Below, in pieces: positions 1 to 64,000 of a stretch of 64,000 nucleotides of DNA. How positions within the stretch are numbered: the stretch's first letter is position 1; every line of letters starts with the position of its first letter. The stretch is from the NCBI GenBank assembly GCA_001574975.1, contig KQ965746.1, positions 443,812 to 507,811 on the forward strand, given 5' to 3'. A program made the position numbers and the translations under genes. The notes beneath the pieces were generated by a model. It had not been told where the DNA came from, did not search any database, and was given only the letters and a program-made list of their open reading frames with translations. The DNA is from Gonapodya prolifera JEL478 (lineage: Eukaryota > Monoblepharomycota > Monoblepharidomycetes > Monoblepharidales > Gonapodyaceae).

Positions 1-448
1 GGATGTCCATAGAATGGGGCGAAACATAATGGGTGAAGCAAGGCAACGCGATTCCATTTAAGTGCGAGGTTCCTCGGGCGAGAGGTCGACAGAGACGTAC
101 CCCTCGCTGTAGTCCTCCTTCAAGAGCCTAAGATACGTATCCCATTTGTTGCCAATGACTGCAGCAGGGACCGAAGTTGGGGGAAGACGGGTGGGAGCGG
201 GTTTAGCACGATCGAATGGAAAAACAGGGAGTCCCGAAGCGAGCAGCCGATGGAGCTGAGGAACCACGCTGTTCCGTGACGTTCAAGGTAGGTCTGGATC
301 GTACTGACCTTTTCCGCAGGAGAAGCAGCGCTGCCAATGGTCAAGAAGTCACAGGTCCAAAACAGTACGACGTGGAACCGAATCAGCGACGTCAGCGAGA
401 GCTTGATGTGAAAACGCGTGAGTGAAAACTTACCACAGGAATGATCAT
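1..448 (-). CDS. RPB10: RNA polymerase subunit ABC10-beta (Rpb10), 5' part, cut by window edge
   Basis: Small zinc-binding subunit shared by nuclear RNA polymerases I, II and III. Three exons are visible on the minus strand: 434-448 (MIIPV), 309-330 (RCFSCGK) and 101-158 (VIGNKWDTYLRLLKEDYSEG). Spliced, they give the nearly invariant Rpb10 N-terminus with its first zinc pair CFSC. The last part of the protein (second Cys pair in a CCRRM-like segment and the C-terminal helix) should lie beyond the left edge; exon 3 ends in phase 2 at a GTACGT donor. The first two exons are only 15 and 22 nt. The reading that runs on past the donor to a stop at position 58 is intron, because it departs from the family there. 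The start is the family's universal MIIPV. Confidence 0.93.
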
Positions 449-529
449 GGCTGGTTCCGCGCTATGTCCGGTGCCGAACAAGTTTTCTCCAGACTTTCTG
501 CGACAACCTTTGGTCACAACGTGATCACA

Positions 530-535
530 TTTATT
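530..535 (-). other. Candidate polyadenylation signal AATAAA
   Basis: AATAAA on the minus strand, about 120 nt after the stop of the RING-CH gene and about 80 nt before the Rpb10 start codon. It suits 3'-end formation of the upstream gene in this tight tandem pair. Confidence 0.5.
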
Positions 536-651
536 GCAGTTTAATTGCACTTTCAACACAGCAGGAAGAAAAACATTATCAAAAGAGAACACCTATAGCA
601 CTGGGAATTGATTGGGTTTTGCATCCTCCACCAGCCCGAGTCTTGTTCGTG

Positions 652-2722
652 TCATAGATCACCGTCATCGACATCTCCACCAAGGTCCACAAGAAGGACG
701 AGTAGCCTGGGCGCCAGAACCCTGAAGGAAAGATGCAAATAGGAGTGTAAAAAGTTTGTCTTCACATCGTCTCCACACAAGGGAACTCTTCGACTTACCG
801 GACTTTCCTCTCAGTGTCCCTCCAAAGCTGTGGAAGACCAGCGAAGACGGCCATCGCCCACCTATCAAGGAGGATTTGTCAACAATTGGATCCAAATCTT
901 GCACAACATCCCGAGGAGCACTCACAGGTAATCTCCCAACACTTGAAACACCCAAAGCTTGAGCCCCAAGATGGAAAACGCCGCCAGCGCTGACGTGAAC
1001 CTGAACGCTGTCCGGTCTCCAAACCTATTGAATCCTCCCAGGACAAAGACGCTGAACAGCAATGCATCGTACCGCAGCCTCAGCTGGGACACCAAACGCA
1101 GCACCGCCACGACTGTCCACGCTGCCACTGTAAACGCCAGTGTGGCTGCCTTGAAAGCCCTGTATGCGAAACTCATGGCGTAGAACAGAGCACCCGTCAG
1201 GGCTGTAGGGAAGAAGGAGCTGAAGAGCAGCCCAAAAGGAGCCACGGAGAGGATCGACGCGATGACAGTGGGGTTGGGAGGGGAGGGCACTACGTTCTCG
1301 ACGACAGACCAGTCAGGGGGGAAGTCGGGTGGGGAAGGATGAACTTCGGGTCGGGGGAGGAACTCCTCAATAGCGAGCGCAGAGAAGATCATGCGCAAAA
1401 GTATGGAAAGACCATATGTGAGGATGATGTAGTAGGCGATCAGTGAGAGGTAGACGAGAAATTTAGCGGAGGCTGTGGATGCGAATGGTAAGGAGTGCAT
1501 TCGAAAGACACATTTGGAGGCGACTCTCACCCATGTTAAGCCCAAAGTACTTTCTTCTTGAGTAAAAGCTTAGACAGACTTCGCATTGGACCTTGGACAT
1601 GGTGTTTGGGCTGCTCTTGCGCCACCTCGTCAAGCAGTCACGGTGCACCCAGCGCGCTGAGCCCGTGCATGAACAGGGAGAAATCAGTGTCTCGGCGGAT
1701 TCGTCGGAGAGACAGATGCGGCAGGCTGGTTCCGACAAGATGGAGGGGGATGGAGGACGGTCAAGCGAGGTGCAGCCGACGTGGGACGAGCCGATACGCC
1801 GCACGGCACGAGGACGCGGATTATGGAGAGTGCTGTGCAGGGATTGGGCACTCTGGGAGCGCGATAGGATGGATTCGAATTCGAAGTTGCCGTTTGGTGT
1901 GCCGACGTCGCCCACGCTGGAGCCCCGACGGTTTCTCAAGTAGTGCTGCTTCTTCACCTTCCTGCGTCGAAACGACGGGCGCACGAAATCGTGCTCGTGA
2001 AAGCTGGAGGCGTCCGATGCGGTACTCCAAGCGCTGCGCCCACGCTCCACTCCCATTCCAAGTGCGGGACTCCATCTCCGGGAGATGTCAATGGAGCTGC
2101 TCGACCGAGTGATACGGTTGACGTCCACGGCGGTGGACATGCCCTGGAATCCTGCATCGGTCAGGTCTTGCCACTCGTCGTCGTCATGGCCCGAGAGGTT
2201 GAGGTAGTGCTCGAAAATGGGGGCATCTTCATCCTCTTCATACGAGGAGGAGGACAATTCGTCCTGGTACGAGCTCCCAATTGCGTTGTAAGGACTCCCC
2301 TTGCCCCTTCCACCATCTTCAGTGTAGTCGGCGATGCTTTCGCGAAGAAGGGCATCCAACGACACTTCGTCCCACCCGTTCTGGTCCCCCTGACCTCCGT
2401 GAATTAATATTTCGTACCAATGGAGCAGTTCCTCGGGTGCGAGTGTGAGAAGGGCGTCCCGATCCCCGAACTCGGACTCAGCTTGTGCCAAGAGAGCGCT
2501 CAAGCACCCGTCGGAGACATCTGGAAACCCCATCCGTTGGAAGGTCCTCCGCAGCTTGCGAAAGTGTCTGCGCTCCTTGTTCCTCTGTATGCTTGCTACC
2601 CTTTTGTCGCCTTTGCGTCGGAAGATGGGGGACAATGGCCTCGCAGGGGACAATGCGGGCGGAGAGACGTGCGGTGCACGCTGCTGCGTGATTTCTGAAA
2701 GCGAAGGACCGTCGTCTGGCAT
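652..2722 (-). CDS. RING-CH (MARCH-type) membrane E3 ubiquitin ligase
   Basis: Predicted transmembrane ubiquitin ligase. Exons on the minus strand: 1531-2722, 926-1472, 799-861 and 652-721, giving 623 residues. Residues 1-330 are polar and low in complexity. A RING-CH finger follows near residues 335-385: CRIC, then CSC, WVHRDC and CEVC, the C4HC3 order typical of MARCH proteins. Exon 2 holds several hydrophobic segments, starting with AKFLVYLSLIAYYIILTYGL, so the RING probably sits on the cytosolic face of an endomembrane, as in the family. The last two exons are less certain, since they rest on splice sites and phase only. The gene lies head-to-head with the next gene across 100 bp. Yeast relatives include Ssm4/Doa10 and Tul1-like ligases, but this protein is too short for Doa10. 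Confidence 0.85.
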
Positions 2723-2822
2723 AGAGCGGGAAAGCAGGGGAGGTCACACTTCGGCAGCTGAGTGAAGCGACTGACCGCAGCAGGCACAAAGGGAAGTTGA
2801 AAACATTATACCTCTTTGCGAA
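2723..2822. promoter_or_regulatory. Short divergent promoter
   Basis: Only 100 bp separate the start codons of the RING-CH ligase (minus) and the small membrane protein (plus). Both core promoters and both 5' UTRs must fit here or overlap the coding regions. I see no clear TATA box. Confidence 0.5.
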
Positions 2823-3356
2823 ATGATCGTTCGGCATTTCAAATCGCGAATAATCCCTTCCCCTATTGCACATCGCTCCTTTCTTGACGCTGCTCGATGG
2901 ACTCCGCGTCATGGCCATCAACCCCAATCTGCTCACTTGTCGACCGAGTATCCCTCGCAGCCTCTCAGTTGGAGGCAAAAGTACGGCTACCCAATCATCA
3001 ATTTTTTTTTGTGGACCAGCCTCACTGTTCTGGGACTGGAATATGTGTACACGGTGTGGGACATGGAGGACGAGAAGATAAAGTTTCGGGATAGAATCGG
3101 AGAGCTGGAAAAGAGGCTGGGTGATTCAAAGACGGAGAAACAGAGAGTCCTGAGCGAGTTAGCTTCTTCCACCCCGACGAATTCGCGAACTACGGACGTC
3201 TCTGTTCAAAGTGAGTCCCAAGTCTGGAGGTCTTCAATTGGAGCGAGCGAGCCCCTGTACTGATACTTCCCTCCAATCACTACATCTGAAATCGGTCATG
3301 CGATGTTAAAAGAGCAACCATCCGGTGGACTTTGTGGTTGGCTTGCAGGCAAATGA
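2823..3356 (+). CDS. Small membrane protein with coiled coil, probably mitochondrial (unknown)
   Basis: Function not recognised. The N-terminus is basic and rich in Ser and His without acidic residues (MIVRHFKSRIIPSPIAHRSF), as in a mitochondrial presequence. One transmembrane segment follows near residues 58-76 (IINFFLWTSLTVLGLEYVY), then a charged coiled coil (about residues 80-115, IGELEKRL). I place exon 1 at 2823-3210 and a final exon at 3349-3356, giving 131 residues ending VQSK; without the splice, translation stops at 3263 after 146 residues. The layout (presequence, one membrane helix, matrix or intermembrane coiled coil) recalls small inner-membrane assembly factors of fungi, but this is only an analogy. 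Confidence 0.55.
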
Positions 3357-3565
3357 AATTGCCATTATTACCATCGTACACACCTCACCCATGTAATATG
3401 TCGTATTAGTGTAAGATAGATGCGGCAAATACGTGTGGGTTGCGTTTTCGGAGAAAAGTTATGCTGAGTGGAGGCTAAATTTTGAGTTGTCATTCTGATT
3501 CATTGCATCGTTTTTGAGCATCTGAGCGTCGATTCTCCCCCTCCGTCCTCCCATACCACACCGCC

Positions 3566-4375
3566 ATGTCGATTCAATACACCCTGGCCTTTGTGTGTCT
3601 CGGTGAGTCGCCCACCTTCCACACCGTTCACCAGCTCTGCGCGGCCGAATGCAAACCTCACGGCGCTCCAATTGCCTCAAAGTAATCGAGGTTATCGCAT
3701 TTGTCTTGCTCTCACTGCCGTTTGGACACAAACAGTGAGTACAAGCCTTTGAGCTCCATCTCTATCCATCGTCCACGGCCACCCTCATAGGAAAGCCCAG
3801 GCCATCAACTTTGTGTCCACCTCTCCCGCATTCAAGCCCGTTCGAACGCTCATTATGGTCGTCGGATTCCTCATTCTCATTCTCTTCTTTGGTAGGACGC
3901 AGTAGCATTGCCCGTTCCACCCCAAAATCGCTTACATTTGGCCTTTGACAGACGCTCTGAACCGCGCCGTCTTAAATCCACCCAGCAAAGTTGACCTCCA
4001 GGGCCAGCCATTTACAGAGCACGCCGTCAACTCCAAAAAGTTCTTCGCGCAGAGGAACCTGTACCTCACAGGGTACGTTCACCGCTATTGCCACGCTATT
4101 ATTGCGTCTTATTTACACTACTCGACCAACGCAGGTCCACGCTCCTCATGTTCTACGCGACAACGCAATATTACAGTTTGATGCTCTTCCACCTCCGCAC
4201 CAAAGCCGAGTTGGAGGCCAAGCTGAAAGTGCAGCAGCGGGCGACAGAGGGCACGCCAAAGAGGGAGGGGGTGGCGAGGAGCGCGGAGGCGGAGGCGGTG
4301 ACCACGATCGTGGGCGGATCGCCCGCGCGGAGGGGCGAGGAAATCGAACTGGAGGGTCTGCGGAAGAGGAGCTAG
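3566..4375 (+). CDS. BAP31/Yet3-family ER membrane protein
   Basis: ER membrane chaperone and sorting factor homologous to mammalian BCAP31 and yeast Yet1/Yet3. Exons 3566-3602, 3683-3734, 3791-3891, 3952-4072 and 4135-4375 close in frame to 183 residues. The N-terminal half carries three hydrophobic segments: the start MSIQYTLAFVCL into VIEVIAFVLLSLPF, then TLIMVVGFLILILFF, and STLLMFYATTQYYSLMLF. Between the second and third lies the family loop with FFAQRNLYLTG, a strong family signature. The C-terminal part is charged (LRTKAELEAKLKVQ) and starts the cytosolic coiled coil, which is short here. No KKXX retrieval signal is present; the protein ends LRKRS. All four splice junctions fall at standard GT-AG sites and preserve the family sequence. 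Confidence 0.9.
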
Positions 4376-4525
4376 GTGATGGATTTTGAAGCTTGCTCTC
4401 AATGTGTAAAATCGTGTAAAAAAATGTTTCGATTTGCAAAATGTATGGAATCATGTGACTCTGAGGCTATAAATCGGTATGGGGATAATTAGCTTTCGGG
4501 AGATGGTCGCACCCTCACAAAACGG

Positions 4526-4531
4526 AATAAA
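4526..4531 (+). other. Candidate polyadenylation signal AATAAA
   Basis: AATAAA about 150 nt after the BAP31-like stop codon and just before the end of the convergent coiled-coil gene. Confidence 0.4.
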
Positions 4532-4555
4532 ATATAATGAAAGAGGAGAAGAGTA

Positions 4556-6018
4556 TTAACTCCTGACCTGACTTTCACCCAATGAAGTCCGGTGGAGTGT
4601 TGGGCTCGGTGAGTAAAGCGATAATCGCAACGACGCTGCGGTGTCGCTTGTTGTCGTATTTGCACTAGCGCTAGGCCGTGAAGTAACCTTTGACGAAAGA
4701 GCACACCTTCCATTGGCCATGCTGAGACCAATGTCGCCTCGCTGCGGTTCATATTGTCGCTCGTGGAAGTAGGACGCAGCGGGAGCTGTGCAATGCAGCG
4801 TTCCAGGAATCTCAAAATCGCTCACGTCCGTGGAAGGGTTACTTTGGGTTTCATCGAGTAGGGTCGTGCCGCCTGAGTGGGCTCGTACGAATGCTTGGAA
4901 AAGCTTGCTCGAGCGGTTGGAGGAGAGCTCCCAGTCCTGCTCGGTGATCGGGTCGTCGATACGGAAGGAGGAGTCGAGGTTGAGTTCCGAGTCTCCCATG
5001 CCGTCCACGAGCTGGGTAAGCCCGCTCTCCGAAGGGGTGGGTGTATCCCCCCGATGCATGATTGGCGGGGTGTAAAGCATGGGCTTTCGTACTCGATTGT
5101 CCGGGGAGGACGGGCGTAGCGATGATGATAGGATGGAGACACGGTCGAGGGTCGCGGCTCGTGCTGAAAGTTGGGTTCGCCCGGGTTTTGAGGAAGACTT
5201 TGACTTGGAATGTACGGCCGTCATGGACTTGGAAAGTACCCCGTCGTATTCATCATCGTGAAAACTCTTCTTTGGGTCTTCTGTGAGAGCGAGGGAACCC
5301 TTTGGGGTCCGGTACTTTGTCACTTCTCGCTCGAGGTCTTTTATTCGGCCCTCGAGTGTTTGCAAGAGGGCGGTCTTCACTCGCAAGCTGTCTTGAGTGT
5401 CTGCAAGCTGTCGACTAATATTAATGTTCTGCGCGAATGAGGGGGAACGAGAATGTGTTCTGATATTGTCCTCTCATGACTGGCCCAACTGACAACTCAC
5501 ATCCGTTTTGAGCTTCCCACATGCTTCCTGGGAGCTTTGCAGGGAACTTTTCAGCTCAGCATTTTCTCTGCGCAGGCTGAGAAGAGTCTGTCGCAGTTTG
5601 ACAGGTGGGTATGTAAATGTCAAGCTGTGGTGACTGGAGTGTTTCCAAAACATACCTCGTGAACCTGAAGGAGGCACGACTCTCCAAACACACTTTTCGA
5701 TTCCAAGCCTCCAAATCCGACACTTGATGAGGCTGGCTGGGTCGATTTGGAAGCCGCCGGGGAAGGAGAGCGTCGAGACAAAGGCGTCCGGCCACTCCCG
5801 CTCCTCAAGGTGTTTGTCGAAACGGAAAGGGAGAGCTCGTCTTCAACGAGGTCACTGGTGCTATCGGATGGCCGGGCCCGGAGTGTCAACGGCGATGGGT
5901 GTGTCAATTGGACGCGTGATGTAAGGACAGGCTTTGTTTTCGGCGTCGGCGACGGACCCGGGAGACGTCGAGGAGGAGGCGACGTTCCCCGCTGTCCGGT
6001 TGCCCGGCCCGTAAGCAT
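4556..6018 (-). CDS. Coiled-coil protein of unknown function
   Basis: Not recognised. Exons on the minus strand: 5656-6018, 5501-5587 and 4556-5428. The N-terminal ~120 residues are rich in Ser, Pro and Arg. Exons 2 and the start of 3 build a continuous coiled coil with clear heptads (TLLSLRRENAELKSSLQS, then SRQLADTQDSLRVKTALLQ and EGRIKDLEREV). The C-terminal ~270 residues are disordered and Ser-rich, with acidic patches such as DSELNLDSSF. The start at 6018 is the first in-frame Met, but an upstream exon ending at an AG near 6044 cannot be excluded. The coiled-coil core between disordered flanks would suit a cytoskeletal adaptor or scaffold; nothing shows which. Confidence 0.6.
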
Positions 6019-6305
6019 TTTCGGGGAGAAGAATCCCCTGCGTGCTTGATGTCAAACACTGGTTATGGTGGGAGCACCCAGTGCATGTATTTGAAACCGC
6101 CACAGAGCATTTTCAGGATCAGTGGAAGAAATCTTGGATTAATTGAAGGTTTCCTCTCAACTTTTACAAATTCCAATGTAAAGCTCACATACATATGTAG
6201 TAAAAAAAGCTGGCTGCGGACAGCCATCCGGGTTCGGGACGAGTTTGCGGGTTTTTAGTTCACCAGACGACATTTCTTTGCACTCTACGCACATCAGACG
6301 AAACC

Positions 6306-8472
6306 ATGAAGACCTGGGACGAGCCAATCGCTGTTGTTGGAATTGTGAGTTGGAGGAGACACGCCCCAGAAACTTCCGGTGGAGACGAGCTCGGCTCTTC
6401 ATCACCCCGTGTTCATCGTCAATACCGGCGGGGGCGCTTGTCGCCTATTGCACTACCCTCATGAGCGCTCTTTAGAATCAATTTGCGTGTGGCCCTTGTC
6501 TGTGTGCCCATTGTCATTCACCCCTCGTCGTCTTCCAATTCGATTCAGGCATGCCGACTTCCAGGCGGAGCGGAGACACCCGACAAGTTTTGGAAGGTGC
6601 TTTCAGCTGGAAAAGACATCAGGTAATTTCACCACTCTCATCATTGTGGGGAGCGAACCCAACAAGCTTCATTGATACCCAGAACCGGACCACCCAACGA
6701 CCGATGGAAGACCAAAATCACTGAGAGTGCCCCTATTCGAGGAGTGTACATTCCGGATGTGGACAAATTTGATCCCGAGTACTTCCACCTCAGCGACAAG
6801 GAAGTTCTCGACATGGAAGCCCATCAACGCGTCGGAATCGAAGTCTGCGCAGAACTTATGAGAAATTGCGGCTATTGGGACGACGCAGAGCGCAAAGCTC
6901 AGAAGGGCAAGGACGACGTGGGACTGTACATTGGGCTTGCTCATGCCGACGGAACCTCGCTCGGCCTCCAAAACGAGATGTCTCCATACTCGCTCGTGGG
7001 ATTCCTTCCATTCGGAACTGCAAATCGCATCTCGCACTGCCTCGGCATAAAAGGCCCTTCTATCAACGTAGACACTGCGTGCTCCGCTTCCCTAAGTGAG
7101 TGGAATGAAGAATCGTTTTGTGCGAGGTGAGAAACGCTAAGACGCCTTCAATTTCAAATAAGCTTCCGTGCACGTTGCGTGCGAAGCTCTTCTTCTCGGA
7201 GATTGTGACGCCGCAATCGCCGCTGGTGTGAACATTGTCACAAATCCTGTAAGCTCTACGTTCCTTTGGAACTGAATCCACTCCTCATATCTCTTTCTAT
7301 TCTTACCCCGTCTTGAAATCAGTCCGCTTACACCGCTCTGTGGAACCTGGGTGTTCTTTCACCGGACTTCTGCATCAAGGCCTTCGACGCCAAGGGAAAT
7401 GGCTACATGCGGGGGGAGGGATGTGGCGCCGTTATGCTGAAACGCCTGTCAGATGCCGAAAAGGATGGTGACAACATTCTTTGTATCATCAGAGGAACTG
7501 GTGCCGGTCATAACGGGCTTTCCCGAAACATCGCCGCTCCATCGGTAAGGCCTTATGCCACCTTTCAAATGCTGTTTCTCGAGATTTTACATACGTTTCT
7601 AGATCGAAGGTCAGGGCAGAGTTATCAAAGATGCCCTTGAGCGTGGAAAGTTAACGCCAGACGACGTCGACTACCTGGAAGCGTAGGTACCAAGTTAGTT
7701 GTGGGGCGTTCATCCAACGTATAACTCATGTTTCCATTAATCTGTTCAAGTCACGCGACTGGAACGAAATCCGGTGACCGCAAAGAACTTCAAACCGTCC
7801 AAGAGCTCTACATTGCCAACCAGAAGCGTGAGCGACCCATCGTTCTGGGAGCGGTAAAAAGCATGTACGGTGAGTTGCAATGATTGAAATGACAATGAAC
7901 GGCTCCGATATCCTAATATTCGGGTTAGGTCACTCGGAGGGAGCCGCCGGAATCACTGGTCTCATCAAAGCGATCCTCGTTCTTCTCCACCGCGAGGTCC
8001 CGCCCAATATTCACTTTGACGAGATCCGACCTGAAGTCAAGATCGATGTTTCGAAAATCGTCATTCCGACAGGGTCATCTTATTCGCTTGCAGATCGGCC
8101 CTTCCCCATCCGAGCAGGAGTGAATTCCTTTGGAGCAGGCGGTACAAATGCACACGTCCTCATCGAAGAAGTGAAGGTGAAAGCGCCTCCCACCTTTGGT
8201 GATTACACCTACAACAAGAAGTGAGTTGGCGATTTTCGTGAACCGCATCATCTGAACCATCAAACACGTCTCTGGGTCGTTGCAGATACCTTCCCATGAT
8301 TCAACAAAGAGGATCCTATTACAAAACGAAGCAAATTAGAGAATGGGAGGGGTCGGTGGATGACGAGAAACCCGCGAAACCCGCAGAAAGTGTTCCATTC
8401 GCTCTCCAGGTCACTGGAATCGCCCTCACCGCAGCAATTGCCGGGTTTGTTTTGGGGCGTGTAATAAATTAA
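6306..8472 (+). CDS. Free-standing polyketide-type ketosynthase with C-terminal membrane anchor
   Basis: Decarboxylating condensing enzyme of the beta-ketoacyl synthase family. Nine exons (6306-6344, 6549-6622, 6683-7095, 7163-7248, 7323-7544, 7603-7682, 7751-7869, 7929-8220, 8286-8472) close to 503 residues. It opens with [15 protein letters not shown], typical of modular PKS ketosynthases. All three catalytic residues are present: Cys171 in DTACSAS, His306 in EAHATGT and His346 in GHSEGAAG; the spacings of 135 and 40 residues are those of PKS KS domains. GAGGTNAHV closes the KS fold. No acyltransferase, ACP or reductase domain follows; the protein instead ends with about 50 polar residues and a hydrophobic segment at 480-500 ([15 protein letters not shown]), a likely tail anchor. 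Neighbours are unrelated, so there is no biosynthetic cluster. Product and partner carrier are unknown. Confidence 0.9.
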
Positions 8473-8503
8473 ATTCAGATGGAACTTGTACAATTGTGAT
8501 GGT

Positions 8504-8715
8504 AGGGACCTTGCGCAAAATATCATTCGGCACTTTTCACTGATGTCAAACAATTTGCCAAGACGCAAGGTGAGAAATTTGGGAATGAGGATAAATTCGA
8601 ATATGTTTTATTAATAGTTTAGAGTATACTTGATGAAGCTGCTGCTTTAATGGAGGAGAATAACTATTTTTTACATGAATGAAAATTGCTGAAGGAAATT
8701 CTGCGCAAGGTCCCT
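8504..8715. repeat. Inverted repeat, 14-bp perfect arms
   Basis: The 14-mer agggaccttgcgca at 8504-8517 recurs as its exact reverse complement at 8702-8715. The similarity continues weakly inwards (about 7 of 11 bases). The arms are ~184 bp apart in the intergenic stretch after the ketosynthase. They could form a long hairpin in a transcript or be the remains of a small element; no transposase or target duplication is seen. Confidence 0.6.
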
Positions 8716-8764
8716 GGTATCAAAACTATCGTTCATTTTATCAACAAAACTACTTCCTCCCAAA

Positions 8765-9699
8765 ATGTCTGCGAAGAAGCCCAAGACCGCGAAATCAAAG
8801 CCCAAAGCTAAAACTGCATCGTCGGAGGACGCAGGTGCTCGCCCTCGCCAAATGTTCATCAACATGAACGACTGTTCTGAACGAGCATCCCCGTTTCCAC
8901 CCCGTTTGGCGTGTTCTTAGAGGAAAAGCTTGTTCTTGGAGAAAAGTTAGCCAAAGTCCAGGCAGAGGCAGCCGTGTTGCAGCAAGAGCTTGGTTCGTTT
9001 CCAGCTTCTGCTCGTTCTCCAAGCGACTCACTCGTGAACGATAGAGATTCAGCGAGATCTTGTCGTAAGACTCAGATCGCAGGCTACGACGCAAAAGCAA
9101 CGAATTCAAGAGTTGGAGGAGCTTGTCGAGAGAAGGACGGTGGAGCGCATCGAAGTGGAGAATGGTACGGCTCGCATGAACTGGTCATTTGAAACCCACT
9201 TTCGGTCATGTCGTTCTTCGTATGCGTCAGACATGAAAGCACAAATAAACAGACTAAAGTCTGAAATGGTCCAAAAAGTGACTCTTCTACAGACGGAACT
9301 GGAGAACACCCAGGCTCAATTCGGTACGAAATTGCACCCAAAGGTTCCTCAAATGGTGGACCAAATCTAATCACAAACACAAGCTCGAACGAATCAAGCG
9401 AATGAGAGTACTATCAGGGATTTGAACAAGAATCTCAATGAAAAGGAGATTCTGATAGATGATCAGAATGCCAAGATGATGTTTCTCTCTTCCGAGTTTG
9501 AGGCGATGTTGAATGTAAGTACAGTGCTTCAATTCCATGGTTTCACACACAAATGTTCACCAATTGCTTCAAGGAAACACTCTCCAAGATCACAGAGAAG
9601 CTTGGTGTTGTTAACCAACAATGGGATGATGTCCAGCTCAGCCAATTGAATCAAGGGCGGCTGAGCGACTTCAACCTTACTCGTCTCGCTCTCGAATAA
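8765..9699 (+). CDS. DRC12/CCDC153-like axonemal coiled-coil protein
   Basis: Likely subunit of the flagellar nexin-dynein regulatory complex. Exons 8765-8834, 8921-8992, 9045-9164, 9231-9323, 9384-9514 and 9574-9699 close in frame to 203 residues. The N-terminus is Lys-rich (MSAKKPKTAKSKPKAK), as in CCDC153, and almost all the rest is coiled coil. The C-terminal signature matches the family: FEAMLNETLSKITEKLGVV followed by NQQWDD, equivalent to the conserved L-x-x-x-KQQWD block of DRC12. Length is close to that of animal CCDC153 (about 210). The first donor is GTGCTC, an unusual but phase-consistent site. The gene supports a flagellated organism. Another small axonemal coiled-coil protein is the main alternative. 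Confidence 0.68.
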
Positions 9700-9876
9700 A
9701 CCAACGCGTGGCAGATATATCCTGTTACCTTCCCGCTTTCCCTCTCAGGTAATTGCCTTCTCGACCAATCAGATGAGGAAAGAATGAATGCGAGTTGTGT
9801 GGATGACATAATAGTACTCAACAGAGTTCAAAAACGTTTACATAAACAGATTGAGATGAACAATAATATGGTGTCC

Positions 9877-12800
9877 CTATAATCCCGAAACTGCAACAAG
9901 CCCATTCAGTTCAACCGCCGGTTCCAATCCAGTGGAACTACGCATTTTCTTCTGAGCGGATTTATCTCTAGTCCTCGGGGAAGTGGGTGTCCGTCCCCCA
10001 GCAATTGAGCTGATCAACGATGGTGGGTACTCTCCGCTTGCCCATGATGTCCTAGAGGGTATAGCATCTCTCCGGCCATTAACACCACCTGAAGCGTCAT
10101 TCCGAATCGCACCAACAAAATCTTCGCCGGCAGGGCTTCTGGGTGACTTTGTACGGCCTTTCGGAGTTCCGTTCGTGCTTGGGTGTTTTGCTAGAACTTC
10201 TCGGGCGGTGAGTAACTTCACAGATACGACCGGCGCATCCATGGTCCCCATACTGCCGGCGCCACGGGGACTTTGTACACGGGTGGAAGGGGAACTTTGG
10301 CGACCTTTTCTTGTGCCTGGACTAATCGCAGATTGGCCAAATCGCTCTTCATTGTCATCCAAGTCCTCGGTGGGGTCCAAAGCATCCGCAAGAATGTCAT
10401 GCCAGCCTATTGGACTCTCCATGCCCGCCGTATTTGTACTTCCCAGTTGGTCCCCATCGGTAATGTTGGACTCTTTGGAGTCTTCTGCGAACGGGTTCTC
10501 ATGGACGGATGATCCTAAGGAGATAGCAGACATTCGTGAAGGTGGCCTCGCTGGTTCAACCAATGGGGTATCGGCGAATGCAGATGTAGGCCTTTCTGCT
10601 GGCAATGGGACGAGGGTAACATTTGCGTTCGAGACATTGGCAAATGTCTCTCGCGTTCCCCGCAAAGTGGCAGGTGATGCAACGTCCGGAAGTCGCTCCG
10701 AGTTTGTGCGAGGAGGGTGAAATCCAGAGGATAATTCCCCACCAGGCAACGATGTTGCTGCAGTGAGGGCTTGGTCTTGCATTATGGTAAGGTGAGGGTT
10801 CACAACAGAGGACAATCGAGCACCAGAATCTGATGTCAACGTGTCTCGGCGAGACGGGCGACGTGCTAGCAGTGCGGAGTTTCGTGCACCTGGGACTGCA
10901 GTTCCAGATATACGACGATCGCTTCCGAGACCGTTCAGAGCTCCGTTTGGCTTCCTTTCTCCACCAGAGGCGTATCCGTTCGAGCCCGGAGATGTTTTTC
11001 GATTTGCAATATTCGCACCACCAATGGCGATTGCAACCCCCCTCCAGACAGCAGCAGCATCATCATCGTCCGACACAGCTTCACCAAATTCGCTTGCTTT
11101 CGACACTCCAGATTCACGCCTAGAACTCCGTCCCGCTGCACCACCTGTACCGCTGTTGCCGAGTAAGGAGCCCCCAATAGTCAATCCGGGCTCCTGTCTC
11201 GAATTCCGCCTCGTAGAATTTGAAGAACTTAGTCCACCCAAGGCTCCAGAACGCGGTCGACTTCCACCATCACTCAAAACTGTTGTCGGTCGCGTTTTTA
11301 AAGGTATGGCCCCCTCCTGCATTACACCGGCAATATCAATAGTATCGGAATTTCGATTCCATGATTGTCGCCCACGTATCTCTTCCTCTTCGTCGCTAGA
11401 AGACTCTTCAGCTGGCTCAATGCATGCCACCGGAAACGTTCCTTCCGCACCAGTGGTCCAGTTCGCTCCCCGAACCCAGCCATCATTAAATATCTCACGA
11501 ATGTAAACAACATCCCCTTTCTGCAAAGCCACTTCGTCCTCGAGGCGCGGGGTGTACGCATGAATGGCGACATGTCGTTTAGGAGCAGCACTGTCCATCG
11601 ATCGCCGCCCAGTACTCCGCGCCGCGAAGGAGAGTGTGGGGGAACCTGGCATGGATGATGCCCGGGATCTCCGGTTTCCTGATCGACCGCTGCGACCGGA
11701 GCGCCCAGACTTTGCGGAGCGCGCACTTCGCACTGACGCAGAACGTTGCTTGTTGATGGTCGGAGGTGTCGCTGTGAAGGGGATATCTCCATTGGAGAGT
11801 GATGGGGCAGCAAGGGATGCACGGACGGTTGATGAACGCATACTACGTCTATGCGCCAGCTCGCGAGCTCGACCGTTGACGGGGGGAGGCATGGAGCTCA
11901 TCGCAGCGGTATTGACTTCTCGAAGGCGTTCGAGCTGGCGTCGACTGGCCCCATATTTTTCAAGAGTCCGCGGTCGGACATAAAGCATGTAGACAAGTCC
12001 AAGAACAATGGCCACCAGAGCAAGGGCAACGGCAATGGCAATACCAATAACCGCTCCTGTGGAGAGGTTCGAGACAGTTCCTCGAGTACCAGCTTCTGTG
12101 CTACCGTTTGCCGCAAGAATGACACCCGCTGGAACAAAGGAGCAGCACGGATCGCTGGAGGTAGAACAAAAGGAACCCGCAAGTGGAAGATGGGATCCAC
12201 CGAAACCTTGAACGGGGAAGAAAAAGAGGTAATTAACTCATGCGGATCAAGAACGTCGAAGCTAACACGAACCGCAAGTCGCGTTATCCCCTCCAGTGGC
12301 GTGCACGCATCCGTCCTGGTCGGACGCTCGGCTGTTGCAAAAGTCTTCAACATACTGCAAAGCTCGTGTTCGTGCCAGCAGCTGCCCCTCCCCAACCGAG
12401 CTTCCTGTTGCACACACGGATGTGTTCGACAATAAGGAACGAACCGAAGAGAGGTAGTCCTGACATGTCGATTTGCAAAACGGTGGGATGTCCGACGTAG
12501 TCGAATTCAGTGCCCCAGAGTTACATAAGAGATCTGAGGAGAATATTCGCTCGGCACATCCGTACGAAAGTGCATAGCGGAGAGGAGTGCCATCCCAACT
12601 ATGAGAGGAAGGTATGTTAGAGGGAGAGCACGAAACAAACAAAGTTGTTTCCTGCATTCTGAGCCATTGGTGCAAATTAAATCATACCAAATGCAACATA
12701 TGCGCATTTTGCATTTCCGTTTCCGTATCAGCAGCATCCCCCTTCTCAAGCTCTCATTTTCTGTTTGACGGTATTTCTCACCTGCAACCATAGGCGGAGT

Positions 12801-13401
12801 TGAACGACTGGGTTTGCAAGGACGAATCTGCCCATGCAGCAATATCATTGTCGAACATTGCGACTGTCCAAGCAGCGGAGACGTTCACGGAAGCTGCAGG
12901 TCCAAATGCTCCACAAGAACTAGAGTTATGAAGCGGGAGGCAGGAGTAGGAGGGTTTCGGAGCGGTGGTGGTTGAAGGGTTTGGGACAAGAGATGCAGAT
13001 AAAGTTCTTGAAGTGGACATAGTTTGGGTCGTTGCGGTTGATGTTCGGACTTGCGATGATTGAGCTTCTACTCCCCATCGCCCAGCAAGAATCGCTAGTG
13101 TCCCGTATGACAAGAAAGTCCGAAGAGGTCGTCGCCTGTCCCGATGTACCAACGAACGGAATTTGCTCCTAACGCCAGACCCGTCGCCATTATCCAACCA
13201 CTGCTCCCGCCCGTCCTGCATACTGTCAGAGATTTGGCCCTCCAACACTTTCCGGCCACAGGGTCCGTGTTGACGGTCGCCGGTTAGGGTTCCTTGGTCT
13301 GGCGACACCGTAGCATCGCTAGATTGCAGTCTTCGATTCTTTCGCATCGGTGTTGCCCTTGACATCGTCCCATGCGATCGTTCCCAGGTGTCCCCGCTCA
13401 T
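9877..13401 (-). CDS. Cell-surface protein: Cys-rich ectodomain, one membrane helix, cytosolic SH3
   Basis: Exons on the minus strand 12782-13401, 12273-12598 and 9877-12206 close to 1091 residues. A hydrophobic stretch near residues 95-110 (LSYGTLAILAGRWGVEA) looks like a signal peptide, so the true start may be a downstream Met such as that of MQDGREQW. The ectodomain (to about residue 360) is rich in Ser/Thr and Cys (CQDYLSSVRSLL, CATGSSVGEG, DPCCSF). A transmembrane helix follows at about 365-390 (GIAIAVALALVAIVLGLVYM). The cytosolic part carries an SH3 domain at about 527-583, with ALQKGDVVYIREIFNDGWVR and GTFPVACIEP, and then ~500 disordered Ser/Gly/Arg-rich residues. The layout recalls osmosensor or mating adaptors of fungi (Sho1, Fus1) but with one membrane span and a large Cys-rich ectodomain. 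A receptor or adaptor linking the cell surface to actin or MAP-kinase signalling is an inference. Confidence 0.8.
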
Positions 13402-13685
13402 GGGAAAAAGCTCATGCGTGTAGGCGCCGGTTAGGCTTCCACGCCACCCTGGAAAGTGATCACGAGAAAAAAGGAATACCCCTTCCTCTTTTTTAATCTC
13501 AGTGGATTAAGTGAATTGCTTACCATATTTGAAATTAACAAATGCTAAAACAAATACTTTTGTAGCTTTGGGTACAATCATGTTACAAGGTGTATGTGTA
13601 TCGGATGTACGGTAATGTTCGAATTCATATCATATCATATCGACCCACCCATGTGATGTTTCTTTTCAGGGTTTCGTCACGCTTC

Positions 13686-14541
13686 ATGTCACTATTTGCT
13701 CATCTGATTTGTCCAGCTGTCCGGTCTCTCCCTCGGAATTCTCCTTCGAGGCGATTACTCTCACAGCCGTGCTCTTCCCATCCCAATCTCCATCCCAACC
13801 TTGCCTTCTGTCGCTCTCTTTCAACCCCCTCGAATACGCCGAGTACTTCTCCGGGTCGTGTACGCGTGCATCTTGTGGAATCAGACCTTGAAGAAACATT
13901 TGTCAAAGGAACTGGACCAGGAGGACAAAAGATCAACAAATGTCGACATAGAGTGCAGCTCTTGCATCTACCTACAGGGATAAGGGTACAAGTACGTTAA
14001 TGTCTCATTGCATAGATGTGTGGACCGCGATTCACATGAAAGGCAGTGTCAGGCATCTCGATCATTGGCCATAAACCGCGCACAAGCACGCAAACTTCTC
14101 CTTGCCAAACTGGATGAGTTGACCAACGGTACTCTTTCAAAGCGACAGGTTGCGATTGAACGGGAACGGAGAAAGAAAGCTAAGAAACGAAGAGAAGCTG
14201 CGGGGAAATATGGGAGGAAGGACGAAACCCAGGAGCTGTTCATCAGTGGCACAAACGAAGCCCTGTCACGCACAGTGGAGGAGATGGATGACACCGCGCT
14301 GGAAATTGACGCGGATAATGACGTGGAGTGGAACGAAGTGGAATCAGATGTCACCGAAGACTACACATCCCAGGAGGCTGATTTAACGGATGAAATCCAA
14401 AGCGACGATGGTTTGAATGACATGAAAGAAAGTTATGAGGTGGAAGAAAGAACTCCTTCAAATGAATCGTCTGGATTTGGAGCTGCGGCTTCTTTTCGCG
14501 AGAAGTCAAAAATAAAACATATAATTTGGAATGAACAATGA
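13686..14541 (+). CDS. Mitochondrial class I release-factor-like rescue protein (MTRFR/C12orf65-type)
   Basis: Peptidyl-tRNA hydrolase that releases chains from stalled mitoribosomes. Exons 13686-13991 and 14047-14541 give 266 residues; an in-frame Met at 13650 is an alternative start. Residues 1-50 resemble a presequence (many Arg and Ser). The RF-1 domain has the catalytic GGQ at 79-81 in KGTGPGGQKINKCRHRV, continuing into HLPTGIRVQ, and across the intron CQASRSLAINRAQARKLL, exactly the family order. As in MTRFR, the codon-recognition domains of RF1/2 are absent. The basic helix expected after the core is present (ERERRKKAKKRREAAGK). Unusually, it is followed by about 90 strongly acidic residues (such as EIDADNDVEWNEVESD). 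A second GGQ factor, ICT1-like, lies 3 kb away. Confidence 0.85.
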
Positions 14542-14705
14542 ACATCTCTCGTTTCTCGAATTCACAGTGGAAAATATATTGCTGATGTATTCACATTTCA
14601 ATACTCTCAAACCCGTCAATCGGACCATATCCCGATCCACTGTCCCTCTCCTTTCATCCTCATCCTGCGCATCAGTCGATCTCACCCTCGCCCAAGCTCG
14701 CCAAC

Positions 14706-17153
14706 ATGTCCAACGCCGCTCCGCCGCCTGTGTCACCACAGCTCGACGCCGCCATCAAGGGGACGCAGGCGGCGATGGCCCAGCTCATAAAACGGACGCC
14801 GCTGACGTCTAAGCTTCTCGCGAAACCGCCATTCAGATTTCTCCACGACCTCATCACGGAGGCGATGCGTTCATCAGGTTTCGCAACCGGACTGTACTCG
14901 GACGCGGAGCTGAATTCCGAAAATGTCAAGGTGCGCTCATGGAACAGAGATTTCAGTTCATTACATGCGCACTGCAGTCCAAAATTGTCGGGGGGAAGAG
15001 TTTCACCTCATCTCATTCTCATCTTCTCAACACAACATAACCCTTCCGCCTCTTCACATTCACAGGAGAAAGATGCCAAGATCGCATGGCTTGCAAAAAT
15101 GGCTGACTGCATCGCTTTTACTCTCGGAGAACCGGTTCGCCTCAACCCGAACAAAGTGGTGGCTGGATTGGATCCTGAGATTACAAATGAGTTTCTGCAG
15201 CAGCTATCGAGGGCTTCGCAGGTACTTTATACCGTTGTACAGTTATTGGGCTCTGGTACTCAGATGTCTGGGGTTTCTTGTCCACCCGTCTCACTGTACT
15301 AAGATGGACGGTACGGCTGCAGTTAAACGAGTTCTCGGAGGCGAGCGTCAGAGGTAAGTCACTCGGTCTTCTTCTTTTGTCTCTGAAGAAAGACCATTCT
15401 TTATCCCCCTTTGTGACAGACCGTCGGCGAAATCCTCGTCACCTGACAAGGTTTTGGTTGACAAAGACAAAGCACCACCGCTCCCCACACCGACGCCAGT
15501 CGCCCCTCCTCCTACCACAGCCACAGCGACCACGTCGTCTTTGCGCCACAAGAAGGATTCGGAAAAGGACCGAGAAAAGGAAAAGGACAAGTCATCTCCA
15601 TTGGCGTCGAAAGACGGTAGAGGTCCCAAAAGGTGAGATATAAGGAGCTGTCGCTTCGAGATCATCTTAACCTCTATCTAACTCTGTTTATCAGTTCGCT
15701 TAAAGATTCAGCAAAGAAAACGTCGGCGTCGTCAAATGCCTTGACCACTTCCCGATCTTCTAACCAGGCCTTGTCCCCATCTGGCGCCACGAAGACCGTC
15801 CCCGCTCCCCAGACGTCTTCCTCCCAGTCACAACGCCGCTCCTCCAAAACACCGGCCCAACCTGCGGCACTACCACCGCCGTCTCCAATACCCCCACCAT
15901 CTGCGGAACTTCCTGTGCCGTCACCCATCACCCTAGCTGATGAAAGACCCACTACACCACGTGCCGCTCAACTTGAGCCTGAGCCCCGTCGCACACCTGT
16001 CACAGACACCCGTTCCGCCGACCTGGACCCTCCCGACCAGGACACGTTGGAACAAACAAACCCCACGGTGGCTGCGTACCTGCCCATACCTTCATCCGCG
16101 CTACTACCACACCAGCAGCCGCCCCCTAATGATGCAGATGCTGTGCCGCAGGTCTCCCCGTTTACGGACGTTGAGCCGACAGCTCCTACCTCGGGGGAAC
16201 AGGTGTCGGCCCAAGACGACGAGCCCAGGGTAACAGGACTGGTCGCTAGACGACCCATTCGGCCAACGACGGCGAGAGCGCCCCCACCGAGGCGGAATCC
16301 TGTAGTGGACGCAGGGGATGCTTGCAACAGGTTGGTAATTCCCGTGTATTCCCAGGATGCAAGCTTACTCGGTGTATTTGACCAATTAGTGCGCCTCCAC
16401 CGCCCGTCATTGTGGAGGATGGGCCCGTGTCACGACCTGGGGACTCTGGTGATGCCGACGACGACGAGGAGTTTGTGAAGGTCGCGGGGCCTGGGATGGT
16501 GCTTGCTGCGGGGCTTCAAGAGGGGTTTGGAGGGCCTGGGGGGATGACTGGTGCGGGGTGGGAAGAAGGTGCGTCCAGCGTTGTTGCCTGGATGGGGGTG
16601 CGGAGCATTCAACCTGCATCGAACCATATATTCTCTGACACGGACACACCAGCCGACGCCACTCGCTGGCAGGATCCCTCTCCGTCAACGGGTGACCACC
16701 GAACGCGCCTTGCCCGTCTTGTTGATCAAGTCCGTACCGCGGCGGCGGCAGCGGGACCGTTGGCAGCGCTACTCGAGCTCGCGGGGGAGGACGTGGATGG
16801 GATGGGCGGGGAGGAGGAGCAGTGGCGAAAGGAGGCGGGGGAATGGGAGGCGAGATGGAGAGGGGAGGAGAGGTATGTTCAGAGATGGGGGGGCGGTGAA
16901 AGTTCGTATCGTGATGTGACGGGCATTGGGGTCCAGGGAAACTAAGGCCGCCCTGGAACCTGTTGAACGTCAGATCCGTGAGGTCGAAGAACTGATCGCG
17001 GCTGAGGTAAGCGATCCGGTTCCTCCTCCTCTTGAGCTCTGTCTCACCATGCGCGACAAGCACGACCGTATATCCTCCCTTAAGGCCACGGTGTTTCAGA
17101 ACGAGACGGAAATTGTGAGGGTAGCCAAGAGCGTCATCGGGGGCTGGAAGTGA
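14706..17153 (+). CDS. IFT54: Intraflagellar transport protein IFT54 (TRAF3IP1)
   Basis: IFT-B subunit that binds tubulin/microtubules and kinesin-2 and is needed to build flagella. Exons 14706-14930, 15066-15221, 15304-15353, 15420-15632, 15695-16330, 16390-16568, 16653-16872, 16937-17006 and 17061-17153 close to 486 residues. The N-terminal calponin-homology-like domain matches closely: RTPLTSKLLAKPPFRFLHDL, GFATGLYSDAE, EKDAKIAWLAKM and VVAGLDPEITNEFLQ. A Lys/Ser/Pro-rich linker follows. The C-terminal coiled coil keeps the family pattern (GPLAALLELAGEDVDGM; EPVERQIREVEELI; ISSLKATVFQNE). The last intron (17007-17060) is a multiple of three and has no stop, but removing it restores exact family spacing. 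The 84-nt intron at 16569 is less certain for the same reason. This is direct evidence for a flagellum. Confidence 0.93.
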
Positions 17154-17370
17154 AGAGGTTCGGTTTGGGTTCGGGGTTCAGTGCATGGCGGGGTGTTGCG
17201 GGGAGTGTGAGGTCACGTATCATACGTTATGTAGTATTTTTGACATTGTATCAAGCTGTCGCGCAATCGAGCATATTTCTAATGTAAATGTGTAATGTAC
17301 AGTCCAGCCGATCAGTCCATCGCCCCGGTTTTTTGCTTTTCACGACCACGACACCAGTCTTGGTGCAAGA

Positions 17371-18763
17371 TCACTCTCGCCACTGTCGATCCCGCTTCTT
17401 TCTCGATGCGACTTTCTTGCTGGCTATCCGATGCTCGTTGCCTTCCTTGCGGCTGCACGAAGTGGCCGGAAGCGTCATTGCAGTGAGACGATACCACAAC
17501 ACAGCTTCCGCAACCCAAAAACCCCCAGCCCAAGAACCACGCAAACTCACAATTCTTGAATTCTCTTCACTGTGTCTTCGTCTGGTCCCTTTGGCACCAC
17601 GCCAGCCTCCCGTACTGCGTCGCACAGTTTAAGCAGGGCATCATCGAGATTCTCCATCTGGGTGCGGTACCGGGTGGACGTAAGGGTGTACTCGCCGCGC
17701 TTCGTGACGCGCGTAGGGTGCTGTGGATGAGTGGTGGGCGTGAGTGGCGCTTGCGTGATCCAGTTCCAGGACCTCATGGTCCGTGAGACATTCTCTCCCG
17801 CAACCTGCACCAACATGCCACCAGCAGAGTTCATCCGCCTACACGTCCTCGTGCAACTTCTTCCTCAGCCGCACATCCGATTCTCGGTCCCCTCTCCCGT
17901 GGAAACACTCCCGGACACCCTTCTTCCCTCCTCCCGAAGTACGAACCCAGTCCACTGTCAAAGCCTACCGCGCCATGAGCCTCTCCAAGCCCACGACCTC
18001 TTTCTCGTACAAACACACACATCCACACCGTCCATCCACCATCAGTTCCAAACCGAGTGCCTCATTCCGATTTCCCTTCCTTCGACGTACCATGCTTTTC
18101 ATCTTCTCTCGAGCGTATTCTGGGATCCAGTCAGCGTCATCAAGGATAAATCGGAGGTCGACCTTGGTGTTCACTGCGAGGAAGACGGAGCTTGGGAATC
18201 TTTCATTTTTCGCACAGGGGGGTGGACCCAGGCAGGCACGCACAGCACGCACGCGCTGGGGAATAGCTATTCACCCTTGTTTACATTTTGGCCGCCTGCT
18301 CCGCCGCTGCGCGCAAATTTGATGGTGAGTTTCTCTGGTGGAATCCGTTTGCGAACGGGGAGGAGGTGCAGGGCGATGGTTGAGGGAGGGAACGACAAGG
18401 CGTGCACTTTTCATCCTACACACCACGGGGGATCGAATTTACGTTAAATGAAGCGACCCATGAGTCGTCGATGTCAGATTTGGAGCGGGCGGCGGTCGTG
18501 GAGTGGAAGTGAGACTGCTGTGTGGTGCGGGCGACAGGGCTGCGAGATGGCGAAGAGAGAGCGGACAAGCGGGGATCGCTGATGCAGGGAAGCGGAGCGG
18601 GGGAAAGAGATGGAGTGGGAGAGGCAATGGATGAGAGATAATGTCGAGAGCAGGGAGAGGTATGTGGAGCCGGTGATTGAAGATGTTGATGCGATGCAAA
18701 AACGCGTTGCCGCAATAGCGTGCAGTTATCGGCCAGGAAAACGGCGATCCGACGGCGTTGCAT
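17371..18763 (-). CDS. Mitochondrial peptidyl-tRNA hydrolase ICT1/MRPL58-like
   Basis: Codon-independent release factor of the mitoribosome. Exons on the minus strand 18424-18763, 18275-18334, 18091-18173, 17551-17720 and 17371-17452 close to 244 residues. A Ser/Arg-rich presequence of about 95 residues is followed by SWVASFNVNSIPREKLTIKF, then the catalytic GGQ in RSGGAGGQNVNKVNTKVDLR. Next come DADWIPEYAREKMKSMHPTR, TSTRYRTQMENLDDALLKL and the basic tail HRIASKKVASRKKRDRQWRE. All are in family order, with the tail that enters the mRNA channel. The third intron (17721-18090) is 370 nt, far longer than others here, but joining its flanks gives exact family spacing. The gene converges with IFT54. 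Confidence 0.9.
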
Positions 18764-18822
18764 TGTGAGTTGTGAGGTGGGGAAAATATTGTGTGACCTC
18801 AGCACTGACTTGGACGGATGTT

Positions 18823-20131
18823 CATCCAATTCACCCGAAAGTTACAACAACGTTTCCTTATGTTTCAGGTCCCGTCCCCTTTCTCCTCTCCTCTCCTCTC
18901 CTCTGTCGATGCAAAGGTTCAGCGTGCTTTCAAGCCAGGATTGACTGTCCCTGCCGTCGCCCAGGCAGTCAATCATCTCCTCACGCCTTTTGGCGTCGCC
19001 TGGTTCGTTCCCAACGCGCACCTCTTTCATTCCACGTTTGGGAATCTCAAGAGCGCTTACGCCCTCTTCTTCCAATCTCTTTCCTCCCCGTCCTTCTGCC
19101 TCCTTCCCTCTTCCGCCTCCGCCTGCGACCGTCCAGTTCCGGTTCCTTTCTTGTCGTGCTGAGCAGAGGCCTGTGCTCACATCCGAAGCTCTTTTAAAAC
19201 AGGAACGTGGAAAGTTGGGGTAGATGACTTCAAGGATTTTAATTGGCATGTCGGTCAACCGGGAAACATCTCCGCAACAAAGTACATTCTGGAGGCTTCC
19301 ACAAGAATCAACGTTTAGACTGCCTCTTGAAGTGAGTGCGCTATCGGTGCTTTTTTGATCATTACCATGACAGGTTGTTACCTCCTGTAGATTTGGAAAT
19401 GGAACGATTAGTTTTGACAACTTTGGAGATGCGCTCCTTGACAGCGGCATACCTGTCATTCAAAAGAGTTCACCAACTTCTGAACACAGGCGTATTGCAC
19501 AAATATCGGGGGGTGTTTACCTCGTCAGACTCACTGAATATTTTGAATACAAAGGCAAGGAGGGCAAGAGGTACCAGAAGAGATTTAAAGTAAGATTTGA
19601 TGCTGCGCAGATGTTGTGGAACCTAACGCAGAGAGGTCTCTAAATTACAGACATTTTACGTCGGACAGTCAACTGTTCCAATTGGAGTCCGAGTCTTAGA
19701 ACTATGACGGCGAGCACTGTTTTGGCCACAAAAAATGGCACTGTTCCAGAAACAACACGCTATGCCGATATGGCATTCGCGCCAGGTGAGTTCACCAGAA
19801 GTTCACCTATGCCCCGAGTGTTAAACCACTGTCCCCTCTTACGGGTGAAATGGAAAAGAGAACGATGAATAAATTATTTGACCACCTTTGTGATGGCTAC
19901 CTTGAATTGCAGCCGCGGGACTTTGTTGTTGAATCTTTGGACTCTCCCATACTATTTCAACTTCCCAAGGGATACACTGGTGCCATCTGTGCGCGATCCA
20001 CACCAAAGCGGATTGACAGTGTGTCAAGTCTCCCAACACCCAAGTCTGTCGATGAAAAAAAGTGGCGAAAGGTCACGAAAAGTATGAAGCAAAGTTTGAA
20101 GAGCATTTCCCCCATGAAGGGCGCAAATTGA
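18823..20131 (+). other. Unresolved stretch with coding-like segments on the plus strand
   Basis: No family recognised and no complete model. Segments that look translated: 18905-19040 (PGLTVPAVAQAVNHLL, then GVAWFVPNAHLFHSTF); 19204-19300 (TWKVGVDDFKDFNWHVGQPG); 19380-19590 (TISFDNFGDALLDSGIPVIQ and GGVYLVRLTEYFEY); 19655-19790 (TTRYADMAFAP); and 19790-20131 (LFDHLCDGYLELQPRDFVVE, ending SLKSISPMKGAN). Donor and acceptor sites exist between them, but no choice joins all pieces in one frame. This could be one lineage-specific gene with many exons, two small genes, or a decaying gene. The pyrimidine-rich run at 19040-19170 looks like intron. It starts 60 bp from the ICT1-like start codon, so a divergent promoter would be shared. 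Confidence 0.35.
18881..18904. repeat. CCTCT microsatellite
   Basis: About four to five tandem CCTCT units. It is pyrimidine-rich and may act as a polypyrimidine tract of an intron in the unresolved plus-strand locus. Confidence 0.8.
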
Positions 20132-20645
20132 GACGGCACGAAAATGACGAATGTCCTGGAAGCTATGGTGATGTGCATCCTGTACGTACATGCGACCTGG
20201 TGCCATATGCTTTCCATCGTTTTGGCTCACTTAACACTAAACGTGGTAATTCGGAGACGGTGCGCAGAACGTGGCGACCTTAACATGGAACGCCACGCAA
20301 GAACTTATAAAAAGACAACGAGGCGATAGCTTCTCGCATCAAGCAATTGCCACTTTGATTTATTCGAAAATGCTTATCGCCATGACTTATATATGTAAAG
20401 CGCTTATTATTTGCCTGGGAATTTGATCAAACAAGGACGCTACGCGCGCCGAATAATTTCATCTATGGTTCCTCCGTTGCACAAATACTCTCCTGCCACG
20501 GTCATTTCCGGGTGGTCTCTGCCAACCCGAACCAAAGTCCGGTGCATTGGCGGACTTTGCGTGCATGTCGTGGGTGCTGGGGGTTTCTCCACCTACGGCT
20601 GCGGTCAATTTCGGGACTTGGTTTCCGGAGTCTGGATTGTTGACC
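20132..20645. other. Intergenic, nothing recognised
   Basis: About 510 bp between the unresolved locus and the glutathione S-transferase. Short open frames only; I see no RNA gene, repeat or conserved protein. Confidence 0.5.
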
Positions 20646-21431
20646 ATGCCAAAACCCGTTCTCTACCACGCGCTCGGGTGCGTGTTTCAGCTGCAGCTCC
20701 AATCCTTGAACCGGAGCTTGCTCTGCCTTGCTAATTTTGCGTTGATTCCGCAGTTCCCGGTCCATCCGCACCCTCTGGTTGCTCCACGAACTCGGACTGC
20801 AGAACGAAGTCGAGGTCGTCCAGCTGGCCCTCGGCGGTGAGAGCGTCAAGTTCAAGGACAAGAATCCAAATGCAAAGGTACAGTGTCCCCGAATCCGCTT
20901 GCACTCCTTTCAACTGAACAGACTCCGCCAAACTTTCAACGCACCCAACAGTTCCCCACCTTTGTGGACTCAGATGGCACCAGCGTGTGGGAGAGCGCGG
21001 CGATAACGCAGTACCTCGCAGAGAAACACGGCAAATTTCTTCCCGCCCGTGGCACCACGCAGTACGCCAAGTATCTTTCTTACATGTACTGGACCGTCGT
21101 CAACTTCGACTCCATAGCGTTCCCGCTATACGTTCAACTTGCGTTCACGCCCGAGGCAAAGCGCGACAAGGCCCTCATCGCGTCCAAAATCGCAGAGCTT
21201 CGTTCCACCTATCTTCCCCAACTTGAAGGTCTCCTGAAGGAGTTCAAAGGGCCTTTCTTGCTCGGAAAGGAACTCACTGGGCTGGACATACAAGTTGGCG
21301 TGCCGCTACAAGCTCTTAACCACCCGCGCGTCCAGTTACTGAAGGATTTCCCGGTCGTCCTCGAATATCTGAACAAACTGCTGGAGAGGCCCGGATTCCG
21401 GATTGCGCACAGACTCAAACCAAAGCTATGA
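20646..21431 (+). CDS. Glutathione S-transferase
   Basis: Cytosolic GST that conjugates glutathione to electrophiles. Exons 20646-20677, 20754-20877 and 20952-21431 give 211 residues, the usual GST length. The thioredoxin-like N-domain starts MPKPVLYHALGSRSIRTLWL, with a Ser in the position used to activate the thiol. The glutathione-binding cis-Pro and Ser-rich loop are PTFVDSDGTSVWESAAITQYL. The all-helical C-domain follows, with LTGLDIQVGVPLQAL near residues 168-182, where GSTs have the conserved T-x-A-D motif (here TGLD). Sequence suggests a theta/Ure2-like fungal GST rather than mu or alpha. The exon 3 acceptor at 20952 was chosen over an upstream AG because it keeps the family's N-x-K-x-P spacing. 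Confidence 0.88.
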
Positions 21432-21542
21432 TGAAAAATGTAATTGGCTCTGTCCGTGGGAGAAAAAAAAAACTTTCCTTCTAGCGAAAAGAACCGCGTT
21501 GACTTTGCGGACCAGATTTGTGCCGACGTTCCGAACTCAACG

Positions 21543-23657
21543 ATGATCGTGACAAGCACCGCATCCATCCTACGCTCCAGCTTCTTCCGCAATCTTTCGC
21601 CTGCGCCGCCATCGTGGCTCTGCGCTATCCCGATCGCGCACAAATCAGCCTCGCAACGGCCCTCCGCATCACTCAGAAACCTCGCAACCACGACCGCGCG
21701 GCTCCCCCTCTCCGATGTCCGCATCATTGCAGTGGAGCAGTTTGGCGCGGGACCTTTCGGAACGACACATTTGTGCGACATTGGCGCGGAAGTCATCAAA
21801 GTAGAGGATCCCAACAATGTAGGCACTCGATACGGGAAAACAAGCGTTCCCGGAGTGGTGGTCACACTTGTGGAATGAATTTCAATTGGTTTCAGGGTGG
21901 GGATGTTGCTCGGTACGTTCCGAGCCCGGCGAAGGTGCGTCCGTTGGTGATGGCAGGTTTGGTACAACGGCAATAGACTTACATCGGGCAACTCTCTAGG
22001 TCGCAGAGGACAACATATACTTCGAGTGCTTCAATCGAAACAAGAAGGTCCGTTGGGACAAATTTAATTCCGTTTCGGGAGGTGAACATCCTTCCGAATG
22101 AAATCTGTCTACAGTCTATCAGCTTGGATCTCAGCAAACCAGCGGGGAAGAAAGTGTTTGAAGATCTCGTCAAAGTTTCCGATGCTGTCTACTCGAACCT
22201 TCGAGGTGAGCTTGCACCGTCGCTGGTACAACCCGTCCACAGGCTCAGTTCGGGATGTACCAATAGGGGACGTGCCTAAGAAAATCGGGATCACGTACGA
22301 GCAACTCAAGCACGTCAACCCGAAAATAGTGTGCGTCTCGTTGTCGGCGTTTGGAATGTCTGGCCCGAGGCTGAAGGTGAGGTGTTGGGTGTGTGAATAG
22401 CCACTCAGGTGATAGGAATTGACGTCGCTTTAGAATCCAGGATACGATCCCGTGCTTCAGTGCGTACCCGCCTCGTGTCAATTGAACGTTTTCAGTCATT
22501 TCATGATGTACGTCCTCATTGTTTCGTTTCACACGGACATGTGTCACTTTCAGGGGACTGTGTGGTAGGTTTGCCTCTCGCTCCGCTGGAGTTTGGACTT
22601 ACGATTTGTGTGTTAGGATGGATGGATGTGACAGGAGACCCGGATGGCCCTCCAAGTGAGTTCTCTTGCTCGCTCAGCGCACGACCGAACAAACGACGAC
22701 GTTACGCCAAACGTTATCCCAGCCAAGTCCGGTCTGTCCCTCGTCGACTACGCAGGCGGAGTTATTGCAGCACTCTCGCTCGTTTCAGGCGTGCACGCTG
22801 CTCGTCGGGATGGTGCCGGGATGGACTGCGATGTCAGCTTGTATGACACCGCAATGAACTTTTGTGAGTGTTTGTTGTCGATTGGGGCAGCGCGGTGATT
22901 GATGCCTGTTTGCGAAGTGGGCTATCCGGCTACATTCAACCTTTCTACGGGCGGTAAATATCGACCGGAGCGATCTTATCACTCCGCACACCCAACGCTA
23001 ATACCATTCCAGGTGAGATTTGCACGTTATGGACTTATATATTGCTCGTTGCACAATGTTTTTGTTCTTTTTGGTAGGCTTGCCCAACTTCTGATGGCTG
23101 GATTACGATTGCATGCGCGAAAGAAAAGTTCTGGCAAAGGCTTTGCGGGTGTGTGTGGCTGAGATATCGAATTCGACACTTCCCACCCATCATCATCCCT
23201 TCGCAGAGTGTTTGGGAAACCCGAGTGGACCACAGATCCCAAATTCAAGGACTTTGCTGCTCGTCATCAGAACCGCACTCTCGTGGTGAACGCCATTGAG
23301 GCGGTCACGCAAACGAAAACGTCTGCTGAATGGCTCGAGCTTCTTGAGGACGCCGGAGTGCCATGTGGTCCCGTGAACTCAGTGCATGACGCACTGAGAG
23401 ACGCACACTTGCCGAGTCGGGATCTCTTGGTGGAATATGACCACCCGACTCTGGGAACTGTAAGGCATATCGGATCTCCAGTTAAAGTTGGGAACATGCA
23501 TCGCGTTCATCAGCGGGGACCGATGAGGAACGAACATGGAGACGAGTTGATGAGGGGACTTTTGGGGTACGACAGCGCGGCAATCCAAGAGCTGAGGAGC
23601 GACGGAGCGTTCGGAAAGAGTGCAGATGATTCAGGCAGATTAGAGGCAGCCATGTAA
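21543..23657 (+). CDS. Class III (CaiB/BaiF) CoA-transferase, probably mitochondrial
   Basis: Formyl-CoA transferase/SUGCT-type enzyme that moves CoA between carboxylic acids. Twelve exons close to 465 residues: 21543-21818, 21896-21934, 22000-22047, 22115-22205, 22267-22376, 22434-22459, 22554-22564, 22617-22655, 22723-22863, 22918-23012, 23078-23148, 23207-23657. The first ~60 residues are rich in Ser, Arg and Ala, with many hydroxylated residues and no acidic ones in the first 50, as in a mitochondrial presequence. Family motifs: VRIIAVEQFGAGPFGTTHL, ADEVIKVE-like AEVIKVEDPN, GYDPVLQ, WMDVTGDPDGPP, and MDCDVSLYDTAMN with the Asp expected to form the acyl-anhydride. Exon 7 is only 11 nt. 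Mammalian SUGCT (glutarate CoA-transferase) is a likely relative; the substrate cannot be read from the sequence. Confidence 0.9.
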
Positions 23658-23817
23658 CTAAAAACAGTATTGGGAACATTCCATTTATTCCACCCGGAAG
23701 CAAAGAAGGCAGGCACGGTCGGCACGCTGCCGGCCACAGGAGGCAGAGGCGGAGTTTGCAAACGTCGATGCTGGTTTTATCGACGTCCACCACTCGATTG
23801 CAGCTACAGTTGGACAC

Positions 23818-25694
23818 ATGAGCTCTTTCATCAAACTCAGAGATGTTGAGAGGTCGATACCCTTTACGATAACAGCCGCATGTCTTATTGGTTTCGAGAC
23901 GTTGGGACAACGCCAGGCCAATGGAGTGTTTCAAGTGCCTATCCAGTCCACTCTAGGCTATGGAAGAACCGTGTTTTCGGTAAGATTAACCAGTTGGAGC
24001 AGCTGGTTTGGTTACTTATACGTTACGCCTCCCAGTTATCAATCGCAATCGTTTTGCTACTTATGGGACTTCTTGCTCCACTTTGCTCCATTATCATTGA
24101 GAAATATGGACGGCCAGGCGTTCTCTTCGTAACAGCCTCTGTCTGCTATCTTACTGGGACTTTGGTGGGTGGAACGTCGGTTTCATAAATCTGCGAAGAA
24201 CCTGTCTTGATTCGTTCCCCGCGACACTGCAGATATTCAGCTTGGCTTATGAGATCAATAATCCAGGTCTTTGGGTTGCAGGAATATCCATATTTACTGG
24301 GATTGGGTGTGAGTGTGTTCGAGTCGATACCCATTACCGAAGCATCGAAAATTGACTTGACTTGTCTCGCCGCTTGAAAGTGGCTGGAACTGGGTTTCCC
24401 GTGATGCTGGGAGAAGTGGGACGGCTCTTCCCAGGAAATGACCCTCGCGCCCTCAGTAGGAGAGCTCTTCTTTTTGGCATTGTACCATCTATAGCTCAGA
24501 CTGGACAGGTGGGTTCCAAAGCTAGCATTTACGAAACTTCTATTAACGACTTTCAATCAGTTTGTGTTTGCGCCAATCGCGCGCAGCCTAAATGCCTCTC
24601 TTGGCTGGAGCGTCACAGCGCGGATATTCTTCTACCAAAGCATTATAATTTTTCCACTGGCATTTGTCCTCCGACGAAAAGCCGGGGCAACCAGTGCAGC
24701 AGCCACTCAGCAACGGCAAGTAGCGGAAAGTTCGGTGGAGGAAAAAAAGCCCGTCCCGGACAACAATGGCGACACTGTAAAGACAGTGGTTAGAGTCCCC
24801 GAGCCGCCAACAGTAGGACTTGCAATTAGAGAAGGTGAGAAGACAAGATTTTTGTTAAAGTCGATTTCGTTCCAATTCCCCTTTTAGCCCTTGGATTCAG
24901 CCCTTTCCTTCTGATCAGCAGTGCTTATTTTGTGTGCGGATGGCACGTTGGTTTTGTTGGCGCGCGTGAGTGAAATTCGTCGGAGTGAGACCTGAACATC
25001 CCAGTGACACACTTTCCTCTTGGTTGCTCCATAGATATCTCTCCTTATCTTCAGGTGAGACTACGGTTTACATTATTATGTGAAGGTTGCTAAAATTATA
25101 ATAACAGGATCAAGGTCTTTCAGCTGACATCGCCGCATGGTCGCTTTCCGCAATCGGGTTGGGTAGTGCCGTTGGCACGTTCCTCGCTGGGTTTCTGCCC
25201 TCCCGGATCAAATGGCTGAACACCAAATGGCTGCTTGCATACATTTATTTCATGCGTGGAGCCCTCTTGCTGCTGTTCCTTTTGATACCAATCAACGCAA
25301 CGTTCACCATGATCTTCTCCACACTTTTTGGTATCCACTGGTTGTCTACGGTACCACCAACGACTTCTTTGCTTGCAAAGTACCTTGGGACAAAATGGCT
25401 GGGAACAATTTCGGGAAGTGAGTATACAAATATGTCCCCCATCCTCTTTCTTTTATAAACTTTATTTCAGTGGCTTTTGCTGCTCACCAAGTTGGCTCAT
25501 TCCTCGGAGTGTATCTGGGAGCGTTAGAATATGACACCACGAAGAGCTACGCGATATGCTGGTGGATCAGCTTTGGGCTTGCGCTCTTCGCTGGCACTTG
25601 CGTGACTTTCAGCCACCAAACAAGCCTCAGAGAGAAGATTTCGTCCGAGGAAACGTATGCGAAACTTGCGGAAAACTCGGAACAAGACGCCTAA
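23818..25694 (+). CDS. Major facilitator superfamily transporter
   Basis: Twelve-helix secondary transporter. Exons 23818-23979, 24036-24164, 24233-24308, 24381-24508, 24561-24834, 24888-24965, 25035-25054, 25108-25417 and 25471-25694 close to 466 residues. Helices are visible throughout, for example LSIAIVLLLMGLLAPLCS, NASLGWSVTARIFFYQSIII, LGFSPFLLISSAYFVCGWHV, MRGALLLLFLLIPINATFTM and YAICWWISFGLALFAGTCVT. The motif EKYGRPGVLFV after helix 2 is the MFS motif A region (weakly conserved here). The central cytosolic loop (about residues 215-260) is charged. GAHISPYLQDQGLSADIAAW resembles monocarboxylate-transporter-type proteins (SLC16 and bacterial oxalate/formate antiporters). Exon 7 is only 20 nt. 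Next to a CoA-transferase, an organic-acid substrate is tempting but unproven. Confidence 0.85.
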
Positions 25695-25785
25695 TTTTGA
25701 GATGTAATGTTTACAAACAGCCAAATGCATCCACAGTGGTACATAGTTAACAAGTAATTGAACATTATTATGTGATGCGATATTC

Positions 25786-28039
25786 TCATCTTTTTCCAAA
25801 CGAGCTGTTTAGAACGGACGGAGCGGCTTTCGGAGTCCCCCCTCCCTTCTTTGAGCCTCTCCACGAGCCGAACGTAACCATTTTGTCGTCCGAAATTTTG
25901 ACGAAACCTCCCACCGCATCTCGTTTGCCCGAAGACAACTCATTCTCCTCCATTTGGCTGCCACCACGCCTGAGTCTCCACGCGTTGAAAGATCCCGCAC
26001 GGGTTGCAGATCCAAGAGGACCGGTCGATTTATAGCTGAATTGAGTGAGGCGTCGAATCCGTTGGCGGAACACAACAAGAGAGACGCCGACAAGGACCGC
26101 GACACTGGCTCGGCAACTTTTGTCAGATTCTGCATTGCAATTTGCGATAGGAGAAATTACTTACCCTCCCACTGCAATGAGCGCGATCGCCCATACCGGA
26201 AGACGACTGTTGGTCAATGGGCTCCCAACCCCGCTCGAAACAGTTGCAGCTGCGTCGAGCAGGCCGGGGTTCAAACTTGCGGGTACCGCAACCTGTATTT
26301 GTCCAATCATCGGCCCGATCTCGTTCGTGATAAGAATCTGAGCTGGGGTGGTCATCACAACCGTTACCATCTTGCCATTCGAGATCGCGCTCGTCATAGT
26401 GACGGTGCCACCTTGAGCCAAAGTGATGGTGCCTGTGGTGGCCCGGAACGTTGCCAGCACATTAAAGGTGAGAGTGGAACCTCCATCTGATGCCAGAACC
26501 ATCCCGTCTGCTCGCGTTGTTCCCCCGAAGCTTTGGAAGAGGACGGTCATCAGGGTACTGTTCTGGCTTACGACTGGGTCATCCGTGGCTACGTTTGCGA
26601 GCCTTCCGAAACTGCTTCGGACTCCTGACTGAACCAGGTCCCATCGGTTCATGTCCGGAACGCTCACCACCGTGAGCTGCCAAAGGCTTGGGGCAGCTGC
26701 GGCTGTCGTAGCAGCGATGCCAGGTAACGTCGCACCGTATGATGTGACATCGTGGAAGTTGTATTGGGTCTTCGCCGGGATAAAGTGAGCTCCAACAGAG
26801 GCATTTGTTGAGAATAGAGACAGAGAGCGTGAGCAAATATCGATTGCAGGTGCGATTGGGACGGAAACTCTGATTGAATGTCCATTGTAATCAGCAGCGG
26901 TGAAACCAGTGGCGTCGTCCATGATTTGGCTGGTGAAGTCCAACTCAAATGTTCCACCCAAATTGCACACTCCCTTGGGTACCAACGTCGAGACCGTTCT
27001 CCGGACGGTACAGAGGGTTGAAATCGTCGGGTCAAAGAGCCCACAGTCGACTTCCCTTATAGAAGCTTGAACTGCCTGCTCTGTCCACCCATCTGGTTGA
27101 ACCATTCCGGTGAAAGAGTAGTTCAACGGGTAGTGTTCCACAAGCTCGTATGTGAAACTCATGCGTGCACGATTCTCCACAAATCCAGATGAGTTCACTT
27201 GCTGAACCATTGACAGGGATAATGCCGTAATGTTGAAGGAATTGGGGGTGTAGGAAACGGTATTGTCATTACTCAATTTCATTGAGATAGGAGTTCCAAC
27301 AACTAGAGCAGCGCGCGTAAGAAAAGCACACGGTAGGGAACGAAAACAGGCGACTCACCTCCGCCTGGATTTCCAGCATCCTCCCAATATAAGTACAAAA
27401 TACTCGTAGCAACCTGGTTGACATCAACGGCCCAGCCGCAACCAGATAGGGAGCTCCAACTTCCTCTCAGGATATAGTATTGGCCACAAGTGTCGGTGTC
27501 GACAAAAACGGTGGTTGAGACACAAGCAGAGTTCGCTGCAAATCATTACGGTGAATCATCACTGAATTGACCCATCAGTACAAGTTGAGCTCACCCGTAG
27601 TTCCAAGAACTATGGCATAATGCCTTTGATGGGTTTCGAAATCCCGATTCGTGAATACAGGGAAATATCACTTGTTTGGCAACCATCTGGCGTACCTCTC
27701 TTTGACCAGATCCGCGTCGACTAGGAACTCAATGTCGTCCATTGCAAGCTTCATACCTGCAAGGTCTGCCCGTGCTTGACTATGGATTGACGATGTCTGT
27801 GTGATGTGGCTCAATACGGTACAACCAGCTGTTTCCGCTTGACTAAAGTCCGGTGCCACACCAGCGACTGTCGGCCTCCCGCCTGGAATGACATCTGCTC
27901 CCAGTGTGCTCGAAAAAGTCTGGGCGATGACCCGAGTTGCGAAGTAAACGAGGAGGGATAAAAGGGTGGCGGACAAACGCCAGCGCTGTCCAAGTCTCCG
28001 GGATCCAGTCCTCGCACTTCGCATGTGTGGGCCACCCAT
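25786..28039 (-). CDS. Secreted-type I membrane protein, large ectodomain, unknown
   Basis: No known domain recognised. Exons on the minus strand 27696-28039, 27595-27623, 27359-27535, 26165-27302 and 26104-25786 close to 668 residues. A signal peptide is clear: RRLGQRWRLSATLLSLLVYF ending near ATRVIAQ (start 28039 or the second Met at 28024). The ectodomain of ~530 residues has scattered Cys (SACVSTT, DTCGQYY, SGCGWAV) and N-glycosylation sites (NVSN-like NSS, NYS, NAS). One transmembrane helix lies near residues 553-575 (LPVWAIALIAVGGVAVLVGV, followed by VFRQRIRR) and a ~90-residue basic cytosolic tail ends the protein. An in-frame TGA seen in exon 1 read-through is removed by the 27624-27695 intron. 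The architecture parallels the SH3 cell-surface protein 13 kb away, but without SH3. A surface receptor or adhesin is an inference. Confidence 0.78.
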
Positions 28040-28164
28040 CAGCCTTGGGGGACACGTCCAACTGTCGTTTACAAAGATTCGGCGGGGTTGACCTTTTCGG
28101 CAGTGAGCAGGGCGGTCGACTTTGGACAGATTAAAATTTTGTTCATTTTTGCTCAGACTTCTTT

Positions 28165-30627
28165 CTAGAGCTCGCACTCTACTTGAGAACTTCGTGACGT
28201 CCTGTTCTGGCAAATTGCAGTGACTGAAATAATCAGTCGATCCCAACCCAATCGTTCTCGCCCTTGAGTTTCGACACCCCATGTCGGAACATGCACATCG
28301 AGCTGGCAGATGCCACGTAAATGAAAAGTGCCAACGGTCCCATTTGGTCGCACATTTAAAGTTAGCAGATAGTCGATTCTGCTCAATTCTTCTTTGGGAA
28401 CGTTGTATGGTGGCGACCATAAGATGCGAACATCGGTCTCTCCCAAGTCCGCAATCTCCACAGGATATCGGCATGTCAAATGTGGTGGAGCAGAAGGATT
28501 GAAATGAAAACGTGCCAATGGCACATTGCACCTCTTTTGTTCTTCTCGAGCATCGGCCAGGATTTGGAGAATTTCGTGCACAGAAACCCACGTATCTTGG
28601 TAAATATGATAGAGCCAAGAAGGGTCCTTACAGCAAAGGTGCTCCTTGACAGGTTCACCGATAACGCGATATTGGTCTTCCTTTGGCAAGTGTGCAATTC
28701 CGCCGAGTTCTTGTGGCCTCTCTGGATGTCCGACTGTCATGTTATGATGTTGGTTCTATCAGGAGAAATGATGTTACCTTTATGAAAATGCGACGATGAT
28801 AGCGCTCATACCTCCCATGCCCGGTATATCAGATTTATTCCTTCAAGTTCTGCAAGCGTTCGATAAGGCGTAATCAAGTTGCTGTCAATGCCATAAGGAA
28901 ACAACTCAATCAACAATGCACAAGGCCTCGCGAACATGCCAGTGACCTGTTTACCGTTTGATTCAATTTTCGCTTCGGAAAAGTAGTGCTGACTCACCAA
29001 CGCTGCGCCATGCATTCCTATCAAGACTTCGGCCCTTCCAAGTAGATAAACTGTGGTTTCGAACGGCATATTATCCAAATCCACCACGACTGTTTCGAGC
29101 TCAAGCATAACTGCGATTGCGTTCGAGAGCTCAGCTTCGTTCAGAATCAGACGATTCCTTCGTCGAGATATCAGGACCGCGCCTGGGTCTGCGTAGTGGT
29201 CATACCCGTCTATTTGTGCTTCCAAAGACATAATTCGTTGAGATTCTTCGCGAATCCAGGCTGCTACTTCCTGAACTCTCCACCCTACGTTCTCGTGAAC
29301 CCAACCAGGCAAGTCATAAACAATTTGTGACCGCTCTGACTCATCAACGTCCAAAAGCAATCCAGGGTTTACAGCTTCCCCCTGTTTGTTCTCCATAGCT
29401 GCAGCTATTGGGCCTTGAGGGAGTAAGAAGCCGTATTGATACCACGTTCCTTCTTTGCTTATTCCCACGACGGCGTTTGTGAAAAGAGTGATATCATGCT
29501 CCCCACCCCGCAGGTGCTCGGAAGCCGTCCAGGGCAAGTGATAGGTGAAAAACTTTTGCCATATATCTGCGTAAGGAGTTTCGCTGGGCCAAGAATCGAG
29601 AAAGAGGAGGTGGATGTCCCTAGAAAAGGGCTCGGTTGGATCAGTCGAAGCAGGCGCAAAACGCTTCAGCGTGTGATAGATCCCGATGACGTCGTCATGA
29701 AGCACGTGCATGACTAAACCCCCAAACATATACATAACTTCATTACCACGAACAAAACCAAGATATCTTACTGTTGCCAGGATTAAATCGCCCAAATATG
29801 AACGTCTTCAAGCCAACAATACGAACAATTCGATCATTGAATGTTTGTGCGCTTATTTCATCCCAATCCCACCAATACTGTCGATGATAGGCGATAGTGC
29901 TCAGCTCTATCGCCGCTTGGCGAGGTGCTTTCGGAACATTGTGCCAAGTGGAACTTTTGTCCCTAACTGTGAACCACGTGTCCAGAACTCGGGAGTAATA
30001 CAAATTCTTGAACTCGCAAATTCGAGATTGCAGCCCCACAGCCACGTTTGCCGTGTCCGAGTAGCACCAGACAGAAGAAATGGGCAAAGCTGCAAAAGGT
30101 CGGACTTTGACCCTGACTCCTTGGCGCTGAGTCTCTGGCGGGACAATGGGTGGATCATTGAAGGTTGAAACTTGTTCGGCGGTGCGGTTTGGGGTGCTAT
30201 ACGCTTCCCCTTCCACCGATGTCCTTTGCGCATCACACACATAAGTCTCTGCACTCGAATAATGTCTTGCGGCCTCTTCCCGAAGACAGATATTTTCGCT
30301 GTTTGAGCTTTGCCTCGTCAATGTGCGCTCATCTCTGAGGTGGACTTGTCAGTGAACGTGGTGGGAAAGTTGGAACGTCACCACAGACCCGCTTTCTGTT
30401 TCACCCGATCGCTCAGCTCCTGTCCAGCTCCAAAAGACCCCTCCTCTTAACTGAAGAAATGCCAAGAAGACCAGAAAAATGCCGATTCCCAACACATAGA
30501 ACCTTCTCCTGAGGGTGGAGCGCCTTTGACGAATGGCAAGCGCTTCGTCGAGTGAGGCTTCTTCGTTTGATAAAGAGAAAATGGAACTTAGTTGAAGTCG
30601 TTGGCGTTTACGTGAACGAAGTTGCAT
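28165..30627 (-). CDS. POMGNT2-like GT61 glycosyltransferase with C-terminal FnIII-like domain
   Basis: Type II Golgi/ER glycosyltransferase. Exons on the minus strand 30389-30627, 29772-30334, 28812-29713 and 28165-28755 close to 764 residues. A basic N-terminus and a membrane anchor (FYVLGIGIFLVFLAFLQL, about residues 43-62) open the protein. The GT61 domain has MHVLHDDVIGIYHTL and the hallmark LGRAEVLIGMHGAALV. After it come GHPERPQELGGIAHL and HLCCKDPSWLYHIYQDT, which match the POMGNT2 stretch between the catalytic and FnIII domains. The last ~100 residues (VEIADLGETDVRILWSPPYN onward) are FnIII-like. Animal POMGNT2 adds beta-1,4-GlcNAc to O-mannose on alpha-dystroglycan, and EOGT is a related family. 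The acceptor here is unknown. The first donor (GTCTGT) is weak. Confidence 0.85.
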
Positions 30628-30728
30628 ATCCAGATGGGGAAGGGGGGTGAATTATGGAGTCTTGCGGAGTGAAGTATTCATTCACCTCTTTCACCCGTCG
30701 GCAACGCTTTTGCGAGCTCTCAAAACGG

Positions 30729-33424
30729 ATGCCGACATCATTGACAGAGGAAAACCTCGCGCGACTCGCACACCACTACCCTGACATCGATTATGATCAT
30801 GATGCTTTCATCGCGTCCTACATTAGCCAACAGAGCTCCCTCGTAGCACCTGCCGCCGGCGCGAACCCGCTCAACGTCGACAGCACCGCTAAAAGTATCG
30901 ATTCGGCTAGAAAAATGGATGATGGATTGCCAGACATAGTTATATCGACTGATGCTGCCCCCGAGGCAGGGAGCGGAAGGAAACGAAAACGTATCATTGA
31001 CGGACTCAGGATGAGAGACGGATCGTCCCCAAACGCTCCACCGTAAGTCTCCAGAAAAGCATGTTTAAATGGGCTTGTATCTGATGGACGAGATGGCTTT
31101 CAGTATTGGTGGACGACAGTCATCGAATCGCCGACGAACAGAGTCACCTGTCATAGTCGGTCATCCTCTCCGTAGCGTGGAATCAAAGCGACAAACTCTC
31201 CCCTCGCCGATTGAGGTCCCACCGACCAAGAAAAAGCGCGTTTCGAGGGGGACAACCAACACGGACACCCGGGAGGAGGATTTGGCAAATAAGCCCAAAC
31301 GAGTTCCAGAAGTTAGTCTCACATTTGCTAGGAGAGACCAAGGGCGTAACAATTCGATCAACAACGTCAGAGAGGAAGTGAAAGGCAAAAAGGCTTCCCG
31401 GGACCGTACCACCCGCCAACAACAACAACCGAAACATGGTGGAGAGCGGTCCACGGACAATGTTGACATGTCCCGGCGATCAAAGTCTTTAGATGTGGAC
31501 AAGAGACGCGGATCTGATATCCGCTCCAAGTTCGTGTCCCAGACTGAGAGACTCACCGTGAGTAAACTTTGTCGAGCCCCCACACTAAGTTCAAACAAAA
31601 CGGATTGAAAAATCACAGGTCCCTGTGGGAGGAGAGCTGTTGAAAAGGGTTGGGCTCTTCAGTAAGGGCGTCCGCTCTGCGCGTCTAACTTCAACTGAGA
31701 AAGGTGAGCTCCCATCACCGTAGTTCGTAGCTCATTGCAGAATCTGAGATTCTACCAGCAGTGCGGAATCCACTTTCATTCGATGAATCTCAATTTTTCG
31801 CGGAAAATCACTCAGAAACGCATTCTGAAGATGAAACACGCCCCATATCAACGTCAGCTCCTGCCAACTTACCCAATCGACCTGCGACGGACGACATAGA
31901 TACGCGCAAGAACGATGCTCCCCAAGCGCGTGCAACTGTGCTGAAAACTTTGAGAGATAACGTATCTGCTCTCCGCCCCGAAAATGCGCCCGCTCACGAC
32001 CAAAGCTCGGGGGATCATGGCAAAGAAGCTGAAAATGGTTTGAAGAGAGTGCTGATGAAGATGAAGTCAGGGCGAGCGAAGGTAGCTGACTCAGGAACGA
32101 AGCAACCTCTCATTAGCAAGTACTTTTCCAAAGATGACGAGCCTGGACAGCGTGCAAGTGATCACGGAGACGAGGACAAGGAGAACGTGGGCCCCCCGCC
32201 AGCGTCTCTTGTTCCGAAGACTGACAAGAGGAGCTCAGGTTATGATACGACGTCCAAGTCTGTGAGATGCACAGAGAATGGAAGAGAGAACTCAAAAATA
32301 TCATCAACGGCGAAACATCCCACACGTGACATAAAAGGGAAAAACGTGAAGTCAACTGCAATCACCAACGCCACGACCCCACAATTTGGTGAATCTAGCC
32401 CCCCCGGAAATCTTGTTGTCGAGGCTGCTGTTGTCGACTTGGATGTGTGCTCTCACTCCAACGGTGGAAAGCAGATTAAATCTATCTTAAAACCGCAGAG
32501 TAAACCACCGATGTCATGCGATGACATGATCGCACAGGCTCATGTTACAGAACCTGGTAAGGCACGCGCCGAGGTGAGGAAACGACGCGTGTTCGCCTTT
32601 GCAATGTTGAATGTTCACAAGTTCTCAAACCTGATCATGCCCAAAGTATAACTTTCAAGATGCACATGACGTAGACAGCTTTCCTGAGCAAGAGTTGGGA
32701 ATAGAACTGGACCGTGCCGAAGCTCTCCTGAGGGACTTGGCTGAGGCAACGATTGACCGTGGGCATTCACCGTAAGTAGTCTTGTCACGATGGAATCTTT
32801 TGGTGGCCACTCTAACGCAACTGAACCATTTTGGATGCTAGTAAAAAGCCCTCACGATCTCGTCATGAATTTAACGGTGAAAGTGGCCACATCGCCGATC
32901 ACGTTACAGGCACTCTGGGCTCTCCTGCGCGAGAAAGATGGTCGATGGACGTTTCTCTACAGGAATTCGGACTTCCAGAAGGGATGCGAGAGGACACGAA
33001 CATTCTCACTGGCACAATTGTTCTTGAGGGTGAGACCTTGCCCGGAGCTGAAGAGCTCTCCTACGTCGACCGCGAACGTGAGATTTTTCAATCAGACAAT
33101 CACCTGGGGGAAACAGACTATATTGGCTTGACCACTGTAAGCGCAGAATTCGAAAGTCCCATGGCTCTCTCCAACGGGGATATTGATTTTGGGCTTGGAG
33201 CGATGGATTACGACCCAACGGGAAGCGCCCCCGAGCAAAACTTGTTCCCGGAACTTGTGGAAATGAGTTCCGCGGAGGATGACGCAGTCGCTGTTACTGT
33301 CGCACAGCTTCCATGGAAGCGGGGGAACAAAAGCTCTGGGCAATCCTCTGCGAAGAGTCAATGGCGGCAATCAACAAAACCCGTTAACATAGAACTCCCC
33401 TTTTCAATGCCACGAAAGCTGTGA
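30729..33424 (+). CDS. Disordered nuclear protein with a PCNA-interacting (PIP) box
   Basis: Family not recognised. Exons 30729-31042, 31104-31557, 31619-31703, 31741-32556, 32675-32771 and 32842-33424 close to 782 residues (an in-frame Met at 30654 adds 25). Most of the chain is charged and disordered, with basic clusters such as SGRKRKR and TKKKRVSR that would serve as nuclear localisation signals. Near residue 405 is KQPLISKYFSK: Q-x-x-I-x-x-Y-F fits the canonical PIP box, and basic residues flank it. The C-terminal ~190 residues are acidic (LPGAEELSYVDREREIFQ). A role in replication or repair through PCNA is inferred from the motif alone. The N-terminus (LARLAHHYPDIDYDHDAFI) may be a small folded element. 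Confidence 0.7.
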
Positions 33425-33614
33425 TTTGAACTTCGGTTGATCCCCATGAATTGACTCTTCAGTGCTCAGAGTATGACATCACTGCCAGTAATACCACCTT
33501 AATCTGCTGCACTGCAATCGTTGCCATCATTACATTTCATGCATGTGGTACTATGACTATTTTCCGTATCAAAATCGTAACTACTATGTTGACTCTTAAT
33601 AACACGATTCACCC

Positions 33615-36383
33615 TCATCTCTCTACAACGGCACAACATTCAACCACAGCGACACATTCCTTTGTGAACTCTTGCAAAATCACAACATTTCGCCAGAATT
33701 CCCGCAACCTCGCCTTGTCTGAAAGTTCATCTCCAGCGGCGACACCGCTAACACGATTCACCGTCGCGAGTGCGTCGCGCTCCATCCCAACTCTTGCTTT
33801 CCCCACAAACTCCGGGAATCGCCCTGCAGCTCCACGCTTCTCAAACTCGCGTCGCCTGTCCTCTACAATACGTAAGCTACTTTGGAGACAAGAGAAGACA
33901 GATTGTGCGGCAGGGTTCACAGAGTCCGCAAAAAACAAGCGCACAAAGAGACCCCCCTGGGTCATTGTTGTGGCCAGAGTCGTTACGAGACCTGTCAGAG
34001 CCAAATTAAACTCAGACGTATTGTTGAAGAAGTCGTCCAGGCGAGTCAGTACATAAACCAATAGATCATCGGCAAGTGCAGGGGATGAGTCATCCCCAAG
34101 GGGGTGAAGAAGCGTATCTTCTGAAGTGACAGCAGACCGCTCGTCCTTCTTTGGTGGATTGTCCATGCACCCTTCTGGGCTGCATCTTTCCGGCCCCTTT
34201 TTTGGGATGGGATCCACATCCCACCCAATAAAGGTTTCCTCAGTCTTTACGCCCATTGTAGCTTCAATGTCCTCAAGGTATGCACCCAATCTTCGGCTGC
34301 TATCTGATAGTTGAAGGTCACTCAGAGGGTTCTTCTCGAGTGCGTTGTCGGTTTCTCCGTCCATGCAATTTAACTTCGCTGCTAACGCCAAGTAGCGCTC
34401 CACCTCTTCCCGTCCGTCAGCTTCGCCTTTTATCCAGTTCCAGCCAGAAAACAGTGCATCTCCCCCACCAGCAGAAACCAATGACGTGATGAGCCTCATC
34501 CCAGCAACAGCTGCGGGCTCCCGGCGTTCTAATTCGGCTCTTCCAGGTCGGGACGCTGGGTCTTCACCTAGCAGACCACGTAATAGCGCGTTCCTTGATT
34601 CTGGCGATGTCAGTACACCAACCACCATGGCACGAACCGGTCCATCTGGTGCTCGCTCAACCAAACGAGAGGTACCGGTTACAACCTCAGGTGGAGCTTG
34701 TTCTCGCAGTTCTGGGAGGAGAACTTGCTCCAGGAAGAGAGATCGGAATGATGCAAGAAGATCAGTGCAAAGAAGGGATGACGGGCAGACCTCGAGAAGG
34801 GTGGAAAAGTTCTCCAATAGTGAGAGGAAAGATGCCAATGGATCGGGAAGTTCAGGAGGAGGCAAAACAAGCGACGACGTGGATGAAGCTGTGGAGGGCG
34901 GCTCATGGGATCCGGGCATTGCCTTTGCGCGGTCAACATTCCCCTTAGCGGAGGCAGCCTCCCTAGCTTGCCGTGCCTCCATGACTGCCCGACTTGCCTT
35001 CACCTCCCTTCTCCAGGCTTCTCGCTTGACTTCCCGCTCGCCAAAACCCTCCGCCCATGATGCGCCCATCGCAGCGGTTAAAAGTTCTGCTAACCGGGCA
35101 TCCTTTAAATGCTGTTCCAAAGGGCTACCAGACGTTGCCTGATGTGAAACGTAAACAAGAGCCTGTCGTCCAAAATCCCCAGATCGACTTGATTTGTGTA
35201 AAAAATTTAGAATGAGAGACAGGAGAGGAAATGTGGTTGTGCTTCTAGGTTCGACAGAAACACCTGCTTGGGATGTGTCATCGTCATTTGGTCGACCGGG
35301 TGTGCCATCCCTATGAGATTTTAAAGAAAGCATATCACCAGCTGCGACTACTGACCAAGGCGATGGCGATGAAGACGAGGAATGGACCACGGACGTCTTT
35401 TTCTGACCACTGCTTCGAGACTCTGCTGTCAAAGAGACACCAGTTTTTGCGTCTGTAGCAGTTACAGAAACCACGGACAAGTTTCGGCGATGGCTTTGGG
35501 GTGATCTGGGTGGAGTGTTGGGAGGAGAAGTACTTGGGGTCGAAACCTTTGGAGCAACTTTTGTTGGTCAAGCACCCCTTGGGGGAACATGAGTTGTCTC
35601 AGACTCACAGCACCTCTGTCGAAAAATACGTTCAAAAGTTGAGGATATTCCCTGATGCTTCGAGCTAAATTGAATGCCAGCTCCGCAGTTTGCTCCTCGT
35701 ACAGTATCGTTTGGGGCCCATTCGGGGCGGCAGCAGTCGGCCCGAGAACTCCACTTCCACGTGTGGTTCGTTCAGCAAGATCCGCAAAAATGTCAAGTAC
35801 TTGAGAGAGGGGAGTATGAATTGCTTTCTGTGTGATAAGTCTTGGGGGGACTGCAGAAACGAGGTCCGAGAATAAGCGCGCACACTCTCTAAGTGAGCCA
35901 ACAGGAACATCAGTGGATGCGAGAGTAACGAGGCGTTGAAACAAGTTGTGGTCGATCGCGAATTCCTAGTTTACGATTTCATCATCGGACCGTTCAACGA
36001 TTCGATGTTTCCCGCATCCAATCATTAAAATCACACATTCCACTTACCAAACAGGGTCCGAAAGCTTCGTTATCCTGTGTTGTACGTGCTTCCCACGTCA
36101 GAATACGGAGGATCTCATCCACACACGCTGGTATGTCAGTCCTCTCGACGGCGACCCCATCGTACCCTGACACGCGCCTCCGAGGTGCCGCTCCTGAGCT
36201 AGATCTTTGATCACCTCCGCGGCCGCCTTTATTGGTGTCAAGAGCACTCAACAGAAGCGACCAAGCACGTTGAAATCGAGAAAGGCTTTTTGCAAGAGCA
36301 GCAGCAGGGTCTGCTGAGGGAAGATTGCGCTGAGATTGTCCTGGCGAGTTCAATCGCTGGCGCAATCGCTCGAAGATTTCCAT
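33615..36383 (-). CDS. FHF complex subunit HOOK-interacting protein (FHIP/FAM160 family)
   Basis: Adaptor that joins Hook proteins and AKTIP/FTS and thereby couples early endosomes to dynein. Exons on the minus strand 36048-36383, 35534-35965 and 33615-35402 close to 851 residues. Matching FAM160/RAI16 features: NLFQRLVTLASTDVPVGSLR and AELAFNLARSIREYPQLLNV in the helical N-domain, FPLLSLILNFLHKSSRSGDF with GRQALVYVS in the conserved core, and a helical C-terminus including LVYVLTRLDDFFNNTSEFN. Disordered Ser-rich and charged inserts lie between. The intron at 35403-35533 has alternative donor/acceptor pairs; I chose the one that keeps the phase with good sites. In filamentous fungi the FHF complex moves endosomes along microtubules. 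Confidence 0.88.
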
Positions 36384-36813
36384 TTGTCAGGCATAAAGTT
36401 TCGTTGTCAGACCTGCTGGTCGTTCAACAGACTCATGGAACCACTTCTTTCACCCTGTCCGACATTCGAAGAAGCAATGCTATTCCGTACTTTCATTGTT
36501 ATTGTCTGGCTCCGTGAGATACTGTTGGAGATGTACTTTCATAGTCACTCATTTTCTATCACATAATGATTGAATTAAAAAGCACAAACCACTTGGAACC
36601 GTTTAGAATCACTTTAAGGTGATGATACTTGTAAATACGAAAAATTTGAAGTTCTGGCGTGTGGGGTTAGCTGCCTCATCATCATCTCAGGCAATCCCCA
36701 AAACTTGAATTCCAAGTCGGTGTTCATCGATCGGGGACTGTGACGCTGTTTGAAAGACGCACAGTAATCTGAGACTTTGGGTCTTTAACGAACTGCCCGA
36801 CGCCAATCGACAG
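36384..36813. promoter_or_regulatory. Divergent promoter between FHIP and GAF-PDE
   Basis: 430 bp between two outward-facing start codons. It must hold both promoters. AT-rich around 36560-36650; no distinct operator or TATA box recognised. Confidence 0.5.
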
Positions 36814-39038
36814 ATGTCTCTAAGTCCCGCTGGCAGATCCCGAAGTCCGGGGATCACAACGGAGCAGCTCTCGCAACTCCACCGAAGATCCGTCTTACTC
36901 CTCCAGATTGCTCGCTCTTTGTTCGAGTTTGGACCCGAGGAAGACAAGGTGGAGGCTCTGGCCAAGAAAGTGATCAGACATGCCACACACTTCTTAAGCT
37001 GTGACAGAGGCAGCCTGTTCATTTTGGACAAGGAGACTAATATTCTTAAGAGTGCTGTGAGTGATGCTATTGATCGTGTGCAAACTTGACATCAAACGCA
37101 GCCTGACACTACAAATGTCCACTTCCAAATCACACTCCCCAAGGTCTTCGACACAGCTCCCACTACTCCGCAAGAAGGAAAGTTCAAGGATCACAAGTTT
37201 TCAGTACCTCTTGGAACTGGAATAGTTGGGCATGTTGCCAAAACGGGAAAAGTACGTGACTCGTCGATTGACATTGATGTCCATTTAACGTGAAATGTCT
37301 TGGAAAACTCTCCAGCCGTTGAATATTCCTGACGCATATGTTGACCCTCACTTTAATCCCCAAATTGACAAAGCTACTGGATATACAACTCGGTCAATTC
37401 TTTGTGTTCCTATTCTGAACGGGAGTACCGTGCTTGGTGTTCTGAACCTGTTGAACAAGTACGAGGCCGAATCTCCGCTTGCTGCTGGTACAAGCCCTGA
37501 CTTTCAAAGAGCCTCGAATTCGGAATCGGAATCGCTTTCTATGCGAACGAGGATATATGTACCCTTTTCGGATTCAGACCTGGACCACGCTGAAGCTTTC
37601 GCAGTTTATTGTGGGCTTGCACTTGATAAGGCCCTCTTGATCGACCGTGTGATCAAATCAGAAAAGAAATTATCGATTGTTCTTGACATTATGTCTTACC
37701 ATGCGACAGCCTCAGACTCGGACGTGGAGGCCTTTTATGACGGAGCACTCCCCCCACTTGGCCCTGTCTCGCAAATAAACTTTGTAGACGGATTGGTCCA
37801 CATTCGCAGCGAGCACGGATTTCACTGGGCTATGGAATCGCCGGAACTGGGGCACACCATAATGGAAATTGGATTCGACCCACATGCTTACACTGACCAA
37901 CAACTTGTTGGTGCAAACTTGAGAATGATTAAAGATATGGGATTCGTGGAGTTGTATGATATTGATGTGAAATCGCTGGTTCGATTCTTATTGAGCCTGG
38001 CTAAGAACTACCGTAAACCCAAGTGAGTGTGCTGAAGGCACTTATTGCGACCTTTCCTCACGTTGCCTTTTCAAGGGATGTCCCCTATCACAATTTCCGC
38101 CACGCAACCGCAGTCGCACATGGGATCTTTATTCTCACAATGTGCTTTAACTTACGTCGTTACCTCACGGACGTTGAGATTCTGGCAATGATACTTGCCT
38201 GCATGTGGTGAGTTTAACCCAGATGAAGCCATCTGACATGTTGAATAAGGAATTACGTTTCAAGTCACGACGTCGATCATCGGGGTACCAACAATCAGTT
38301 CCAGAGACAGGCCAAGACCATATTCGGACAGTTTTACCACAACAGTCCTATGGAGGAACATCACGCCAATCACGCACTTACCATTCTCGCCGCCCAAGAA
38401 CATCGATTTTTGACCAAAATGGCATCGTCTGATGTGAGTCGCAATGAATTGAACCAATGGTTCATTTTCACCAACCAGGGTGTGGCACGACAATCTAGTA
38501 TGAGCAGCTGCTCACAATAATGAAGCGAACCATTATTCAAACCGATTTGGCTATCTACTTCAAGAACCGGAGTGTCCTCGAGTCGCTCCTAAAGGATGGT
38601 TCGCTCAACATCGAGTACGACGAAGCGCATCGAGATCTCTTCCGTGGAGTTATCATGACGTCGGTCGACCTCACTGCCATGTACAAGCCTTTTGGAGCTG
38701 CAGTTCACATCGCAGATTTCGTGTACGCCGAGTTCTTTATGCAAGGCGACCAAGAGCGGAAGATGGGACTTCCGATATCAGCGAACGTCGTGGATCGAAA
38801 CAACGAGAAAGAGATCCCCAAAATGCAGAGAGGATTCTTCGAATTCATTGTGGAACCAGCTTACGTGATGCTGTCACATTCGATTAAGGAGTCACTGCCT
38901 CTGCTAGAGGCTGTGCGAGAAAACAAACGAAGGTGGACGGAGTGGGCCGAGAGGGGGATCACCTACAAAATCGGAGGTATGGAAGAACAACTAAAAGCTG
39001 AAGGTCTCCTCCCCGTCCCGTCTTCGTCTGGTCATTAA
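36814..39038 (+). CDS. GAF-domain cyclic-nucleotide phosphodiesterase (class I, PDE2/5/6/10/11-like)
   Basis: Hydrolyses cAMP and/or cGMP. Exons 36814-37056, 37102-37251, 37316-38022, 38076-38207, 38265-38433 and 38499-39038 close to 646 residues. A GAF domain covers about residues 20-210: FLSCDRGSLFILDKET, VPLGTGIVGHVAKTGKP, RSILCVPILNGSTVLGVLNL and DHAEAFAVYCGLALDKALL. The catalytic domain (about 300-620) has the full class I set: YHNFRHA at 371-377, CHDVDHRGTNN at 411-421, TDLAIYFKN and SVDLTAMYKPF, which together supply the metal-binding His and Asp. Only one complete GAF is visible; animal enzymes have two. Class I GAF-PDEs are animal-type; in zoosporic fungi cGMP signalling has been linked to light-guided zoospores, which makes this a candidate signal terminator (inference). 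Confidence 0.93.
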
Positions 39039-39139
39039 TATGTAGAAACAATGTAATTGAAACGGAATTTATACATTTTGTGAAGTGACTTAAAAGTCAT
39101 TTGGGTGGGTGCTATTGCTACTTCGATTGTACAAAAAGT

Positions 39140-42100
39140 TCAGTCACCCTTCCTTACGGGCGGCTCCCCAAGTTGAACAGGATGCGCTGTTTGCAAAGAT
39201 ACTGGCCTTTTCGCTCTCCATTGTTCGAACTGATCAACTATCAAAGAAACAGAGCGAGTGCCTCCTTCCGTATTTGCATCTTCTTCAGGAGCGGAAGTCG
39301 CTGTTAGCCATTTGCTTTTGTCGATAACGCTAGCACCCAGATCTAGTTGCCCAGGAAGGAGAGACGTAGGTCGAGAAGAGACAGGGCGAAGCTTGACAGC
39401 AGCGATTGATGTGGCAAGGACTACCGAAGGTGGTCTTGCTGTGACTGTGACGTTTTGCTTGGCTGTCTTTGAGTTGTCTGGTGTTGCCGGCCGCTGCACA
39501 AGTAGCGGCGGCTCAGATGGAGTGGGTCGACTTTTTGAGGAGGCTATATCTGCTGTTGGGCGACCAATTGGTACGCCAGCGTTCGTTGTTACCGCAAGAC
39601 GACTTTGGATATTCCGCCCAATAGCAGGTGCAATGTTCGCCTGAAGAGCTGCAATTTTACCACTAAGGGCGGGCTTTGTTGGAGTATGTTTTGGTGCTTT
39701 CGATGTCCCTGAGGAGCTTTCATTCGCTTCGGTTCCCGAACCACCAGTTCGAGCATCGTTCTGGCCAAGGGGAACGGGAACGCCATCACCAGCGGTCCTA
39801 CCTTGACCTGGTCTAAGCAGACTTTGTGATCCTACAGATTCAGAGTTTCTTCCTGTTGCTTTGTGGCCGCTTACACCGTCACCATCAACAGAATGCCGTT
39901 TCGTTGTCGACGAAGATAATCCACCGTCGGCAGTCTGCCCTCTTGACGACTCCAGACTAAGCGATGAATGGAGTGTGCCCTCTTCCGCCTCCATGCCCGT
40001 TGCAAAGTCGTCCACTGGTGCCAACTCTTGAGAGAGGGCTTCTTCAATGATGCACTGCTCACCCAGGTGGGACGGAAGTCCCAGCCCGCCATCGACAAGC
40101 TCGACATGTGTCACGGCGACAGACCTCAGGGTATCTGCAACAATCGCATCTTCAAACTCTTCATTGGCAATCGACACAGGCGTCGGCGCGTCATCTGTCG
40201 AGACGAGGGAAAGATACATTGCGGAACCCGCAGATTTCAGCACTCCCCGACCACGAACGATAGTCCCGTCCGTCGAAACGTCGTCCTCGTTTTCATTGGA
40301 AGAAATGCTCTCAATCGATCCCGACACGACGGCCGACTGCCGTCTGACACTGGCGCTGGCAACGTTCCTGCTCTCGATTCCCTCCAAGGCTTCGATTCGA
40401 GCGTTGTTGATGGTCTTCATCCACCGATGCCGCTCAGCTTTGGACGGTGTGCTGAAGTACATGGTCTTTTCCTCGCCGTTCCGAAGAGTGCGCATTTCAA
40501 AGACAAAGGATCCTGGATGGGTGGGTGATGGGGAGTGGGGAGGGGGAGTGGGGGCGGGCAAGGGAAAGGACCACCGAATTCCGTTTGCACTCTCGCACAC
40601 CACAGAGCCTCCAAACCACTCACCGTCATCCGCGGTCGCCACTACTTCAGTCGCCAGCACGTCCTTTATGGGATAAATCGCCTTAACCTTTGCCCTCCCG
40701 TTCCCACCCACGAGCCAGCCCTGGGAGGGCACTGCGATGATGACGCAGTCGGAGAACACGACGACGTACCGCGCGTTGCCCTTGCGCGTGACGAGACCCG
40801 TCGGTGACGTGTCCGGGTTGTAGTGCAGCTTGGCCAGCGTTGCGTCCAGGAGGTGACGGCGCGAGACCTCGTACGTGAGCTTTTGTTTCTGGAGGGGCGT
40901 TGGGATGGAGGTTGCGTTGTTGGTTATGGTGCCCCCCACTCGGCCGCGAGATCCTCGTCAGGATACTAACCTCGTTATACTCGAGATTCCCCAGAATCTT
41001 GAGCGTGCGGATACTGTTCTCCACAATGTGCCGCCGCTCATTCACCACGTCGACCACCTTCATGATCGCGTCGAGCGCCGCCTTGACCCCCGTGTGGTCC
41101 GGGTGCGCCTCGGAGGTGTGTTTGAGCAGCTCCTACGGGCCGGGGGCGAGGTGGGGTAGGGTGGGGGATTGGGGAATCGAAGGTTCAGTTAACACCTCGG
41201 AAAGGCGGGGGGGTTCTGCACCGACGGCAAAGAACAAGAGAAAACACCTTAAGGAGCAACGGGTACTTGCAAATACGCTGGACGGGTTTGAGCAGGAAGG
41301 CGCCGACGGTGAGGTTGCGCGTCTCGGGGCGGAAGGAGCAGTACTCGAAAAAGAGCTTGAGCTCGTGGTTGGCACTTTCGCCCGTCAGATACGCCATGGC
41401 TTCGGGCTGGTTGCCGCAGCTGGGGTGTAGGGGTGGGGGAGGGGGGAGTGGGAGGGCAGGGAAGCAGAGGGAGATTTCGTCAGAGCTGTGACCACAGGTC
41501 CCACCCCATCGAGCGGATCGACAAGGAGACTCGACGTGACGCTCACTAAACAGTATACATCTTCAAATAGCTCGCCAGTTCCAAAAACACATCTCCGACC
41601 TCCTTGACGACGGCGCCCGACCGGATGCGGCGGTCCTCGAGGCGGGCCAACAGCTCGACGTTGACGGGCAGGATCTGCTCGATGTTGGAGAAGACGATGG
41701 CGAGGCCCTTTGGTGGCAGGATTTTTTTCTCGCGCATTACTTTGAGGTAGAGCTGGGGTGGGAATGCGAGGAGCGGAAGGGGAGTGGGGAGTGGGGAGTG
41801 GGGAATGGGGAGTGCGGAGTGGGAATGAGGTTCGAATGAGTGTTGAAGAGTGGATGTGGGAAATGAGGGAAGGGATACACGGGGGTCCAACCTCCAACCG
41901 GGAAAAGACGCAAACTCACATCAATAATGATCTTCAAGTCGCGCACATACTCCCGTTCCGTAACAAGCGTCTCATAAATAACCTCCTGTCTTTTCAATTC
42001 CTGCTGGTCGATCTTTGCCGTGTCGAGGAGCAGCTTGCCCGGCTCGTCCGGGGTCGGTCTGCAGCTGCTGCGCACGTCCATCCCCGCGCGCGCCATGGCG

Positions 42101-43215
42101 TCGGCTTCGAAGGGGGATATGACGAACCATTTCTCGACGGCCATGATCCCGCCAATGGCGCGTTTGGCGTCGGACGTGGTCGTGGCCGTGGCGGGACCGG
42201 GAGGTGCACCGGAAGCGCCGCTGCCGCTGCTCTGGGAGAGCGAGGACGACGGCGACGCAGCGTCCCCGCCGCCGTCGGTGCCGGCCAGCGTGGCGGCGAT
42301 CTGCTCGAACCACAGGTCGGAGTAGTTGTAGATGACGCTGCCCTCGGTGCGCAGCGTGCCCGCGCGGGACCCGCCACGCGCGTGGGCGTGGGCGTGGGAG
42401 TGGGAGTGGGAGTGGACGGAGACCATGCGAGAACTCAGTCCGTCCGCCGAACCTGTAACGGTGGCTGTACCGGCGGTGGAAGGTTCTGGGGAGTGAAGTC
42501 CATCCGCGGATGCGCCGGCGCCTGACGCGTCGCCGGGCAGATCTGACGACAGGTTTGCGACGACGAGACTGTCCCTGTCTGCGCGGGATCCTGTGCGGTA
42601 GTGGCTGTACCAGGATCTGCGCGCCGGCTGGGATGAGCCGTCCTTGCCGTGCTCCCCGCCCGCGCCGTCGGCCGCCGAGTCCTGCGCATCCTCCCCAACC
42701 TGCGCTTGGGCCTGAGCCTGGCCAGCGGGGTTCTCGAACAGGTCTCCGGAGAGCGTGCGTGTCTTCATGCCGCTGTTTCGCACGGCTTTGGTTCCCCCCC
42801 CTGCCGTGGCGACCCCCACGCCCGTCCCAGCCCCGCTCTTGGGCCGCACCACCGCCATCTTCGCCGTCGCCGACCGCCGCACCTCGTCGGCTCCGTTTTC
42901 CCCCTGAGTCGCGCCGGCGGGTGTCGTCCTCGCGGGCATGCCCGTGTCCTCTCCGGCCCCGGTCCCAGCCTCGAACACCGCCATGACGTTCTTGCGCACC
43001 GTGCCCCCCTTGTACCTGCTCTCGAAGAATGACTTTGCGAGCGTCGCCTTGTCGTCTGTCCCCAGCGTTCCGATCGCTGCTGAGACCGCCCTTGATGCGC
43101 CGCGGGTGTGCTCGCTGGGCGGTGCGAACGGGACTGCGTCGGGCGGGGCTGAGTCCACTGCCGCGCCCTTGCCAATCTGCGCAGGCGTCTTGCCCGATGC
43201 CACATTCGCTGCCAT
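39140..43215 (-). CDS. Rho guanine-nucleotide exchange factor (DH-PH)
   Basis: Activator of Rho-type GTPases. Exons on the minus strand 41920-43215, 41547-41752, 41248-41419, 40971-41132 and 39140-40888 close to 1194 residues. Residues 1-400 are disordered and hold an alternating repeat (HSHSHSHAHAHA). The DH domain spans about 415-612: RQEVIYETLVTEREYVRDLK (CR1), KKILPPKGLAIVFSNIEQIL, and TVGAFLLKPVQRICKYPLLL (CR3), followed by HIVENSIRTLKILGN. The PH domain follows (about 620-790), with ARYVVVFSDCVIIAV and MYFSTPSKAERHRWMKTI; it carries a Pro-rich insertion. The C-terminal ~390 residues are disordered. CR3 KPVQRICKYPLLL is the diagnostic stretch. Intron 1 contains a GGGGAGT repeat. It is followed upstream on the same strand by HYPK, only 142 bp away. 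Confidence 0.92.
41780..41826. repeat. GGGGAGT microsatellite
   Basis: Five to six imperfect heptamer copies of ggggagt within the first intron of the RhoGEF gene. Strongly purine-biased on the plus strand, so C/T-rich in the transcript, where it can act as a polypyrimidine tract. Confidence 0.8.
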
Positions 43216-43356
43216 GGCGGTGCGATCGCAGAGGTGTGTGTGGGTGCTGGTGCCGTGCTGCGGTCGTCCCTCAAATCACCCGTTTTGCCGCTCCCCGCGC
43301 GGTCGCATTTTGGGGTACATTCGCTTATGTACAGTACAGTGTGCATCTGCTCATGC

Positions 43357-44375
43357 TCATGCTCGCAGCGCCTTCTGCAGCGCATCGCGCAGACTGCCCC
43401 CGGCTTCTCGCAGCGCTCGCTCAGCAGACAGTTTGGTCAGGTCGAGCTCGCCCATCTTGGTTGGTGCGGAGTGGCAGGGGGCAGGTGGCAGGCGCAGCGT
43501 GTGTCGTGTGCCATGCGCCGTGAAGAGTCGGTGGAGCAGAGATCAACCGACGTTCGAGAAGAACGAAACGGGGCACATCCACAAACTCACCAGCACGTCC
43601 ACGTCCTCCTTCGAGACCACAATCTTTTCCAATTCACGCTCGCGGGCACGCTGCTGCGCTTTTTGCTTCGCCTTCTCAGTGGCGAGCGCGGTCATGGCCT
43701 GGGTTTGGGTTTGGTTGTTCACACCGCGTGGTCGAGGTCCAAGTCGAGGTCGAGGTCGAGGTCGAGGTTAACGACACCAGATGGGAGGACAGGTCGACTC
43801 CCACGTACCTGTCCCAGCTTCGTTTCATCAACAGCCTGCGCCATATCCTCTCCCAAATACGCATTCACGTTCTATTTTCCACGTTCCAATCGGTCCAGTC
43901 GGTCCACCAGCCGCGGAGGTAATCGCAATCGCAATCGACGCGAGTCGACATAAAGAGACAACGTCAGTCACCGCCATCGCCACATCGTCGACGCACGAGT
44001 CCAACAATGGGATCAATCGAACGCAAAATACGCCCACAGAGCGACGAGATTCGGGGTTGGGGGGGGGGGGGGGGGGGGGGAGCAAAGAAACCAATCAGCA
44101 CTCTTTCCCTCCCTCCCCCCCCCTCCTCCCACCACACGCACCTGCATATCCTTCCTCGCCTGCCCGCCATGGCCCTTCACATCCTCCTCCTCGTCCCTCT
44201 CATCCGCCGCCGCCGCATCCTCGGAATTCGTCGGGGTCGTGGCAGCTGTCTTGTCGGCGGCCTTCTTCAATTGTTCAGAGGACGCGGCAGGTGTGGATGT
44301 GGACGTGGAAGTGGTCGATGCCGACGCGGAGGAGGTAGAGGAGGCGCCGGTTCGTTGTTTGGACTTTTTCGACAT
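43357..44375 (-). CDS. HYPK-like protein (NAC/UBA domain, NatA-associated)
   Basis: Ribosome-associated partner and inhibitor of the N-terminal acetyltransferase NatA. Exons on the minus strand 44142-44375, 43809-43871, 43591-43698 and 43357-43455, all phase 0, give 167 residues. Exon 1 encodes a low-complexity N-terminus (Ser/Thr/Ala-rich, then acidic DERDEEEDVKGHGG). Exon 2 gives NVNAYLGEDMAQAVDETKLG. Exons 3 and 4 encode the family core: RARERELEKIVVSKEDVDVL, then MGELDLTKLSAERALREAGG and SLRDALQKALRA, matching the human HYPK coil and UBA-like helices (K-x-x-DLELIM, AAERSLREHMGNVVEAL). The N-terminal extension is longer than in human HYPK (129 residues). Intron 1 holds a 22-G run and intron 2 a GAGGTC repeat. 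Confidence 0.87.
43732..43769. repeat. GAGGTC hexamer repeat
   Basis: About six tandem, slightly imperfect gaggtc units inside intron 2 of the HYPK-like gene. Confidence 0.85.
44059..44080. repeat. 22-base poly-G tract
   Basis: Uninterrupted run of 22 G on the plus strand (C in the HYPK transcript), inside intron 1. Exact length is unreliable in homopolymers. Confidence 0.85.
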
Positions 44376-44593
44376 GGTGGGGATGGGGAAATGTGGGGGA
44401 AAGGTCCTTTGGTGAAGATTTCTTGAGTGCTTTGGTCGTGGTTGGTCGTGGTCGTCCTCGAACCCCACTTCACCACGACTCTGTACGCTGTAGGCCCCAC
44501 TGTGGATCCATCGAAACAACTCGGGGGTACCTCTTTGTCCACTTACGTGACTTTGGGCGTCCGGTTCTTTTCCGCCCTCGCTCTTGGACACAG

Positions 44594-45049
44594 TATGAGC
44601 ACTCCCCCAACACATGAACCAAACGATGCACTTGGAGACTTTGATGAACTATGTGAGGACAGCGGTGGGCTTGGCTCTACTGCCAGAGTAATTTCAAAGA
44701 AACCGGGAGACTACAAGGACGCGAATGGCACAGTTGACAGTCACCGGCCTTGTTGAGGACGTGCTGGGAGTGATCAACGATGATCCCGTCTTGCCTCCCG
44801 TTGACAAATGCCTCGCTTGTGAAAATGCAAGAACCAAAATCTCCCAGATTGCAAATTTGGGAGCTTTACGACGGTTGAGATTTTTGTGTTTACAGAAGGG
44901 TATGTCGTGAAATCGTGCCGTTATCTCCTGTACAACTTTTATGAATGCCACTCGCTACCTACTGTTGGGGCAATCTGGTGCACAAAATATACGAAGCATG
45001 GAGGATGATCGGCAAAAGCTCAGAGAAGCTGTGGACACGTACACTTGAA
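44594..45049 (+). CDS. Possible small gene, unresolved exons
   Basis: Coding-like pieces without a recognised family. A first piece from 44594 (MSTPPTHEPNDALGDFDELC), a second at 44725-44900 (LTVTGLVEDVLGVINDDPVL, then KISQIANLGALRRLRFLCLQ) and a third near 44995-45049 (MEDDRQKLREAVDTYT before a stop). Splice sites lie between them (GTGAGG at 44652, GTATGT near 44900), but I could not find one set that keeps all in frame. If joined, a protein of about 110-130 residues with helical C-terminus would result. The locus is divergent from HYPK, whose start codon is 219 bp away. Confidence 0.35.
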
Positions 45050-45273
45050 GTCTCACTGCGTCACTCATCATGAACACTGGTTTTAGCACAGTTGTAAATA
45101 AGACAGGCGATTCTCATGTAGTTCTAAACTTATGACAGGGATAATAACTGTGACTGCAGGTCGGGTGCTTTCCGTGAGGGCGACAGGGATCATCTTCAGC
45201 GGGCCTACTTCCGGCAACGATCGCGCACGCATCACAACCGCCCAGCCAACGATTCCCCTCCGATCTCCCCGCG

Positions 45274-46888
45274 ATGGCAAACAGTGGTGAAACAGTGGTC
45301 GTGACGGGCGCGAGCGGGTACAGTGCGTGTGCTGTGTGCTCTCTCTGTCACTTGCCATGAGCCTTGGCGCTGATGTCTGCCACCGCCTACCGCCCACCGG
45401 CCACGCACACCTCTAGTCGCCGCCCACGTGTGCGATCAGTTCCTGAAGCGCGGGCTCGGCGTCGTCGGGTGAGTCGCGGTCGCGGGGGTGATGGCCTATC
45501 GTCGCATTGTTCATTTTTCTTCAACCCACCCAGAACGGTGCGCTCGGCCGACAAGGGCGCATACCTCGCGTCCCTGTGGAAAAAATATGGCGACAAGTTC
45601 CGGTACGTCGTTGTGCCGGACATGCAGGTGGAAGGATGCTTCGACGAGGCTGCCAGTGGGTGCCAGGTGCGTTCACGCGCATTGTGAGTGCACAAGAGGG
45701 GCGGGCGCACTCATCAGTGGGTGATGTAGGGATTCATCCACGTCGCGTCGCCGTTTTTCACCGAGAACGTCACCGTGAGTTTTGCCTTCCCCTTGCATGC
45801 CGAATCACGCTGTTGCGGAGTGTGGACGTAACCCCCACTGCTCAAAGGATCCCATGGCCCAACTTGTCGAGCCGGCGCTCAAGGGCACGCGCAACGCGCT
45901 CACCGCCGCGCAAAAGGCCGGATGCAAAAGGGTGGTGCTGACGTCAAGTTTCGCAGCCGTATACCGAGGCTCGCAGCCGCTTCCTTACCTGTTCACCGAA
46001 CGTGATTGTGGGTGTACTCTCAGTCGTTCCACCAGAAAAGTGAAGTTGAAGTTTTATCGTGTTGGGTGACGTATCGTATCAAGGGAATACCGATTCGAAG
46101 CCAGAGGATGGGGGAGACGACAGCTACATGGCGTCCAAAACACTGGCCGAGAAGAGCGCGTGGGAATTTGTCAAGGCGAGCAACGTGGGCTTTGATTTGG
46201 TGACGATGAATCCTCCACGTGAGTTGTGTGTTGTTCCTTGATGCTCAAACCGCAACTTAAAAACGGACCGTAAATGACGCACCCCCCGGATGGACTTTAG
46301 TGGTCGTCGGACCCGCCATTCACAACGCAAGCCTTACATCTCTGTTGGTATTGTCCTGCGTCCGCTCGGCTCTTTGATTCGTTCACACCAACCCGGCTCA
46401 CACACTATTTTGATCGAACCCAGGAACACCTCGCTCGAGATGGTACACCGCTACGTATCAGGCCACTACGCACCCGACACGATCCCAAAGGGCGGCATGG
46501 GATTCGTGCACGTTGTTGGTGCGTGGTCTGGGCTGGCGTGCGAAGTCTCTCCAACACACATGTTTCACCATTCACATTCGCTTTCCCCACACCAGACCTA
46601 GCCATCGCCCACGTGCTCGCCTACACCACACCGTCCGCCTCTAACAACCGCTTCCTGATCTCCGACGGCGTGTACTCGTGGCAGCAAGTATGTGATATGA
46701 TCCGAGCCGAGTACCCAGCGTTGCGCGATGTCGTCCCGGTTGGGAAGCCCAGGGAGTACCCGATCCTGGAGGCGATCGATAACACGAAATCTAAAACAGA
46801 GCTTGGCATGTCCTACCGCGGGATGAAGGCGATTCTCAAGGAGTCGGTGGACCAGTTTTTAACTATGAAAGGGACGGGTCCTGTTTGA
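45274..46888 (+). CDS. NAD(P)H-dependent extended SDR reductase (Gre2/cinnamoyl-CoA reductase-like)
   Basis: Reduces aldehydes or ketones. Exons 45274-45322, 45417-45468, 45534-45666, 45730-45774, 45848-46011, 46052-46218, 46301-46343, 46424-46518 and 46596-46888 close to 346 residues. The Rossmann start is GETVVVTGASGYIAAHVCDQ, with the glycine motif TGASGYIA, followed by GTVRSADKG where the Arg suits NADPH. GFIHVASPF, AGCKRVVLTSSFAAVY (catalytic Ser) and YMASKTLAEK (YxxxK) complete the active site. MNPP then VVGPAIH is the usual extended-SDR stretch. The C-domain (NNRFLISDGVYSWQQVCDM) and length (~345) fit dihydroflavonol reductase/Gre2-type enzymes. The junction between exons 5 and 6 is the least certain. 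Substrate unknown. Confidence 0.88.
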
Positions 46889-47401
46889 GCATTCAGACTG
46901 CATTTTGGTTTAGAAGTATGCCACATCGACCGAGAGTGAGGAATAGAATTTCTGCAATTGTCACTAGAAGTCACAGCGCTATTTGCCGTGCACTTACTTC
47001 AGGCTGAGACGTCTCATCCCGCACTCGTCTCATCACACTTTTCCCTGTTGCATGTCATTCCACCCATCGACCGACTCCACATGTACTCCAGTCTCCGCAT
47101 GTCTCTGAGGCACTCATCAACGTCATTTGCATCCACCTCGGCTGCTTCCCTAACTGGGAAAAAGTGGTTCCGATTGCCCTTGTCAGCAAGTGTTAGTGAC
47201 AAAGTTCGAAACCACTCCTCCCCAGCAGGCTCAGACATCCACAACACGAATTTAGAACGCTGGAAAGCACAATTACCTGGATCAGTGCTCGAGTTATGAG
47301 GTTTTGTTAGATCGCGGCGGGTCCAGAAGCTGCCGGTTCCCACGCACAACTGCCATAGCAGATTCAACGTTTACCCTCGTCAAAGATTTTTCTCTATTAC
47401 A
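46889..47401. other. Intergenic region with one possible minus-strand coding piece
   Basis: Between the SDR stop and the NUP93 stop (convergent). The minus-strand frame 47014-47367 contains a stretch that looks protein-like (FVLWMSEPAGEEWFRTLSLT, then EVDANDVDECLRDMRRLEYM) and ends in a stop at 47014. I cannot attach it to a start or a family. It may be 3' UTR, a small gene, or chance. Confidence 0.3.
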
Positions 47402-50400
47402 TCAAATCATCCCCGTCTGTACAGCAATAATCCGTGCATACGTATCCCGGGGCATCTTGAGCACCACCTTCCCCAAGTACATCACCACCGCATCCACATT
47501 TGCCTTGAGCTCCGTCATCTTTTGCCGTGACGCCATGTTGTCATACGTGCTCTCCCGCAGCGCTCTCCACATTCTAGCGATGCAGTCCACTCCGGCCATC
47601 ACAATCTCGGGGAGGTTTCGCGCAATGCTGTCGTCGAGGAAGGCTGCGTTTTGTGCACGTTGCAGTGCGGTGGCGGGGTCGGAGTTCTCGAGAGGGAGGA
47701 GGCGGGTACTCTTGAGGGTTTCGAGGGCTGAGTCGAACCTGCCGCGCTCGTACTCCTCCGTGAAGCGAAGTAGAGTGAGGAGGACACCGGCAGTCTTACG
47801 AGCCTGGTCGTCAATGCGAAGGGACGGGGTACGGTCGTAGAACCCGAGCAAGTCTTCCGCATATCGGGCCTCTTCGCTCCCCACCGCTGGTGCGCCAGAT
47901 CCCACCGACCCGTCCACAATCGCGCCCATCCTTTTTCCGACCACCTCGCCGAGCTTTTTGACCACCGCATCCATCACTTTGCCATGTTCGCCCGCAAGAT
48001 AATACAACAGTACCGCATCCTTCCACTGCCCTCCGGTTCTCACAACCCTCTCCGCCGCCTCCCTGGTCACCCTCTTCACAAACTCCCCGTGCTCTATCCT
48101 CAACAGAGGCGCGAACCTCTCGAGCTCCCCAGGCTGCACCGTACCATCCGCCCTGACCGACCCAAGCAACCTGGCAAACTCCCTGCTCTCCAGTACCAAA
48201 TCTGACACCAAGCGGTGTGCCAGCCGCGTGTATGGTTGCCCCGGACCGCCCTCGCGCAGGGGCTCACCGTAGAGTGCGACGAGGCAAAGGTACTGTACAG
48301 CCTCTTCCGGCGCGGAACGACCAAACATGCGTACGTGTTGCTGAACCAACCGCGCAAAGTTGAGTGTCGCCACCGCGTACCCCGACACCCCGCCAGCAGC
48401 ACCACCGGGATTGCCGCCTCCACCAGCCGTGGGAGATCCGGGAGCGGCCCCAAACGACATGGTCGAAGCCCTGCGAGGCATGCTGCCGCCGCCTCCGTGC
48501 CCTGGGCTCGCGTCCCTGGCGTGTTTTTCCACAAAGATACCCGGCTCTGCTCCAGTCGGATCTTCCGGCACTCTCAGCGCTCCGTAGTAGGCACACGCGC
48601 ACGCCATCTGGACAGCCTCCACCCTCGCCAGGCCACCCTCCTGGGCGCGAAGGTACTCCACGGCTCTCTCGAACTCGCCGCACAGAAGGAGCAGATTCAG
48701 GTAGGTCACCGGGCTGGCGTACTTGTGGGCCTTCTGCGTGTAGTACGCCGCGACGGAGCGCAGGGAGAACCGTTCCGACTGCGGCTCGTCCGAGGGTGCG
48801 CGCTCTTGGGCCAGGACCAGCTGCACCCACAGAAAGTCCTCCGCCGTGCGCACGACCGAATTTTCGAAGGGGGGCACCCGGGGAATGTAAGGCGTGCGAA
48901 GGTCAAGTCGGCCCACCAGCTTATACAGGGCATACTTGAACAGATCCCCAACGAAGGCCAGAGACGCAGGTGCAGGTCCGGGGGTGCTTCGCCCATTGCC
49001 GCCATACCCTCCTGGAACCTCTGCAGCTCCCGCGGCATGGTTGACAATCTGCCTCACCCTCAGATCCCAATCGTTCCGAATTGCCTCTCGGAGGCCCTTG
49101 GGAAACCTTCCATCCTCCCCCCGGGCCAAGCCACTTGCCCACGCCCTGATGTAGCCAGGGAACGATCCGTCGCCCGTCCTGGACAGCTCCCCTTCCACCT
49201 CAGTGGCCATCTTGGCAGCCTCCTCGACCTTGCCGCTCCGTACCAGGTAGAACATGACAGCCCACACGGGGACCTCGCCCATGGTTCTGTGCCGGACAAC
49301 CTCGAGGGCCCTGTCCCACTGCCCTCCCTGGGCCATTCCACCGGCAACGCCGCCTCCGCGACCGTGCACCACGTTAACGTACCCTCGCGCCACCTCGGCC
49401 GGTCCAGGGATCCCCCCCACTGCCGCGGCGCGTGGATTTTGCGCGACGGTGCGCTGCATGTGGTCCGCATACTCCGCCTCAAGGAGCGAGCGGGACCTGC
49501 GTGATATGAGGCGGCGGAAGGACGTGGCGGCGGGGGAATCATCTTGAGCGCGGAGAGCGGCGATGTGGACGAGCTCTCTGGGCGAATCGGGGGGTGCCGT
49601 CGCTGGGGGACCGGGCGGCGACGAGTCGCGCTCGCCGAGGACGGTCGCAAGGATGCGGAAGGACCGCACGAGGCCGGCCAGGAGGGGGTTCTTGGGTTTG
49701 GTGGAGTCGAGGGCGGTTTCGAGGGAGGACAGGATGGGGAAAGGAGTATGTAAGAGGCGAGATTCGTTGAGTAGGCGGATGGATTTGGCGTAAACGGTGA
49801 GGCGGGCGTGGAGATTGTCTGAATTGGAGTTTGGGTCAGCAAGGTCATGGAAGGGTTAAAACACTCAGACCACATGCTTCCAATCGCGCGGCAATAATAA
49901 AACTGCATGGCGAGTTCCACCATTATTCCCATTAGCGAGCCTCTTTCACCCGAACTATGACGAAACACACTCCCACGCACACAAAGGAGTGTCACTTCAT
50001 GTCCTACGTGCCCGTCCTCCAGACCAGTGTGTTCCAAAACGTACCTTCTTGAATATCCATCGCGGTATCCGAAGCGCTTCCAAAAGCTCGCGCGTCTTGG
50101 AAGATGGAAGTGGAGAGGGGATGGGGAATTGAGCAGAGAGTTTGTGAGTCCCGTGAGTGGAACAAACCGTGTGAAGAACAGAAACGAGGCGGAGTGGAAT
50201 GGGCTAGCAGTTTCCACGCCAAGGCTTTTTCGACCCTCAATCGGATAGTGGGGGGCTCTCACATAAGACCTCTACTCAGTTCGAAAATCGTCGCCCACTC
50301 CGAAAAAAACACGTGCCATTTCCAATGTCAGGTGAAAAGAACTCACTGTATCCCCTCATGCCATCTTCAATCTCCTCGAAAATCCTCTTTCGAGCCTCCC

Positions 50401-50908
50401 CCCACTCCCTCCACAACGCCTTGTCCATTTCCGCTTCGTAATCCTTCGCCGTTCTCGCTTTCCTCTCCTCGAGAGCCCTGAGAATCACATTCTCGTGCTG
50501 GTGGGCCAAAAAAGCGTCCAGGTCCGTATCAGCGACTGGTGCGGCAGGTTCGTATGACTGAGCGAGGCGAATGGAGGCGATGAGCTGGGAGGTGCGTTGC
50601 GGGTCAATACCGGCGCGGGAGAGGAGCGAGGTGGTGCGTGGGTCAAGGGAGGAGGATTGAGGCGGTGGGAGTTGAACGGGTTGCGTGGGTTGGGAAGGGA
50701 GCGTGGAGGCACCCCAGGGAAGGAGAGGAACATTTTGCTGCTGCTGGGTGTCAGCAGATTGCGGACGACCCGTTCGGGCACGGAGATTGCGAGAGAGTGC
50801 TTCGATCTGGGACAGGTCTCGATTGAGAGTTGGGATTGGCGCCGACGCATCTGAAATGTGGTTTGTGAGCTTCTGGCTCTGCTTCTGGAGGTCGCTCCAC
50901 GTGGCCAT
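47402..50908 (-). CDS. NIC96: Nuclear pore scaffold protein Nup93/Nic96
   Basis: Inner-ring linker nucleoporin. Exons on the minus strand 50347-50908, 50045-50095 and 47402-49818 close to 1009 residues. The N-terminus (MATWSDLQKQSQKLTNHISD) holds the helical stretch that binds other nucleoporins. SASDTAMDIQE joins in exon 3 to DNLHARLTVYAKSIRLLNES, the exact family spacing. The long ACE1-type alpha solenoid follows: MFYLVRSGKVEEAAKMA, FKYALYKLVGRLDLRTPYIP, EDFLWVQLVLAQE and YLNLLLLCGEFERAVEYL. It ends like the family with KMTELKANVDAVVMYLGKVV and PRDTYARIIAVQTGMI. It is longer than the usual ~820 residues because of Gly/Ala-rich inserts (for example around AGGGGNPGGAAGG). The first two introns (251 and 226 nt) are long for this window. 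Confidence 0.93.
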
Positions 50909-51284
50909 GGCAGAATGCGGGCAGATCACGCGGAAATCGAAGTTGGGAGTGCCCAAGAATTAGAGGAAGCGCACGGGCAGGTCTGGCCGAAGACACCCAT
51001 TCACCAGGCTCGAAAAATGAATTTTAGAAGCTTTGATAGTCTTTGTCTAAAATCAATTCATTTTTTTCTCGCGAAAATTTCTTCTCTCTCAATTGGTGAA
51101 CAGACTGGCCCGGTCCTCGTGGAACTCCGCTTGCTTTACCATTCAGAGTGGCTAGATTTGATTCGGGACTGCCCAACGCTACCGGAACTCACAATCTCTC
51201 ACCCATCTTCTTGTCATTGGTCTCGTCCCTCTTCCTCGGCACCGAATCAGTCGAAAACGATCACCGATCGTCGTCTCTTTGGCG
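50909..51284. promoter_or_regulatory. Divergent promoter between NIC96 and the BRCT scaffold
   Basis: 376 bp between two outward-facing start codons; no other gene seen inside. A T-rich run at 51060-51070 is the only compositional feature I noticed. Confidence 0.5.
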
Positions 51285-54200
51285 ATGCCCTCTGAGGGCT
51301 TTGGCGATGTCCTCCACGCTCCAAAAGAGAATGAAGGACCACTGTTCGAAGGAATGATCGCGTGGATCAATCCGATGGTTGGCCTGGAACGCTATACCGA
51401 TGTGAGTACTTCACTTTGCATTTTACATTCCCTCGCTCTTTCATCCGCTCTCCTTGCCATCCTCTTCCCCCATCTTCACGTCACCCATGCCAGATTCATA
51501 CCCTTCTTTCCTCCAACGGCGCTACTATGCCCACACGTTACCCCGAGCCCCCCTTTGATCACACATTCCTAATTTCTCCCGATGCCTACATTATACCGAA
51601 GGAAGTCACGCTCGTAGTAACGGATTACACAGATTGGGGGTCGCAGCTCAATGCCAGGTTGAGGAAGATGTGTATGGAGAAAAACGATGGGCCGATTGCC
51701 GAGGTTACAGTGAGTTCAGACGCCGGGTGAGCGAGGAAACTGCTGGCGCTTTAGGTGGCGACTTGCAGCTTGAAAGCAATGACCGTGCTTTGCGAGTAGT
51801 GCATGACTGGGCATAGCTGTGGCAATGTTAGGAAAACTGACGGGGTCGGGTCAACCGACGCAACGCCAGTACAACCAGCATGAAGGGCATATGGGGAATG
51901 ACATCGCACATGTTCTAGAAGAATTCCGGACTGGCTATCGTGGCAATAATTGACCACGTCGTGTGGTGCCACACCAGCCACTGCAACAGGTTGACCGCAT
52001 TTCCCCTTCCTAGCCCCTCTTCGTCACCACCTGCGTCAAATACGGCAAGCTGTACGAGTGAGTCTCTCACCTTTCCAACACCCGTCTTCCCATACGTCCT
52101 ACACCAACCTTCGCCCTCCCCACCCAAGCCCCACCCGCTACTCCCCCGACCCCACCAAATTCTTCTCCGGAATTGTCATCACCTGCTCTGGTCTTCGCGT
52201 GCCCGACAGGACGCATTTGTACGGCGCGTGCGTGGCGTTTGGCGGGCAGTACCGTGAGGCGTTGACGCTCGATGTGACCCACTTGGTTCTTGTGGAGCCT
52301 GAAGGAGTAAGTTCTATAGACTGGGGGGTGGAGGAATGCGGGATGGGTGCGGAGGAGGTCGCTGACTGGTGGTGGAAATGATAATTCTGGGGCCACCGGG
52401 CCCAAGAAGCTCATCACCACCAAGGAAAGGCGTACTTTGCACTGTCTAGGAAATGGTCAAAAGCCCTGACAACGCTACCAAGCATTGAGACCATAACGCG
52501 AGGACGCTGCACGGTGCCAAAGTACAGTGTGCATCATGAGAACCTTGTCCCTCTCGTTTCTCATCTCTGCCCCTCCTAAACCACCTTCTCCAGCCCAAGT
52601 ACCAAGCCGCCACCACACATCCGACTCTGCGAAGCGCTGTCACTACCGTCCTGCCCACATGGCTTGACGACTGCGTCCGCGTGAGGCAACTTCTCCCATG
52701 TGCACCCTATGCTGTTCCCGGCACTGCCGCAACCGAATCCACACACGCGGCTGAGAATAGAAGCACCATACCGCCCTTACTCCCTCCCCTCAACTTCAAA
52801 CCACGATCTCAATTTTTGAAGGGACGACGAGTCTTCCTCGACCCACGATCCTTCCCTCCCGACAAGCCGAACGTTATGTCGCACCTCTCCCACCTCGTTG
52901 TGTCCTGTGGTGGGGAGCTCCTTCCCAATCTCCCAACCCTTCCCGAGCCCCCAACCGTACCGCTCTCCGTGCCTCCGCCCGGGGTCCCCCACATGGCCGT
53001 GCTTCCTCACCGGGACCACCCTCGTGCGCAATTGGAGGCCCTGGGGTGCCTGGCTGGGAGCTTGGACTGGATGCGGGACGTCGTGACGTCCGAGCATGTG
53101 ACGTTCCCCAAAGACAGGGTGCTCCACTATCCAAGGCCCAAGGGCGGTGTACCAGGTGCAGCCAAACTTGTAAGTGCGGACGGTTGGTTTGAGCGGATAC
53201 AGATTTATCTGATGCGAGGTTTGGGGCGACAGGTCATTGGTATAACCAGGTATACGGGCCGGGCCCGGGAAGACTTGAAAAAGATGGTGGAGTACATCGG
53301 GGCGCGGTTTACGAGTGCACTGAGCGCATCCAACACGCATTGTATTTGCGCAGAGTGAGTATGGTTGGAATTCAAGGTTTAGTGGGCGGATGGATGTGGG
53401 AAGAAGTGGGCGATCTTCAAAACTCGATTTAAGTGCACCGTGAGTGATCAAATCTCTTACCCACTTTGGCTCCGACAGACCCAAAGGCGAAAAATATACT
53501 ACCGGACTCGACTGGAACATTGAATTAGTCAACCATCGATGGGTATGTTCTTCGCACAGCCGGGGTCAGAACCTATCCATTACTCATCCATACCGCCAGC
53601 TGGAAGACACACTTGCCCGCCTCCGCGTACAACCGCTCTCCTACCCGCAATATGGAGTTGTCGGGGCGGACGCGCGGGCGCTGGAGAGTGTGGTTGGGAG
53701 GAAAGAAGTTGAGGTGGTCGAATTGCAGAGGTCTGGGAGAGTCACCCCACCCTTGCCCCCTGATGTGGACATGGGCCGCTCAGAAGTTGAAGTGATCAAT
53801 GTCGATGCGAATAACGGTCGCACCAATGGTGTGAGGCGACCGAATGGAAGAAGTAGAGCGGCGGAATCGACCTCAGCACTTGCCCATTCTGAAGCGGACC
53901 CCATAGCAGCCGACTCCACCCACACAGCTGCCATGAAAGGTTCTGCTGACATCCAACAACCTCTGCCCCAGAGCCCGCCCGCGTCTGCACCCGCACTACC
54001 TACTGAGGAACCAGCCAGTGTGAAACATTCCCCTCCACGCCATTTAACGTCTGGCGCGTCGGAAGTCAACTCCAAAACGTTGCCTGGACCCATATCGCAA
54101 ACAGCTTCGGCCAGTCGTGGCACTTCGAAGGCTCAGGCCACTTCTTCGCGACCAGTCAATGGAGAAGCAGGGTCCAAGGCAGTGGCTTTGACCAAGCGGA

Positions 54201-55262
54201 GAGCGGGCGAGGACGCCCTTCCGAAACAAACCAAAAAGCAAAAGCAGCCGCTGGAGAAGCAGGTTGAATCTGGAGCTAGAACCTTGAAGAAAAGCGCATA
54301 CACCTCCCCTGCGATTGCGGAAACGGGACTGAGACTCTCTTCCAATCAGTAAGATTCATGGGGTTGGTGCTATGATGGCTCAAATTGATTACGGCTCCGC
54401 GGTTTTTCATTACTTTCGTACAGATGGAAGGTAGTATCCCATTCGCTTTATTGTTTGCATATTACTAAGTGCAATTGATTGTCTCCTTTCTCATAGAAAA
54501 TCTACGAGTGTGGCGGAACTGCGGCGAAGAACGTGAACGATGCTACTCACCTTGTTGCGAAAGGAATACTTCGCACTGATAGTTTATTGACGGCGATATG
54601 CTTGTGCAAGCGTATCGTGGGCTTGAACTGGATCCACGATAGCATTGCCGCGGGAATGTGGCTCGGTGAGTCCACGATGGCGGAATGGTATTTGCCGGAC
54701 CGTTGGTGTTGAATTCAGCTTTGCACTCCTCATTAGATGAGCTGGCTTATATCATTCGAGATCCAGAGATGGAGGTCAGACTGAACTTCACCATCGAGGG
54801 GTCAATCTCGCGGGCGAGGGAGAAGAAGCTGCTTACAGGAAAGCTTGTATGCGTGACAGCCAATGTCCACCCAGATCAAATGATGTTGAGGCGGCTTGTG
54901 GAATACGCCGGAGGAGAGGTACCTATAAATTTGATTGCAGTTGCTGCGAATATGTGTCTTACTTTTGCTTTTGTCTTTGATTGCCCGGTAGTTTATCATC
55001 AAAGCAACGGCGCGCAGTATAGGAGATTTGCCACCTGGATCGATTGTGCTCTCATGCGACCAAGATCGTGCCACCTGGTCTCACTTCACGCGACGAGGCT
55101 TCTCTGTGTGAGTGTCAAATAAGGTGGAGCCAGCAGGGCCACCACCATAATATGTTTTCATCTTTCAGGTATAGTGTGGATCTACTTTTTGATGGTCTGT
55201 TGTTGCAAGAGCTACGCATGGATGCGGGAGAGGCGCTTCTAGCCGATGCTCACGGTGATTGA
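51285..55262 (+). CDS. Six-BRCT DNA-damage scaffold (Brc1/Rtt107-like)
   Basis: Chromatin scaffold for replication-fork repair, binding gamma-H2A through its C-terminal BRCT pair in yeasts. Exons 51285-51401, 51494-51709, 52014-52057, 52129-52306, 52594-53354, 53479-53542, 53600-54348, 54424-54430, 54497-54665, 54737-54918, 54992-55107 and 55169-55262 close to 898 residues. Four BRCT domains occupy the first ~500 residues: FEGMIAWINPMVGLERYTD; FFSGIVITCSGLRVPDRTHL with PTWLDDCVR; LKGRRVFLDPRSF; and RQVIGITRYTGRAREDLKKM with NIELVNHRW. A ~240-residue disordered basic linker follows. The C-terminal pair has NDATHLVAKGILRTDSLLTA, VGLNWIHDSIAAG, LTGKLVCVTANVH and FSVYSVDLLFDGLL. The 4+2 layout is that of Brc1/Rtt107. 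Exon 8 is only 7 nt. Confidence 0.88.
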
Positions 55263-55476
55263 GAATTGTATATTTTCTTACTTGCACCCCTCAAATCAAT
55301 AGTACTTGAGAATCTATGTCGAAGATTTTATTTCACTTCACACCAAATTGTATCATTCACACGTGACTCTTCCTGTCCCTTCCGAGGTGCCCATTGCTTG
55401 GGTCATCAAGGCTCTTTCCTTCCCTCGGTCATAAGCGCTCTCATCTTTCCATTTGTACCTTCATCATTCTTCAGTG

Positions 55477-57604
55477 ATGGCCAGCACCTCGAGCGACGTC
55501 GCGCACCAAGTTACCCCTGCCCCATCCGTTCTCGCAAGCGAATTACTCGACCGTATCGACAGCGTCAGAAAACTCGGAGTGAACCATCTCATCTCACTTC
55601 CACAAATTGCAGTCGTCGGAGAGTGAGTGAAGTCTGGCGCATGGAGGGGGTTCCATGTGTTGAACCCTCGGTTTGTTCACACGAATAATTCATCCCAGCC
55701 AATCTGCCGGAAAGTCTTCGTTGCTCGAGGCCATATCTGGGATCTCGTTCCCCAAGGACAAAGAGATGTGCACGACCTTTGCGACTCAAATCGTGATGGC
55801 GAAGGGCGCCTCGTTCGCAGCAAAAGTCACTATCGACCCGGATCCGTCCAACATCTCTGTGGGGCTCCCGGTGCCAAAAAGCCCGCTTGACGTCGCGGCA
55901 GTTATTGAAGAAGCCAAAAATCTAATGTCGGAGGGGAATTCGAACTTAATCATCGCGGATAAGATCCTGACGATCGAACTCACGGGCCCCAACTACCCGC
56001 GACTGACGCTCGTGGACCTTCCGGGGTACGTCCAGAGTGTGATCAAGGGCCAGTCTGAGACTATTATTGAGGATATTGCGGACATTGTGGATCGTGTAGG
56101 TCCTTTCTTGTGTTCGGCACATCCCATCTTCTCACACTCACTCACACCCACCATTCTACCTTTTACTCCGCATCACACACCATTTTAACATTTTCTTCGT
56201 CGTGATCAGCACCTGAAAGACGAGCGCACAATCACACTCGCCGTGATCCCTGCCAACAAAGACCTGGCGACGAACGTCGTTGTTGGTAAGGTGGACAAGC
56301 TCGGCTCCAACGGCGCGCGCACTCTGGGCGTGATCACAAAAGTCGACGTCATCGACGCGGGCGAGGAGGAGGCCGTACTGGAGATCTTGCATGGCCGGCG
56401 GTGCGACTTTGGGCTCGGGTTTCATGCGGTGCGAAATCGGAATTGGGCGGAGGTGAATGGGTCTCTCTCAACCGAGGAGCTTTTGGTGAAGGAAGCGCAG
56501 TTCTTTGCTCGTGCCCCGTGGTCGCAGCTGGATAAATCAATGAAGGGCATCGTATCGTTGAGATCGAAACTAGTTGAGATCCTCCACAACCATGTGGAGA
56601 AGGAACTTCCAGGCCTTACAACCGAGCTCCACACAATTCTGGATGGGAAGACGGCAGAGCTACGCCGGCTTGGCGACGCAATCACCACGGACACTCAGAA
56701 GCGCATGCTCCTGATCACGAACGCGCGGGATTTCATGAAGAGCTACGAGGCCTTCGTTGACGGGCTTTACACCTACGCGACCACGAATCCAAAGACGGAG
56801 TTCTTTCTTAGGGCGAGGCTACAGGCGCTCAATGAGAAGTTCTACGAGTCTATTCTCAGGCATATTGGAGATACACTCGAGAAGGCGGCGATCGAGCAGA
56901 TGATCAAGGAGTTTCGTGGGAGGGAACTGGCCGGGTTCCCCCTGTACCACGCATTCATACAGCTCGTGCGCATAAACCTCAACCCGTGGCTCGATATCGC
57001 AACAAAGCATGTGGAGGCGACGTGTACCGAGGTGCAGAAGACTCTTCGGCAACTTGTTCAGGATGTGGTTCATCCAACGCTGGTTCGTGCTTTCACGCTG
57101 GTGGCTGACACCTTTGTGCACACGATCAAGGACGGCATGATGGCTGAAGTGCTGGAAATGCACATCGATGAACGAACCCCGCTGACATACAATCACTACT
57201 ACACGCAGCAGTTGGAACAAGCAAGGGCGAAGAATATCACGAACGGTATCAACAGCAGTGTCGAATCGCATCGCAACGTTCTTGGCGGGCAGAGCGTTGT
57301 TTTGGAGGCCAACTTGCCGGCTCTTATCAGCAAAGTGACGGCATCGAACAAGGAGTACGACATCGAGGACATGATCCTGCATGTGAAAGCCTATCTCAAG
57401 ACCGCGTCCAAGAAGTTTATTGACGCGGTGTGCATGTATGCAATCGAGCGCCGCCTGTTCCGGCTTGGGATTCCGGCGCTGTCTGACGCGCTTCTGGGGA
57501 TCGATCCGGGCGTCATCAAAGAGTCCATGCAGGTCGTTCAGACTCGTAATAAACTCCAGGGAGAGATCACCAAGCTTCGTGAGGCCCTGTCGGTGTTCTA
57601 CTGA
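55477..57604 (+). CDS. Dynamin-like GTPase (Mx/DRP type, no PH or Pro-rich domain)
   Basis: Large membrane-remodelling GTPase. Exons 55477-55622, 55699-56095 and 56210-57604 close to 645 residues. G1 is GDQSAGKSSLLEAISG at about 49-64, G3 is TLVDLPGYVQS near 160, and HLKDERTITLAVIPANKDLA leads to G4 TKVD in TLGVITKVDVIDAG. The stalk region holds FFARAPWSQLDKSMKGIVSL and the C-terminus (YAIERRLFRLGIPALSDALL) looks like a GTPase effector segment. There is no PH domain, Pro-rich tail or transmembrane segment, so it is neither classical dynamin nor a mitofusin; fungal Dnm1/Vps1 keep an insert B not clear here. The nearest type is the Mx-like group of fungal dynamin-related proteins. The segment after DLAT differs from the usual S-x-A-L-x-x-A, reading NVVVGKVDKLG. 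Confidence 0.88.
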
Positions 57605-59790
57605 GCATGTATGTCTTGGTGTCTTTTGCCGCTCGGCTTCCAATACTGATGGTGACACCCTATTACTTTTGCACAGTGATATTGTAAAATGTTATTTCAT
57701 TACTTTTCGTTTTTTTAGTTGTATGTTCCTTGGATGACAACTTGTCGTTCGGGGTTTTAGATGTAGAATAGAATCAGGCGACCGCTAGACACTCGGTTAC
57801 CAATCGAACGAGGCCTCCACTGGTGCGATAAAGAATTCAATGGGGGAAAGTGTGCGATAGAATCAAGAAAGAGTTGGAAGCTCAAGTTGGCTTCAGCTGA
57901 TGCTTGTCGGCGCCCAAACTTATCCAAGTTTTGATGGCAATATTGCACGCTCTGAATATGGACTCAATCCAAAGCCAGGTTTCTCACTCAGTTTAGAATA
58001 TAGCGACTTCGCCGCCTCAGAGAGGGAAGTTCCCCGTCGGAGACGTTGCCCAGAACACACCACGGGGAGGTTGTCGCACGTGTCCCACAAACTAGCTCGC
58101 ACACTTCCCACACTGACCCCATGGGGTGGCACCGCCACCCGTCCCGAATGCCATGCCAATCTGCGAGGAGACCCTGGATGCCGGCGTGAGGTTAACAAGC
58201 AGACGCCACGCTCGACCCATAATGACTGGTGAACAGTCTGGGGTCATTGAAGCAAAATCTTGCTTCGAGCGAGCGGGCGTTGCTGGTCGAGTCTCCGACA
58301 TCCAATGGGAAAGTGCTGAGAGAACTGTGAAACGACAGGGTCAAAACCCTGCACATCTGTGGTCAGTGGCACAGACATAATGTAAAATAGCTTCACTCAT
58401 TATAGCCCTGACATGGAAATCTGGCTGGAAAAATACTTGATGTTTTATTTCGCTGCAAGAATATATTTCATTCATTGTTCGAGCTTTCACAAAAGCATAT
58501 TTGTCGTGGTTGGGGTTTGTTGTAAGTATTGCCGGCCAGACGCTTCCGTCATCCGTCGGTCGACAACTTCCGCCCTTGGACGGTTAGGTACTGCATGAAC
58601 GCAGTTTACTGCACTTTGTTGAACGCAACGTTCTCTTTGAAAAGTCTCCATCAAATTCTCGTTCCATCTCTCATTGAAAATCAAACATTCCTTTTCAATA
58701 TTATTATAAAAAATTAAACAATGAAATCAAATTTCTGTGCGGCTTGAAACAATATTTTTAAATCGCAGTCCACTCGAGGGTGATGTCAACCAATAAGCGT
58801 AGGAACGGTGAAAGAGCCACCCAATTTTGCAAGTATAATCACTGGTTGACGTGGGTATGGTCTCTTTCCAATCGTTCCAATCGTGGGTCACCACCTTGTT
58901 GCCCCAAAGCGAGGGGGCACTTCAAATCAATCTGATGAAAATCAATTTGCTCGGTATGTGTAGATGTTGACCGCTCGTAGTCAAGTTCGCGACAGCAACT
59001 TCAGTCCAGAGCACAGATTATTCCACACTCCCCACACTGACTCCACGGAGCAGGTGGCAGGTGTTATGGGGGTCGAGCACCCTTGCATCAGCATGGGAAG
59101 TGTAATTGCTTTTGTTGTGGGAGGTTGTCGCTCGTGTTTTTTGTTGCTGGTTGACCCCTGCCTGGTTGACTCCACCAAACAGCCAACGAAAAGTGACGAT
59201 TTTTACCCGTTTTTTGATGGAGACACAGGTTTCGGCCGGGGCAGAAAGTGGGAGTGAAATTACAATAGCGGGAGTGAAAATGCAATAACAAAGAGATATA
59301 TGCAAACAGCGTGCACTCATCGAGGTAAGTAGGTGAACGGCGAGGTAGAACGTGAGCCCGGCCTTTGTCGTAAAAGGAAATATGACCAGTGCGTGTGGCG
59401 ACGTTGTCTGAAACAGCAATGGGCGACGCCAGGGTGAGCTCGCCCTCAAACACATTATTGATTGGGGCCCCAAGTTTAGTCTTATTGGGCTTGTCACATG
59501 CCAGCACCGGGGTGAATCGTGGCGTAGTCGTCCATGGGCAGGACGTTTTGGGACGGCAGTCCCTTCGCGGTGAGCATTGTTGTGCTACTTTTGGTTTTTG
59601 TTGTGTTTATTCCTCCAAAAGCGTCAATGATGTGAGCAAACCCTTTTTCCTGAACGGGATGAGCATGCGGTAGAGTCGGGGTGGCGTCGGGCGTTGCACA
59701 ACAAAGCGCCGCATCCTCAGGGCACCAACCGGTATTAACGTCCTCATTCCTCACCGCACTCTCCCAACCCACCCATCCCTCTCCACCCCG
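57605..59790. other. Gene-poor stretch, 2.2 kb
   Basis: No convincing gene on either strand; open frames are short and lack family motifs. An AT-rich block lies at 58670-58770. Pieces around 58045-58140 and 59020-59145 share short similar strings (ggttgtcgc, cacactgac-cca-gg, gtggca), suggesting old diverged copies of one sequence. No transposase, terminal repeat or structural RNA recognised. Confidence 0.5.
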
Positions 59791-62736
59791 ATGCGCACCC
59801 GCGCTCTCCCCCGCACGCTCGCTGCGCTGGCCGCAGTCGCTGCGTCTCTCCCCGCCTCGGTCCTCGCGCAGGTCGCGCCGCCGAATCCCCTGCCCAAAAT
59901 CACTCCAGGTATGTTTGCTCGAGTGGAGACGACGCTGCACCAGACTCTGGCTCACTCTCTGCCCGCGCAGGAACGAGTTTCCAGATCCAGCTGTCCGGGA
60001 CGGTCGACAGTGCGTAGCGTTGCTTGGACTGTCTCCACAACTCAGAGCCGCAATCCTCACACCACATCGCATCGCCGCTTCCCTCCTTCACCAGCGTCGC
60101 CGTCACTCCTCGCACGCGTGCACGAAGTCGGTGAGTGGAGAGTCCGAGTGGCAGCTGGTTGCCTCTTTTTGGGGGAATGGGCACTTTCCTCCCTTGCGAC
60201 GGCCTCCCCAGACCCACCTTCTAACTCCCCTCCCCTCCCCTTCAAGACCTCTTCGACACATCCGCATCCACCGTCTCGCAACTCAAGTCCGCGGGCGCAA
60301 TCGTCATTTGCTACTTTTCCGCGGGGAGCTCCGAGGTATGTAGACATCGCTATATACTGTTTTGAACGAGAGAAGATAGGTCTAAAACTGTCTGCTTGTT
60401 TCCAGAATTGGCGACCGGACTTTGCGTCGTTCCCCGCTGCGGTCATGGGATCCCCTCTCGACGGCGTGAGTACGAGAAAATGAGGAGTGCACTGTATTGT
60501 CTGACGGAGGAGAATATTCCCCACGAGGAGCGCGTGTTGTCAGGGGACTGGAGTTTTCTGTCCACCGGATGCGAATGTTCCCATGCGGAGCGGAATTCTT
60601 ATCGCGAACTGAGAAGCGAGGATTCCAAAATTCTTGAGCACTTTTGTCCCTGCTTTTTGTTTGTTTTTTTCTGATCGTTTCCCCACACACATCGTTTCTC
60701 CTCACAAACATTCCCACGACCCACCCACCTCCGTCCAAAAGTGGCCCGGCGAGAACTGGCTTGACGTGCGCAACATCGACGCCTTAGGTCCCATCATGAC
60801 GAACCGGTTGATGATGGCCAAGAACAAGGGGTGTGATGGTGAGAGCGATTGCGGATATTCACACACCTCATCACTCACTTGACCCACTCATTTATGAAAA
60901 CTATTAGGCGTGGACCCCGACAACGTTGACGGGTACAACAACCCCACCGGGTTCCCCTTGTCCTCTGCCGACCAACTGCGATACAACCGCTTGTACGTCC
61001 TCTTGTTCCCTTCCACCCTTTCCCTTTCCTTCCCTTTCTGTTCCCTAACCTTCCCCCCCCCACCACTCACCCCCGCCCCACAGCATCGCCGACGCCGCGC
61101 ACTCCAACTCGCTCCTCGTGGCGCTGAAAAACTGCCAAGCACTGGGCCCGCAACTTGTACCCTGGTACGACTTTGCGGTGACGGAGCAGTGCGCGCAGTA
61201 CGAGGAGTGCGACTCGAGCAGCCCGTTTGTGAAGGCAAATAAGGCGGTATTCAAGTACGTAAAAGCGCAATTAGCACACACTGTAAATCGTTCACTAACT
61301 GCTACCCGCCCACCGCGCTCTCTCACACATACCCCACAGCATCGAATACAACCTCGACGTAGCCGCATTCTGCTCATCCAGCGTCGCCATGAACATCGAC
61401 GCACAGCTCAAGAAACTGGCCCTCGACGCCCCGCGCACGTTTTGCAGGCAGTACGCCGGGCCCGTGCCTGTCGGCAACCAAGGTGCTATTTCACCCGTAT
61501 CGGCTCCAGCTGCTCCTGCTCCTACCTCCACTGCTGCTGCACCTGCGCCTGCGAGAGCGACGACGACAAAAGCCGCGGTGGTGGGCCCTGTGAGTAATGC
61601 TGGTTCCACCACCACGGTCCGCGCAGCTGCGCAGTCTCAAGCGGCCGCTCCTGCGTCCTCTGCACCTGCACCCGCACCCGCAAGCAACCCATCCGGAGCC
61701 GCCCCGACCGGCGCTGTGTCCCTGCCGTCCACTCCAAGCAACTCCCCCGCTCCAGCTCCAGCTCCAGCTGTCGCCACGACGACACGCCCCGTCGTTGCGG
61801 CCCCCGTCCCCCCACCTGCCCCATCGCCGGCGGCCGTCACACCTGCTGCTGTTGCGTCGTCCAATCCGAAAGCACAGAAGACCAAGCCGGCCAAGACGAC
61901 CAAGATCAAGACCACCAAGACAAGGAAGGCGAAGGCTACGAAAGCGGTGAGCATGACTTTGTCCTGTTCTCTCGGCTATTTTCTTCGCACAACTAATCTC
62001 GGTGGCGTCACGTTGCAAAGCCCACACAACCAGTCGCCCCAAGTGACGCCGCCGCCGCCCCGATGGACCTCGCCCCCGTTCTGCCAACCCCCTCCGCTGC
62101 CAATCAGGCGGCGGCCGTCCCCACTGCGGCTGCAAAGGGAACAGACACTGCTGGAACGCTCACGTGGTACCAGCCTAACGTGAGTGGCTTTTTAACCGAG
62201 TGTGGAATGTTTTTCCGGGTTTTTACTTGAATTGTGTTTGGATCGTAGGGCGGTACGGGGGCGTGCTGGATGCTGGGTCCGATTTCCAACGACGAGTTGA
62301 GCGTCGCGCTGGTAAGACCACCCTCTTTACTTCCCCCTCCCGCCCTTGCTCATGCCGCGAATCCACCCCACCCTGCATTGGCAGAGCTACCTCCAATTCA
62401 ACCCCGCCCTGTGCGGCCGATCCGTCTGCATCACGTACGCGCCCACGAGCCAGACTGTTCGCGCAACGGTCAAGGATCTGTGCCCGGACGTCAACGTGTG
62501 CAAGATGGGCCATTTGAACGGGACGCCGGGGGTGTGGAAGGCGCTTGGAAGTGGGTGTTATTTGTTGCGCGTGGGTGCGGTTGAGGCAGTGAACTAAACT
62601 GTTGATGGTTGGTGCAGTTGATACGAACGTTGGATACATCAGTAACGGTTTGACTGTGAGTATATGGTGCATTTGAAAGCGCGAGGTTCTGAGCTCATGT
62701 GCCTCGCCTCCCTCCTTGCAGTGGCGCGAGTGCTAA
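59791..62736 (+). CDS. Secreted GH114 glycosidase fused to a double-psi beta-barrel domain
   Basis: GH114 enzymes cleave alpha-1,4-galactosaminogalactan. Fourteen exons close to 580 residues: 59791-59908, 59971-60009, 60095-60130, 60247-60335, 60406-60465, 60742-60838, 60908-60992, 61084-61254, 61340-61946, 62021-62179, 62249-62311, 62385-62550, 62618-62655, 62722-62736. A signal peptide (LAALAAVAASLPASVLAQ) leads to SFQIQLSGTVD, HEVDLFDTSASTVSQLKSAG, VICYFSAGSSE, GENWLDVRN, VDPDNVDGYNNPTGFPLSSA and FAVTEQCAQYEEC, all GH114 hallmarks. A ~150-residue Ala/Pro/Thr linker with a Lys-rich end follows. The last ~120 residues (GTLTWYQPNGGTGACWM; CGRSVCITY; TVRATVKDLCPDVNVCKM) form a double-psi beta-barrel as in expansins, barwin and RlpA. 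The last exon is 15 nt. Likely secreted and wall-directed. Confidence 0.88.
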
Positions 62737-62994
62737 GTCTGTGAGCTAAGAGTAATAGCATACATGACCTCTGGACTTTTCGTTTTGGACAGATGGACAT
62801 GATGCGTAGAGCTGGTCTCTGGTCTCTGGACATGGACATGGACATGTAATAGCGGAGCGGGCTCCCGGTCACGATGACGTGAAAAAATGGAGCTTTTTTG
62901 AGCAGGCTCAAAAGCGGATTTTAACTATTTCCAACTCACGACTGTAATTAGATCAGAACGTATTGTACATATACGAAGATCGGGTTTCACTTGG

Positions 62995-63998
62995 ATGTCC
63001 ACAACGGCAGCTGACGTAAATAGTTCGCGTTTCCTGAGGCAATTATCGAGGTTGAATAGCCTCCAAGTCCTCGTGTGGTTTCCCTGGAGGAAGATGCGCG
63101 TGGCCCATGCATACTTTGGTCATCACTTTTGCGAAACTTACTTGACCTTCCACCCGTCAATGAGCAGAAATCCCTGGCACAAACAGTCTCTTCAAACAAA
63201 AGCCGTTTTCCGCTCACCTCACCCGCCGCCCGCAAGCCCGCTCGCCGTTCTGGTCCAGTTCCATGGCGCCGCTTTCCTCTGCGTCGTGCTCGTGGTTCTG
63301 CCCCTGCTGACTCTCACCCTTGGCTCTCTCCGCACTCCGCGACACATGTGGGGCGATCTCATTCCCTTGGCCTTCATCCAGCATTCAAACAATCCGGCCA
63401 GATACTGGTGTGCGCTGTCCGGACTAGATGAGCACGACTTTTCATGCTACCTCCGTGGACCAGAGGGGCTGGAGAAGTTTCTCGCGGTCTTGATAGGAGC
63501 GCCGTTCGGCGGAATGGTTTTCGGTCTGTGGCGGGTGGATCCTCTCGCGGACGTTGATGCGCTCGCCTTTCAGACACAGTCGACTTTGGGCTTGAACTCG
63601 ACCTTGCATGGTAGCCTGTATGTCGCAGAAAGGTGAGACGTGCAGTGCTCTCTCGATGCCGTTTCATTTTCCAGAGCTGGTCTTGCTCTCCCACTAGCGA
63701 TGTCCGAACGGTACCTCATTCGCCACATAGTCTCTATTCACTTCCCTTGCGACGAACTAGCCCTCGCTTAACCGCCCTATCTACGTCAGAGCTGCGAGCT
63801 TTGTTCCACTCTCTGGATGCGAACGGTGATGGACTGCTTGACTTTGTGGAAATAATGGGGAGTTATGACAATTGGGATCACCATAAACTTTGGAAGATCG
63901 AAACCCTCTTGGACCGGTGGAGAATAGACAGGAGAAGAGTTTCGGAGGGGCGAAGGACGTATGGGGACGGGTTCGGGTGGTGGTCAGACTACGGATGA
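62995..63998 (+). CDS. Membrane protein with C-terminal EF-hand, unknown
   Basis: Not recognised. Exons 62995-63632 and 63698-63998 close to 312 residues and stop at the last bases of the window; later in-frame Met codons at 63094 or 63160 are possible starts. A strong hydrophobic segment follows residue ~85 (FHGAAFLCVVLVVLPLLTLT), and a weaker one lies at FLAVLIGAPFGGMVFGLW. The C-terminal part has one canonical EF-hand loop, DANGDGLLDFVE, preceded by a helix (LSTSELRALFHSL), so it should bind calcium. The tail is basic (WRIDRRRVSEGRRTYGDG). Only one EF-hand is evident; a partner hand may be diverged. A calcium-responsive membrane protein is the most that can be said. Confidence 0.65.
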
Positions 63999-64000
63999 TT

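Follow-up and report, generated by a model that had tools for sequence, protein, structure and literature searches.

What might a ketosynthase (KS) of the PKS type do when it is encoded on its own and ends in a hydrophobic segment? The question is raised by a gene at positions 6306-8472 of the forward strand of a 64 000-nucleotide stretch of DNA from Gonapodya prolifera JEL478 (the whole stretch being the window in what follows; contig C16). A preliminary description, made from the sequence of the window, had presented its product as a tail-anchored, free-standing KS that could elongate lipids with the mitochondrial or cytosolic ACP, or be a new kind of condensing enzyme. In the following, the gene and its relatives in the same genome are described, and the possible roles of the encoded proteins are weighed against the fatty-acid machinery found around them.

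The window gene and its two paralogs

The gene consists of nine exons and eight introns, all of the GT-AG type, which lead to a single protein of 503 residues. Exon 1 (6306-6344) provides the start codon and 13 residues, no in-frame Met being seen by eye in the stretch upstream of the gene, and is followed by exon 2 (6549-6622) and by exon 3 (6683-7095), which carries the active-site Cys171 (codon 7080-7082). After exons 4 (7163-7248), 5 (7323-7544) and 6 (7603-7682) come exons 7 (7751-7869) and 8 (7929-8220) with His306 (codon 7752-7754) and His346 (codon 7931-7933), respectively, both placed by hand count from the exon table, and finally exon 9 (8286-8472), which encodes a conserved QQRG-YYKT segment, a spacer, a hydrophobic segment and the TAA stop codon. 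The catalytic residues belong to the motifs TACSAS (from residue 169), EAHATGT (from 304) and GHSEG (from 345), so that the nine-exon model returns the Cys-His-His triad at exactly the positions previously claimed. Pfam recognizes the two halves of a KS, namely ketoacyl-synt (218.5 bits, residues 6-249) and Ketoacyl-synt_C (118 bits, residues 258-375), and nothing more above cut-off, in agreement with a free-standing enzyme: AT and ACP are absent from this KS-only protein, and its KS domain begins at residue 6, without an N-terminal extension.

Profile searches of the genome were carried out exon by exon on the 47.56-Mb assembly (207 contigs), and each absence reported here is to be read as a failure to find. 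PF00109 matched nine stretches and PF02801 six, all at the same three loci, i.e. the window gene, one gene on contig C1 and one on contig C128, and no further locus was found with either model. As assembled by hand, the C1 gene encodes 541 residues and the C128 gene 526, each in 12 exons with GT-AG borders at every intron, and the C128 protein has a 17-residue N-terminal extension. By BLASTP, the window protein is 56% identical to the C1 and 45% to the C128 protein, which are 39-40% identical to each other, and the catalytic Cys and both His residues are invariant in all three. Pfam detects only the KS in each protein, except for C1, where Thiolase_N narrowly passes its cut-off, on the KS fold. 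The gene structures are also related: seven of the eight introns of the window gene match at least one paralog in alignment column and phase, the exception being the intron after exon 2, and four match both, including the first (after exon 1) and the last (before exon 9). The observation of a free-standing PKS-type KS with a hydrophobic C-terminus is confirmed, and it is stronger than first stated, the genome holding a family of three free-standing KS genes and not a lone one. That they are decayed remnants of a larger PKS, as might be thought of proteins to which no other PKS domain is fused, is highly improbable for three intact genes with 39-56% identity and shared introns, in two of which (window and C128) the C-terminal segment has been kept.

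The hydrophobic C-terminus noticed in the preliminary description contains the hydropathy maximum of the whole protein: the best 19-residue stretch, which begins at residue 480 of 503, has a mean of 1.98, a value reached by 109 of 20 000 random 35-residue samples of the protein's own composition. On the basis of hydropathy and of these shuffles, a putative tail anchor is placed at residues 480-500 (8398-8460, forward strand). A similar tail is present in the C1 paralog (mean 1.80, reached by 195 of 20 000 random samples), and the C128 tail is hydrophilic (19 544 of 20 000) and lacks the hydrophobic segment. Whether the last exon belongs to the gene had been a doubt from the beginning. Its first part (21 residues) matches the C128 stretch PYSMIQQRGTYYKTEQVIGWE, the QQRG-YYKT segment being common to the window and C128 copies and lost or changed in C1, and the intron that precedes it occupies the same column and phase in all three genes. 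In the light of the introns shared with the paralogs, the first and the last included, a misprediction of the last exon is unlikely, at least through QQRG-YYKT. A continuation of the gene into further PKS domains, also considered at the outset, was rejected, since the stop codon lies in exon 9, PF00698 has no match genome-wide and the neighbours scanned contain no PKS domain. Tail anchors are expected as a single hydrophobic segment in the last 30 residues of a protein without an N-terminal signal, and the hydropathy profile, taken by itself, agrees with this arrangement; in two of the three genes the segment is apparently a membrane tether. The domain of a tail-anchored protein faces the cytosol.

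Kinship to other ketosynthases

In a search of the PDB the best single-stretch match of the window protein is CurL (300.6 bits), with DEBS at 294.6 and Pks13 at 278 bits; the first-ranked entry, 7zma, sums to 485 bits over two KSs. psoA and LovB, which we take to be fungal, score 257 and 244 bits, respectively, and the first chain named fatty acid synthase 215 bits. With a profile of the three paralogs the values become 350 (CurL), 311 (LovB) and 306 bits (psoA). Among NCBIfam models, none of the 23 matches reaches its own model's cut-off, and the type I PKS model (394 bits) is well ahead of FabF (153 bits; cut-off 493.75), which bears out the PKS-type assignment.

When 84 980 species genomes of bacteria and archaea were scanned, 343 stretches matched. 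Relatives are encoded by 124 of them, and the 80 best of these 124 do not exceed 41% identity in the best segment. For 78 of the 80 bacterial KSs the surrounding frame measures over 660 residues from stop to stop, and for the remaining two (L028 and L050) the fetched DNA ends after 513 residues. A first tree was built from 83 rows (the three genes and the 80 bacterial sequences); the program flagged its bootstrap as unsettled and C128 as a long branch. The three genes cluster together in this tree (100/100), with a stem length of 1.28 changes per column, so that the separate KS clade that the preliminary description had hoped for is present within this genome. A second tree, in which E. coli FabF was added to the three genes and to 30 bacterial rows selected by hand from the 80, again returned the group (98/99); most of its deep forks are poorly supported, which leaves the attachment of the group unsure, and the branch of FabF measures 7.5 changes per column.

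Grouping with ordinary Cem1-type enzymes would have changed the picture. A Cem1/FabF-type identity was, however, rejected with E. coli FabF as the comparator, owing to a FabF score far below both its cut-off and the PKS score, and to the very long FabF branch. A bacterial donor was also discarded, as in neither tree do the genes attach with support to any bacterial group and identity does not exceed 41%, and so was a viral origin, none of 146 pattern matches in viral contigs being a relative. As a side observation, one record titled as a Klebsiella pneumoniae MAG (L020) contains a KS whose frame is at least 2846 residues long and which groups with a proteobacterium (L027; 99/60), and its title may be wrong.

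The three proteins have in common HATGT and KS(M/L)(Y/F)GH. Among the 80 bacterial KSs, 78 have HGTGT, one has HITGT and one gives no match, and K(S/T)..GH fits 77, all of them with Asn at the M/L site, and not the other three. These differences would suit a KS fold put to another use, such as acyl transfer, thioester hydrolysis or binding without catalysis. Such a role is nevertheless unlikely, in view of the invariant catalytic Cys and His residues and of the fact that KSM.GH is also present in E. coli FabF, which is a true condensing enzyme, as it is in the window and C1 (not C128) proteins, besides the NSFG found in FabF and in all three.

Fatty-acid machinery, gene neighbours and proposed function

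Fungi are generally taken to make fatty acids with FAS I. In this genome searches with PF08354, PF18325 and PF00698 gave no match, and a Cem1/FabF-type KS was not found with PF00109, PF02801, TIGR03150 or E. coli FabF, TIGR03150 also failing to list the window KS itself. With TIGR00128, one FabD/Mct1-like locus was detected on contig C36, in three pieces and below the family cut-off. PF00698 missed this gene; as a Pfam hmmscan of two of its exons was also empty, the miss is traced to the use of the model on split exons, and the sensitivity of the FAS I absence is limited accordingly. The PP-binding search returned two loci, interpreted as Lys2-like (C8) and as a mitochondrial-type ACP (C108), respectively; there is no cytosolic ACP among these matches, and the sole soluble ACP looks mitochondrial. 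An acetyl-CoA carboxylase (ACC_central) is found on C3, and ELO gave 22 matches at about eight loci. Two weak FabF-like matches (C1:927307 and C54:184396) were dismissed by eye as thiolases. The thiolase-like genes at these places (L102, C1:927 kb; L126, C54:184 kb) are, again by eye, very similar to each other on different contigs, and could reflect a recent duplication or split haplotypes.

Consistent with the earlier claim that no biosynthetic cluster surrounds the gene, Pfam detected no PKS, FAS or carrier domain in 16 neighbouring ORFs, i.e. six in the window and ten of the 32 listed in the 20 kb upstream of it, and no PKS/FAS cluster was seen by eye in the remaining ORFs of the 79 listed in window 1-26000. 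The window neighbours are a RING-variant protein, an SH3 protein with a hydrophobic stretch, a GST-domain piece, a family III CoA-transferase and, below the Pfam cut-off, an RF-1-like piece; the upstream ORFs yielded an F-box, a radical-SAM and a RING protein, seven being without match. The window also encodes a MIP-T3 domain protein (14586-15299), presumably an intraflagellar-transport protein, which is consistent with a flagellated organism. Directly past the KS stop codon, two 57-base arms (8494-8550 and 8669-8725), 79% complementary to each other, flank 118 bases and make up an inverted repeat at 8494-8725, which may represent a small mobile element or give the transcript a long hairpin at its 3' end.

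Of the 17 ORFs listed near the C1 gene, ten were scanned, with matches to aminopeptidase, trypsin, MOSC, trehalase, UVB-sensitive and IQ proteins; for C128, eight of 29 were scanned, with matches to Bud13, to a PhzF-like protein and, weakly, to IQ, EF-hand and TBC. PKS, FAS and carrier domains are absent from the 10 C1-neighbour and 12 C128-neighbour ORFs scanned, and among these neighbours 'biosynthesis' occurs only in the name of the PhzF-like protein, at a distance of about 11 kb from the C128 gene. Head to head with the C128 gene lies an acyl-CoA-ligase-like gene (L010 6095-9777), the two ATGs being 574 bases apart. The pieces of this ligase-like gene score 24.8 and 23.9 bits with AMP-binding (cut-off 29.9) and 34.1 bits with AMP-binding_C (cut-off 24.5), with one piece giving no match, and the first exon at L010 6095 together with the downstream pieces is a candidate for one such gene. 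Its product could supply acyl-CoA. AMP-binding genes are, however, common in this genome (142 candidates, 14 of them scored), so that the pairing may be due to chance, and the ORF head to head with the window gene (ATG 6018) is of another kind, no AMP-binding-type domain being seen in it.

The reading that we prefer, with a confidence somewhat short of even, is that of an active free-standing condensing enzyme which sits at a membrane facing the cytosol and probably makes lipid chains from CoA thioesters. A KS of type I PKS ancestry would be tethered by its C-terminal tail anchor, the catalytic domain being cytosolic; Cys171 would receive an acyl group, and His306 and His346 would aid the decarboxylation of a malonyl thioester, leading to the new C-C bond and to a 3-ketoacyl chain for a membrane lipid or a simple polyketide lipid. 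Since neither an AT nor a carrier domain is fused to the KS and the searches gave no cytosolic ACP, its substrates are most probably CoA thioesters, which acetyl-CoA carboxylase and acyl-CoA ligases would provide, as for ELO or plant KCS. In favour of this proposal are the full triad in all three proteins, the intact frames over 9-12 exons with shared introns, the hydrophobic C-terminus of two of them, the lack of a PF00698 match, a PP-binding complement made up of the Lys2-like locus and the mitochondrial-type ACP, the failure to find FAS I (PF08354, PF18325) or further KS loci in a genome that has acetyl-CoA carboxylase and about eight ELO loci, and the ligase-like gene next to C128. On the other hand, PKS-type KSs of known mechanism use ACP-bound malonyl, and the genome does contain both an ACP and a FabD/Mct1-like gene; the anchor was judged by hydropathy only and is missing from C128; the ligase neighbour may be fortuitous and has no equivalent at the window gene; and the absences come from an exon-by-exon search in which PF00698 overlooked the FabD-like gene.

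The same FabD-like gene, along with the type I PKS ancestry, would fit a trans-acting KS that makes a specialized small molecule (e.g. a beta-keto lipid or a pyrone) with carrier and transferase encoded elsewhere. This alternative is possible, if rather doubtful, as the carriers found are limited to the Lys2-like protein and the mitochondrial-type ACP and as the neighbours scanned at the three loci (16, 10 and 12 ORFs for window, C1 and C128, respectively) are devoid of PKS, FAS and carrier domains. With the mitochondrial ACP and the Mct1-like gene present and a Cem1-type KS not found, the window protein could instead stand in for the missing KS of mitochondrial fatty acid synthesis. The partnership with the mitochondrial ACP suggested in the preliminary description is, however, disfavoured, and the stand-in role improbable: the protein has no N-terminal extension, a tail anchor would put it on the wrong side of the membrane, facing the cytosol, when the ACP looks mitochondrial, and a Cem1 gene could escape an exon-by-exon search. 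For a mitochondrial role, the anchorless C128 copy, with its 17-residue N-terminal extension, is the better candidate.

Taken to its full extent, the preferred reading of a membrane-tethered condensing enzyme would mean that a eukaryote without FAS I and Cem1 builds its fatty chains by a CoA-using KS family of PKS origin. We regard this as unlikely, but, if true, it would add a further eukaryotic condensing system to FAS I, mitochondrial FAS II and ELO/KCS. The three KSs may be an unrecognized way of building lipid chains, and could conceivably replace FAS. With FAS I and Cem1 not found, and with three intact PKS-type KSs, two of which are apparently tethered, chain extension by a lone KS on CoA at a membrane becomes testable.

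Comparison with known systems

With the KSs of bacterial type I PKSs (CurL, DEBS, Pks13) the three proteins share the Pfam KS domain, the triad and their best scores, at no more than 41% identity to the bacterial loci. They differ in that AT, ACP and other domains are absent, in HATGT and KS(M/L)(Y/F)GH, in the long stem of their group, and in the QQRG-YYKT segment and the hydrophobic tail, each found in two of the three. Trans-AT or AT-less PKSs are multi-domain assembly lines with ACP, and the KS of fungal FAS I alpha is part of the FAS2 polypeptide along with ACP, KR and PPT, whereas the window protein is a KS only, with no ACP or other domain fused. Mitochondrial KAS (Cem1/OXSM) and FabF are likewise stand-alone KSs, and E. 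coli FabF shares KSM.GH with the window and C1 proteins and NSFG with all three; the window protein, however, has no N-terminal targeting extension (by eye) and a FabF score of 153 bits. ELO and plant KCS are membrane condensing enzymes that use CoA thioesters, the ELO fold being unrelated to that of KS and KCS being kin only within the thiolase superfamily. The three genes are not members of either family, and the likeness, that of a membrane condensing enzyme acting on CoA, is a proposed one.

Within the titles, opening parts of abstracts and passages of the open-access literature, where subscription journals are mostly not represented, no tail-anchored or stand-alone KS is reported for chytrids, phrases such as 'free-standing ketosynthase' do occur, and 'ketosynthase' and 'tail-anchored' appear together only in a Streptomyces genome paper. 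The two chytrid KS domains of one survey are accompanied by AT domains, as far as its available text goes (PMC7466969), and in the accessible portion of another study of early-diverging fungi most species have at most two PKS or PKS-like genes (PMC6784888). On chytrid FAS, the available text of PMC3234268 is silent. Glomeromycotina are described as lacking FAS1 and FAS2, with lipids thought to be host-derived (PMC10629195). In a pelagophyte alga, the smallest modules of trans-AT modular PKSs consist of KS alone, inside larger proteins (PMC10366177).

Compared by description, dinoflagellates, which have many copies of single-domain type I KSs, also present free-standing, type I PKS-like KSs in a eukaryote (PMC7159223). 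Most of theirs carry a specific N-terminal domain (68 of the 98 standalone-KS transcripts of Gambierdiscus polynesiensis), whereas the window KS starts at residue 6; in the accessible text of that paper the dinoflagellate KSs have neither signal peptide nor peroxisome motif, though DeepLoc places them mostly in the peroxisome, and the word 'transmembrane' does not occur (PMC7159223). The three-gene family described here provides a case to be compared with these as yet unexplained dinoflagellate enzymes.
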